From NCBI GenBank assembly GCA_902728285.1, contig CACVBU010000260.1, positions 62,001-126,000 of the forward strand: a stretch of DNA of 64,000 bases. The letters are read 5' to 3'. This DNA is from Clytia hemisphaerica (taxonomy: Eukaryota > Cnidaria > Hydrozoa > Leptothecata > Clytiidae). Positions 1 through 64,000 of this stretch are shown piece after piece (position 1 is the stretch's first letter; each line of letters begins with the position of its first letter). Position numbers and translations under genes: made by a program. The notes below the pieces were generated by a model. It was not told the DNA's origin. It made no database searches and saw only the letters and a program-made list of their open reading frames with translations.

Positions 1-1
1 C

Positions 2-2274
2 TACCTCAATACTAGCGACCACCTACCCATAGCTTGTAACATGAAAACTGACTTCTCACCAAGCTTCAATTACGAAATAAATGACCCAAACGCCATTTCA
101 AACTACCTATGGAAAAATGACATTTTTGTAAATAATTTCAAAGAAACTGTATCAAAGCACCTATACCGCTCCAAAAACTCAAACATCACCGAAGAGATAA
201 CACATCTACATAACACATTAAACAACTGTGCTATTGAAACTTACAATAACCTTAAGCTCTCTGACTTCCATTTCATTAAGACAAAACCATGGTGGAACAC
301 AGAACTTACAAAGAAAAGGAAAATTTTACAAAAGTGCTTTAATGATTGGAGAGACCGTAACTTTATCAGAGAACCATCAGACATCTCATATAATCGATAT
401 CTTCTTGCACGGAAGGACTTTCGCTCATCATCAAAAAGGTGCAAAAACCAAGCAACTACGGATCACTTCATCAATGTAGAGAAAATTAAAACTTTCAAAC
501 CACGTTCATATTGGAAACAAATTCGACTCCACAATTCAAAGGATGACAAATTATACACCATCAACAACAAATCAGACGTAAACGATATCGACCAAGAGTT
601 CAGTTCCCACTTTGATAACCTTCTGAACACACCCAGAACTGAAAACATCGATAACACAATTTCCAACAAAAAACTTCATGAGCTGCTAGCAGACCTTGAA
701 AAGAACAAAACCTCCGACTTCTACGTATCAGCTACTGATGTTGAAGAAGCAATCATGAGTTTGAATAAAAACAAAACATCCGATCCTTTCAATATCAAAG
801 CAGAACACTTCATTCACATCATCAACGACATTCTCAATACATCCAATCTACCACCGGCATTATCAACATCGATCATCGTCCCAATTATGAAATCAAGCAA
901 AAAACCAATCCAAGATCCAAACAACTACCGTGGAATCAGCGTGATCCCAATACTCACTAAAATCATGGAGAAACTAATCATAAACAAATGTCCCTCACTG
1001 AAAAACCACAAAAACTCTCAATTTGGATTTACATCTGACGCGTCTACCGTCCATGCGGAGCTTCTCATCAGAGACACTATCTCGTATTACAATGCCAAAA
1101 ACACACCAGTATATATATGCAGTCTTGATGCTGAAAAAGCCTTCGATTGCTGCAACTGGCTACTCCTATTTGAAAAACTGAAAAGCAAAAACCTTTTGCC
1201 TGAAATTGTTTTGAAATTTCTAATCAAACTTTACGTCAACAGTGAAGCAGCCACAAGATATAGGAGTAACACCTCTCATCCCTTCGATCTTTCACAAGGA
1301 GTTCGACAGGGATCGCTCCTCTCACCATATCTCTACAACATTTATACTGAGGATTTAATTGATATTGTACAGGATCTAAACCTTGGAACCTACCTACCTG
1401 GAAACATAAACACCTTTATTATTGTATTCGCGGATGATATAATCCTACTCAGCCCAACCCTAAGCTAACTTCAAAAGATGGTCGACACATGTACAGATTT
1501 TGGATTTCAGAACGAAATCAAATTCAACTATCAAAAACCCAATTTCTCATTTCAGGGAAATCACCGATCGAACACCCCAAACTGTCCCTCAATCACAAAG
1601 AAATCCATACCAAGTCACAACTTAAACACTTAGGCTTCAACTGGCAGATGTTCAAAGACAAACTATCGCTAAGATACCACCAAAACTCACGCATTTCTGA
1701 ACTCTGGGCAACTACAGCACCTCTCACCTCTTGTGGTATCAGGAAAATGCACCCAGCAACGATTGCAACAACCTTTCGATCAATTGTCGTTCCCAAAGTT
1801 CTCTACGGCATAGAGATTACAGACTGTACAAATAGTTTCATTGAAAACATAAGCAGACAGTGTCGCTCAGCACTAAAGCATCTCCTCAACCTATCGAAAC
1901 ATGGTAGCAATGATCTAATCAAATACTTCAACCTAGACTCGATCTCAAATGAAATTACCAACCGCCAAATCAACTTGGTACAGCAACTTATGAGAAACCC
2001 TTCAACGTCAAAATACCTTCTGACTCTACTAAATACACCCTACGACCTGCGCTCAGTATCAATTTTACAGAATATCTTTGATACATGTACACAGAATAAC
2101 GTTGACATCATGGATATCCTAATCACCAAAAACAAACACAACAAACTAAAAACATCCTCTACACTAACAACTGACAAACAAAATGAACTTCATCACTTAC
2201 TTTCGAACTGGCATATATATGAAAACCGACTTCTACTAAAACAAATTTTAGAATCAAATATTCCTAGGACTTAG
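2..2274 (+). pseudogene. APE-type LINE ORF2, 3' part (endonuclease end and reverse transcriptase), decayed
   Basis: The frame is open from base 2, before the first ATG at 41. It begins with TSDHLPI, the C-terminal signature of an AP-type endonuclease, so the ORF enters from the left of the window. Reverse transcriptase motifs follow in order: YRGISVIP, DAEKAFD (catalytic Asp), GVRQGSLLSPYLYNIY, and FADDIILLS with the catalytic Asp pair. An in-frame TAA at 1466-1468 interrupts translation just after FADD. Similarity resumes in the same frame and then shifts by one base near 1535-1545, after which the thumb and C-terminal part reads to the TAG at 2272. The element is therefore non-functional. 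Target-primed retrotransposition is the known job of the family. I cannot assign the clade (CR1, Jockey and RTE-X are candidates). No 3' tail or target duplication was located. Confidence 0.85.
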
Positions 2275-3218
2275 TGTTTATCATTTAAATTAAAAACAAA
2301 TACCTTTCCTTGTGAGTTTCTAATCAACACAATTACATCTCGTTATCTCAAATCTCTAGCCAAGCGTTTGTTTACATTTTTGGTCTCCCCATACATTCCT
2401 TTTTTACAGCGGACGTCTTTTTAGGTAGTCTAACTAGGGCCTTCTCATTCTGTGCGCACGGAACGTACTTACTTATATCATATTCTTATGTTTAAAAACG
2501 AAAGAGAAATATTTTACTTTTTAACTGTACATACAAAAAACACTACTTTATTATACATAGCATAGATATTTATATCATAGTCACAAGAAAATTACCATAG
2601 TCAGGAATCGAACAATGGCGCATTGTTCTAGCTTATTCATCTCGATTTTACTCGGTCCCAGTCCGCGGGTGGTGGGTACATTTTGTAAACAAACCAAAAT
2701 GGCGACGGGAAACAGTGGGAAAATGGAAGAATATAGTCTGTATTTTTGGATGTTTAACTGGGTTTGAAAGTTCAATTCATCTGTTTTGATTTTTTTGAAT
2801 GTCTGGAAAGGTTTTTTACTCATTTCATAAGCTGTTTGAAGTGGTGATCAAGAAAGAATAAACGATATTAGGTGTTTTTGTGTCACAATGTCAAGTATAC
2901 TAGAGTTAAAGAAGATGATTAGTTCTTTGATCCATTTTGATGTTTTCTTCCTCTAATTTATAAAGCTTATGGTGCATTTTTTTGTGAGATTTAACCCAGG
3001 GCTCTTAACCCAGTTTGACTGCCTTAGTGTGAAAATATTTTTAAGAAGAGACCTGTTTGCAAGTAAAATTCAACAGTAAACTTTCTCATATATGACTATT
3101 AATGGCTAGTTGGCTAGCATATTACATAGTCTGAACTTTGTTTATATTTTTTTTCATAACTAGTGAATATAAAAAGTGAATCAACTGTATCTGTGAAAGA
3201 AGAATATTGTCTTTCAAA
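2275..3218. other. AT-rich interval, no gene recognised
   Basis: This stretch lies between the LINE and the THAP start codon. It may hold the LINE 3' UTR and the promoter and left end of the P-like element. I saw no convincing terminal repeat or coding exon. Confidence 0.4.
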
Positions 3219-5898
3219 ATGCCTGGTCGTGGAAATGGGGCCGACTGTGCAATCTTTGGTTGTAGTACATGTCGAAAACACGGTCTTTCATTGTTCCGGC
3301 TCCCCACTGCAAAAAATGATCGATTTGCTCAATGGAGATCCGATATGATTAATTCGATTACAAAAGACAGGGTTGCTGATGCGGTTTTTAAGAACAAAGT
3401 TGAAAAAAACACAATCTTCATCTGTGAAAAACATTTCAGAGAAGAAGATATGTATCATTGTAAGTATAGATGAATAAATCTACAAATATTAATGAAGTTA
3501 TGATGCAACATATAATGTCTTGGTTGGTCTAACAATATCTAAGTACGATAAATAATCCAAAAGTATGAAAATTCATACAAGTGCATGATCAGTTTTAGGT
3601 TTCACCTTTAATACCTAAGATAAATATTATAAAAGTATTTCAATTTTTCCCTCAGATCCTTCACGAAAAGAGCTCAGAGCTGAAGCTTATCCTCTACCAA
3701 CCCAAAATCTCCCTCAAAAGTCACTACCCATAGCAGACACACCACAGCGATCAACGACATCAATACAGAAACGAGATCAGTACCAGCAGTCCAATGATCA
3801 GGGTAGTATTGTTGATAAGAAATATAAAAACTTCCAAGATTTTGTCAAAAGAGCTGACAAATTGAAGCTCCCTCGTGGCTGGAAAATTACCCATCATGAA
3901 CAGCTGACTGAAGTCGTCAAGGAGGATGAAAGTCTATCCATACCGGCCTTCCAAATATTCATCAACAGTAACACAGACTTGAGCATCAATCTACGTTGCT
4001 ATGGCTGGTTGCTGCCAAAGGAATCACCAATTATGAAAGAAATTGATTCCTTAAATGACATTTACTTGTCCGATTATATTCAAGTTTTGGAAAGCTATCA
4101 TCTTTGTAAAGGTATAAAATTCAAAATAACTTTTTTGTACTGGTATCATAAAAGGCCTAGACTATTATTATTATTATTATATACTGTCATTCTAAAAGAT
4201 TTTCTTGGCATGTAGAGAAGTATACAATGATGGTAGGTTATTAAATTTGATTTAGTACTTATTTGAAGTCTAAAAATTTCTATGCTTTTTCTTCTATGTT
4301 CAGGGATCAATTTGGTCGAATTTCAGAAAGCCCATCATGTTACTCACCATGTGATTCCAAAGAAATTTAAATTTGAAGAGACTCTGGGTAGCAATCCATT
4401 GCATCAAGATGAATTTAAAAGGTCACAAAAGTGTCATATTTTGTTGAAAAATAAAGAAATATGTTCAGAATGCAGTAAATTTGAAATGAAACTACGCTTT
4501 GAAATTGGTCAGAAAAGGAAAGTATCTGAGACACCAGCATCAAACTTTGCTCCTCTGTCTGTGACATCAAAAGAACGAGTAGTGTTGACTCTTAAAGCCA
4601 CCAGACAGGAAAATAAGAAATTGAAAGCTGAAAACGATAGATTGACAAAACAATTACAAGAGGCTCTGCATAAAAACTCTGTTGATGTTCAAGAAGATCT
4701 CAGTGATGATTTGATGAAAATTTTTGATGGAGTTCCCCAAGAGAACATTACACCTTTCATGCGACTTTTTTGGACTGAGCAAATGAAATATATCCGCTGT
4801 ACGAACAAAAAGCAACTCAGATACCACCCGGCAATCATTAAATATTGTCTCAATATATGTGCAAAGTCATCTGCAGCATACAAACAATTGAAACTTGACC
4901 TTGAAAATGGCACCGGTGTCTTGGTGTTACCCTCTCAGAGAACTTTAAGACAATATCGTAACTATGTCAAACCTGAACATGGGTTTAATCCTCAGATTAC
5001 GAAAGACCTTGCGGAAATGACAGCTGGTTTTTCTTCTGCTGACAAATATGTTAGTATTGTAATTGACGAGATGAAAGTACAGGAAGACCTGGTATGGGAC
5101 CGAAGCAGTGGTGAACTGATTGGATTCCTTGATCTTGGCAATGAGAGCATGAACGAAAGCACTATCACAGATAGGGAAAAGTTAGCCTCTCACGTAATGG
5201 TATTTCTGGTGAAAAGCATTAAGAACAAATTGTCGTTTAGTTTTGCTAACTTTGCAACTGATGGAGCTTCAGCAGCACAAATTCACTTGCTCTTTTGGAA
5301 ATGTGTTGCAATTTTGGAAATATCCTGCCAGCTGAAAGTTATTTGTACTGTTTCAGATGGTGCCTCAACAAATCGAAAATTCATAAAGATGAACAAGGTT
5401 TGAGTTCACTTCACTTGTTTTTCATCTTTAAGAACTATTTTATTGGAATTTTCATTATTCTAACTTCGGCCCTTTTTAAGACATTTGTTTAGGTCAAATT
5501 TATAAGTTCTTTTTAAAACAAGTGTGTAAATTTTAAGGACCTGTCTTTTGGTTATTTGATTTTGGTGGGGAGAGATTATATTGCTAGCTAACTGGTTACA
5601 ACAGTTGCTCAAGCTTTTTTTGGTAAATCTATGAAGTTTTCTATGAAATCGTAGAGGAGTGCTCTAATTTTAGTTCAAATAGTCTGATTTACTGTCCTTA
5701 ACCATGATTTTCTCACTCAACTTTTTCAGGGTGTTGATGATGAGAAATGTACTGATGTAACTTACCGAACAAAGAACTTGTATGCATCAGATCGTTATAT
5801 CTATTTTATTGCTGACCCACCCCATCTTATCAAGACAGCACGTAATGCATTATGGAAGTCAGGAAACGATATTTCTGGAAGATATATGTGGAATAACG
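3219..5898 (+). CDS. THAP-domain P-element-like transposase, four exons, 3' truncated
   Basis: Proposed exons are 3219-3459, 3656-4111, 4304-5397 and 5730-5898. Every junction has GT-AG ends and keeps phase. The first ATG (MPGRGNGAD) opens a THAP C2CH zinc domain: CAIFGC at residues 10-15, then FRLP, a conserved Trp, ICEKHF, and a YPSRKEL tail across the first intron. Exon 3 carries a Lys-rich coiled coil (about RQENKKLKAENDRLTKQLQ). The RNase H-like core follows, with acidic residues in IDEMK (5065-5067) and SDGAS (5356-5358). Exon 4 has FIADPPHLIKTARN, typical of the GTP-binding insertion of P transposases. THAP9/P-element proteins bind terminal DNA through THAP and cut and paste. The frame is intact throughout, but no later exon with the rest of the core (WNH to LAAQ and FDCLN) was found before 7.1 kb, so the copy is probably truncated. 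The exon 4 donor GTACGT is good, so a distant exon is possible. Confidence 0.85.
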
Positions 5899-7140
5899 GT
5901 ACGTAAACATAGCTCGTAAACTTTAATTTAGGCTATTTGGGGGTACTTCTTGGTTTGTACCCTAATTTCATTGATTTAGCCCTTATTTTACTAATATAAT
6001 TCCAAATAACTTATGATATGAACCCTTATGAAGACGGCCCTTTTCAAACTAAATACAATTCAATACCTTGAGCGGAGAGAGAATTTTTTATTTATTATTT
6101 TAGAGGTGATTTTTTAAATCCTGAGAATGGAATGTTTGTGTTTCGCAGTGTTTAATTTCGCGGATTTGTAAAAAGAAACCCGCGAAATTGTTTCACAAAG
6201 ATTTGTTCTAGCCAAACATTTTGCAGAAACTTCCTCGATCTGCGCGAATTTCTGCCCTTTTCTCAAAGGTTAATGTCTTTGAATATTTTTAGAAGAGCCA
6301 TTCGCGAAAAATTCGTGACAAATAGAAAATCTGTAAAACTTCAAACTTTGAAAAAAATTAATATTCATGGCACTTTTTAGCCTGTTAAAAGCCTAATAGT
6401 AATAAGTCAAAGGGCAACAGTTTCAAACCAATTTAAGAAGCATTTCTCCATCGAAGTCTTTTATGTTAAAATTTTCATTTTTACGTCTTGATTCATCTAA
6501 GTTTATGCTCGCGAAAAAGATTTTTTCTTCGTCGAATTTACGTAAGTAAATATCGCGATTTTTCAACCTCACGAAAGTTTCTACTCGCGAAAGAAGCTTC
6601 TACTTCTGAAGTAGTGACATAGAAGTTAATGTTATATAACAAAACAGAGTTCAGTCCGAAAACAATGGTTTGGTTATCAAACTACAATATCAGCCCTTTT
6701 TACGCCGGCCATTATTACGCCACAGCCTGATTTTGGGCTTATGCCAATTAGGATCGTAAGTATAACGCCAAAATTTGTTAGAATGACTTTTTATGCTTCA
6801 ATTTACATTAAAATATCATTTTTCAGTAGTAAACTGTTGAAACTTTCATTGAAAATCACGGATTTTTGCGAAGTTTTAGATATGTAGTAAAACAATGGAT
6901 CATTTTTTATCTTTGAATCATGATTATAATCCTTTAAATGGAGAAAAATGATCAAAATTAACGCCAATTTTAAGTAAAATTTGCAAAATTTTGGCCCTTT
7001 TTACACCGGCCCTTTTAACGCCGGAATGAAGACATGATACTGTGAACAAATGTCGTTTTCATAAGTTTTTAATCTGACTAAAGATTGCCTGAAAAAGCAC
7101 AAAACTCTGAGTATCGGAAAATTCATTTGTCTCTATTCTC
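5899..7140. other. Intergenic or intron sequence with GCGAA-rich and foldback repeats
   Basis: No exon completing the P-like transposase was found. About 6140-6600 holds many TTCGCGAA-type words in both orientations. About 6690-7030 has CGGCCCTTTTTACGCCGG-like words near both ends. Both look like decayed non-autonomous repeats, but boundaries could not be fixed. Confidence 0.35.
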
Positions 7141-7149
7141 GACTAATAG

Positions 7150-7714
7150 TAGCCTGGGAATCCAAGCGTTAAACTTTTTTCACAGTCTAGTTTATGATAT
7201 TTTTGCTGCTGGTTTAACGCTTGGTGCAGGTAACTCGCCTGCAGGGAGATTTTTCCCTGCAATGCAGGTTCGGCCTGATTGGCCAGCTTTCGGCGTATTA
7301 CTTAGCAGTACTTTCGCGCGCATTTTGATAATTTCGATACGCGCGCATAATTTATGGAAAAAGCTGACTCTGCAGAAAAAAGGAAAACAAATGAAAATGA
7401 AAACATAGATTCATTTCAAAACAAAATGGCTGTTGGCTGGAAGTCTAAATACATGTGGCTGATGTTTTTATTTGGTTTTTAGTAGCTTTGAAAGTCTTTA
7501 GAGCTTGTGAAAGAGTTTTTATGGTAAGTTGATTATGTGTGTTTGCCTGGGTTTCCAAAGTTCAGAAAGTCTTTCAACAAGGGTTCACACACAGACTGTT
7601 TATAACATTCTGTGTCAGACTAATCTACCTGCACCAAGCTCTATAATTTTAGAACTTTGTGAGGTGAGGTATTTTTTGTTTTTTCTAAAATTATGAGCTT
7701 GGATTCCCAGGCTA
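7150..7714. mobile_element. 565-bp MITE with 18-bp inverted ends and 9-bp target duplication
   Basis: The ends are TAGCCTGGGAATCCAAGC at 7150-7167 and its exact reverse complement at 7697-7714. Flanks are GACTAATAG at 7141-7149 and 7715-7723, a perfect 9-bp target-site duplication. Inside, each end has its own smaller inverted pair (GCTTGGTGCAGG near 7218 against CCTGCACCAAGC near 7628). No transposase is encoded. A 9-bp duplication fits Mutator-like or Merlin-like elements; the superfamily is inference. Confidence 0.8.
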
Positions 7715-7723
7715 GACTAATAG

Positions 7724-8903
7724 ATGCATTGATACATAAGTACATAGATACATATAATAGATACATAGATACATGGATATGTAGATATATAGAAACATGG
7801 ATATGTAGATATATAGATACGTAGATATATTGATACATGGATATGTAGATATATAGAATACATAGATACATGGATGCATAGATACATGGATGCATAGATA
7901 CATAGATACATAGATACATGGATGCGTAGATATGTAGATACATAGATACATAGATACGTGGATATGTAGATACATAGATGTGTAGATATGCAGATACATA
8001 GATACATGGATGCGTAGATATGTAGATATATAGATGCATAGATACATAGGTATATAGATACATGGATATGTAGATATATAGGATACATAGATACATAGAT
8101 ACATAGATACATGGTTGCATAGATACATGGATGCGTAGATACATGGATGCGTAGATATATAGATACATAGATACATAGATACATGGATATGTAGATATAT
8201 AGATGCATAGATACATAGGTATATAGATACATGGATATGTAGATATATAGATACATGGATATGTAGATATATAGGATACATAGATACATAGATACATAGA
8301 TACATGGATGCATAGATACATGGATGCGTAGATACATAGATACATGGATGCGTAGATATATAGATACATAGATACATAGATACATGGATATGTAGATACA
8401 TGGATGCGTAGATATGTAGACATATAGATACATAGATACATAGATGCGTAGATACATAGATATATGGATGCGTAGATATGTAGATACATAGATACATGGA
8501 TACGTAGATACATGGATACGTAGATATGTAGATATATAGATACATAGATACATAGATACATAGATACGTAGATACATGGATATGTAGATATATAGAATAC
8601 ATAGATACATAGATACATGGATGCATAGATACATAGATACGTGGATATGTAGATACATGGATGCGTAGATATGTAGATACATAGATACATAGATACGTGG
8701 ATATGTAGATACATAGATGTGTAGATATGCAGATACATAGATACATGGATGCGTAGATATGTAGATATATAGATGCATAGATACATAGATATATGGATAC
8801 ATGGATATGTAGATACACAGATACGTAGATATATAGATACATGGATATGTAGATATATAGATACATAGATACATAGATACATGGATGCGTAGATATATAG
8901 ATA
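7724..8903. repeat. 1.2-kb GATA/GATACATA microsatellite
   Basis: Continuous array of 4- and 8-bp variants of GATA, GATACATA and GATATGTA (with GATGCGTA). The array starts directly after the target duplication of the neighbouring MITE. On the minus strand all three frames stay open for more than 400 codons as Tyr/Ile/Ser/His/Cys-rich peptides. That is an arithmetic result of the repeat and not evidence of a protein. Confidence 0.95.
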
Positions 8904-9224
8904 AATTCGCTATGCCATTTGGTGTGCCATTTGGTATACCATTTGCTGTGCCATTTTGGTATGCCATTTTGGGGCGCCAACTTATGTCGTAACCCGGAAA
9001 AAAGCGATTCAATATGAGTTAAGATGGAAATCTGTTCCTCAGTTTTCGACCTACACAGGATTTCGGCCTTTTACGAAAATATCCTCCTATATGATGGAAA
9101 TAGGGTTGTGTAGGTAGGCCAAGCAGTGTTATAATTAGACGCCACCACAGATAAAAAGATGTAAAAAGATGTGTTTAGTGAAAGTATGAAACGCGTGCAA
9201 ATATAAAATAAACTAAAACTTAAC

Positions 9225-9775
9225 CCTATTATTATCAGGCTTTTTCGGATTTTGTATTCTCAAGGGGGGGGGGGGGTGTTTTCCACCAGCCTTGCATAAC
9301 TTTTGATCTAGAAAAGATATGGAGTTGAAATTTAGCAGAAATGTTCTCTACCATAAAAGGAGTTCATAGAAAAAAAATTGGGTTGATGACGTCATCATAA
9401 AGGTGATGACGTCATCACAAACTTTCACACTTATAGCTGACCAATGAAAAAGTACTATTCAAAAAAATAGCAATTAAAGTTGAACGAATGGAGATTTTTC
9501 AATTCTGTCTTGAATTTCTAAAAGGCAAAATATATATCTTTACCATATTTGCCGGTTTTTAACATACTGATAAAATTGACGTTTAAAATCCATGCAGAAA
9601 ATGAGTAATTTTTTTCAAAAAACAATGACGTCATTTTTGATGACGTCAGCAGTTTTTGAAATTTTTTTAAATTTTTTTAAAAATTTATTATTGATACCTA
9701 AAACCTGTCAAAATTCGAAGTCAGTTGGATGCCTAGATCAAAAGTTATGCTACATTTAAGCTTTTGGGATTTTAC
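9225..9775. mobile_element. Foldback repeat with TGACGTCA words
   Basis: A perfect 18-bp inverted pair, GCATAACTTTTGATCTAG at 9294-9311 and its complement at 9733-9750, brackets AT-rich DNA. Two copies of TGATGACGTCATCA lie at 9384-9397 and 9403-9416, with further TGACGTCA words near 9625-9650. The outer part, with the G-run and TTTTCCACCAGCC, is found reversed at 23817-23860, which supports a dispersed repeat. Outer boundaries are uncertain. Confidence 0.5.
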
Positions 9776-10015
9776 AGGGTTTTAGCTGGATTTTATGATA
9801 CGCCTGCACAAAAAAGTCATAAAACCTGATCTGGTCGCACGGCGATCTAATCTTGGAAGTTCAAGACACTCTTTTTGACAATTTTTTTCTCTTTCTTAAT
9901 TGCTTTCAAAGCGTTCTGTAAAATATCACCGTGTTCTTTTTTGACACAATGTTTATTTAAGAGAGAGGTGCGATTTTTTTTCACTTAATTCATAATTACA
10001 AATTCCAGTGATAAG

Positions 10016-10966
10016 ATGAGTGACAGTTTTTTCAACGAAATAAATAAGAATGTCGATTTACGACTAAAGAAGAAAATCAAGGACAGCAATGTACTGAAGT
10101 CAAATCTTGCCAACCCACATTATAAAACGGTATCAATCACAGATGTCCATCGAAAAACTTTTGCCTCACTTTACGGAAGAAGGTTCATGCCCGACGAAAT
10201 TGTATTCAAACCAAAAATCGGACAGAGAAACAAGAGATTCAATGTCAAAACTTTAGAGCGCTTCTCTGAAATTATTCAAGATAATTCAATTATTGTAAAG
10301 CCATTGAAATGCAATGATTGTCTTATGATTTGTCCATGGATGCAAGTTGCAGAGGAAATCAATATTGATGTTCAAGTAAAAGGTGCTTCTGCAACATTGC
10401 CGTTATGTCAGGGAAGGCTGGTGATTCCCATAACTCAGAAGGAATCAATGATGAGATGCTTTGTTCCGTGTTGTGGCCTTGATGAAAACGATCAAGTTCC
10501 AGACTGGGTTGATTCATTTTCATTAATGGAAAATTTTGGTCTTAAACTACCATACAACATTCTCAACAGTGAAGAAGGTATTGGGAAAATATCGGTGAAG
10601 AAGAGCCTTTTCGATTTTGGATTCATTCCTAAAGAGCAAGAAATTAATGATGATGATTTAATAAAGGTTCGAAATGACGTTTATGTTGTGCGTGGTTGGA
10701 ACTATGATACATTCGATCCAAAGCTCAAAAGTTTAAGGTTTACAACAGACTGCAAAAGAAATGCAAACTCAGCTTCTTACGAAGTGTTAATTAAACCTGT
10801 GGTAAAGGGGAACTTTATATCGTTACCTGAAACATCACTAAAGAACTATCGTTCTATAGACGTAGCATTTACAAAGTGTCAAGATCTATTTGGACAAATC
10901 AACATTTCGTATCAAAATGCATGCTTTAATAGCCTTGGATTTTTAACCCATGATATAGCTGTTTGA
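10016..10966 (+). CDS. Unidentified 316-codon single-exon ORF
   Basis: An intact ATG-to-TGA frame in very AT-rich flanks, with codon use that looks like real coding. I recognise no family. The N-terminus is Lys-rich with no signal peptide or membrane segment. The middle contains a Cys-rich stretch (CNDCLMICPW near residue 100, CFVPCCGL near 147) that could bind metal. An acidic block (EINDDDL) lies near residue 220. No zinc-knuckle, kelch, RNase H or integrase motif was seen. It may be one ORF of a larger mobile element, since every identified neighbour is a TE. It points toward the RAG1-like gene at 14.6-19.7 kb, so the two are convergent, but nothing links them functionally. Confidence 0.6.
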   Translation: MSDSFFNEINKNVDLRLKKKIKDSNVLKSNLANPHYKTVSITDVHRKTFASLYGRRFMPDEIVFKPKIGQRNKRFNVKTLERFSEIIQDNSIIVKPLKCNDCLMICPWMQVAEEINIDVQVKGASATLPLCQGRLVIPITQKESMMRCFVPCCGLDENDQVPDWVDSFSLMENFGLKLPYNILNSEEGIGKISVKKSLFDFGFIPKEQEINDDDLIKVRNDVYVVRGWNYDTFDPKLKSLRFTTDCKRNANSASYEVLIKPVVKGNFISLPETSLKNYRSIDVAFTKCQDLFGQINISYQNACFNSLGFLTHDIAV

Positions 10967-11723
10967 TTTTTTTATCTTTATGATTTTTCCGGTTAGTTTA
11001 TTTTATTTCATCTAACCCTAAAAGGACTTTTACTTGTACGTAAATTTACAATGTCTAGAAAAAGAATCCACAAAACATCTCAATACCTTTTTTGTTTATT
11101 TCTTATGACGATAAAAATAGTTAATTTTTTCAAACTTTTCAAATTCGAGAAACATTTGGAACTTTCGATATCTATTTAATTTTTAAAGAAAGTCATGCGT
11201 AAAATCATATATTGTAAAAACCGCCTTCACAAATAGTTTTAATAACTTTTAAAGTGTCTTCATAATATTTTGCTTTCTTACTCTTTTCGGCAAAATAATA
11301 GGAAAATTCCGTCTCAATTCATTTAGTTTTTTTTCATAATTCGAAATTAAGTTTTTTTCAAATTTTTAAAGCTTTGAAATAGCTTGACATTTGACTTAAG
11401 TATAGTAAAAATGCAATTATATTTCGGATTTATATCTTTTGCGTTATTGACTCCAGAGTAACCACTCAATGAGAGATTAGAACCATACTGCTATAACTAG
11501 ACATTTGATTATCTCCATTTCCAAACCTAGTTTTGATAATTGAAGATTGATCAATCATTTAATACCACTGAAAGGGTTTAAAGAAGTACAGTTTGACGGC
11601 AAAAAACTCAAAATACCATAGAATAGATATGAATGTCAAAAAGTGATAATTTTTTAACCCTCTTGAGTTAAAATACTTTGTATTCCAAAATTTTTACTTT
11701 CAGGTTCAATTCATATACACCGG
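10967..11723. other. AT-rich interval, nothing recognised
   Basis: No ORF, tandem array or inverted end was found between the orphan ORF and the hairpin MITE. Confidence 0.4.
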
Positions 11724-11821
11724 CCCAGCTGGCACACAACGTTGTTTCAACGTTTATCTAACGTTCACAACGTCCATATAACGTTAGATAAACGTTAAAA
11801 TAACGTTGTGTGCCAGCTGGG
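11724..11821. mobile_element. 98-bp hairpin MITE built of AACGTT words
   Basis: CCCAGCTGGCACACAACGTT at the left is repeated inverted at the right, and the arms run almost to the centre with repeated AACGTT. The whole unit folds into one long hairpin. Related ends occur at 13091-13269 and near 14190-14226. Confidence 0.75.
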
Positions 11822-11979
11822 GGGTGACCCAGAAAGATTTTTCTTGTGATGCAATGGGTTCTAGATTATTTTTTTTCTCCATACTAGTAGTAAAGTGTAA
11901 CTTAAATTTGCAACATAAAGATTTGGTTCAGTATTTTTTGAGAAAATCTATTTTGAAGTCAAAACGCACAATAAAAAGA

Positions 11980-12150
11980 CACCCCCGTTTTACAGGCCCG
12001 TTTGGACCCCCTACCCTCTGGAAATACAGTCCTAATAAACCGTCCCTGGTATAAAAAATCATAGTCCCCATTCGTCCCCACTGGAAAAAGGCCAGTCCCT
12101 ATTGAAAAACCTGAAAATCTTTATATCGCCACTATAAGCTATGAACTACT
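11980..12150. repeat. Remnant of a CCCCACTGGAAAA-type repeat
   Basis: Contains CGTCCCCACTGGAAAAAG and GTCCTAATAAACCGTCCCTGG, close to the body of the 255-bp element at 21608-21862. Ends are decayed. Confidence 0.4.
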
Positions 12151-13090
12151 TAAATGTCTCATCCCCACTAATATTTCGAACAAAGAACAATAGAATTTCC
12201 TATACTCAGTGAAAACTTTTTGAGAACACTGTTGGATTTTGTGTCTCTTTATTTATCCCCCTGACAAAAATATTCCCACCGTCAAATCAGTATTACCATA
12301 CAACTCAAATAAACCCCTATATTTTTTTCTGGATCACCCGGAATGTATCTATTTTTTCTTAGATGTCCAGAATATCTTAATTTTTCAATTTTTTTGTTCC
12401 ACCACTTTTTTTGAGGGAACAAAACAGTCAACAAAAAAGTATGTTTTAAAATCCTGCGTTATTTAACCATGCTTCGATTTTTATTGGTCAGTGAGGAAAT
12501 TAGTAGTCTGCACGCATCCCCTAAAATAGTTTTTAATATAAAATTGTAAAATATATGGGTGTTCTGCAAAATTCTTTGACGTGATATCCGTGTCCGATTC
12601 GAATCCCCTATATCAAAAGTAATCAGAGGAGATGCAGGCAGCCTAGGAGATTAGTAAAAAAAGGTCAACATATTCAGAACTAATTTGAAATAACTGGCTC
12701 TGTTGCCTATAGAAATTATCACACTTCTTTGAAATATGGACGAAGGTTTTTTGAATTCCTAATATATACAGCTCTGTTGAGTTTCCCCTTCAGACGACAC
12801 TAATGGAATCAAAAACGAGTCAGTCTTTACATGGAATTTCTATTGTTTTCAGCAAAAAAGTTCGAAACTTCAAAACCAAATTAATCTCGCCTTTTTTGTA
12901 AACTAATCGAAAATTTGAAGGTTTTTCCCAAAATCATAAAAGGCATCCTTGGGCCAAATACAAAAATCCTCTATTTCTTTTTCGGAATACCTAAATTTTA
13001 AGCACTTGTCGAAAAATAACAACAATTTCGATTTTGGTTAATAGTAAAATGTTACTAAAAAGTTTTCCACCTGAACTTTATTCGTTTGTA
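12151..13090. other. AT-rich interval, nothing recognised
   Basis: Only short stop-bounded frames without motifs or codon structure. Confidence 0.4.
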
Positions 13091-13269
13091 CCCAGCAGAC
13101 ACGGAACGTTGTTTTGACGTCCAAATAACGCTATTTCAACTTCGGAACGTCATTTGGTCGTTGAAAAACGTTGAATGAAAATGAAACTCTTTATGATATA
13201 TTCATTACGTGATCTTTTCCAGCAGACACGGAACAAACGTTACAATAAAGTATTGTGTCTGCTGCTGGG
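13091..13269. mobile_element. 179-bp MITE, CCCAGCAGACAC ends
   Basis: Left end CCCAGCAGACACGGAACGTT and right end TTGTGTCTGCTGCTGGG are inverted, with internal AACGTT words as in the 98-bp hairpin at 11.7 kb. TA lies on both sides, so a TA duplication is possible. Confidence 0.6.
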
Positions 13270-14577
13270 TATTTTATCATTAACATGGTCAATTTGTTTT
13301 CACCGGGGACTACATTTTATTTAATATTCATCATTGATTTAAAAACTTGCTTTCGAAAGGAATTTTTGTTTTACTTTTTCCACTGCTACAGTGACAGTGA
13401 GTGGATCGGACAATTTCAAAATTCAGTTATATGAAAAATTAAAAGCAGAGACATTAAACTCCATGTGAAAAACTGCTACGATAAAAAAATCAAAAATATA
13501 ACAGTTACGTCCTGTGGGTTTTTTTATTTCATGCATCAATTAGTTCTAATTGATTTCGGATTCGGGATTGTTGGCGAAATTTTGTATTTGATGAAATACT
13601 ACAGATGTTTATTTGGGCTATGTGACGTTTTTCTTTATTAGAACAGGTAAATTTTGGTTGAGGCTGGATGTTCCTATTTTTTCAAACGCTTTCAGCCTTC
13701 GATGTTCTTATATAAAATAACAAAAAAATGGATCGTCTCAAGATACCTCCGGAATTTTATTTCAACACCAAAAACAATGTTGTTTCAACAGTCCTCTCTT
13801 GCAGCAGAAATTATTTTCTTATTTCAGGCTAGGCACGTTCTTAAGTGGTTCTTTTTTGACAACATTTTTATAAACTATGTTCTTATAAAAAAACGTGTAT
13901 GCTCGCACAAGTTAATGCAAATAACCGGGATCTCTTTCATAACCTGTTAAATCGGTAACATAAAGAAAGATTATAGGACAACGTAATTTCTTTCTAATTT
14001 GAAAAATAATGTTCTCTTTAAATAATTAATAATATAATTGTATGAAAAATAATTGCTCAAGTTACTCATATTAATCATCAAATTAGTAAAAAAGAAAGTT
14101 AGATAAATCATATGGGAAATGTTTGTCACCTTCCTAATTACAATAAAGAACTTGTTTCCTAATTACATATAAAGAAAATGGGTCTTGTATGGACGTCCAT
14201 AGGACACGTTCTGTGTCCACTGGGGCTAACATTAAACGTGATAAAAAATTCGCGGTCTATACTTTGTGTAAAATACTCCCCTTTTTACCACCATTCACGA
14301 GCGCCCTTCTTGCCACCCTCACTAAAGAGTTGTCTAAAACTTTTTCGGCCTTCCGCCAAATTAAATACCCGTCAAAAGTAGTTCCCTTAATGAATAGTTT
14401 GAAGTTTTTCATACTTCATAAGCAGCAGTTTTTGTCGCAAGCTTCAAAATTGGTTTATCCAGAAGTCTATTTTGACATTTTTTGTCCCATACGGTACTAA
14501 AATATGTGACAGATAGAAAATATAATTTTATTTATAAAAACCAGTAAAAAAAAAAAAAAAATCATAAACTTAGTCAA
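13270..14577. other. AT-rich interval with repeat scraps
   Basis: Includes a GTTCTTA-type dispersed repeat near 13826-13890 and a CCCAG-hairpin remnant near 14190-14226. Its right edge holds the 3' region of the minus-strand RAG1-like gene, with an AATAAA on the minus strand near 14529. Confidence 0.4.
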
Positions 14578-14775
14578 TCAAATTTCATCAGAAGTTTCTT
14601 CTTCATTGTCACTTGGATCGTATTCTAATTTTGGGTGGCTTGGATGGAAAGGGCAACTCCGGTTTTTCTTAGTATGCCCTGGTTCATTACAAGCTGAACA
14701 TATCACATTCCGTTTTGGCTCAAGAACGCATGATGCAAAATGAAGCTGTTTTGTACGCATCAATTTGATAATGTT
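14578..14775 (-). other. C-terminal zinc-knuckle tail beyond the TAA
   Basis: In the same frame as exon 5, after the TAA at 14776-14778, the sequence stays open to the TGA at 14578-14580. It carries CSACNEPGHTKKNRSC (C-x2-C-x3-GH-x6-C), then CPFHP and an acidic end. A CCGHC-type tail after the catalytic Glu is known in invertebrate RAG1-like transposases, so its presence here supports that affiliation. Preservation past a stop suggests a recent mutation, readthrough or an assembly error. Confidence 0.7.
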
Positions 14776-17700
14776 TTAAAAACGGCTTTTATCCAGATTT
14801 GTTTCATTTAATTCATAATACTTAATCCGCTTATTTAAATGTTCTCCACTGTTAGTAGAAAACATACCATAGCCCCAGCCGAGAAGGTTGTAGTAAGTCT
14901 GCATTAAAGATCCGATATGTTGCCTCAGGTAGTGCATATACGGAAGTTTCGAAACAAAAGCGCTGCCAGCATTCAATAAAAACTTTTGAAAATATTCCTC
15001 TGCTCTTTTCTCAAAAGTGGCGATTCTTTCTTCGTTTCCATTTAATGATCGGATATCACTGGAAATAAGGAATAGCATAATATAGAATATAAGTAGCAAA
15101 ATAAAACACTCTTGTATCACAGACTTGACGGGAGCCTATTGGAAAAGTAGGTCCAAAAAACGTTCCCGTTAGAAAATATTCGCCATTTTGAAAAAAAGAA
15201 ATATTTCTATCTCCGCTACCCAAATTTAATGTGAGTGGTACTTTGGTGTAACGCAATATAATTCAAATTCCGATGCAAGAAGAGATACAGGGATGTAACA
15301 GTATAAACATTAAAGTAAAAGACAAAATATTTAGAAAGTCAAATTGTCCGATTGCTATTCCTATATTTATGTAAAAATACTTACACTGCTAAGTCGGCAA
15401 ACCTTTTGTAAAGTCTAAGGACTTGTAGCAGCTTCCGACTACGGGGAGAATTCCAATCATCGCCTTTGTCCTCAACAAATTCATTTAAAAAGGTATCAAT
15501 ATTACTTTCAAGAAGTTTACAGTCGTTACCAATCATTTTTAACTTTTCAGAACCGTCGTAGTGCTTCTTTTTGCTAAAAATTAAAAAATATAAAAACGTA
15601 ATTACTACAATGATATACCTTTTTGGGGAAAAAAATGTAGGACAAAAGTGACGAAATATTTTATTGGAGGTGACGAAAATTTTTTCAGGTAAACAATTTT
15701 GTTCGACGGAAAATAAGTACGACATCTTTATGTCCGATAAAGTAGATTCTTCGTGCCGCCGTGAAATTTTTACTCACATCACAAGATTATGGGTTTACCG
15801 ACGATAATAGACTCGATGAAATATGAATTCTCGAAATCCAATTTACTGTTTTGTGAACTTTTTAGGAAACTTTAAGTAATAACGTAAATAGAAATACTAA
15901 ACAAGATCCTTTGTTCCCCAGAATTCTCAGACACAGTAAATGTTATCATGAATACGTGCAATGTACTTGTATCAATAATAAGGGCCGCTTCGGGGAGGGG
16001 GGTTTCAAAAAGAGAATATCGTACACCCTTGTTGAAAAATCCAACGGGTAGCCATCAAATGTTTTGATATCCTCAACAGCAGTATAAAACAATTCTTCCT
16101 GAAATAGCCTAATAATACCTTTTAAAGTAACTTTCTATTTGGAAAGCTATATAGGTACATCCTATCTTCCGTAGCGCAACAGGTATCAGAGATTCTTGAT
16201 TTCGTTTGCTAATGATATCGTGCATGAATTTCCAAAGATATCTATGGTGGGCCAAAATAAGATGGAGACCACATGGTGGGATTAGTTCTATCACGACTCC
16301 TTCAAACAAAACCGGTGCCTAAAATAAAGATAATAAATCTTAATTTAGAATAAAATTTTTATTCCTACTGGAGTGAAAAGGTTTACCGGAGCACAGAGAC
16401 AGGGGTGTTTTACTCACATTTGTCGAACACGAAACCTGGGAAAGTTCGAGTGGAGCATAATTTTCAAGACTAAGATCCCTGCCCAGGTGAATTACTTTCG
16501 CTATTAGGGAGGTTAAGTATCCGATATAAATCACGACCACGAACAGGCTTTTTCTCTACAGGAAGGTACGGGTAGCAAGGTAGCAAGGTAGATATGACAT
16601 CTCCTTTGTTCTAGAACGAAAGTTTTCACGATTTTTCGTTCTAGAGCCGTCTAGCCTTGGTTCTTTTACATATTTTCGGGATATTTACTACAGAAATTTG
16701 AAAATCTGAGACTTGATTTCTTGATTTGGTAGAAAATATATTAGAGAAAAATAGCTTAGCTTTATTAAGAATTTATTACATTAGAGTCTCCATAACTCGA
16801 ACTTCTATAATGCGAAAGATTTTTCGTTCCCCTTGAGAGTTTGAGTTGTGGAGGCTCCACTGTAATACACCCCTGTCTCAGTGCCCCGGTGGCATGATTT
16901 CAGTACATGATTTTTTTCAGTACATGGTTTCAGTACATGATTTTTTCCTACGTCACTGCAGTAATCAAATTTTTATTGCACTCATTTGTGAATTGAGATA
17001 TAAATTGAATAAAGACAGCGAAAATAAAAAACAGTTCTTGAATTCCCAAGCCATTTAGGATGATTACAAATGAGTGCAATAAAAATTTGATTACTGCAGT
17101 GACGTAGGAAAAAATCATGTACTGAAACCATGTACTGAAAAAATCATGAACTGAAATCATGCCACCGGGGCACTGAGACAGGGGTGTTGTAATTGATTTT
17201 GAAGTTCTATTTGGGTTAAGTTTCAGTCTCTGAAACTTAATAATAAAAAAAACCAATGTCTTACCCATTGACCGTAATTATTTGCAATTAAATTTTTGTA
17301 TGCAGCACTGTCTTTATTTGGACCATCCCCAAGTTTACTTCGTGCAGCTGATCCCATCACATTCATTTCATTCATGGTTCTACTTTCTCCAATTTTTGCT
17401 TTACATGATGACCATTGATTGATGTTGAGCTTGCAATGGAAACAGCCATATGCTTGAGTGCAGGAACATTTTCCCAGAACTTCTTTTACAAACGCCAAAT
17501 CTGCAACCAAAAAGACGACAACATTAAACTCTTCAGGGACTTCTCCGTTTAATGTTAATCGAACGCCATTTTTCACCAGTTCTGAAAGTTCTTGGTAGTG
17601 ATGCTTACAATGCATCTCCAATGTCTCGCGGCTTTCTGAACCACGCCATAAGGTAGTTATGAATTGGCCGTAGGGACCACTCACTAAGTCTTGAATATTC

Positions 17701-19731
17701 ATGATTGAAAACGATGTCTGTTCAGTTGGATAACGGCCTGCTCCACGAAAATTATCGCCAGTGTCTCTGAGGATGATTGTTCTCCTCTCATTTTTAAAAT
17801 TCTGATATAGATGTGTATTTTTCGATTTCAGAAAGTCTCCAAGCTTTTTATTTCGATCAGCCTCGATGAAAGATAGTTTATGTTGATATTCGTTACAACC
17901 AAAAACTCTCTCTAAAGTATCTTTAACAGTACAACCGTAGCCCATACATTGACACTCAGATTCATTACTACCATGCAACGGAAAAATATTACCAACTTCA
18001 AGATTTTTGCAATATTCTCTCAAATCATCGTACGATGGTAAAGTAACATTACAAGATTTCAATGTTGCTCTAAGTTCTTTAAATGCTCTTTGTGACATAT
18101 CATATTTCCCCATCATTATTCGAGCAGTTTCTTTGCTCTCTAGTGTCACGGGTTTTTTCACAACTTTCAATGTTTTTATAAACTTTTTCAAATTATTTTC
18201 CGATAAGCTTTGGATTGCTGACTCCACAATGGTATCGAAGTAATGATCGCAAACATACGAAACGTAACCTGAATACGTAAGGAAATGAAATGACTGTCAG
18301 AAAAAACCTTATTACACCCCTGTCTCAGTGGGAATTTTTTTTTCAGTGGGGATAAATAACGAGCAATAAAATCCAACGGGCTTATCAAAAACAGATTTTT
18401 TTATTGATTGGGATACAAAATTATATTGTTATTTTTCCAAATTATATGGGGGTGAGACATTTAAGTCGACCCGAACTTGCCTCTGGTCTCTGTCTTTCGT
18501 AGGCTTTGTAGAACCTTGGCAGAATTATGTAAAGGTCAAAGGCATATTTTAACAATTTTCAAGTAATTTCTATCTGTACTAGAAAATTGAAAATTGGCTG
18601 AATAACAAAAAATAGATAATTGTTTAGACCTCAAACTCAAAAACAGAACGAACAATAATCGGCTAGATTTTACTGAATATCATTTATGGCATCTTAGAAT
18701 ACGTTCAAAAACACTAAAAACATACTTGAAATGTCTCCAAATGAAGCATATTCAACAAGTTTATGAATCTTTTCATTTCTCGCCTTAACAGCTTTGTTGC
18801 ATAGTGTACTAGTTGGTCCGGCATTGCGTATTCGAATGTTGGTCATATCTCTCAAAGCACCGTCTTCTTTAATCCTTCGGATTTTGTCTTGCCTTTCAGG
18901 TAAGTCTGCAGCGTTACTTGTATCACAATATATTTTGTTGGGCTTACAACTGATAACTTCAATTACATCAGACCTTGTAAGACCAAAAAATTCAAATCCA
19001 GACCATCGGTGTGAAGCTGTTATATTTAGGTGTTCAAATGTTTTTTTTAAAATACCGGAAATTTCAGTTCCAACGAAAGATAAGCGTGGTTCGGCTACAG
19101 TATATATTCTGAAAATAGGTCCTTCACAACTACTTTCAATTTTCAGGTGAAGATCCAAATGTCTATTTGCATTCAATTTTACTTGACGAATAGCCTCGTA
19201 TCCAGGCTGTAGACGACATTTCTTACTTGAAATTTTCACCTCGTATTTAGGGCTGTAAACAGGTGTCCCATAACTTAAAACAGCTTTGAAAGAAAACTGA
19301 CGTGAATGACTGATTGAAATGTCAGTGGCATCAACGTCTAAATTCTCTGTTATATCAAATTCACTTTCATTGTTCATCACATTTTCATACTCCTTTGTAT
19401 TCAGCCCGAAGAATCTTTGACCAACTAATTTCCCGGATATTTGCAAATTTGATCTCGTTACAAATTTTCTGTATACAGTTGTTGGGTTGTAGCCTACAAC
19501 CTTTTCAAAACCATTATGTTCTCCTGTAAAAGTGCATTCGAATAACGGTCTTCCTAAATTGCTTGAAAATATTTTGCAGGTGACATCTATTTCTCGTTCG
19601 TTGATGATATAAAACCGTTTACAACTGTATCCATCCCTGTAATATATTCCAGAACTTGTTTTCCAATGATTTTCGTTTTCAAGATAAACTTTTCGTCCAT
19701 AGGTAACTATTCCACGCCAAGAACTGTTCAT
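14578..19731 (-). CDS. FYR-domain RAG1/Transib-like DDE transposase, five exons, two disabling changes
   Basis: Proposed exons (minus strand): 19731-18726, 18268-17265, 16318-16025, 15573-15385, 15058-14578. All four introns have GT-AG ends and keep phase once one extra A near 16121-16124 is discounted. Reading gives about 990 residues. Exon 1 holds two FYRN/FYRC-like modules. The core matches RAG1: Asp ~507 in RDTGDNFRGAGR followed by SFSIMNI (RAG1 has FSFTIMNI after its first catalytic Asp); Asp ~592 in VADLAF, then 18 residues, then CFHC, the RAG1 spacing of Asp to CTLC; PPCGLHLILAHHRYLWKF, like RAG1 DALHCDIGNAAEF; HYLRQH, a zinc HxxxxH; and Glu ~903 in STNSGEHLNKRIK. A TAA at 14776-14778 precedes an open tail with a zinc knuckle. 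The copy looks slightly decayed, or the changes are assembly errors. Transib elements and RAG recombinases share this core; cut-and-paste transposition is the inferred role. Intron 2 contains a MITE. Confidence 0.85.
16867..17187. mobile_element. 321-bp MITE with ~125-bp inverted arms, 6-bp duplication, inside intron 2
   Basis: Arms begin ACACCCCTGTCTCAGTGCCC and are nearly identical inverted for about 125 bp. TGTAAT flanks at 16861-16866 and 17188-17193 give a 6-bp target duplication. The element sits in intron 2 of the RAG1-like gene, leaving both splice sites untouched. A related copy is at 21608-21862 and a lone end is at 18314. Confidence 0.85.
18314..18480. mobile_element. Truncated ACACCCCTGTCTCAG element in intron 1
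   Basis: Starts ACACCCCTGTCTCAGTGGG, followed by CAGTGGGGATAAAT. The expected inverted right end is degraded (GGGGGTGAGACAT near 18450), so this is a partial or decayed copy. Confidence 0.5.
18726..19731 (-). other. Exon 1 of the RAG1-like gene: tandem FYRN/FYRC-like modules
   Basis: Module 1 spans about residues 28-118: YYRDGYSCKRFY (FYRN-like PvGY..R.Y), CKIFSSNLGRPLFECTF, VVGYNPTTVYRKF, and VGQRFFGLNTKEYENVM (the FYRC G..lFGL...V..l end). Module 2 spans about 172-270: LQPGYEAIRQVKLN, LHLKIESSCEGPIFRIY, LSFVGTEISG, WSGFEFFGLTRSDVIEVI. FYRN and FYRC are known together in KMT2/MLL-type chromatin proteins and TBRG1, where they form one folded unit. The exon ends at the donor CAA|GTATGT, and the split Ser codon (A|GT) joins exon 2 in phase, so the modules and the transposase belong to one reading frame. 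A chromatin or protein-interaction role for a transposase N-terminus is inference. The start ATG at 19731 lies 46 bases from a hAT-like insertion. Confidence 0.75.
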
Positions 19732-19777
19732 TTTGTTAAATTATGTCGTTTTTCTATAGAAGGCATAAGAAAAAAGA

Positions 19778-21567
19778 CAGTGGCGTAGCCAGGATTTTCA
19801 AGGGGTGTCGCAAATTTCAATTTTCAAATGGGCGGTTAGAGGGCGGTTTTTAATTTCATTAGGGCGGTGTTAAAATATGACGCCCAAACACTTCCAAACA
19901 ACCGGGGGACGTTATGGGCTGCAGATCCCAGTACCTGTGAACCCCAAACACAGGCCACGTTGCACGTGGTTAACCGGCAACTCACCATTAGACGAGTTTA
20001 CCATTTGTAAAATATTCAAAGAGTGAGTGTCTCTTTCGTAATAATAGCTTGTGGTTTCTAAAAGAATGATATTGCCTTTTGGGAAATTCCTTTTGTCCTA
20101 GGGAAATTCCCGGATAAACAAACTCTCCGTCTTACAGTTTTTGCGCTCCTTTTGTAAAATATAAAATGAAATTCTATTGTAAAGTGTGCCGATGGAGAGT
20201 GAAGGAAAAATTTGTTCATTTTTTTCAAAAAGTTATGTTATGTTAACTCTCCGTCTTACAGTTTTTGCGCTCCTTTTGTAAAATATAAAATGAAATTCTA
20301 TTGTAAAGTGTGCCGATGGAGAGTGAAGGAAAAATTTGTTCATTTTTTTCAAAAAGTTATGTTATGTTCGTGTTATATAGAAAAGTCAACAAGAGAAAAA
20401 TTCGTTTCTTGAGTGATAATTTTGTGATTTGACATAAAAGTATTTTGTATGATTTTTACAAAGCTCATCATAAAAATAACCTTCAACAAAATAAATAAAA
20501 ATTACTTTAGACTAGCAGGCTAAAATACCGTATACAAAACAATGTAATCAATCCCCCCAAAAAAACATTTTCTTGAGTCTTGAAAATAAGCACCGACAAT
20601 TTTATGTTCTTTGAAAACGAAAGATGTCATTGTCTGTAAAATCGAGCATAAAGTCTCAAATTCATAAAACAACAAGAAGCCACAACCAGTCTAAAACCAA
20701 GAACTGTCTATCATCTATCCATTACAGTATAATACAATATCATGTCATGCAATCCAATCAGAATACAGAACTACAGCATAGGATCTGTACAAGTACTCTC
20801 TCTTATATATTGCCACATACGATAGTCAATGTTCAATCACAAATCTTTACTTTATTATTTGCCATTCTGGAAACAAGCAACTTTTTCTGTCTTTACGACG
20901 AATAGCATTCTTTTTTCTTCATCAGTACAATTCTTCCCAAAAACAAGAGAAGCACTATCAGGTCGGGATCAGGTCTTGAAAACTTTTTCTGATACAGTAT
21001 TCCAAATATATCTCTCGGCTCTCTCATGGTAATAGTCTCACATCATAATATAATCGAAGAAAGATCTTGTCCCCTTCTCTTCTACTCGTTTTCTGATAAA
21101 ATAATTATAATTTACGGTCACCGACGAGACCTCTTTTGTTCTGCTAACAATTTAACACAGAGGATAACAATAGATATTAAAGTCGGTAGCCGTGTTATTG
21201 TTTTTGTGCAGACGATGAAGGCCAAAGTGAAGAAAAATTTCTTATTTTACGGTCCCGGAGCTGTCTTCATTTCTACCGAGCTCTACTAAGCTAAGGAATC
21301 GCAATACTGAATTTTGATTCGGTGCCGTAAATTTATCAAAATCTAAATATCTCCGCCAATTTAAAACATCGCCGCCAATTGAAAACCGCCCATTGAAGGC
21401 GACGTGATTTTCTAAAAAAGCCGCACGCCGCGCGTGTCCGTACGAGCGTTAGTCGCCGCGCGTCGTCCTCTTACCAGCGCTTTTTATTTCTTGTCTTTCA
21501 AAAACTTTTGTATGTCAAAAAAGGGTGTCGCTGAGTCTTCATGAGCGACACCCTAGTGACGCCACTG
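19778..21567. mobile_element. 1.8-kb hAT-like non-autonomous element
   Basis: The left end is CAGTGGCGTAGCCAGG with GGGGTGTCGC slightly inside. The right end is GCGACACCCTAGTGACGCCACTG. CAGTGGCG termini are typical of hAT elements. Flanks are A-rich (AAAAAAGA and AAAAGATT), so an 8-bp duplication is only approximate. No hAT transposase was seen. The element carries an exact tandem duplication at 20121-20368. It lies just upstream of the RAG1-like start codon. Confidence 0.65.
20121..20368. repeat. Perfect 124-bp tandem duplication
   Basis: The block starting AACTCTCCGTCTTACAG at 20121 is repeated from 20245 with no difference that I could find. This indicates a very recent duplication, or an assembly artefact. 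Confidence 0.85.
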
Positions 21568-21607
21568 AAAAGATTTACAAAATAATACTTTTTTGTCATA
21601 ATATGTC

Positions 21608-21862
21608 ATACCCCTGTGTCACAGACCCGCTGGGACCTCAGCCCCACTGGAAAATTTGGCAAAAAAATCGTCCCCGGTGGGAAAATACCCTGGAATTCCA
21701 GTCCTACTGGAAAATTTACTTTGATTTCACCCCCATTCGAAACTCAATGTTTAAAAAATTGCACTCCAAAACCATCCCACTGGATTTTTTAACCTTAGAA
21801 CAATAATAGCTTCTATCCCCACTGAGGAAAAAAGTTCCACCGGGGCTGTGAGACAGGGGTGT
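21608..21862. mobile_element. 255-bp MITE of the ACACCCCTGTCTCA family
   Basis: Ends are ATACCCCTGTGTCACAG and CTGTGAGACAGGGGTGT, flanked by TATGTC at 21602-21607 and 21863-21868 (6-bp duplication). The body has CCCCACTGGAAAA-like words also seen near 12.0 kb. Confidence 0.75.
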
Positions 21863-21868
21863 TATGTC

Positions 21869-22784
21869 TTAAAACGATAACTCATTCTACGTGCCAATTC
21901 TGAAGCAATGCTTTTATTTTGATTTTTTTTAACAAATTTAGTATTTGTTGGAAATATAATAATGACCACTTTGCTTTTAGTTGAAAATATGATTTGAAAA
22001 TTTTTTATAAAATGAAGATGAAAAATGAAAAAATCAACTATTTCATCCTTTTGTGCAATTATTTGAACCTTGCTGATTCCAGATAAATAATTTTTAGCAT
22101 CTATAACCTCGCAAAACCCTCTTTTTCGAATGAAATTTAAAATGACTTTAAAGAGTCCCCAACATTCAGAACGAGCGCTTTTTGAATGCTTTTGATTAAA
22201 GACTGAAACTTCTTTGTTTTTAATGTGTGTATGTTGAAAGCTCTCAAATTTATTTTGGAAAAAGAAAGTTATTCATGATTCGCCAAAGTTTGTGTTATGT
22301 ACTTGATAATTAGAAAAACATTGCATTTACGTTACATAGTTCATTCGAAGGCTCTCAGGAAAATCAAGATGTGTGATGCCTACTATCTATTCTCTGTTCA
22401 AATGCGATAATTACCAGTCAAAAATATCAATAAACTACAAGTATCCTTTATATCTACGAAGGCAGGAAATTCTCTCTCAAAATATTAACCCCAGCTGTAT
22501 CTACGAAAAAGTAAGAGTATTATCCGTCAGAAACTTCCTATTCACGGGAATTTTCTCATAAATAATATTTCCCCTGATGATCCTAAAAAGCAATCCGGGT
22601 CTTTTGCAAAAGTAGAACTTTAAAACCATTCGAAAAGCATTCGTCTGAATACTTTAAAGTCAATTTAAAGGGTTTGTAACGAACAGTTTGCAACCGCTTT
22701 ATTTACAGTATGAAGTCGCTTCAAATTTCGTTCGAAAAGCGTCAAGCAAACACAAATACGCTTTTCCTAATAGAAGTATTAATT
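21869..22784. other. AT-rich interval, nothing recognised
   Basis: No motif-bearing ORF or repeat ends found. Confidence 0.4.
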
Positions 22785-22966
22785 GGGGACACGGCGACAT
22801 TTTTTGTGCGATGGCAACAAAAAAGATTGTAGTAATCGCATGAAAATCTTTAAAACAAAATATAATCTAGCAGAAAAGTTAGAGATATTTGATATTGTGA
22901 CACAATTATGCGATTGCAACAAAATAAACTTTTTGCTGCAATCGCAAGAAAAAAGTTACCGTGTCC
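22785..22966. mobile_element. Hairpin-like MITE with GGGGACACGG ends
   Basis: GGGGACACGG on the left faces CCGTGTCC on the right. Between them, GCGATGGCAACAAAAAAGAT and TATGCGATTGCAACAAAATA form two diverged internal copies. No coding content. Confidence 0.5.
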
Positions 22967-24160
22967 TCAAACCTTTACCGTGTAGAAAAAATATTAGAAT
23001 ACTCCAAAAACTTCTAAGCTGTAAAGAACCCAACATCAACGTTAAATGAACATCGTTCACCATATCAAGCACCTTATTATAAAAACCAAAAGCCAACAAA
23101 GGAGATTTGTATTTGTATACAAGAATAATTTTTTTTTGCTGAAATCAATCTGACTTCCTTTTTAATTGCTTTACCTTGGTAACCTAATTGATCAATCAAC
23201 ACAGAAACACAAAATCAGAGCGAATTCAAATCACGGAACACTTTTTTTCAAAATATAATGTCTCTCTTTTTTTTTGTCGACTTTCATTAGTAAAGTCCAA
23301 AATTTAAGCCTTATCTAGATTAAATTATTATAAACGAATACAGATAAAGAAAGAAAAAGGTTGATTTCTTGTATCAGCGAAATCTTTTTCTGAAAAAACT
23401 GCAAATTGATTGTGATTTTCGAGATGAAAGAAAGCGTCCCCCGAACGTATACACTCATCCCCCGAACGTATACACGGCATAAAATTCTAATTTGAAGATT
23501 GAGTTTTATTCCAATTAATTTAAATTTAGGTTCATATTGAAGCCAAATCTATTTGTAAGACATAAAACGTTAAACTAAACCAATTCATTATGTTTTGTGT
23601 TCAAAATGTTGAAAAGAAACATTGCAATTGGAAAATTAGCAAAAAAGAGCGTAATTAAACTTCCAGTAATTAAGCTAATCTTGTGAAGAGCGAAATCGCC
23701 GTGTCGGTGTATAATTGTAAAATTTGGTATACATGCTGCTAATAGGATTATATTAAAAGTCAAAAACTTTCAGAGTGTTAAAAAAAAATTTCAGTGAGCT
23801 ATTAGCAAAATACTGCCAGCCTGGTGGAAAACACCCCCCCTGATAAAAATAGGGTTAAAATCCACGGAACCAGCCGAAGAAACTAAAATAACAATGAGAA
23901 AAGAAATACTTTCTACTAGACAAAGTTACCACACCTTTAACACGTTTCTGCCACAACGTTGTAGAAAGCATACTAGAAGGGAAGGAACTGGGATTGGATC
24001 GCCACTATCCAACCCTGTGGCTCTCACACACATTTTACAGTTCAAAGAAGAAGATGGAAAGAGTGAGAAAAGTATGAGAATTTAAAAAAGTTGGACTAGA
24101 ACCCGGTTCGAAGCCCCGACCACCCGTGACCGCTCGCAAAAGCTGGCGAACGACTTATCT
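22967..24160. other. AT-rich interval with a repeat fragment
   Basis: Bases 23817-23860 match, inverted, the outer part of the 9.2-9.8 kb foldback repeat (CCAGCCTGGTGGAAAACACC). Otherwise nothing recognised. Confidence 0.4.
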
Positions 24161-24164
24161 GATA

Positions 24165-24345
24165 TTCCGATGGCGTATTGGCGGCCGCCCACGCTAAAGC
24201 TCTAAAGGAGCGGACCAATATACCATCGGAGACCTATAGTAGTCATCGTTTGATGTACCGCATCACAGTCGTGTCTAGCCGTCCTTACACTTTTTGCTTG
24301 ACTATCGGCTGCACCCGACTGAATTTAGCATGAAAATCTCTGCTG
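24165..24345. repeat. Copy A of an inverted repeat pair
   Basis: TATTCCGATGGCG, GGCGGCCGCCCACGCTAAAG and the following ~150 bp recur inverted at about 26530-26690. The segment just upstream (GCGAACGACTTATCTG) is shared with the foldback at 25.4-25.6 kb. Confidence 0.6.
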
Positions 24346-24904
24346 CCTGAGAAGGCTTGAGAAATATTCAAACCTTCGATTGTTGGCTGTTTTGGTTTAT
24401 TTTGGTGGATTTATTGAAACTTGACAGTTTCATTACTTTTTCAGTATTATATTTAGTACCTAGTGTAATTTCTTTGTAAGTGCACCAAGTTAAAAATGCT
24501 TGACATTGCATGATTATTATCTTTTGTTATTTTATTTGTTTTTGGTGGTTGACTGGTTATATTTTCAAAGGCCAAATCAAAGAAAGCATATCAGGTATGT
24601 TTTATTTAGTTTTACCAATAATTTTTATGTTGGAATTTTAAACTGCTGCATTCCAATTTAGACCTTTAGAGCCTGTCGACCGCCCTCCATGCAGAGCATC
24701 AGCGAGCCGCCCAACCCCAACCGACATCAACAAACTTGTTGATCATGACCTGTGTGTTGTTTATTTGGAAAAGCCAGAATCCTCCTTCATCAATAAAAAT
24801 TTTGGAGGGAGGTTCCCATTTATTGTATCAGTATTTTGGGGACAAAGCTTTTATTTTTTGGTAGGACCATCTTTGCCTGTTTCGCCAAACTCTATTTTAA
24901 GAGG

Positions 24905-25280
24905 CTGACATGCATATTTCAGGTAGTGAAAGATCTAGTGCAGGTGTAATTATCATTTGGTGTGTTGAGGCAAGCTTAGTGATTCTACAAATATCAAAAA
25001 GTTCACATATTGCTGTATAAGTTGGACTAGATTGAGGGAAATTTGGCTCATGGCCACTCTCTTTTAATTGTTTGGTTCGTGACATTGCTTGTTTACTTTT
25101 TTAGGCAGTGAAAGATCTTGAATAGGTGAAATTGTCGTTCGATGTGAGGAGACAACTTATTTATTCTAGTACCAGCAAAGAATTCGCATTTTATTGCTAT
25201 AAATTGAACTGTAATTGGGTTTGGGTTTAGAGCCACTCTCAATAAATGTTTAGTTCGCGTCCTGCTTTGTTTACATTTTT
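24905..25280. repeat. Diverged tandem duplication of ~190 bp
   Basis: The block AGGTAGTGAAAGATCTAGTG to TTGGTTCGTGACATTGCTTG is followed by a second version starting AGGCAGTGAAAGATCTTGAA and ending TTTAGTTCGCGTCCTGCTTT. Many substitutions indicate an old duplication. Confidence 0.6.
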
Positions 25281-25382
25281 CAGTTCGGAGCACTATGTAG
25301 AAATCGCACGGGAAATTTTTTTTGCACGTGTACTCTTAGCTCGGGACACTAGTAACTTTTTACCGTCCCCAGACTCTTTCTA

Positions 25383-25630
25383 AATTTTACGAACGCGGTC
25401 AGGAGAAATTCCGTAACCCAAAGGTTCCAGATGTTAAAATATGCCCGACCTTCAGAGCAAAGCGTGTCGTAGCATATTTCTACATCTGGTACCAGATAAG
25501 CGAACGACTTATCTGGCACCCAGATGGTGAAATTTTCATCCGACACGCTAAAGCTCTGAAGGTCGGGAAAATTTTCAACATCTGGAAGGTTTACATTACG
25601 GAATTTTGCGAGACCGCGTTTGAAAATTTA
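25383..25630. mobile_element. Foldback MITE with CCAGATAAG hairpin centre
   Basis: AAATTTTACGAACGCGGTC on the left faces GACCGCGTTTGAAAATTT on the right. GCCCGACCTTCAGAGC is repeated inverted inside. The centre is CCAGATAAG-CGAACGA-CTTATCTGG, a perfect stem-loop whose halves recur near 24146 and 31079. Confidence 0.7.
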
Positions 25631-26529
25631 TATGGAGCTTGGAAACGATCAATCGCCGCAAGCTAGCACCAGATGCGAAATCGGATGCTTCTCTGAAAAA
25701 AATAACAAATCTGGTGCAAGTCATGTAAACAAACCCTAGTTTAGCTTAATTCATATATAAAATTCATATATAATTGCAACTTAAAACATTAATTTCTTGC
25801 TAATTTCTACTTGCCTGGACACAGTGGATAAAGATTACACTTACCTTCATTGTTTTCAGGACTTCAAAAGTGGATTTTCAATGTGTAAAAAATTGCAAAA
25901 TGGCCTGGCTGGGCGGGGGATGGCACACAAAGTGAAGTTTCATCAAAAAACTTAAATATGATACAAAGTACTTCTACAGAAATTAACCAAGATATACTGG
26001 TTGATATTAAGCCATATTTGTATCTTTTTTATGATAAATTTGTCTGTTTTGGACATGTTTGTACCGCTGCTAGAGACTTTGACTGTTGTCAGTCGTCTGG
26101 CGGTCAAAAGCCAATTTGAGGGCAGTACAAGATTATACCAACAAGAAAGTAACTGAAAAAGGTATGATAGACTTACCTCATATAGTTTCGTTAAGTTCTT
26201 TGATTTTGCCTTTGAGAAAATATCAGTAACAAAAAGAAACAAAAACAATCTTCTTTTCTGTGTGTAAAAACACTCTTCTAAAGTTCTAAGTTGGTGCACA
26301 TTACAGAAAATACACTATATACTAAAAGTAATGACAAAAAGGTATAAAGAAATTCAAATTGCAAAAGAAATCCAGCAAAATTAACCAAAAACAACCAGTA
26401 TCTATACATGAAAGTGCCTCCATCACTTCCCCTCCTTGAATTCGTAATTAGTTTATTATTGAGGCGCCAAAACTATAAAAAATTAGTTTTTGACTGCCGG
26501 CGCAGCACTCATTTTAGGGGCTTGTCGGG

Positions 26530-26690
26530 TTGAGCAGCAGTTTTCTCAAGCTATACGGGTAAGGACAGTTGAACCCGACTGAGGGTGCGGCACATCAAAG
26601 GCCGACTATCATTCCTCTCCGATGGGAAATTGGCCCGCTCCCTTTAGAGCTTTAGCGTGGGCGGCCGCCAATCCGCCATCGGAATATCAA
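26530..26690. repeat. Copy B of the inverted repeat pair
   Basis: Reverse-complement match to 24165-24345, including the GGCGGCCGCC core and CCATCGGA words. Together the pair brackets about 2.3 kb; whether they are ends of one element or two separate insertions is open. Confidence 0.6.
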
Positions 26691-26781
26691 TCGTAAAAGG
26701 GGTTACGCACGATACGAAAATCTCGTGTTCGCAAGCGAAAGGTTTTTTACACTACATACCGTAAGAGGACGTAAGATTGCT

Positions 26782-27084
26782 CCCGGGGGGTACTACCCTT
26801 GTCGACCGACGGGGGTGCTCCGCTGAGGTTCGAAAAATGGACCCTACGTGGGACTCGAAATTTGCGAAAAAAGTGACCCTGAATGGGACTGAAATTCCAA
26901 AATTTTCTCAAATTTTCTACTTTTTCCCCAAATTTTCCAACAATAGGCACCCTACGAGGGACTGATTTTTCTATTTTGGTATTTTTGCGACCCTACCTGG
27001 GACTCGTGGAGGTTAAAAAGGTACCCTGACCAGCGGAGCATCCCCGTAACCCATCTTGCCCTAGTACCCCCCCCCCCCCGGGAG
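26782..27084. mobile_element. ~300-bp MITE with TCCCGGGGGGTACT ends
   Basis: The left end TCCCGGGGGGTACT faces the right end AGTACCCCC...CCCGGGA. GATTGC occurs directly outside both ends, giving a possible 6-bp duplication. The body repeats GACCCTACGTGGGACT-like words. Confidence 0.6.
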
Positions 27085-27136
27085 ATTGCTAAACTTCCTT
27101 ATTCCCAGCGAAACTTTCCGATTGCTAGTGTACAAC

Positions 27137-27848
27137 CATGAAGGTAATAAAGATACAGATGGAGAGAAAACGTCTCGGTAATGACCTAAATGGTCGTTGA
27201 AATCTTTTATAAATCTATTCAAAGCGGTTGTTCTTTTCTTTGATGTACCATCATTGGAAGCAAAAAACATCAATTTATAACTTTATAAGAACAGAAAGAG
27301 GCTGGTCCGTTGATTTTGAAAAACTTAATTTTGCGAGAAATCTTAGTTAAAATGCGATTCGAAATAGTTTCAACTGATTATGGATAAAAGAATATACTAA
27401 TTTCATAAGGATATATTTTCAGGCTGGCATTTTGTGAACATTAAGAGTCGCATCACATTATTATTGAAAGTTTCTTATCTTAAAATCTTCACGTCTAAGT
27501 GGGCAGCGGTTTTCATACTCTGACAAAATGATCGATACAAGGTTCCTAATCGTAACACGTAATTCTTTTTTAAATCTGTCGATGGCTTTATGAGCAGCTT
27601 CCCCTAGAAGTCTAGCGTATTGTGCTTATTATGTGAAGTTTTTTTCAATTTTTCATGACAAGGCTATTATATTTCAATATACTCGTTAAAAATGTAATGT
27701 CTTTTCATTCATCTGAAATATTCCCACGAGTATACCAAAACTTAATCATCATATTCTCAAAGCAACCAAACAGCTGTTTGCGCTTCCGATGATAAATCAG
27801 AACAGAACAAAAGACATTGACTCTCCATCTATCTTTATTACCTTCATG
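27137..27848. mobile_element. 712-bp P-like MITE, CATGAAGG ends, 7-bp duplication
   Basis: Inverted ends start CATGAAGGTAATAAAGATA on both sides (right end read on the minus strand). Flanks are GTACAAC at 27130-27136 and 27849-27855. A second element with ends CAT(A/G)GAGGTATAAAGAAA and a 7-bp duplication lies at 34781-35455. No transposase is encoded. P-superfamily elements often begin CATG and give 7-8-bp duplications, so mobilisation by the P-like transposases of this window is a reasonable inference. Confidence 0.75.
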
Positions 27849-27855
27849 GTACAAC

Positions 27856-28600
27856 GGAAAAGGACCAAAACGCCACAAAAGTAGATTTAACACCGATTTT
27901 AGCCAGAGACGCCTAGAAGCAAAAAGATCCCTGAGACGGGGCAGATATGTTATTCCGGAAATGAGAAAGTTAGCCATTTTGTAGACTGGAGTCGTTTATA
28001 ATGCATGTAATACTAATAATAAACACAAATAATGATACGGGATTTACTTTTTTGCTTTATTTTTAATATGTATGAATTAGTCGTCTAGCTTGCTAGACTA
28101 GCCATTTTGTGATACAATTTTAAAAAGTTGTACCCGGCTGTTTGCGTGATGCGTGATCGGGAAATAATTTGAGGCATGATTTGGGCTATTTTCGCGATAT
28201 TTGCATAGTGAACAAACCTTTTTTGGTAATTTTCATGATCGTCACCGAGCAAGGAAAATTTCTATCAATGCATTTTAAACATGTATAAACTCTGGTGAAC
28301 CTAAAGAAAGTTGATATTCTATTTTCAAAACAAACTGCTTTTTTGAAGTTTTTTCAACTCAAATATCTTAAAATTTCAACCTAAAATACTTTTTCTCTTT
28401 TCTCGTTTTCTTAAATCAGGGGGTAATGAATATCTACAAAAATTGATCTTGTTCATCAAAAATTGAGAATATTTTACAATAGGAAAACCAAAGTAAAATT
28501 TATATTTTCAAAATAGATGAAATATTTTGCATATACTTTTCATATATAAAATATTGAAAAAAAGGTAAAATATATAAAATATTGAAAAAAGGTAAAAAAT
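27856..28600. other. AT-rich interval; minus-strand ORF piece at the left edge
   Basis: On the minus strand a short frame from about 27977 (MANFLISGITY) runs into the MITE at 27848. With the MITE and one duplication removed it continues in frame as FGPFPLYTSNRKVSLG. I do not recognise the protein. The rest is empty. Confidence 0.35.
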
Positions 28601-28602
28601 TA

Positions 28603-29250
28603 CCGGGTGTCCCAGAAAAAAGTGAATTGAAGTGAACTTTCTCGATTTCTATGAATCTTTAAAGAATAAATTCTTTTGTATTGAGAAGAGGAAAGATAAA
28701 ATTACATTTTGAGGGGTCATTTGTCAAATTTTGTCAATTAGATCAAAAGTTATCGTCTAAATTCTAAAACAATACTTTTCAAAAAAGTCGAAAAAAGGCG
28801 AAAAACGAGGGTATTAAATCGTCAAAGAAAGCACTTCCTTTATCAATTTATTAACAATCAAGTTTTCTATGTTGTCCTTTAAGGTAGACTACACAATAGA
28901 CAGTAGCCTACCTTTAAGGTGGCTTTTGCAGGAATTGTTAATCTTGTAAATACGTGCTTTGGAAAAAAATGGAACAATACATTTCCTGATGAATAAAAAA
29001 ACATTTTTGTGACTTTGTCTTAACATAAATTTAATACCCTTATTTTTCGCGTTTTTTCGTCTTTTTTGAAAGGTAATTTTTTAGCATTTAGACCATAACT
29101 TTTTATCTAGTTGACTAAATTTAACAAATAACCCGTCAAAATTTAAGTTTATCCTTCCTTTCTCCAATGCAAAAGGATTAATACTTTCAAAGTTCATAGA
29201 ACTCGAGAAAATTCACTTGAAAGATGGGGACTTTTTTCTGGTACACCCGG
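28603..29250. mobile_element. 648-bp mariner-like palindromic MITE
   Basis: Ends are CCGGGTGTCCCAGAAAAAAG and its near-complement at 29250, with TA on each side. Long diverged arms pair internally (CGAGGGTATTAAAT near 28807 with ATTTAATACCCTTA near 29030). TA duplication and a CCGGGTG start fit Tc1/mariner-type non-autonomous elements. Confidence 0.7.
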
Positions 29251-29344
29251 TATAGCATCCAAAAGTTATATTTTTTGAAATCCATGTCAAAAAGTAAAAA
29301 ACTTTCAAAACAGGGAAACAATTTCATAATTTCAAACATACACT

Positions 29345-29430
29345 TTTTTTAATATAAGAACAATTTTATAAGAAGGCTCAAAATCGCCAAAAAATAAGAA
29401 CAATTTAAGAACAATGCTGAGCCTGAAACT
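29345..29430. repeat. GTTCTTA-type dispersed repeat, reversed copy
   Basis: Read on the minus strand it is CAGGCTCAGCATTGTTCTTA, then AAATTGTTCTTATTTTTTGG and TTTTGAGCC. Related copies lie near 13826, 48434, 48715 and 48870. Confidence 0.5.
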
Positions 29431-29758
29431 ACAATTTCATTCAATTTATGGGTCAAAGTAATAAAAATTCCTAAAATACCTGACTTACATCCTATTAAAA
29501 AGAACATGATAGAAGCTCAAAGTGCAAAAAAAAAAAAGTCGAGGTTGAGGCTCGGAAAATTTTTACTGGTTCTTATATAAAAAAGTGTAATCCAAAAGAA
29601 GAAAAAAAAATCTCAAATATACTGGGAAACATTTTCATAATCTGAAAGAACGTCGAAAGGAAAAAATTCCCCTAGCAGAAGGCATTTTGTAATTTTCAAA
29701 AGCATGCTGCAAAAGCAAAAAATGTAACAAAATTGGCAATCATAATTTCCACAGCAAA

Positions 29759-30233
29759 AGTTTCCACGTTTTATTTAAAAAAACGCACGTGCAAGAAAAT
29801 GTCCAAACTCACAACCAAAAGTTTTCCAAAAAATGTCCAAGTTCAGAACCAATAAAGGTTTTCCACGTTTAAATGCACGTGGAAGAAAATGTCCAAATTC
29901 ACAGCAAAAGTTTCCACGTTTTATTTTAAAAAACGCACGTGCAAGAAAATGTCCAAACTCACAACCAAAAGGGAAGAAAATGTCCAAATTCACGGCAAAA
30001 GTTCCACGTTTTATTTAAAAAAACGCATGTGCAAGAAAATGTCCAAACTCACAACCAAAAGTTTTCCACGTTTTAAACGCACGTGGAAGAAAATGTCCAA
30101 ATTCATAACCAAAAGTTTTCCACGTTTAAAACGCACGTAGAAGAAGATGTCCAAATTCACAGCAAAAATTTCCATGTTTTAAACGCACTTGCAAGAAAAT
30201 GTCCAAATTCACAACCAAAAGTTTTCCACGTTG
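29759..30233. repeat. Tandem array, ~55-bp unit, about nine copies
   Basis: The unit contains GAAAATGTCCAAATTCACA, ACCAAAAGTTTTCCACG and TTTAAACGCACGTG. Units differ in length and bases. The array and the 250 bp after it are related to 45850-46300. Confidence 0.85.
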
Positions 30234-31129
30234 CATTTTTAAAACATCAATCATCAAACCATTTCCTTGGGTGCTGCATCTACCATCTGACATAAAAAAG
30301 TGAGTTCAAAACGTTCAAACGTTTTTGATGTCGCAAGTATTTAATTTTTCAAATATAGCATGGTCAGATTTATCCACAAATATTCAGTCAACTGCTTTGT
30401 TAGAATTTGGGTAAATATACGGGCAAAATTGAAGTTAGTTTGTTGTGAAAGTTGATCAAATGTCCTGTCCTGTTTTTCAAGAGACAGCGAGATTGCATCT
30501 CTCATGCTAAACCAAACGGAAAATCAAATCCAGGAAGGAATAATGATAAACTTCATCATCAACCATTTCTTGTAACAATCACACAAAAAGCATGATCCAA
30601 TTCAACTCATTAAAGCATAAAAACCAAAGAAAAATAGCGAAAGAGCAGTAGCAACCAGTTGTTTATTTTTGCAGCCATCTTTATTTTGACTGTTAGAAAG
30701 CAGTATGGTCCGATCAACAATACGCTTCCGAACCGGGCGACGTTTCCCGATCGGCAAGGAATATGGACCGCCGTGCCCATATTTTCCCGCGACGTTTCTT
30801 GAAGAAATGACGTCTTTATCCTCCTATAAAATACTCTACTGTTTTTGACGCCGGAGCTCGATTTACAAAGAGATTTGGAAAAAATCCATTACGTAATGCT
30901 TCCAATAGACAGTCGGGTGCAGGCGACAATTCTCCATATTGGGACTTAAGACAGTTTCACACGACGACGAAAGTCTGAATGGAAACGAGGCTAAAAAAGC
31001 TGAAAAATCGATTTTATCACCCCGCATATCAGCTTTTGCCAAAAGAATCGCACTTGCTCGCTGCGCTCGCTCGTGCGTAATCAGATAAGCGAACGACTGA
31101 ATCTTGGGAAAGTAGAAATCTTGCAAATT
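30234..31129. other. Interval shared in part with 46.1-49.9 kb; no gene
   Basis: About 30360-30650 matches 46115-46298 joined to 49811-49890, an ancestral version without the 3.5-kb insertion. Around 31020-31110 lies an AGATAAGCGAACGACT word shared with the 24-25.6 kb foldbacks. Confidence 0.5.
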
Positions 31130-31149
31130 CTGAAATATGACGGACAATC

Positions 31150-31322
31150 ACCCTACGAAGACTGCAATCTTAGCTTTGCGTTATCAGCACCCTGACGGCG
31201 CATTCTTTCAATGAAAACTTTAGCTTTAACTTTCAGGTCCTCGAAAAGTAACGTTGATCGAGCAATCCTGAGAAGTTCACCAACAAACGAAGAATAAAAA
31301 GTGGATTCAGGCATGTTGCTAT
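31150..31322 (-). pseudogene. Reverse-transcriptase-element C-terminal fragment
   Basis: The minus strand reads MPESTFYSSFVGELLRIARS, then an F-E-D-L and M-R-R-Q-G pattern, before a stop near 31147. This resembles the end of RT proteins in some Penelope- or DIRS-like metazoan elements (P....Y.sfV.qLlR.aR). Only about 55 residues remain. Family assignment is tentative. Confidence 0.35.
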
Positions 31323-31329
31323 CTTTATA

Positions 31330-32133
31330 TATAGATTTGTGCCTTAAATGACAGAGATGAGTTTCATAATTGCCCGGGGGGGGGCACTCATCTGGCCTAC
31401 GTCATGTGCCGCGCTTAAGGGTGGGGTTTTTCAGCAACCCAAAATGCACTGTAAGGGTGTGTTTCTGTGAGATTGCAATGGGCCGTTCCAGTTATGGTCC
31501 GTAAGTGTTTTAAGAACCAAAAAAAGAGTGGCCTCTAAAATATGGAAAAAAATATTCATCTTAAGAAATATAGTCAAAAAGATCGATTCATATTGGCAAA
31601 ATAAATTTTTCAAAAATAATGCATTTCTTCGTTGACAATTGGCTATTATAGATTGTTCTAAAATTTGTTATGAAAAGTTCTGAGGCCCAGTTTATTCTTA
31701 GATTATAGCCAAATTTCCGACCGAATTCCAGGCTATGTTTTCATGAAATTATTAATCTTATTAAAAGTGTAGCACTGATTAGTTTAGACTTAAAATGGTA
31801 TAGTAAAGTTTTTAAATGCTCAATAAAAAATTACAACTTCACTTATACATTGACGATTACAACTCGCTGACAAAGATGACCACACCGAACACGAACTGGA
31901 GTGACAAATACAGTTGTGTAATTTACAGGTTTGTTTTCTATACATGCATTTTTGGGAATTAAAATTTTTCGGTGAAACCCTAAACAAACCAATACCAAAC
32001 CCACACCAACTGAAAGCTCTTAAAACAATATAAAGGACTTTCAGGTGGGTATAATTGTTTTCTCAATATAGCTCAAATAAATTGACCGGAACATGACGTC
32101 AAAACGCAACGTTAATCTTTTCAAAATATCGAC
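31330..32133. other. Interval with a G-run MITE scrap, no gene
   Basis: CCCGGGGGGGGGCACTCAT near 31373 looks like an end related to the 26.8-kb element. GTTCTGAGGCCCAGTTTATTC near 31677 resembles the GTTCTTA repeat. No exon seen. Confidence 0.35.
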
Positions 32134-32290
32134 TATTCATGATATGCACCATTGTAATGTCTTCCGTTCCACCCAATAGCTGATTGGTTGAAAGTGACGT
32201 ATTGACTGCTTTTACGTCACTTCCAACCAATGAGCTATTGGTTCCACGACGTAATGTCAGAAGACATTGCAGTGGTGCATATCATGAATA
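32134..32290. mobile_element. 157-bp palindromic MITE
   Basis: TATTCATGATATGCACCA on the left is mirrored by TGGTGCATATCATGAATA on the right. CCAATAGCT, TTGGTTGAAAGTGACGT and their complements pair towards the centre. Confidence 0.75.
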
Positions 32291-32609
32291 TCCACTAAAA
32301 GTCCTCGATATCGTTTTTCAAAAGCTTTCGATTGGTATCTATGGTCCAGGGTTTTATTGGCTTGGGATTTTTTTGTCGTCAAATTTTTAGGCGCAAGGGT
32401 TTGTGGCCTGTGACGTCATTTTGGGGTCCTAAAAATGTTTCTCAGGCCTTAGCAACCCCTCGCGAAAAAGTCTTTAGATCCTTTATTTTTTCAAAAAAAA
32501 CAGATTTGGTTACATCGCATAGAAGATGTCACGGCTCCTCAGGGTTTGCTTCTAAAGACTATTTTATTAAAGGCTAATAATAATTTACATACTCACCATT
32601 TGTTATCAG

Positions 32610-35600
32610 GGATAACGACAAAGAATCAGAACACGATGAAGATCATGAACCTAACAAGGACAATACAATCAAACGTTACCAGCCTCAACCAGTTCCTGAT
32701 TTCCTGAGATGGCTAGAAACAGAAGAACTGCACTATTTGTCTGTAACAAAAACGGGAGAAGTTTTGAAAAGTGTGTCCATTGACGAGATGTCGCCCCATT
32801 TAACATTTATCATATACTTTATTTTTCTTATCGTTTAGATTATATTCATCGTAAAAGATATATTAACAAAAAGTAAACACGAGGAGGTTTCCTTCATGAA
32901 TATAATCCACTTGGACATCAATAGAGTGATATTTTTATCTTGGCTTTGAACATTCCATTATGCCAATACTTGAGTGCCCTATTGAGAGTTGCACGTTTGC
33001 AACCCAAGACATTGATATCGGTGCGGCAGCTATTGTCCTCCAAATCCATGGAAGCGTCCACCAGAATGCTCCACATCGTCCAGTTCAGCACGTCAGAGCA
33101 CCAAAGCTAGAACGTCCGAGGATCAAGATGAACGCAACGTCAGAGGAGTGGAACGCCTTCCAACGTAGATGGGACACCTACCGCACAGGATCAGGCATCA
33201 CCGATGCATCTGCAGCTGCCCAACTACTCGAATGCACCAACGAGGACCTTGGCAACATCACCTTACGAGCCTACCCTGACTTCACTAATTCCACGATGGA
33301 AGAGGCTATACGTCTGCTAAAATCGCTTGCAGTTGTACCCGTGGCTTTAGGTGTCGTGCGTGCCGAGCTGAGTTCTATGGTGCAAGGAGCAGACGAACAG
33401 TTTAGAACATTTGCCGCTCGTGTTCAAGGCAAAGCTGAAACATGTGAGTTTAAGACTTCGTTTAGACAGTCATGTAATAATTGCGATACCGTTGTTACCG
33501 GTCAGACGTATTACACCGATGAACGTATCTGGGATGTGCTTTTGAATGGTATCGCTGATATGGACATTCGTAGAGAAGCCCTCAGCTCAGAGAACATTCA
33601 TAACAGACCCATAAATGACATTATTTCGTTTGTTGAGGCTCGTGAAATAGCCCGTAATGCTAGTCCCTCAGTTGGGATTTCGAGTGTCTCTGAGTATCGT
33701 CGATCTCGTGTTAATAAACCTACGAATCGATCATCGTCCCCATCAGCCGCCGACAGGGCTAGAACTGCTCCATGCCCAGATTGTGGAACTGTTTTTCACC
33801 TCTTTAGTCATAAACCTAGAGGTTGGAATAAAAAGCCACATGAGAGATGTGCGAGTTGTTGGAAACGTCGTCGAAACGAGAAAAAGAATGAACAGGGTGA
33901 TACCAGTGCCATATCTGTGAGTGAAGGATCCAACCCATTCGGTCAAATGTGTGCCTTATCATCTACCAGCATAACCCCGATAGTGTCAAACCCCACTGTT
34001 CGTAAAACTTCCAGTCCAAAGCTGGTTACATTGAGTCATCATGTCTTCTCCAAAGCAGAATGGCGACGTGCGCAGTTGAGGAATCATCCCAGTACACAGT
34101 TAACCACCACAAATGACTCTGCCCATCTCAGTCGACCACTGTCAATGCCCTTGCTGATTCCGGCGCTTAGACTGATGTTTGGTCGATGGATGAATTTGTT
34201 CGTGCAGGGTTTTCAGTCGAGAAATTACATCCTGTTAGACTGTCGCTGAATGCCGCAAATAAATCTGCCATACACATCGACGGAGCATTCTTTGGTACCA
34301 TTTCTGGCAGAACTTCAGACGGGACTATTTTGAGGACTAAATCGATGATATACGTCAGTAGAGATGTTTGCGGGTTTTACTTATCGTATATTACCATGCT
34401 CAATTTGAATATGCTACCCAAATCCTTCCCAGCACCAGGATGTGCCGGATTGAACCTCAGATCAGAAGGTACAGACGGTTTGATTCAGAGTATGAACAGT
34501 CACAGCATTCCTACGAAAAGTGAATGTGATTGCCCTAAACGCACAACTGTACCTCCCAGACCTGATAAACTCCCATTTGAATGCTCACCTGAGAACAATG
34601 AGAGAATAAAAGCATGGTTGCTCGACTACTTCAAAGAATCCACGTTCAACAACTGTTCACACACACCATTACCAGCAATGGAGGGACCACCGCTTGAAAT
34701 TCACCTAAAAGACGACGCAAAACCGTTCACTCACACCAAGGCAGCAAGAATACCACTCCATTGGCAGCAGCAAGTCTATGCATAGAGGTATAAAGAAAAA
34801 CAGGAGTTGAATGTGTCGGTAATTGGTCGTTAAAGTCTTTTGATTTCTTTTATAAAATGTATCAAAAGAAATTCTAAGCTCGCCCGATGAAATAAGACTT
34901 TTTAGTAGAACTCAAGTTTGCTATGAACATTCTAATAATCAGTATTGAAGATTCTCGCCTTTTAATATACGAAAATTAGATAAAAATTCGTCCACGAAGC
35001 AAGTTTATGTTCCATTTCGCTATCCGTTCAATTTTGTTTTGAAAAGATATTTTCTCAAGCCAGAAAATGAAAAGTTCTTTATAAGCACACACGATTTCAG
35101 ACTCAATCTGTAGACATAAAGTCGCTGGAGAATTTTGGAGGAAAGTATCAAGCAATAGAGTTCACCTTAAGGAAAACATTGATCGAAAAATCTTATCATT
35201 TGATGAAGGATTGCCAAGTTTACAGGCCTTTTTTTAGTCCAAATATTTTCTTACACTGATGTCAGAAACAATGAATCTCGTCTCATCTAATTTCTAACGC
35301 TTAAATGAGCCAATAGGATTTCACCTATGGATAAAAGAGCTCATTAAAAATGCACGATATATGAGATTATGAGCATGCATACATCGTAACTTTTTTAATC
35401 GTAGGGCGAGCTTGGTTACAATAGCATACTTCTCCTGTTTCTTTATACCTCCATGGTCTATGAGGACTTAATGCGTGACATTGATCTTGGGGTTATTGAA
35501 CGTGTACCCGAGAATGAACAGGTTACATGGTGTCATAGAATGGTTGTGTCTAGAAAGCATGACGGTTCACCAAGAAGAACCGTTGACGCATCTCGTATGA

Positions 35601-38527
35601 ATAAGTATTGTCGCCGTGACGCATATGCAACAGAATCACCCTTCCATGTTGTTCGTCGAATCCCATCCGGTACATGGAAGACAGTCGTTGATGCATGGAA
35701 TGGGTACCACAGCATTCCATTGCGTGAGTCCGATAAACATTTATAACGCCATTTGGGCTCTTTCGTTATAAGAGGGCCCTCCAAGGCTTCAAAGGATCCG
35801 GTGATGGCTACAACCGACGACTCGATGCAACACTATCAACCTTTGAGCGCAAGGAACGGGTCGTTGATGACATGCTGCACCATGACGACGAATTGGAGCA
35901 ACACTGGTGGAGAACCATCGATCTCCTCATCAAACTTGGATCATCCGGAACAGTCCTTAATCCAAAGAAGTTTCAGTTCGCGCAGAAGCAAGTCGAATTT
36001 GCTGGATTCCAGGTGTCAGACAACACAATCGAACCACTCCCAAAGTACTTGAATGTCATCAGAGATTTCCCCACGCCGCAGTCCACAACCGACATCAGGA
36101 GCTGGTTTGGGCTGATAAATCAAGTCGCCAACTACGCTCAGCTGAGAGACCACCTCGCCATATTTCGACCATACCTTTCCCCGAAACATCCTTTCGAGTG
36201 GACAGATAAACTTGACACGGCGTTTAACGAGTCTAAGAAAGCTATAATTGAAGCTATTAGAAAGGGTGTTGAGATTTTTGATTTACAGAAGCCAACGTGC
36301 CTACGGCCAGACTGGTCATGTAAGGGTATTGGTTATTTTCTTCTTCAACAACATTGTAATTGCCAATCTGCTCTACCCGATTGTTGCCCAAACGGTTGGA
36401 AGATTACGCTTGCCGGTTCTCGTTTTCTCCAAGATGCTGAGAGGCGTTATGCACCTATAGAGGGAGAGGCTTTAGGTGTGGCTTGGGGCCTCGAACAGAC
36501 TCGATATTTTACGTTGGGTTGTGATGACTTACTCGTAGTTACCGATCACAAACCTTTGACTAAACTCCTCGGCGACGGTAGACTTGATGAAATCAAGAAC
36601 ACTCGTTTATTTCGAATAAAACAGAGAACATTGCCATGGTTCTTCAGCATCGTTCACATGCCAGGACGCTTCAATGGAGCATCAGACGCTACCTCTCGAC
36701 ATCCTTCACCTTCAGATGCAGTTGATTATCTCGAGGAATCCGATCTCATCGAATCAGCATTGATGGCTTCTATCCAGCAATCGTCGACATCTGACTTCTC
36801 GTTGTCCTGGGAACGGCTAGCAAAGGTGACACATTCGGAAATGTCATCGTTATTGCAGTGTGTGAGAACAGGTTTTACTAATAACTTATCAGATGAGCCG
36901 TCAGTTAAGCCATATTGGCAATATCGTGAATCTTTATACGAACTAGATGGTGTGATTTTATATAATGATCGTGTAGTGATCCCTCCAAGTCTTCGTCAGG
37001 AGGTCATGCGTACCCTACACTCCGCTCATCAGGGTGTGTCAACCATGGAAGCAAGAGCTCGTGAAATCGTTTTTTGGCCAGGCTACACAAACGACATTGC
37101 TGACACTCGTAACCGTTGCAATGACTGCATCAAAAACGCACCCTCTCAATCACAGATGCCTCCTGCTCCACCACACATACCCTCCACACCATTTGAGTCT
37201 ACCGTTGCGGACTTCTTCGATTTAGACGGCCAGCATTACCTTGTTGTTGCCGACCGACTCTCAGGCTGGCCGGAGGTTTTCAAATGCAAGCCAGGATCTC
37301 CTCAATCAAGATCGCAACTGTTAGTTTCATGTCTAATCAATTGCTTCGCATGCTACGGTGTCCCTATCGATTTATCGAGTGATGGCGGACCTGAGTTCAT
37401 TGCTTCAAATACCGAGTCGTTCCTCAAACGCTGGGGTGTCAACCATCGTCTTTCTTCCGCCTACCACCCCCAGTCAAACGGCCGAGCAGAGGTTGCGGCG
37501 AAGACTGTTAAACGGCTTCTTCGATCCAACACTTCACCTTCCGGAACCCTCGATACAGAGAAATTCCTAACCGCCATGTTACAACTTCGCAACACTCCCG
37601 ACACAGAGTGCAAGTTATCTCCCGCACAGGTGTTATTTGGAAGACCCCTTCGTGATTCGATGTCATTCGTCAACCGTTTGGAGAAGTATTCAAACCCCAA
37701 CGTCCGACAAATTTGGAGAGATGCTTGGGAGGAGAAGGAAGCTGCACTTCGAACTCGCTACCATCGTACTGCCGAATCCTTAGCATCTCACGCCAGACCA
37801 CTCCAACCACTTCTAGCTGGGGACCGATGTTATGTCCAAAATCAAGCTGGCAATTACCCGAAGCGATGGGATCGGTCAGGTACTGTCGTTGAAGTACTTG
37901 ACCATGATAGTTACGTTGTCAAAGTTGATGGATCAGGACGTCTGACTCGGAGGAATAGACGATTTCTGCCTAAGTTTCAACCTGTGTCTCCATGTATCCC
38001 ATCACCACCGCAGCGTTCGCAATCCACCGGTTTACCGCCTACTTCAACACCTGAAGTCCCTGCTCCAGCTGATCGTCTACCTACCACTCCACCTGACTCA
38101 GCTTCCACCCCTCCGAATGTTCTGTTGAACTGTGAACCTGAGAGTGGAAGTAATGTGGAAGCTGAGCCCCTTGTTGATGACAACGTTCCCCAAGAGTTCG
38201 ACTCCGTTGATTACCCTACTGCCGAGACACAGACGCGTGAACCTCGAGTCAGACGTGCCAAAAAGTTTTACGAACCTGAAACTGGTAAATGGGTCTCTCG
38301 TTGAAGACCGTTCAGATATATTGAACTCGGGGGGGATGACGAGATGTCACCCAATTTAACATTTATCATATACTTTATTTTTCTTATCGTTTAGATTATA
38401 TTCATCGTAAAAGATATATTAACAAAAAGTAAACACGAGGAGGTTTCCTTCATCCATATTAACGGAAACACCGGAAGTCTTTCTACCCTCGAGAATACTA
38501 GAAGCTGTTCTTCGAATAACCTTTGAT
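32610..38527 (+). CDS. Exon of an unidentified gene, split by an LTR retrotransposon
   Basis: Left part 32610-32780 follows a good acceptor (TTTGTTATCAG). Right part 38458-38527 ends at a good donor (GAT|GTGAGT). With the element and one TCCAT removed, the two join in one open frame of 80 codons. It is acidic at the start (DNDKESEHDEDHE), then has VPDFLRWLETEELHYL and, across the junction, LKSVSILTETPEVFLPSRIL. Codon use and splice sites indicate a real exon, probably of a host gene. I cannot name it, and other exons were not found. The insertion adds about 5.7 kb and stop codons, so this allele should be non-functional unless the element is spliced out. Confidence 0.65.
32781..32896 (+). repeat. 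5' LTR (116 bp) of a Ty3/gypsy element
   Basis: TGACGAGATGTC to TTTCCTTCA, preceded by the target duplication TCCAT (32776-32780). It differs from the 3' LTR at only about two sites, so the insertion is young. Confidence 0.9.
32960..34249 (+). CDS. Gag-like protein of the Ty3/gypsy element
   Basis: The frame starts 63 bases after the 5' LTR and gives 429 codons. A capsid-like helical region around residues 50-230 (EWNAFQRRWDTYR, LLECTNEDL, EQFRTFAARVQGKA) is followed by a Cys-rich motif (CPDCGTVFHLF then CASCWKRRRNEKK) that probably binds nucleic acid. Its end overlaps the protease frame, which lies in another frame, as is usual for gag-pol frameshifting. No in-frame stop lies before the overlap. 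Confidence 0.8.
   Translation: MPILECPIESCTFATQDIDIGAAAIVLQIHGSVHQNAPHRPVQHVRAPKLERPRIKMNATSEEWNAFQRRWDTYRTGSGITDASAAAQLLECTNEDLGNITLRAYPDFTNSTMEEAIRLLKSLAVVPVALGVVRAELSSMVQGADEQFRTFAARVQGKAETCEFKTSFRQSCNNCDTVVTGQTYYTDERIWDVLLNGIADMDIRREALSSENIHNRPINDIISFVEAREIARNASPSVGISSVSEYRRSRVNKPTNRSSSPSAADRARTAPCPDCGTVFHLFSHKPRGWNKKPHERCASCWKRRRNEKKNEQGDTSAISVSEGSNPFGQMCALSSTSITPIVSNPTVRKTSSPKLVTLSHHVFSKAEWRRAQLRNHPSTQLTTTNDSAHLSRPLSMPLLIPALRLMFGRWMNLFVQGFQSRNYILLDCR
34141..38304 (+). pseudogene. Pol of the Ty3/gypsy element (protease, RT, RNase H, integrase), interrupted
   Basis: The protease reads LADSGA at 34150-34167 and is followed at once by TAG (34168-34170), probably a mutated Gln codon. The frame then runs through the RT N-terminus (IPLHWQQQVY) into a 675-bp MITE at 34781-35455. 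It resumes as EDLMRDIDLGVIERVPENEQ, WCHRMVVSRKHDGSPRRTVD and DAWNGYHSIPL. A small deletion at about 35742-35750 shifts frame before PFGLFRYKRALQGF. VVDDMLHHD supplies the RT Asp pair. Further on come RNase H (GEALGVAWGLEQTRYF, VTDHKPL), the integrase zinc region (HSAHQGVS, CNDC) and the integrase DDE core (VADFFDL, SSDGGPEF, NGRAEVAAKTVKRLL). No chromodomain is evident. The copy is non-autonomous. Confidence 0.9.
34781..35455. mobile_element. 675-bp P-like MITE nested in pol, 7-bp duplication
   Basis: The left end CATAGAGGTATAAAGAAA and the right end CATGGAGGTATAAAGAAA (read on the minus strand) are flanked by GTCTATG at 34774-34780 and 35456-35462. Removing the element and one duplication restores Gln-Val-Tyr-Glu-Asp in the RT. 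It belongs to the same family as 27137-27848. Confidence 0.85.
38337..38452 (+). repeat. 3' LTR (116 bp), with polypurine tract and target duplication
   Basis: Preceded by the polypurine tract CGGGGGGGA and followed by TCCAT at 38453-38457, matching the copy before the 5' LTR. Confidence 0.9.
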
Positions 38528-39340
38528 GTGAGTATATTTTAATTCCGTGCTTTAAGAGTGGGAGAGGAAACTTTACACGCAACGAAAGGTTAGAGGTGCG
38601 AAAGGTTTGAAACATTGAGGAAATATAGTATTTAGAAAACTGGCTAACTTTATACTAACTATAGACCTCGATTACATCTGTCAATCTGTCAGCAAAATTT
38701 CTATATAAAACTTCAGAGACTAGACTTATCTTTGTAGTTTTTAAGAAATAAAATTTATATCTTTCAAATAGAAATATCTATTCTCTTTTAATGAGATGAT
38801 TACAAAAATTCTGAAAACCTCTCAGTTCCGGATGTATGTTGGCCAGGTTCTTTGCTTAAGAAAATAAATGGCTTGAGAATTAATACTGATTTCTGAAATC
38901 TGAGGCCCAAGAATGTTCTTAATTTGTTCTTAGATTTTACTTCGACCAAGTTACAGCCTCGTGTTCTTATGAGAAATGGTTTTTATAAAAGAACGCGTAG
39001 ACTTCGTTTTTACTTTAACATAAAATGAATCAAAATTTTTGTGATTTTGTTTGGGTTCCAGTCGACGTACTACCAGCTCTGGCTCTTCTTGTGTGGGTGC
39101 CACTAGAAGAACTAACACAGGCTATCGCGGAGAAGAAATCCAAGCAAGAAAAAGTGATACTTTTATGGACCTACCTGGTTATGCATTTAACACATTTATA
39201 ATTTATATCTACGTGACGTGACCATTAAACAATCATTCAGAACACAAATAGTGACGATCTATCTAAATTAGTCGTTTGTTTTTTATAAAAAAAAACGTTT
39301 AGAAACCAAAATTTCATGCTCTTGAAATATTCTTTCATAT
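38528..39340. other. Downstream intron or intergenic, nothing firm
   Basis: It contains a GTTCTTA-type scrap near 38900-38970. A short frame near 39061-39180 (LEELTQAIAEKKSKQEK) lacks splice sites I would trust. Confidence 0.35.
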
Positions 39341-39349
39341 TCAAGACTT

Positions 39350-40260
39350 CGTGAGCAAAACAAATATCTATCTCATCAAAAAATTGAGAAATTCGGCTAA
39401 GAATATTGATGTATGCTTATTAATAGTGATTCTTATAGATAAAGATGCGTTTTTTGAGCCGAAAAATTATTTTACAAAAATCTGCTTGAGCCATCTTTTA
39501 CCTACTTTCATGCAAAAAATCAGAAAAAAACAATATTCCAATATTTCAAGAAGTCCAAAAACCCGTTTTTTAGCCGTTTTTTGGCCCAAATTTGCCCAAT
39601 AACATTGTTATTTGAAAATCGGACTCCGTCACATTCGAAGGTTTATAGTTATGCATATTTGTGCAAAATATCATAAAGAGTGAAAAAGCCAATCTCGAAA
39701 AAAGCTAATACCTAAGTAATTGATAATGTGCTTATAAAAAATATCGAATTTGTCCAGTTTTTCTATAGGAACACGCCAAGCAACTAAGATTTCCTGTTTT
39801 AAACACACATATACTTCAAAAGTGAGCCCTCATGAGCAAAAAAAAACATCTATCTCATAAAAAAAATTGAGTAATTTGACTAAGAACTTTGATGTATGCT
39901 TATTAATAGTGATTCTTATAGATAAACATTTTTGAGCCAACAAATTTTTTTTTGCAAAATTCTGCTTGAGCCATCTTTTACCTATGATGGTACCCTACTT
40001 TCATGCAAAAAATCAAAAAAAATTAATGATCCAATTTTTCATAAAGTCCAAAAAACCCGTTTTTTAGCCGTTTTTTGGCCCAAATTTGCCCCCCAAAAGT
40101 TTTTTTCGAAAATCGGGCTCCGTCACATTTTGGCCACCACCATTTTACACCTTTGTACCAAAAATCAAAAGATTCCTATGATTCAATCCTGAGAAAATGG
40201 TAACAGACGAACGAACGGACGAACACAGGTTAATTTATAGGACCTCCACCGGGGTAGGTC
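39350..40260. repeat. Two diverged direct copies of a ~480-bp repeat
   Basis: 39350-39600 and 39835-40100 share GTATGCTTATTAATAGTGAT, TCTGCTTGAGCCATCTTTTA and GCCGTTTTTTGGCCCAAATT. The end ACCGGGGTAGGTCCAAAAA at about 40250 also ends repeats near 43145 and 52155, so it is probably the shared terminus of a retroposed family. Confidence 0.65.
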
Positions 40261-40261
40261 C

Positions 40262-41150
40262 AAAAAGTGGTATATGAAGGATTAGAATTGGAGAGAGTTC
40301 GTAAGCATCCATTGTACTCAATAAAGAAAGTGCAGCTGATTGAAAAATGTAAAGAAGAAAAGATCAAGTATCAATTAAAAAAGAAGCACGAACTTGTTAA
40401 AGCACTAATGAAAGAGCTCCCTACAAACCGATGAAACTGGATGATGAAACTGGATGATCTCCCATCCACAATTTACAAAATCACTACCAAAGTACCAGTG
40501 TCCGACTTAAGGTACATCCTTCATCAACATGGTTTATCAACAATCAGAACCAAAGATGAACTTGCTATGTGGTGTTACCTGAAAAGGACAAAAAGGATAA
40601 CTATATTTCCAAAGACGAGATTTCTACCTTGACGAAGGTGATCAAAGTTGCCAAAGAAGTCATTTCAGCGGAAAAACGGCTTTTTTTCTTGGTTTTGAAG
40701 ACGAAATCACCAGAAGACAACACTCCTCCGAAATTACGGCATCGACACGATCAAAAATAAACAAACCTGACGACATTATACTTGATACTTTGACAAATAT
40801 ATTTTCACCTTTTGAAACCTTTTTAGAATTGTTTACGGATCCCCGATTAAGAGAGATTGATAGTGATGTAATTATGGAAAGCCGTGGTGCTGAAGAAGAA
40901 GAAACGGGTGATAACTACGAATGCTTTTTTCAAATCGGGGTGATAGTAAAAGTTTTTTGGAGGAAAGAAGACGTTCAAGAACTTGGTTGGCGTGGTGGAT
41001 TGGGACGTCGCATACGTAACAGCTTTCTCTAGGGAAGATGATCAAATATCCATTCAGCATGCCAGTGAACGTAACGTAAAGCACTTTCATTTTGAACCCC
41101 CAGGAAAAGTGATGACGTCACAAGGGTCAAAATTTTTCTCACCACCCGTT
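40262..41150 (+). pseudogene. TE-protein C-terminal fragment, multiple frameshifts
   Basis: Three frames together give YEGLELERVRKHPLYSIKKV, a Lys-rich helix, VSDLRYILHQHGLSTIRTKD, ISKDEISTLTKVIKVAKEVI, then after 40770 LTNIFSPFETFLELF and FFQIGVIVKVFWRKEDVQEL. After a shift comes VDWDVAYVTAFSREDDQISI. The last part resembles a FW.kEd..dsGW..GWY.A.V domain that I know from uncharacterised cnidarian repeat proteins. No function can be stated. At least one stop and two shifts make it non-functional. Confidence 0.45.
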
Positions 41151-41302
41151 TTTGTAATCTTATGGACCTAATTGATGTGGAGAAAGTTGTTTTTCTTTTG
41201 TTTAAAAGTTTTCGCAAATGATAGGCGACACTTAAAATGATGTCCTTTAAAGAAGCTTGTGCACACGAAAAGAAAGCCTCCTCTACTATTTTCTTTGGAT
41301 AC

Positions 41303-42373
41303 CTTCTGTCTGCGATGGTCTAATGATTTGTAGGAAGTTTGAAGAGACATTATGATGTCTTTGAAAGATGACAGCTTTAGGCCGCACGAACATGGATAAT
41401 CACCACCTATTGCATTGCCCGACTCAAACTGCAATTCGGGGTGGTCGCCTGAATCGTGAATAGGAAACATTTTTGAATAGAAAGTTTTCTACCTCAAATC
41501 TCTGAAGTAGTTGTAAAAACTAATCAGAGATAAAATGGTAGAAAATAATATTCAAAGCAATAATTACGGCTATCCTTGTAATGAACTATAACCCTTGAGT
41601 ATGGAGAATTTAAAATCAAATTACCTTGGAAAAATCTCATGGTATCTTTTATTGTTACCCTATCGATTTTCAAGTCACTTTTCATTTTCAGAATATCTTC
41701 TCTCCTTGTGGAAACCAGTGTTAACTTCTCAGCAATCGTATCACCACAATGAGAGAATATATACATCTCGGGCTCCTCAACGATGTTCTGAACATTCATT
41801 TTCTTGTTACTTCGTTGAAACATTTCCTCGTCAGTATAGAAAATTGCTTTCAAATAAATCACCTTTGTTGTGTAAATCAGCACACCGTGAGCAAGCAAAG
41901 ATGAATGATCACCCCCAAACAATCATAAATCGATGTAAGTCTGCTATGGGCCTTAAAATACCTTTGGGAAGAATAATAATACAGATTTTAAATTTCTCTG
42001 TCCATTCCTTGTGCAAAAGAATTCAAATTCCTTCAAATTTAGTTCTTTAATCCAATCTAATTTTACAAAACTGTATATTCAAATTGGTTGATCCTCCTAA
42101 ATGTAAACTTTATATCTTAACTCGAAATACTCCAAATAAGGACTAAAATGCTTTTTAATCTGATAAGAAGATCATCCTGGCTAAACTGCTGTTACCTAGT
42201 GCTAGGTGCTGCTCATTAATTCTGATTCTAATCTCCTCCAGTGGTATCCTTCTACCTTCAATTGTGAATGTCTTTTTGACGAGTTTGCCTTTGATGAAAA
42301 CTATTTTGGTGAATGTCTTTGGTTCAAAAAGCTCGCCAAGGATATAAGTTCCATTCGCTACAAGTTCCGCCAT
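41303..42373 (-). CDS. TE-associated protein gene, three recognisable exons
   Basis: Exon A (42373-42196) starts MAELVANGTYILGELFEPK and has TIEGRRIPLEEIRIR. Exon B (about 41930-41625) has FGGDHSSLLAHGVLIYTTKV, an EEPEMYIFSHCGDTIAEKL segment and MRFFQ. Exon C (41448-41303) starts GDHPELQFESGNAIGGDYPC and has CSCG. The B-C junction (CAAG|GT, AG|GC) restores MRFFQGDHPELQ in phase. This combination (DHS..., MRFF.GD.P..QFE.G, C.CG) marks a large repeat-protein family that I know from corals and Hydra, of unproven function. The joining of A to B is not certain and the 3' part is missing, so this is a fragment. Confidence 0.55.
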
Positions 42374-42411
42374 TTCAGACTTCAGATATATACTTATATT
42401 TATATTTAACG

Positions 42412-42566
42412 CAGGGCCGGCGAATCAATTTTGAAAGTGGAGGGGCCAAATAGTAAGTGTCTAAGGAGGCGCCACCATGGTTGGCGCCGACGGCCTTTCT
42501 TAGCAAAAAAGTGGGGGGCCATAGCCCCCTCCCCCCCCCCCCCCCCCCCCAGTTTCGCCGGCCCTG
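42412..42566. mobile_element. 155-bp MITE with CAGGGCCGGCGAA ends
   Basis: CAGGGCCGGCGAA at the left and TTCGCCGGCCCTG at the right, with TAACG on each side (5-bp duplication). A long C-run lies inside. It sits 39 bp upstream of the minus-strand ATG at 42373. Confidence 0.75.
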
Positions 42567-43228
42567 TAACGGTAACGTCAGTTCCTGTATAGAAAAAAAC
42601 AACACAAAAATATTCAGAACAAAATATTATTTACTTTCAAGACTGTAAAGGGGTTAATTTTTGGCAATTTCAGAACTGGGCTACAGTTTCTTGAAATATA
42701 AAGCTTTCAAAATATGAACAAATGTATCACAAATTTCAGTCATGTCAGACAATTGTTAGGCTTTTCAGGCTACCAAACAGTATCAGGGATATTGTTACAG
42801 ACAGACAGATTGACCAATTCTCAGATTACAGCATACTACTTGCACCTGCAATTTTTAAACCAGCACGTCGAACTTGACCTTTTTAATGAGAATTTTTAAA
42901 CTTCGAAAGATCGATACCATTTAGCTCCAAAAAATCCTTCACAACCTGATGTTTGTTATTGACTGTAACACCATAAGTTCGACCCAATTCAGTATATTTT
43001 ATCTGTTGAAAACAAAAAAAATTATGGTCCACTATTTTTCTTCACCTATGGGAGTTAGCAATCCACTCTTCTTAGCAAAGCAAAATAAACCTTTGGAATG
43101 TAATTTTAAAAATTATTCAGAACTATTAGCAGCTAAAACCCCTGACGGGTAGGTCCAAAAAGGAAGAACTCATTAAGCCAATTCAAAATATTTTATCAAA
43201 ACGTTTGCAAATAAAATTGATCAGATAC
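42567..43228. other. Interval with repeat terminus, no firm gene
   Basis: GACGGGTAGGTCCAAAAAGG near 43141 matches the repeat ends near 40.25 and 52.15 kb. Short plus-strand frames carry no recognisable motif. Confidence 0.35.
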
Positions 43229-43342
43229 CTCGTAGTTCTCAGGATAGGTTTTAACTTCTAGCAATCCGTTTTTATCAAAATCTAACAAATCAGGATGTGG
43301 AGAGTGTCTTTTCTTTTTGACTGTACCTTCAAGTTCTGCCAT
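43229..43342 (-). CDS. Predicted first coding exon of an unidentified gene
   Basis: ATG at 43342 opens 38 codons (MAELEGTVKKKRHSPHPDLL, then DFDKNGLLEVKTYPENYE) ending exactly at the donor GAG|GTATCT. The next exon was not found. The MAEL start resembles that of the TE-protein gene at 42.4 kb. Function unknown. Confidence 0.4.
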
Positions 43343-43903
43343 CTTCCCTAAACTTGTAAAAAGAAAGCTTGCTACACTGCTTTTTGCGCAATGCCATTGG
43401 TTCTTTTTGCATAACGACGAGCCTACACTGCCCAGAGTTGCCCGTTATTAGGAAAATTTATTGTGACGTCACTTTTTCAAATGAAAATGAATGAAAATGA
43501 ATTGTTATCTGCTATAAATCCCAAATAAAATAAAATCATGTGAAAATAATATAAGCGCAAGGATACTTTTATTAGTTCTTTCCGTTGCAACCTCAACTGT
43601 CTCAAAGTGCAATGCACCTCTCTGTTTCTGATACTTTCCCTTAGACATTCGTAAACCAAATGTTGTATCAGTGTCTCTTACCTTCCATTGGTTTTGGATT
43701 GATTTTTTTACCTAAAATAATATTTGACATTAAAATTACATTTTTCAAAAATTGATTCCACAAATTAATTTATTGTTTAGCTGCAAAAAATCTGAAATAA
43801 AAAACAAGTGAGTTATTGATGCGGCGGACAGAGAGGAAGCAGAAATACTTCATTCTACATATGACAACTTCATTTTACAAATGCAATATAGGAATATACT
43901 TAC

Positions 43904-44249
43904 TCGAGTTGTGTATTGTCTTATTTTTTTTATTTTTTTCGGAGGACGTTGCCTTGTTTTGGACGTTTGCTTCGCTTAATTTACACAAAACAGTAGTGAA
44001 GTTTTTGCCGTATATTGGTTTAAACTGGTTGTTTACTTCTTGTAACACAGCCTTGGCAGCAACCTTTTCAATGCCAGGAAAGAGTTTTTCTGGTCGGGGT
44101 ATGTTGACTGTTATACAATGAGGAGTAGTCATTATATGAGGTATGGCGATTGTATTTGGAGTGGTGTGAATAAATGGTGGGGTGGCTACATCAGCTTGTT
44201 GTGGTGTTTGTGAAGAAGTGGCAGTAGCTGGAGATGGTGTTTCAGGTGC
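43904..44249 (-). CDS. Internal exon: Pro/Thr-rich linker plus helical segment, unidentified
   Basis: Acceptor TTTTTAG|GCACCT and donor CGA|GTAAGT bound 346 bases of open frame. The first part (APETPSPATATSSQTPQQAD and on) is disordered. The second (IPRPEKLFPGIEKVAAKAVL, NQFKPIYGKNFTTVLCKLSE) looks folded. A possible following small exon near 43683-43711 keeps phase. Probably part of a TE or host gene on the minus strand. Confidence 0.4.
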
Positions 44250-44915
44250 CTAAAAATAAACGATATTACTTCATAATAAACGGATATTAACTTCAAAAAA
44301 AAGGAAGAAGGAATGGGTTCTAGTTCTATTAAATGATCACATAATACGCTAACGTACATTATCATGATATTGAAAATAAAAAGTTATTAAAAATACCTAA
44401 AAAAATCAAAACAAGTAAAGCTAAAAGTGGCTGCAAGAAGAAGTACTGAGATAGCGAAGTAGCGAGATATGACTGAAGCTGAAAGACACCACCACAAGGA
44501 TTAAGAATAGTATGTAGTAAGCGAGAGGCTAAGATGTGATAATGTAGACCTGAAAGACTTGTGATTTGATGAAGTTAATAAGATATAAAATATACATTTA
44601 AACTTTTATATAATATATAAATATGATTACTTAAAATTAAATATTATGATTCAGTATTATGTTTAATATAAGCTAAAAAGAAAGGAGAAATATTAATAGT
44701 GAATAAATAACTTTTGCCTTGAATGCACGACCTAGCTGCTGAGCTGAATAGAAAAAGAGTAGAATTAGTGAGAGTTTTAGATTAGAGGATGATGACTAGA
44801 TTGAGACTGGATACTAAGGCACAGCAGGAATAGAGCTAAAATAAAAAGCTTGAAATCAGGAGGAGTTATGAGCAAGTGAAGGCAAAATGTAAACAATTAA
44901 AATGATACATACAAG
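44250..44915. other. AT-rich interval, nothing recognised
   Basis: No ORF or repeat end found. Confidence 0.4.
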
Positions 44916-45290
44916 TTAAGTGTAGTGCTCGTTGACACCTTTACAAAAAGAATCATAATTTAACTCAGATATGAGATTCACGGGTAATTCATTCCACAGG
45001 CGGATGGTTGACGGGAAGTAACTGAATTCATATGTTTGAATCCTTGCATTGATTGGAATAAGTTTAAGATGAGTGTTACGTGCACGAGGTGCAAGAGCGG
45101 ATAAAGATTCAACTTTGCCATGAAGAATTTTATGCATGAATTCAACTTTATTTGCTGTTCTCCTGGTTTGAAGGGTTTTAAGTTCAAGATTACGAAGCAT
45201 CAATGAGGGACTACTCTTTTGCCGCCAGTCATTCGAGATGAAGCGTGCAGCTTTCCTCTGAACCATTTCCAGCTTATAGATGTTGTTGGG
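44916..45290 (-). pseudogene. LINE reverse transcriptase C-terminal end, 5' truncated
   Basis: The minus strand reads NNIYKLEMVQRKAARFISND, LRNLELKTLQTRRTANKVEF, a MHKILHGK segment and TYEFSYFPSTIRLWNELPVN, then ends normally at the TAG. This pattern (LE.VQR.AARFI, L..RR, SFFP.TIRLWN.LP) is the common C-terminal end of CR1/Jockey-type ORF2 proteins. Upstream of about 45290 the frame loses similarity, so the copy is 5' truncated, as expected for incomplete reverse transcription. Confidence 0.75.
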
Positions 45291-45424
45291 TGTCGGAGTA
45301 AGAATAGTTTTCTCGTTTTCTTTTGCATGCAAGGCGACCATTTGCCGCCATCTTTGATTTGCCTAACTAAATCAAGTTGAATGTGCGCGCGCATGTGTTT
45401 ACCTTAACATATTGACCTTATAAT

Positions 45425-45849
45425 CGGCCCTTGGGAAAATCGGCCCTTGGGAAAATCGGCCCTACCTTGTCAGGGGGGGTCAGGGTCCAGGATACCAACC
45501 CAGGGCCCAAAAACGTGACTTTTCGAGATTCGAAAGTAGTAGACACCACCACCCCCTAAATTGGTATCAATACCAACTTGAAAACCCCAATTTTCTAAAT
45601 AAGGGGGACCAACCCCCCTAAATTGGTATCGATACAAACATGAAAATCCTGATTAAATAAACAGACTGTACCCTTATAATCATAAAGGTTGGTGAGTCCA
45701 GTCAAAACACAGATTTGATCTGTAGCGTCATGCTTCACTTTACACCTTTACTTTACATAATGGAGAAAGTTTTACAATAAACCAAGGAAAATGTCAAAAT
45801 TTCCGAGAGATGAATTTTTTTCCATACTATCATGTGTGAAAATACTGAA
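45425..45849. other. Interval with short GGCCCTTGGGAAAATC tandem repeats
   Basis: Three short copies of AATCGGCCCTTGGGAAA at 45421-45460, then CCCCCTAAATTGGTATC repeated twice. No gene. Confidence 0.45.
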
Positions 45850-46298
45850 AAATACTCCAAATTCATAACAAAAATATTCCACATTTCAAACGCATGCGAA
45901 GGAAAAGTTCATAATTCACAACAAAAGTTTTTCACATTTTAAATGCATGTGAAGGAAAAGTTAATAGTTCACAACAAAAGTTTTCCTCATTTAAAACGCA
46001 TGCAAAGGAAAAGTTAATAGTTCACGACAAAAGTTTTCCACGTTTTAATAGCACGTTTACTTGGATAACTTGGAAACAAACCACCATAACAATGCTGACA
46101 GTCAGCGTTTCTTTTTCAGATTTATCCACAAATATTCAGACATATTCAGTCACTTGCCTTGTCACCACAATTTATGTAAATATACAGGCAAAATTGCAGT
46201 TAGTTTGTTAGTTTGTTGACAAATATTGTGTCCATCCTGCTGTTTTTTTTTTCAACAGGAAGGAATAATAAGAAGACTTCATCATCATTAACCATTTC
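45850..46298. repeat. Tandem array and flank related to 29.8-30.5 kb
   Basis: About four units with AATTCACAACAAAAGTTTTC, then AAACGCATGCGAAGGAAAAG. The following TCAGATTTATCCACAAATAT to CATCATCATTAACCATTTC matches 30360-30571. Confidence 0.75.
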
Positions 46299-49200
46299 TA
46301 GTCGCGCTGATGATATCGAAAATCGTTTCACTTCGTGATACATGTTTGCGATATTAAAAAAAATGATAGAGACTTGTAGATTTTATAGTGCTGATTCCAA
46401 ATCTAAAAAGTCTCCACGTTAAAAGGGTGCAGGTAAGCCAGAATTTAGTCTCAAAGTTAGGCATTATCGAGGGAATCGAGGAGATTCGTGTTTAATCGAT
46501 TATCAATATGTATTATACAGAACGATTTCTCTGCCTTTGATTTCGAATGAAATACGCGTTCCGAAATCTAAGCAAAAAGTACTATTTAACGGAATTCAAA
46601 GGTGCGCGTGATTCTGGGGAAACAAAAACGTTCCGAGATTTATCTAAAAAAATATAAACAAAGTTTCGCTCCAAAATCGATGGCTATAATTTTTATATGA
46701 GTGGTGTTTGAGACAGAAAGTTATGTAAAGTAAAGATTATGTACTTTTTCATCTGAACTTTGTTAAATAGATTATAAAATAGCAGAAGTGTGTGTGTACT
46801 TCTTTCCTGAAAAAAAATTATAAACAATGAAATGCAAATAAGCAGTTTCTTTTCTGCGATGAGCTATTTATTTGAATGTGATAGCATATTATAGAGCATG
46901 AGAAATTTATGGTTTCTTTTTTTTGCTTTAGCTGTAATGAAAAAATAGTAATGAATAATGAACAAAGTCAACATTGTGTCTACATTTCGAAGGAAATCGT
47001 GTGGGATAAAACCCTGTTTTACGAAGACTTCATTATAAACTTTTCTTGCCATCCCGAGGAGAAGCGAGTGGCTGCTGATGATAATTATGTTAGACAGGAC
47101 TACAGTATGTAAAGAAATTTTGATGATTGCTAGGAATATATACCAAGTGATTTAACAAATATGGCAAGTTTGGAGGAGAGAAACAAACACTACCGTGTGT
47201 CGTTTCACCAGCTCTTTACCAATGGAATGGATGGAACCAAATTGTAGAAAAGAAATTGCTGGTCTCAAGCAGCTAGACCCAAGCAATCGCAAGGTTTTGC
47301 GAGTTTTGCATTGTACTTGAAACACTTGTACTGTTGATTGAGATAACTTTTCTATCTGAGAGGTAACTTTCACCATCTCGAAAACACTAGTTTGTTTTTA
47401 GTTTCATTGAGCTACAGTAGTAAACATTATTATACAACGTATCAAAATGAAGTAGACTGCTACAAACTGGATTTATTTAGTCAATATGGTATTTTGGAGC
47501 CTTTGTTTCTTTCTACTTTATGGGCCAAAACTTAGTCGGCCCTAAGTGACTAAATTTGGCTTGGTAACTAAAATTAGGGTCGACTGAAAATTTGGACCGA
47601 CTAAAAATATGGGTCAAATTAGAAGTTTATAATTAAGCTTTCCTTATTTTCTAGCATTTCAAGCTTTCTCTTATTTTCCATCTGCTTGTAGTTATTTAGA
47701 AATGACCCAAATTTTTTGTCGGTCTTAATTATTAGTCGGCCCTTAGTGATTAAATTTTGACGAAGTGACTAAAATTATGGCCAAATAATAATTAAGGCCG
47801 ACAAAGTTTTGACCGATAAGGTATTGTTTTGAACTTGAAACTTGGGTTGAGAAGTTAGTTTGTTTCGCTTACTTATTGATCATGTGATTAACTTTTGAAC
47901 CAATCCCAAGAGGAGTATTTGGTATAATAACAAAGGAAAAATCAGGACTTACTCAGTATTTTTAATTTTTGCTATAATACTATCTTGTCTTCTTTCAAGA
48001 AATGTATATCAATAGACCTTTTCATAAATAACGTCACAAACATCGCTTGCCTCGTTTTGAAATTATTGCCATGGTGATTAACTCCCAACAGATTTTATTA
48101 AAACTCATTTGATTTATATGCATGTAATTTATGAAAAGGGATATTTGTTAACATAACTTTTCCAAAGCCTAGACATTCTACATATATCAGTATAAATTCT
48201 TTTTGATAAGAACCATCTAATTATAGATTTTTGTTGACGCTTGGCTGTTTTTATTTTTTTGGCACTTTTTATACTCATCATATAAGAGTTGTTTAGGAGA
48301 ATGATTGATCTATGAATAACCAGCATTCATTACTTTCCCTCTGCCAGTACAAACGAGATAAATGATCTTGTCGCTAGGTAACAGCTGTGCTGTAAAAGAC
48401 AAATTAATTATTTTGATCAAAATTTAGCCATTCCAGGCTGAGGGTTGTTCTTAAATAGTTTTTTTTGGCATTTTTGAGCCTCATTGTTCTTATAAAATAT
48501 AACATTTTAGCCATGTAAAGTACAATGTTCTTAAAAATAAACTGTTCCTATACTCGAGTATGAGTAGTAAACCATTTCTTTAGAAGACTTGATATTTCAG
48601 ATGGGCACTAAGTTTATGTTGCAATGATGGCATCGAATGTGGTATCTTCGATCTTTCGCCTCAAATGAACTTTTAACCCTACACTTTTATCATAAAAACC
48701 ATTAAAATTTTTCACAGGCTCGGCTGCTCTTATTCTTTTTGGTACTTTGAGCCTCTAATTGTTATCATCATGTTCTTATTTATGGGTTTAACTGTGAGGT
48801 ATTTAGGCGTTATACTCAATTTTTATTACTTTGCCCCTACATTGATTGATATTGAGTAATTTCAGGCTCAGGATTGTTTATAAATAGCTCTTATTTTTTG
48901 GTGATTTTGAGGCACTTTTTTCGACCTCAACAGCGGGACTATTTTGCTCATAACAAGAATATAGGTATACTTGGACATTTTTGTTAGATTTTACTATTTT
49001 ACTTCAAGATCTTTTTTTCCAATATTTTCATTAGTTTTCAGGGAATAATTCGGATCTCGGATGATATCATAGCAATTTTCAACATTTTCCAATTAAATTG
49101 ACCACAGACTTAGTCCCTTTTAAGGAAAAACCCGTTCCCAGGCCCCAAAATCAAAATTTAAAAAAAATGAGAAGTAGAAAAACAGATATTCACCAAAGGT

Positions 49201-49810
49201 ACAAGTCTGCAAAATTTCAGCAAAATCCAACCATTGTTGAAGCTTACAGACTTTCCTGAAGTTTCAGCCTCGTTTTAACGATTATACTCGTCTCCAGACC
49301 CCCAAAATCGAATTTCTTTGAAAATATTAAAAATTCTATCAAAGGATATTAACCTTAGGGACGTATTTGCAAAAATTTAGCCAAATCTGACCATTTTTGA
49401 AGTCTACAGACTGATTCGTAGTTTATTGGGAAAACAGATTATGCATTCGATATTTTTTCGGTATAATTTTATCGATTTTAGCCGTTTTCCTATATCTTCT
49501 TCGATTATATCAATTGTTAGTGGAATAATTTGACGAGTTTGAGTATTTACAAGCAAAGAATGTCATAAAAATGAAAATACATGATCTACAAACTGATAAA
49601 TTCGTTAAAATCCATTAAAATCGATTAAATCGATTAAAGTCAACTTTTAAGTCGATTTACTCGTTACTTGCACGATAATATCGTGGAGACTTTTTGATTT
49701 TGGAATCTACACATACAAATTCGTGAGTCTCCATAAAAAAAATCATATCTCAGAGATGTATCACGAAAATAGTTTTCTAGCCACTTTTTTCGATATCATC
49801 AGCGCGACTA
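46299..49810. mobile_element. 3.5-kb DNA transposon with ~130-bp inverted ends
   Basis: Both ends begin TAGTCGCGCTGATGATATCG. Diverged similarity continues inward for at least 130 bp (CGTGATACAT, then AAAAAGTCTCCACG). TTC lies on both sides (46296-46298 and 49811-49813). The related segment at 30.36-30.65 kb lacks the insertion and shows the uninterrupted ...CCATTTCTTGTAACAATC, which acts as an empty site and supports a 3-bp duplication. Inside, 46937-47105 looks like one exon. The rest is AT-rich with inner repeats (47520-47830, GTTCTTA repeats near 48434-48920). The superfamily is unknown; 3-bp duplications occur in CACTA and Harbinger elements. Confidence 0.8.
46937..47105 (+). CDS. Possible internal exon inside the 3.5-kb element
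   Basis: A pyrimidine-rich acceptor (TTTTTTTTGCTTTAG) and a donor (CTACA|GTATGT) bound one open frame reading CNEKIVMNNEQSQHCVYISK, EIVWDKTLFYEDFIINFSCH and PEEKRVAADDNYVRQDY. I recognise no family. It could be a remnant of the element's transposase or a captured exon. Confidence 0.35.
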
Positions 49811-49813
49811 TTC

Positions 49814-51400
49814 TTGTGACAATCACACAAAAATCATGATCCAATTCAACTCTTTATAAAGCACAAAAACCAAAGAAAAATTGTGAAGGAGCAACAGTTG
49901 TTGTCCGAAGGTCGTACTTCCCTAGGCAATAGTTTGGCTACAGCCCGACAGCAGTTTAATCATCATGTAGAAGGTGTAGACAACTCTCTTTGTTCTTGAA
50001 CCAGCAGAAGAAGGACTATGCTGGCAAGAAGAGAAAGTTTTTTGTAGGTAGGCAGTATAGTAGCAACCGGTTCAAATGAATTAAACGCGCGGGAAAACGG
50101 GGAAACAAACCAATCATAGAATTTCTCTTGCTGCAATATGAGGAGCGATCTGAGGAAACACGAGAGTCATGTAGTCATGCACGAAACACTGAATTTTCAA
50201 AAAAGTTTAGCCATATAGGGACCAATTTAGTAAATCGCACGCATTTTTTTAATGCTGGACCATAAACTCTGTCTGGAGTGTGTTACAAACAGAATCTCAA
50301 CATTATTAGATCCGAATTAAAATGTCTCCAACAACATAGACAAAATCAATGTTTAGAAAAAGGGGTTACGCGCGCTCCAGAACGCTTAAGTACGTTCCTC
50401 CACTCTGTTTGCGTTGCAAAAATATGTTTGGGAAATTCAGAATAGCTCCATCGAGTGTTTTGGATAAGATATCTGTGACTTAGCACGGCAAGTTTTTTTC
50501 AAAATATAAAAAAAACGCTGTTTACTAGTTAACCCATGAAAGTTCTTGGTTAGGGTAGACTCTTGAAGGGACTGAGCACTAGCAAAAAGTGAAAAACAAC
50601 AGGGCAGATTCACAGCTTTTTAGTTGGACACTCGTTTGAAACTTTTACCCGATTTTTTATCTCCGACCGAAATAGTTTAAAGGAAATAGAATTTCAAGTC
50701 CAAAATATTTAATAATTTTCAAAATATTTGAAAAACACGCAGATTGGGAGGAACTTAGTATTAAGTCTTTCAAAGAGCCTAAGAGCAACTAAATTAGTTT
50801 GTGTTAATTGCCGATCATTATGATGAATTGATGAATTGGAAAATTTATAAATTATTAAATTTTTTTGTAATTTAATTTCATTGAATAGGTATTTTTAAAT
50901 TCATTATGAACATTTTGGGAAATAAATAACATTTTACAAATAAATAACTTTTTACAAATAATTGAACTATTTTAAATCAATAAATAATCTTTTGATTATA
51001 AATATTACCATAAATTTTGATTGCACTTTAATCCCTGTCGTTCATCAGTAATTGGCCCGTAATCGGTTAAATTCTTAGTTATTAAACTCCAGTGCAAAAA
51101 CGAAAAGTACAAAATGGAAAAAAGCTTCAGTGTAAAAGCGAAAAAAGATGCTTTTGTCTCCCACTTTTACTTTATATTACATCTCATCAAGAAGAATGTA
51201 AAATGGAGATAAAGCAGTGGTGCAAAAAAAAAAACAAGCAACATGCTGAATGGACCTACCTAATGATTAACATCAGATGAAAATAAGAAAAAAGTGACAA
51301 TAATTGTACAAAAATTCAGAATGGAAAAAAAAAGCTTGTGTGTTGAATAATGTAAAATGGTAAAAAGGAATTTCCCCAAATACGAAAATCACTTAAACCA
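49814..51400. other. Unique-looking AT-rich sequence, no gene
   Basis: The first ~90 bp continue the segment shared with 30.57-30.65 kb. No motif-bearing ORF or terminal repeat was found in the rest. Confidence 0.4.
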
Positions 51401-51404
51401 TTCA

Positions 51405-52170
51405 GCCCCACTAAACCTTTTAAGCTGTTCTTGGCCCAAATTTGCCCAAAAAAATGTTTCTTAAAAATCTGACTCCGTCACATTTTGGGCATTGCCATTT
51501 TGCATAATTGTGCAAAAAATCAGAAAAGAATTATGAGTCAACATTGAGAAAAGCAATATTTTCTTATTTGGTTAAAGGGAATTTCCCCAAAATACGAAAA
51601 TCCGTCTTTTAAGGCGAATAAGAATTTTCCAGGAAAAACCACTTCAGCCATTCTTTAGAGAATCTTGCCCTCCATCTTTGTAGAAAAAATCAGAAAAAAG
51701 TGACAGGATTTTACAAAAAGACCAAAAAACCCTATTTTTAGGCAGTTTTTGGCCCAAATTTGCCCAAATATATTTTTTTTCGAAAATCGGGCTCCGACAC
51801 ATTTTAGGCATTGCCATTGTGCAAAAAATCAGAAAAAAATAATGAATCAACATTGAGAAAAGCTATATTTTCTTATTTGGTTAAAGGGAATTTCCCCAAA
51901 AATACAAAAATCCGTTTTTAAGGCGAATAAGAATTTTTCGGGAAAAACCACTTCAGCCATTCTTTAGAGAATCTTGCCCTCCATCTTTGTACAAAAAAAT
52001 CAGAAAAAAGTAATGACAGGATTTTGCACAAAGTCCTAAAAACCCTATATTTAGGTAGTTGTTGGCCCAAATTTGCCCAAATAAATTTTTTCTCAAAAAT
52101 CGGGCTCCGTCACGTTCTGGGCATTGCCATTTTGCATCATTGTACCCCACCGGGGTACCCAGAGGTAGGT
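51405..52170. repeat. Three tandem copies of a ~310-bp repeat
   Basis: GGCCCAAATTTGCCCAAA, TCGGGCTCCGTCACATTTTG and AGGGAATTTCCCCAAA recur three times with steady spacing. The terminal ACCGGGGTACCCAGAGGTAG leads into GGTCCAAAAA. Related to 39.35-40.26 kb. Confidence 0.75.
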
Positions 52171-52198
52171 CCAAAAATCCACAATCGTATATCGTAAA

Positions 52199-52526
52199 AT
52201 GTTCAACTTGGTCGTTGTGACCTTACAGACTCATTTAAAAGAAAGAAAGAAGTCTAAATCCAAACGGGAGAGACCAGTGATACCGTTGCGGGAGATCAAA
52301 ATGTTGGACGAAAGCACAATAAAAACGTTTTATTGGACGAAGGAGCTCAAGGATACTACCAGACGAAAACAACGTAATAGACACCGAAGGAAAGAGGACA
52401 TCAAAACCTGGACATAAAATCTTGACTGAGGAACAAGCAAAAAAAGAAGGACTCGAATCTGAAGTAAATAAACTACGAGAAGGAACTACAAAAGAAGATA
52501 TTGAAAAACTAATGCGAAAATACTAA
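52199..52526 (+). pseudogene. Inverted, shortened copy of the neighbouring membrane-protein gene
   Basis: Reads FNLVVVTLQTHLKERKKSKS, RPVIPLREIKMLDES and, after a shift and a loss of roughly 90 bases, GHKILTEEQAKKEGLESEV and EDIEKLMRKY with a stop. It matches the minus-strand gene at 52580-53263 but lies in the opposite direction, tail to tail. It lacks the start and the Ser/Asn-rich end. Confidence 0.8.
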
Positions 52527-52579
52527 TGATCCCCACCTTTACAATATTCAAAACATATGGCATGACAAAGGCATTCCGA

Positions 52580-53263
52580 CTAATAATCATCGTCATAAAA
52601 ATCACCCTTGCTCCAAGAATAACCATCGCTATTCTTGGAATATGGGTGATAATTATTACGGCGATTATTAGCACACTCAAAATGGTCACTCGGCCGATTA
52701 TAACCACTGGAGGCAGTACTGGAACTTCTTGACTCTTCTCTCTGGAAGGAGTCAATATTCCCAGTACTCTTCCACTGTTTAAAATTGGCTGAGTTGATCT
52801 CTTTTGAGGGAATACGTTTGTCATGACAAGTGCTTTTGAAATTGCGAAAGGTGGGGATATTACCTTTTAATTTCCACGATTCGTCAACTTTCGGCTTTAG
52901 TTTTTCAATATCTTCTTTCATCTTCTTGTTCTCCTCTCGTAATCTCTTTATTTCAGATTCGAATTCTTCTTGTTTCAGTTGTTCCTCAGTCAAGATTTTA
53001 TGTCCAGGCCTGCTAAGGTACAGTTTTGATGGCCATCCTTCCTTCGGCATCCATATGTTATTGTCTTCGTCTGGTAGCAGGACCGACTGAACCCCTTCAT
53101 CCGTTAGATACGTTAAGTACATGGCACTTTCGTCCAACGTTTTAATCTCCCGCAACGGTATCGCTGGTCTGTCCCGTTTGGATTTAGACTTCTTTCTTTC
53201 TTTTAAATGAGTCTTTAAGGTCACAACGACCAAGTTGAGCAAAACGATCGTTACGAAAGACAT
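52580..53263 (-). CDS. Small single-pass membrane protein with coiled coil, unidentified
   Basis: ATG at 53263 gives 227 residues. A hydrophobic segment at about residues 2-16 (SFVTIVLLNLVVVTL) followed by a basic stretch (KERKKSKSKRDR) suggests a membrane anchor with the body in the cytosol. Residues about 100-140 form a charged coiled coil (EEQLKQEEFESEIKRLREEN and on). The rest is Ser/Asn/Tyr-rich and ends SWSKGDFYDDDY. The start lies 21 bases into an exon with acceptor CCATTTCCAG at 53284. A non-coding first exon ending ACAG|GTATGT at 53541 fits the spacing. The frame is intact and no TE motif is present, so a host gene is likely. Function unknown. Confidence 0.65.
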   Translation of the reverse strand: MSFVTIVLLNLVVVTLKTHLKERKKSKSKRDRPAIPLREIKTLDESAMYLTYLTDEGVQSVLLPDEDNNIWMPKEGWPSKLYLSRPGHKILTEEQLKQEEFESEIKRLREENKKMKEDIEKLKPKVDESWKLKGNIPTFRNFKSTCHDKRIPSKEINSANFKQWKSTGNIDSFQREESRSSSTASSGYNRPSDHFECANNRRNNYHPYSKNSDGYSWSKGDFYDDDY

Positions 53264-53689
53264 GATGACTGCGAGTTTAGTGTCTGGAAATGGAAAAAAT
53301 ATCATTAGCGAAGTGCCTAAAATAAACCTAGCCTGGGTACTCTCTAAACGAACAGGGTTGAAATTATAGAGGCATAAAAAATTGAAGGATTTTTTCATTG
53401 AGAGTGGCTGGGGCAAATAAAGGATATTTTGCTTTCCTGACGAATAGATAATCCCTGAATAGTCAAAGATGTTCATTTATTATTAGAGACAAAAGTACGC
53501 AATTGAATCAGAAGAGCTTTGTCAAAATTAATAGACATACCTGTTGTAAGTTATTTACACACCAGGGAGTGGAGAGGTTGACAGCAAGCTTAACGTCTTA
53601 ACCAGAACAAAAGCTGTATGGAATTGCGTTTTTCTTTTATACTGTTTCAACAGTCGGATATTGGATAAACGAACGTTCGATTCAACTTA

Positions 53690-54215
53690 CGAATCAGAGA
53701 AGTTTCCGTATACGTCCGCAAAAAAAATTTTCCAGCTCCATTTCTAAAAAAGAGATAAAAGAACGTTCGAATGAGAAGTTTCCGTGTACGTCCGAAAAAC
53801 AAAATTAGCAAATTGAGGCGCTTCTAAAAAGGATAAAAGAACGTTAGAATAAGAAGTTTCCGTGTACGTCCGAAAAAATAAAATTAGAGCTCGATTTCTA
53901 AAAAGGATAAAAGAACGTTCGAATGAGAAAAGTTTCCCTGTACGTCCAAAAAAATAAAATTAGAGCTCGATTTCTAAAAGGATAAAAGAACGTTCGAATG
54001 AGAAGTTTCCGTGTACGTCCGAAAAACAAAATTAGAGCTCGATTTCTAAAAAGGATAAAAGAACGTTCGAATAAGAAGTTTCCGTGTACGTCCGAAAAAA
54101 TAAAATTAGAGCTCGATTTCTAAAAAGGATAAAAGAACGTTCGAATGAGAAAAGCTTCCCTGTACGTCCGAAAAAACAAAATTAGAGCTCGATTTTTAAA
54201 AAGAGATAAAAATAA
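53690..54215. repeat. Minisatellite, ~75-bp unit, about seven copies
   Basis: The unit carries GGATAAAAGAACGTTCGAAT, GAGAAGTTTCCGTGTACGTC, CGAAAAACAAAATTAGAGCT and CGATTTCTAAAAA. It lies directly upstream of the proposed first exon of the minus-strand membrane-protein gene, so it may sit in its promoter. Confidence 0.9.
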
Positions 54216-54995
54216 AAGACTGTGTACATCCACAAAAGGGTTAATCGATACCCATAAAAGGCAACTAAAGTTTGGTCTTTAAATGCCAAAATTTTACCGC
54301 AAATTCAAATTGAAACATTTTTTGGGTCATTCATTTTTCAATTTTTTTCTTAGTTTAAAACCACAAAGTTTCAGTTAGAAAGGACTTTTACAGCTAAATT
54401 TAAGCTGTCCTCGCCTTATGTTTACCTACCGAAAATTTTTCAAAAATATTACAGAGATAAAAAGTGTGTATTTTGCAGAACGCAAACGGCGCGGAACACG
54501 TCACGGAATTTACTTCTCGTTCTAACACAAAAAAAACAGAAAGAAGTCTTTGGCTGCTTTCGTTCGTTCGCTATCAATGTTTTCGTTGAGTCGGCTACCA
54601 TGTTTGTTGACAAAAACCGAACGGCACCGGTTTTTAAAGTTACCCTTGGTCACTATTGTCTAAATTACGAATCAGCTGTTTCTTTTGATACAACTCGTTC
54701 AATGGGCTTGCAGCTTGTGTTCCTACCAGGAAAAATCAAAGAATTAAATCCAATATTTTTCTGGGAATCCGAGAATTTTTCATATGCTATCAGGAGAAAG
54801 CTTAAAGCTTCTTCTTTCTCACTGCAAAGTTATTTCTCGTGTATTTCCAGCTGCTGATTCGTAAATTCAAGATTTGTACTGATAGGTAAGAGACTTTTTC
54901 CCACTGAAATATTTTCCGCGAACATTTTTTTTTCCTCAAACATTACGTAAGTGATCGCGTTTTTCTAACGTTTCATTGGTTGAAAGTTATCTAAA
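54216..54995. other. Interval, no gene recognised
   Basis: An 85-codon frame at 54600-54857 has no motif. The right part may be the promoter of the TE-protein gene that follows. Confidence 0.35.
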
Positions 54996-57900
54996 ATGGC
55001 AGCCTCGAATGTAAACAACACTTTTTGTAAAGAGCATATTAAAAGAATTTTGTATGATAAAGAGCTTCCTGAATCTTGGGGAAAAGACAGCAGGTTAACT
55101 TTTAGGATGCTTTCTGAAATCTTTTCTTTTCTTGATGAAAATTCTTTATCTGGTGGAAATTTAGTTTCAATCTTGAATCTTCTCTGTGGTAGGGATACAT
55201 CCTCGGTAATAAAAAAACCTTTTAATTTTATTCAAAAGATGAAGACCTTTATGAGAAAAAACAGTCACTGTCTTGATAACTGTGTGAAGGATCTCTATGA
55301 AACTGATAGTCCTTTCTTCATTGGTCCCTTATGTAGTAGATTTGGGTTGACTTCCGAAAAGATACATTCAAATGATTTGAACTGCTTGAAAAATTCTTTT
55401 GAGGGAATCGTTCATCAAAATGGAAATATACTGTTAGAGTTGAAATCTTTCTGTCTGAGTCATGGATTTACTTGGCCTAAATTTCATCAATGTGTTGCCG
55501 CACTTTTTCCCGAAGCTGAAGTCCAATTCAATTCTTATTCTCTTGACAAGTTGCGATCAAATCTCTGCGCAATAAAAAAGAACCATTGAGACTGAAAAAA
55601 TTGGAAACTTTTTTGAACGAACCCTTTATTTTTCCTTATTCTACCTCAAAACAACGGGTTGACGAAGAAGAACACATTAACAAAGAAGCAGTCGAATATC
55701 AAGAGCTTGATATAACCATTTCCACTTTACTGGATAAGATTGATGAGTCTAAAATTTTTAATATCTGCGAAGCACTTCGTGAAGAAAGTAGAGACAAATT
55801 GAAATGTCAAGCTGAAATGAAAATTTTGAAAAAAGAAAGTGATAAAACCTCTTTAGATTTAAGCAAAGCTTTATCCAAACTGTCTCATTTGTCTACCAGG
55901 AATATCAATAAACGTGTTAATCGTCAAAAGAAGGAAAAAGAAAAGTTGAACGAGGAGCTTTCTCATAAAAAAGACCATATAAGTGCCCTTGAATCTTCCC
56001 TTGAAATGCAATCTTTAGAGCAGGAAAAAGAACTTACAAAACTCAACAAGAAACTTCAAAAAATCTTCAGACAAGTCCTTCAGCGGTAAAGTTTTTGGGT
56101 CAATAAAAAATCTTATGAGTGATCGTTGTAATACTAAAAAAAAATTTGACAGGGTTTTTATTGAATACAGAGATAGCATTTTACCTTCAATTATTAGGGA
56201 ATGGGACACTCTCTCAGAAAAAGAGGAAAAGAAACGATGTAAATGAGTTTTTCTGCGGCCTTCACTATTTGGTTGGCCTTGCTGATCAATGTGAAGCCAC
56301 TATCAAAATTTGGGAGGGCCTGTTGTATGACAAAGATAAAAAGGTTGGTTCACTTGCCCATGGTGGTTATTCAAATGGAGAGTCGGGGACAACAAGACTT
56401 ATAAGAACAGTGTGTAAAGTTCTAGGTCTATTGCACAAGAAAGTTACCGGTCCTTTTTTGCGACAAATGGTAGAAGCTAAGAAACTACCCTTAATATGAC
56501 TCACACTATCAGGCTATGTTTAAAAATTTTGAAGAGTGGAGCGTGGACTCTTCTTTATTCTTGTCCGGTTCTGATTCTCTCTTTCCAGAACATCTTCACA
56601 AAGATGAAATTTATGAAACTTTAACTTCTGAAACTGAACATGATGAAGCCATGGTTAAACTATTGCTTGAAATGATTTTTGCAAGTTTTGTTGTGGTCTC
56701 TAAAAGAATGTTACAAGATCACCTAGTTCGTGGAAAGTATGACAATGCCTCAGAACAAACATGCCATGAAGCTAGGGCAGTACACATGACAAATGCCTTG
56801 AATGAGAGAACGTTTGCAATGCTTAATTGGCTTAAACGTGCCAAACCAAAAGCATTGGATATTGTTCATGAAGGTGTTATCATGTTTAACTTGAACAAAA
56901 CCAAAGCTTGGAGGGATAATTTGTCAAAATCAGACCTAGAAGTTGTTATGGAGAGAGCTCGGAAAAGTGTTAAAATTCAAAAACAACTTTATTTTGCGAG
57001 AAAACAACAAATTCACAATGAAAAGGTAGAGAAAACTAAACAGGCAGCAGATGAAAAAGAAAGGAAAGCTCAAAAGAACAATTGACAATACAAATTCAAG
57101 GAAAATACAATGGATTGTGGGTCGATAAAAATACTGTTGAGGAAGAGTTAAATAAATACGAGACAAATAAAACTAAAACAGAGACATTAAAAACGCAACT
57201 TGACTTTAGAAATAAGGTCTTGCAAATGAAGTGTGACAGTTCTCTTTTTTTTCTCACTTCGCAGGGGATAAACAAAAGTATCGAAGAATTGAAGAATAAT
57301 CTCGTTAAGATTATTGAAGAAAAGGAAATTCAAAGTGCTGAAGTGCCTGTAACCACTGATCCTAGTTTTTCAGAACCAGTCATTTTGTCTGATGAAGTTA
57401 TCAAAAAACAGAAAGAAGAAATTCTTTTAGCTGGGAAAAAGAGCAAAAAACAACAAGCAAAAAGAGAGCCGCGACAAATGTCAAAAAGAGATCCTCAAAG
57501 AAAAGAAAAGTTGCTATCTACAATGAAAAAGGATCTCAATCACCAATAATTTCTATACCCTCTGATCTAGTTGGAAAACGTGTGATGCATCATGCCGAAA
57601 GAAATGATGAAATGGGATGGCACAAGGGAGTTATCATTCGACAAGTAGGGCGAGCAATAAAAAATCCTAAATTTCTAATTCAATATCATGAAAGTGATTT
57701 GGAAGGAGTTGACACTTCTACTGAAAATTTGTATGAAAATTTTTTAAACAATGAATTGACTCTTGTAGATGTTGCTAGTTCAGATTTTGTCGATGCTAAA
57801 ATTGAGGTGCTCTATTCTGAAAATGACAATGGCACAGAGAAATGGTGGGAGGCAGATATTGATTTACATAGCAAAGGTAAAAAAAATAATTCTGATTTTT

Positions 57901-58043
57901 ATGTTTATTACGAATTACAAGAAAGTGAAAATGATATTGTCGAGAAAAAATATTTCCTTGAGCCTTTAATAGAATTATACTTGAATGGCTATGTGAGGTT
58001 TTTAGAATGTGTTGTAGGACTAAATAATGAAATTGTTGACTGA
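54996..58043 (+). pseudogene. TE-associated protein gene, intronless, six frame changes
   Basis: A coherent protein of about 1000 residues is spread over successive frames: MAASNVNNTFCKEHIKRILY (54996-55589), a coiled coil rich in Lys/Glu to 56089, VFIEYRDSILPSIIREWDTL near 56155, NDVNEFFCGLHYLVGLADQC and GSLAHGGYSNGESGTTRLIR to 56499, SKRMLQDHLVRGKYDN and NERTFAMLNWLKRAKPKALD to 57085, a Lys-rich linker to 57549, and a C-terminal barrel-like part (GKRVMHHAERNDEMGWHKGV, then KWWEADIDL) to 58043. Most frame changes fall at A-runs. The FFCGLHYLVGLAD/ERTFAMLD-type pattern marks an uncharacterised repeat-protein family that I know from cnidarians and other aquatic animals; catalytic residues are not established. 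The last part resembles a Tudor-like reader fold. Compared with the family, a block after TTRLIRTVCK seems deleted. Confidence 0.65.
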
Positions 58044-58572
58044 CTGATTCTAGATCAAATTTCAGAGAAATATCAAAGATTGAATCTATTCACATGAATT
58101 GCCTGTAAATTCACTAAAAAGCCCACTCTTGAGAGAAGGCAATATTTTGCAAAGCAAAAACTTCTAAATTAAGGAAGTGCCAAGCAAAGTCTTCGGGCCA
58201 CAATAGGAAAGTTGAGGCAAAAAATGAGAATATATCAACCTAAATCCTTGTAAAAGCAAACGATCTGTTCAAAGGCGACAAAAAGACTTAACTGTTTTTG
58301 AGAAAATTTTTTGGCAGTTAACATTATTTTGAATACAACACAAGCTAACAAACTTTCATAAATCATCTGCATTCTGTAATCTGAGTCCTTAATCCATAGT
58401 GTTCCATAATACAGGACCATCAATTTAAAAAAGGAGTGATGGACTAGAGAACTGCGAGGTAGGGCAGTTCCTCAAACTTGCCACTTAACTATCCTAGTTA
58501 AAAACGAATGTCTTTAAAGGCCAAGCTATGGTAGTTACAACAATTATTTAAATCATACCATCTTGTTTTTTC
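58044..58572. other. Interval, no firm gene
   Basis: A minus-strand frame at 58235-58440 (HHSFFKLMVLYYGTLWIKDS) lacks recognisable motifs. Confidence 0.35.
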
Positions 58573-58983
58573 ATGTCAACTACAACAGAATCGCTTTCAC
58601 CAGCCTCCACAGTTGCTTACGTAAGAATCAAAGAGTTTATTTAAGTAGTCGTAGTCACTCAGATATAACCATTCCATTTCTATTAGTATTAAAATAGCTT
58701 TTCCAGTTTGTACAGTATTATTGATTACATATAGTTTGGTTTTCTTCAGGGTATAGAGGAGGAAGATCAAGGCGTTACCGCTGAATTAGTAACTTATCCA
58801 CAATATCAAGAATATCAAGAATATTACGATGACTATCCAGTTCCAACACCAGAACCATTAGACGACCAAGAATCAGTAGGAATAGGTCAAGCAGCACAAG
58901 ATGAGCAGGAAGGTCAGCAGAAAGGTCAACAGGAAGCACAGCAGCATTTAAGCAATCAAAGAAGTAGTCAAACTTTCGGATGA
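58573..58983 (+). CDS. Possible small two-exon gene overlapping the antisense P-like exon
   Basis: Exon 58573-58620 (MSTTTESLSPASTVAY) ends at the donor GTAAGA. Exon 58750-58983 follows TTTTCTTCAG and reads GIEEEDQGVTAELVTYPQYQ, a Tyr/Pro-rich stretch, then Gln-rich GQQKGQQEAQQHLSN and a stop. Both are in phase 0 and give 93 residues. The last ~20 codons lie antisense to the terminal exon of the P-like transposase, so the stop is supplied by transposon sequence. Low complexity makes this uncertain; an upstream exon may exist. Confidence 0.4.
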
Positions 58984-61754
58984 AGTCCTGAGTGCCTTTG
59001 GTATCAGCTCTTCCTTGAAATTCCAATGTGTTGGTAACTGTTTGGCTTAATACCTAAAATCAAAATGTTTGAACGCTATTGACACAATTTCTTTTCAATA
59101 AATAAAAACAGTAATAAGTAAATTACAAAAAGAGACAAAAATAATTAGAAAACTGTAACCACTTGAACCAACCTGGGCTGCAAGTCGAACACTCATTCTA
59201 GACGAGGGTGTTACTTTCACATGCTCTGTCTTGACCTCTGCAAGATATAAACCAGGGTACTTTTGATTTGAATCATAACTCTTCAAGGAAACGAGATGGT
59301 TCCAACTGATCACCTGGCTGTTAAACTAAAAAAATAGAAAAAGAAACCATCTACTCTCGGGTACCTAATAGCCATTGGGAAAATGTTTTTGAAAGTTCCC
59401 TTTTTTGTCTTCACTCTGTTGTATTAGCCTCTTTTTCAAACATTTTCCACCTAGGACATTTCTATTTCAACGCCCCCGCTTATTAAATTTTGAGATTTTT
59501 CCAACCCAAGGCTATTAGGTACCCGATAGTATAAAATTTCAGACATCGTTCAGCTTGAAGGATTTGCTTGAAAGTGAGTAGAATGATAAAATCACTAATA
59601 AAGCACTTCAGTCAATAACATTTTTCAACAGCTCCATTTCATCATGAACATAAATCAGATTTACATATAATCAATTCTGCAAATCTTTATATCACTGCCA
59701 AAAAACAATTTTAGCCTGTTTCAGCTTGCTTCCAATTAAACTATACTTACAATCAAATTTCTCGTGTTTCGGTTTCCATGTGAATTCTCCCAGTTGTTTC
59801 TTACTGTCTTGATGAGATTAGGAACATCACAAATAAGGTATATCTTCCTGCCTGTTGCACAAAGATTAATAGTGCTATTAATCTTTGTTCAACAGGCAGG
59901 AAGATAAAAAATAAATAAAAAATAAATAAAAAAAAAAAAAAAAAAAAAGGCAAGCTCTTTTCTCCTTTCTTCTATTAGATGACGCCCCATCACAAACAAA
60001 ACACCTTACTTTCAATCCAATTGATTCAATAAAAGCAACTGCATTCCACGCCAATGGGAAAATAACATCACATGTTAAAGATTTAGTTGGAAAATGAGCA
60101 AAAGTAAACAAGAGATTTGAATATATTCCTCTGACCATGAATGCTAATACATGTGTAGCAAGCTCTTTCTCTTTGGCTTCTTCTGAACAAAGTCTTTCTA
60201 ATTTCTCAATCTTATTAGTCACATTATCAAGTTCAACAAAACCAATTAATTTTCTTGATGATTTGTTGTAGACTAACTCTGACTTGATTTTCATTTCGTC
60301 CATTAAAATTGATACATTTTTGGTACGGCTATTGAGTTCTGGTACTTTAGCTTCATCATACAATTTCTTCAATATGTCTGGATTAAAGCCAGCCCCAGGT
60401 TTAGTATAAAAAGTGTAATCAAGTAGGGTAGACTTATGGGGGTAGCTTCAAGAATGCAGTTTTCTTCAGAAACTCATACGTTGCTGGTGATGTGTGATAA
60501 ATTCCCAGGCACCATCTTATGATAATTGGGTGCCATCGCATCTGTTTGGAGTTCTTAAGCTTTGATTGTTTTATTTGTTCTTCAAAAAGTAACCTCATTG
60601 CTGATCCTTCAGGAAGAGAGTTGATTATATCTTTATTTTCTATTGTTGTTTGGAAGGCTGTTCCCAAATTCTCATCAGTTGATACTCCCACATCTTCAAT
60701 AAGCTCCTGCAACCTTTTTTTCAAGTCAAGGTTTTCTTTTTTCAATGCATGATTCTCAGTTTTTTGCTGATTGAGCTTGTAAGACTGCTGCTCAGTGCTC
60801 ATATGTCTATGTGGTATAGAAGAAGACGAAGATGGTTTAATTTCTTGTTTAGCTAAAGGTAAAGGTTCCTTGCTTAAGTTTCCAGTTCAGTGCAATCAAA
60901 TTGGCTCTATATTTCACACAGCTTTCACAACGAGGAAACGAGTCTTTTGAAACAACCATCGTACAGCTTTTATGTCTGACTGTCCTGTCAATACCTAACG
61001 CCATACAGATAACATCATATACTTCTTTTGCGATAACTGAATTTTCTCTGTCCCTGAACACGACATAATTTCCCTCTTCTCGCCTGCTGTTGCAAAGTTC
61101 AATGAAATCATCATTCCCTCGACAAAATGTCAGCTGAGAACATATTTCTAACAACCCTTTACATTGCTCTTCATTAACAACGCTTGGAATTGATGCAAAC
61201 ACCTCATTAGTAGAAATGTCTAAACTGTCTAAGAAGATACTCCAAATTTTGCTATTTGAAACTGAAATAGTCAACAAGTTTCTGAGTTGCAAAATTGGTT
61301 CTGTGCGCTTCGTCATAATTATGTAAGATGTTGATGTCTCTTCTGGAATAACAGCAAATCCTAAAGCTTCAGCATGCAATTTAATAGAAGAAAAGTTCAC
61401 TTGTTTTAAGACTTGCTTTCGACCAGCTTTCTTTTGAGACAAATCATTATTGCAGATATTACATTGATTCGAATGAGGTTCAAAGTTAAAGGGTATCATA
61501 TTTGGTCTATATACTCGGTTTTCTTTTTCAGTAACTCTCTTCATATTTGCTAGCATCTTCCTACACTTTTCACAAATCAATTTTGGATGTATCTCATCAG
61601 AGTCATTTTCAAGGTCAATTCCAAGACAATTTAAAAGCTGTGAAAACTCTGATGCTGCTTTGGGCTTTCTCTTTTTACCATTGTTGACTGTACAGCCACA
61701 CACTCTACATAGATTTTTCAACTCTATCTTGTGGGATTCCATAGTGAACTGCAA
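58940..61754 (-). pseudogene. P-element-like transposase with RAG1-NTR-like zinc region
   Basis: The minus strand opens at ATG 61754. Residues 15-101 have LCRVCG, IDLENDSDEIHPKLICEKC and PHSNQCNIC, three Cys pairs placed like those in the RAG1 N-terminal region (CRICG, IHPxxFCxxC, PHxxxCDIC). A further SFPRCESCVKYR follows near residue 281. Extra bases near 60882 and 60440 shift the frame. Between and after them lie a coiled coil (NHALKKENLDLKKRLQEL), RWHPIIIRWCLGIY, the first acidic motif (LMDEMKIKSEL) and the second (CDGASSNRR). A poly(A/T) and palindrome rearrangement breaks the gene at 59841-59975. The GTP-binding motif (YLICDVPNLIKTVRN) ends at 59751. Exons 59325-59173 (VISWNHLVSLKSYD to SVRLAAQ) and 59053-58940 (TNTLEFQGRADTKGTQDFIR, FDCLN) follow in phase. 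The end is missing. It is not a THAP protein, unlike the copy at 3.2 kb. Confidence 0.8.
59841..59906. repeat. 66-bp near-perfect palindrome at a rearranged exon edge
   Basis: The 32-base arms match at 31 positions around a 2-base spacer. One arm is the genuine start of the P-like exon (CTTTGTGCAACAGGCAGGAA on the minus strand) and the other is its inverted copy, followed by an A-rich tract at 59907-59948. Confidence 0.85.
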
Positions 61755-64000
61755 ATTGTAGCTATTTCACATTTCTGTATTTTTTTCTTTCTAAATGTCT
61801 TCTAGTCCCTGTATAGTTCGAAAGGAAGTTACTACTACAGTAGAAAAATAGTAGAGCAGAAAAACACAAAACATTGAACATGATATGAAGATTATATAAA
61901 TTAACAAATGCAACAAACTGACTGCCCCAACTATACTGGCATATCTGGACATCAAACACACCATCAAATCTGACAGCAAAAATAAGCAGGACAACAAGAA
62001 TATCTTCAAAATTTAGGCGCCTAATTCTTGAACTCTATAACATTGTATAAAATATTCAATAATTTCTTGGGTTTTTTTAATTAAAACTTACCCAGATTGA
62101 AACAAAAACAACAAAAAGCAGTGTTTCGGTTTACACTTACCATGTCACATACATTGAGCCAAGCCACTCCAGAAACAGCCAAGCCACTGCCAATTTTTGC
62201 TTTCTTTGCCTCGTGATACCCAAAAGATTACAGGAAAATTGATTTGGTTGTTCAATAAATTGCCCAAGGTTGTTATTCTGAGCTCAGAAGGATCACCATT
62301 TTCAAGTTTGATTTACTTCGTTGTAGGTCACTTGGCAACACAAAATCTTTCCTATTTTTGCATAATTTCAAATATTTCGAAAGCAGAAAGTATAATCATC
62401 ATATTTAGAAAGTAACCAATCAATTCCAAGATCACGAGAAGGTCAAAATAAGAAAGAATTCTCTTTTTTAAAAACACATCATGTCAGAAAAAGAGAAAAT
62501 TCCACTGACCAAAGACCGCCATGTTGGCTTCCCGTCCCATAACTAACGTCCAGAACAAAAATAAATTTTTTTTCATTGTTTCTCGCGCTTTTTACAATAG
62601 ACTTTTCCCATGAATTAGCATAAATTACGGCGCAAGCGAAGTCCTCCTTTTGACGTCCTTGGTGGATGTCATTTTGCATACTTTCAGCGCTACTTTTTTG
62701 CATAATTTAACTTATTATTTTTTATTTTATGCACCCTTTATATCCCTTGAATTAGTATTGATTTCAATAAAATAAAATAAGTTGAAATTGATGAGGAGCT
62801 CCAAAAAATTACAGGTTAATAGATAGCTTTGTCGAAAAGTTATGACAATTTTTGTCTGCTAGATCCATTTGAAAAAGCAAATTTTGCATCATTTTGGTGC
62901 CATTCTTATTTTAAGGTTTTGCTTGAAAAAGGTTGTAGATTTTTTTCCAAATTGTACCGAAAAGGGCATAAAATTGCCAACTTCAAAGCGTCATATCACC
63001 GGAACCGCTTTTTTCCGAGAGGTCTATGACCCTCATTTTTCGCATTTTTTACCCCTCTTCCGATGGGCCTATTTTAACGGATTAATAAGTGAAATTTTGA
63101 CTGTCCTCCCTAACAAAGAAATCATTTTTCATCAAATTGTGGATTGATTGTCTTGTTGCTGGAAATAATCCTTGTGTGAAGCGACATACAATGGTGCTCA
63201 TTATGCTCAAAAAGTTATTTCATAATCCCAACCCAAAATAATATAAAAAGTTTGTACAAGGAAATCAAGAATTCAAGTAAATCTGCGTCCATTTTGATCC
63301 ATCTTGTCCGCCACTATGAAGTGTCAGCTAAAATTCGAAAAAATATGTCGGCGCCCGAGAATTAATATCTTGTTAAAAAACGCGTTTAATTTCCCGTTTC
63401 CGCGACGATTTAAGAAAATAGACGACATTAACGGAAAAAAGTACGTCAAAAAGCTTAAAAATCCGTCAAATCATAAAAACCGTGACGCGCACCGCTTTTA
63501 CAGCCGAAAGTTATTTTTTAAGTTACGCAAGAATTTTATCATTATCAGCTACTTGAAAAGTGCTGGGCCGAGTTGAATTTCGACATTAAAGTGCCAATTT
63601 CTCTTCCGACAAAAAACCGTCAAATTATGGATTATTGATTTTGACTCATCAATAGGAAATAAATATGGCCCAGCGTTTTCTTGATCATTTGTAAATCTTT
63701 ATAATAAATAAAAAATCGTTGGTTGAAACATGATCCAGCTGAACTGAAAGATCTATTGATAATATTAACGACCGCCCGCAAAAAGCTGTCTAAATCATCG
63801 TGATATGCTGCGAATCCGAGATTTTACCAAAGTATCTTGGAGATGATATTCGTCTATAAAGGATCTTTTCACATTGTACCGCGATGACGACAACAGTTCC
63901 AGAAAAAAAAACACCTAAAGCCAAAAATATCATGATTGAATGGGATTGATCTTCAGGTCGCTTTAATGTCGTGTGCGGTTCGAAAAGATTACTGCCAAAA
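61755..64000. other. AT-rich interval, no gene recognised
   Basis: Short frames (for example 62479-62703 minus, 62869-63147 plus, 63304-63576 plus) lack motifs, splice context or repeats that I recognise. The first few hundred bases upstream of 61754 may contain the promoter and left end of the P-like element. Confidence 0.35.

Follow-up and report, generated by a model that had tools for sequence, protein, structure and literature searches.

Does the hydrozoan Clytia hemisphaerica encode a single protein that joins FYR modules to a RAG1-type transposase and, if so, in what kind of genetic element does this protein reside? The question is raised by a 64,000-nucleotide stretch of the Clytia genome (hereinafter, the window; positions 62001-126000 of one contig, C185) in which an earlier note reported such a combination, and we addressed it by searching the 417 Mb genome for copies. 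The observation itself, that is, a RAG1-type core signature together with FYR-like modules in one gene, was confirmed. The best explanation in full is that the window most probably contains one copy of a hydrozoan family of two-gene cut-and-paste DNA transposons.

The whole transposon occupies positions 9838-23703 of the window (13,866 bp here, with later insertions counted in; no strand assigned), carries terminal inverted repeats (TIRs) at both ends and is flanked by two unstranded copies of the 3-bp target-site duplication (TSD) TCG (9835-9837 and 23704-23706). Homology with the copies on contigs C347, C759 (two copies) and C374 breaks off at the left boundary, 9838, and homology with the C347 copy ends at the right boundary, 23703, too. 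The transposase is encoded on the minus strand by five exons joined by GT-AG borders, all in phase. Exon 1 (18726-19731) encodes two FYR-like modules and a linker; exon 2 (17265-18268) contributes the first catalytic Asp (TGDN), the second Asp and CxxC; exon 3 (16119-16318) contains the PPCGLHLILAHHRY block; exon 4 (15385-15573) follows; and exon 5 (14776-15058) carries HxxxxH and the catalytic Glu (NSGEHLNK) and ends with an in-frame stop, so that a reading of the sequence finds each of these signature elements in the window transposase. The second gene, ORF2 (10016-10966, plus strand), is a single open frame of 316 aa, located 178 bp in from the left end and convergent with the transposase gene.

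The transposase frame in the window is 893 aa long, in place of the spliced 990-residue model proposed earlier, and ends with the stop at 14776-14778. At this position, the close copies on C759 and C374 and the second C347 copy all have a sense codon, as do the eight other loci that were read; thus, the stop is private to the window copy. The C-terminal tail past the stop (14578-14775, minus strand), with a Cx2Cx3GHx6C zinc knuckle, is in frame in the relatives. Judging from its sequence, the window copy is probably inactive because of the premature stop; it also carries two insertions, one in intron 2 and one in the upstream part. The former is a small inverted-repeat element (16867-17187, unstranded), missing in the copies on C347 and C759, with 50-bp arms that start with ACACCCCTGTCTCAGTGCCCCGG; the non-coding parts of the transposon contain a similar terminal motif at three more places (16385-16413, 18309-18330 and 21837-21862). 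The latter, upstream of exon 1 (19778-21567, unstranded; ~1.8 kb) and missing in the C347 and C374 copies, has the ends CAGTGGCGTAGCC.. and ..GACGCCACTG, with ~6 bp duplicated at insertion, and encompasses an exact 124-bp tandem duplication (20121-20368). Elsewhere, the window contains a long array of the octamer ATAGATAC (7720-8903; ~148 units) and tandem arrays at 51419-52136 (309-bp units) and 53690-54211 (76/222-bp units); pieces resembling the 51419-52136 array are also found within the transposon copy on C347.

The element is repeated throughout the genome, with at least 96 matches to the transposase core, at least 72 to exon 1 and 78 to ORF2; clustering of the core matches yielded 59 loci. 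Database relatives of the transposase come from Clytia, Hydra vulgaris, and ENA, JGI and lgn entries, and one of these proteins (P0001, from C. hemisphaerica) is nearly identical to the window transposase. A scan of viral contigs and prokaryote genomes produced 21 and 69 pattern matches, respectively, among which tblastn upheld no relative.

As predicted from sequence and structure models, the transposase is a protein with a RAG1-fold DDE core, C2/H2 zinc residues and a C-terminal zinc knuckle. The DDE triad and the zinc residues are present, and the fold search found the core to be similar to Transib as well. Sequence searches detected no similarity to RAG1 or RAG1L (in one RAG1 search, the empty answer shows nothing), so that the likeness is in the fold alone. 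Thus, the RAG1/Transib-type assignment made in the earlier note holds for the fold of the core but is not demonstrated for RAG1/Transib proper, given the lack of a sequence match to RAG1 and the 3-bp TSD. No CACTA structure was among the fold-search matches listed, and hence the fold search cannot separate a RAG1-like from an EnSpm/CACTA core. Pfam lists no RING domain for the window transposase or nine relatives. The Cx2Cx3GHx6C tail is present in 10 of the 10 proteins that reach it and in eight of the nine genomic tails that are distinct, of which two lie past a stop; its x6 spacing is two off from the Cx2Cx3GHx4C of invertebrate RAG1L.

Both ends of the element read CACGGCGAT inwards and are bipartite: at the ORF2-side end (9838-9859, plus strand), CACGGCG is followed by a 9-bp spacer and TGGAAG, and at the transposase-side end (23660-23703, minus strand), by a 31-bp spacer and TGGAAG. 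In all 7 distinct ORF2-side ends, 9 bp separate CACGGCG from the second block (YGGAAS or GGGAAC), and in all 5 distinct transposase-side ends, 31 bp; these 12 ends come from three subfamilies, among which the spacers differ. By comparison, GGAA[CG] is absent from both the 9-bp and the 31-bp place in 64 other CACNGC[GA] starts. A genome search for CACGGCGAT combined with YGGAAS, in which the two blocks could be 6 to 36 bp apart, gave 87 matches compared to 4 for the reversed pattern that served as a control, with spacers of 9 bp in 32, of 31 bp in 33 and of other lengths in 22, although many of these matches are closely related and therefore do not represent independent trials. Among the ends that adjoin a gene, all 28 with a short spacer are on the ORF2 side and all 16 with a long spacer are on the exon-1 side; four matches with a 24-bp spacer, on the ORF2 side, are second matches within the same ends. 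The difference between the two spacers, 22 bp, amounts to about two helical turns. No listed gene lies beside 17 of the 33 long-spacer matches and 4 of the 32 short-spacer ones; the gene-less long-spacer ends (on C290, C338, C473, C904 and other contigs), several of which have similar spacers, may belong to a single non-autonomous family that employs this 31-bp-spacer end, too. The TSD is exactly 3 bp in four of the four elements with two identified ends (TCG in the window, TAA on C265, TCC on C341 and TCT on C522); under the assumption of equally likely bases, the chance of four exact 3-bp repeats is ~6e-8.

These ends bear on a reading that we consider possible if somewhat doubtful, namely, that we are dealing with an EnSpm/CACTA (or Chapaev) family of animals, perhaps already in Repbase for Hydra, that has gained an FYR exon, such that the likeness to RAG1 reflects only the fold common to the CMCT clade. 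In the available description, EnSpm elements have 5'-CAC..GTG-3' ends and a 3-bp TSD, as found here, and the C(2)C and H(3-4)H motifs are common to EnSpm, Mirage, Chapaev, Transib and RAG1 (PMC12730594). However, no Pfam transposase family is among the 25 listed of the 39 families matched by 36 family members, and the Cx2Cx3GHx6C tail, the convergent second gene and the unequal bipartite ends resemble RAGL elements as these are characterized in the sources consulted (PMC7204232, PMC8289069).

Of the 59 core loci, 33 are accompanied by an ORF2 within 20 kb, with two of the ORF2 loci assigned to two cores apiece. In 30 of these 33, the ORF2 closest to the core is convergent with it; the remaining three adjoin a neighbouring copy. 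The other 26 loci have no ORF2 within this distance, which might be due to decay, contig ends or limited sensitivity. Seven divergent ORF2 proteins have 24 invariant columns in common, and there are 10 database homologues, none of them bearing a protein name, one of which is the window's own and another (P0038) closely resembles the Clytia copies. Weak, sub-cut-off Pfam matches of ORF2, to MLPTv-like_HTH (E 0.013) and others, were taken as chance.

A convergent RAG1L-RAG2L gene pair is described as the mark of RAGL transposons (PMC7204232), and the position of ORF2 opposite a RAG1-fold partner, along with ends as asymmetric as those of ProtoRAG (27/31 bp in the part of the source available; PMC8289069), could indicate that ORF2 is a strongly diverged RAG2L in a true RAGL transposon with a changed TSD length. 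We regard this as quite unlikely: neither kelch nor PHD was found by Pfam in any of the 7 ORF2 members at E 1, a PDB search with a profile of the seven retrieved nothing at E 10, and the TSD has a length of 3 bp. Identification of ORF2 as RAG2 is therefore unsupported.

The two-gene transposon that we favor has apparently been mobile in the recent past. Copies that are 98-99% alike coexist with decayed copies bearing stops, and the flanks differ around alike ends. The dS values between the closest copies, 0.005-0.09, point to a recent spread of the family. The dN/dS values in close pairs (16 closest pairs per part) range from 0.09 to 1.55, as after insertion, and in the deep exon-2 pairs listed, from 0.28 to 0.39, with dS above 1.6, that is, saturated; for exon 1, only close pairs are listed, so that the case for constraint comes from the conserved sequence, frame and intron rather than from dN/dS. 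Contigs C347 and C759 each carry two neighbouring copies or partial copies with the same left end, which suggests local duplication or nested insertion. That the family consists of domesticated host genes that have lost mobility, as the persistence of open frames in many core and ORF2 copies might indicate, is highly improbable in view of the differing flanks around alike ends, the exact TSDs, and the near-identical copies next to those decayed by stops.

That exon 1 belongs to the same gene as the core is borne out across the family. A match to exon 1 lies upstream, within 6 kb, in 45 of the 59 core loci; decay, contig ends or limited sensitivity could account for the other 14. Exon 1 was seen in 24 of the first 30 loci checked, at 27-100% identity (some of these loci overlap, and one is the window itself). 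In 15 of 15 distinct loci, the intron between exons 1 and 2, 201-1296 bp long, retains its phase and borders, in keeping with the in-phase splice of exon 1 to the core exons described in the earlier note, and the search for further copies that it proposed also recovered terminal repeats and TSDs. In the database proteins P0002-P0006, P0008 and P0009, the FYR region runs into the core uninterrupted, continuous across the position of intron 1, and one of them, P0008, with its 989 aa, comes from a contig of just 3,633 bases; two of the nine aligned proteins, P0007 (on a 2,076-base contig) and P0010, have no FYR part. The possibility that exon 1 forms a gene of its own next to one made up of exons 2-5, which the 14 loci without exon 1 might seem to favor, is thus exceedingly improbable, given the intron phase and position kept in all 15 distinct loci and the seven continuous proteins, and a fusion artefact was rejected because intron 1 is conserved.

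The two modules of exon 1 (approximately, residues 4-121 and 147-262) are homologous to each other. Their designation as tandem FYRN/FYRC modules stands in part. The structure model of exon 1, of moderate quality (pLDDT 73.9, pTM 0.41), matches 2wzo, an FYR fold; the 125 aligned residues span positions 5-269 and hence cross both modules, so that the model does not establish that each module folds as FYR on its own. The FYRC match of the window protein, on the second module, scores 20.2 bits against a Pfam cut-off of 21; FYRN has no Pfam match in the window transposase. Of nine relatives, three match FYRC, again below the cut-off, and at E up to 1, FYR matches were obtained for 5 of the 36 family members. 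A genome-wide FYRC search at E 0.01 retrieved three loci, all of them distinct from those of the transposon. The literature found for FYR together with transposase or transposon deals with MLL1, silkworm SET, plant SET proteins and meiotic crossover and includes no fusion. The literature searched, Repbase aside, contains no description of an FYR-transposase pairing, which supports the earlier proposal that a transposon lineage combining a RAG1-fold core with tandem FYR-like modules is undescribed.

In MLL proteins, which are cleaved in two, FYRN and FYRC are reported to keep the halves joined (PMC8401916, in the part available), which makes docking or dimerisation the better-founded guess for the FYR pair; by this analogy, a role in dimerisation or partner binding appears at least as likely as chromatin reading. 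In the mechanism that we propose, a transposase dimer would cut beside CAC, as RAG1 and Transib do, pairing one short-spacer with one long-spacer end in the manner of the 12/23 rule, and integration would proceed with a 3-bp stagger. ORF2 would be the partner, in the place held by RAG2L in RAGL elements, and the FYR pair would provide a dimerisation or partner-docking platform or, less likely, a chromatin reader. ProtoRAG, with spacers of 27/31 bp, and recombination signal sequences (RSS), with 12/23 bp, are both reported to prefer unequal pairs (PMC8289069); however, Martin et al. argue, in the portion consulted, that asymmetry of the TIRs should matter rather little to invertebrate RAGL (PMC7204232), which by analogy argues against the 12/23-like reading. 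We judge the chances about even that this separate lineage has the whole RAG plan, with the 9/31 ends enforcing short-long pairing and the FYR pair and ORF2 acting as partners. If so, a 12/23-type rule and a two-gene layout would be older than, or independent of, RAG2.

Studies on the origin of V(D)J recombination compare RAG with its transposon relatives, and the jellyfish relative, whose two-gene plan is the same and whose signals are strictly asymmetric but whose partner and N-terminal parts are different, supplies an outgroup for questions on the ancestry of 12/23-like pairing, the convergent partner and the C-terminal zinc tail. In addition, FYR-like modules, which are familiar from chromatin regulators, here form part of a mobile enzyme, and this makes their molecular role testable. 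Compared with the FYR domains of TBRG1 and KMT2 proteins, which the exon-1 model and the FYRC match on the second module resemble, those of the jellyfish element are a tandem pair on a transposase, with a Pfam score just under the cut-off and FYRN unmatched.

As for the class of the element, the CMCT clade is described as having CA..TG ends and TSDs of 2-5 bp (PMC12730594, as far as available), and the family has such ends and TSD along with C(2)C and H(3-4)H between the second D and E. We therefore place it, provisionally, in the RAG1/Transib/EnSpm (CMCT) clade, where it probably forms a lineage of its own, and do not assign it to RAGL because it lacks the 5-bp TSD and a recognizable RAG2L. 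With EnSpm/CACTA and the rest of the clade, it shares CAC..GTG ends, the 3-bp TSD, and C(2)C and H(4)H between the second D and E; it differs from EnSpm/CACTA in that no Pfam transposase match is listed and that a convergent ORF2 and FYR are unmentioned in the available part of the EnSpm description. The fold is similar to that of Transib, but the 3-bp TSD, the two genes and the FYR-like N-terminus set the jellyfish element apart. In RAGL, the TSD is 5 bp, and in ProtoRAG, Transib and RAG, predominantly so, according to the available text (PMC7204232). From RAGL/ProtoRAG, the jellyfish element differs in its 3-bp TSD, the x6 rather than x4 tail, the FYR-like N-terminus, a second gene without a kelch/PHD match and the lack of detected sequence similarity, and its spacers are 9/31 bp compared to 27/31 bp in ProtoRAG and 12/23 bp in RSS. 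Nevertheless, it resembles RAGL/ProtoRAG, as these are described in the sources at hand, in the RAG1-fold transposase with its DDE and C2/H2 zinc residues, the convergent second gene, the CCGHC-type C-terminal tail (apart from its spacing), and CAC ends with asymmetric spacers (PMC7204232, PMC8289069).
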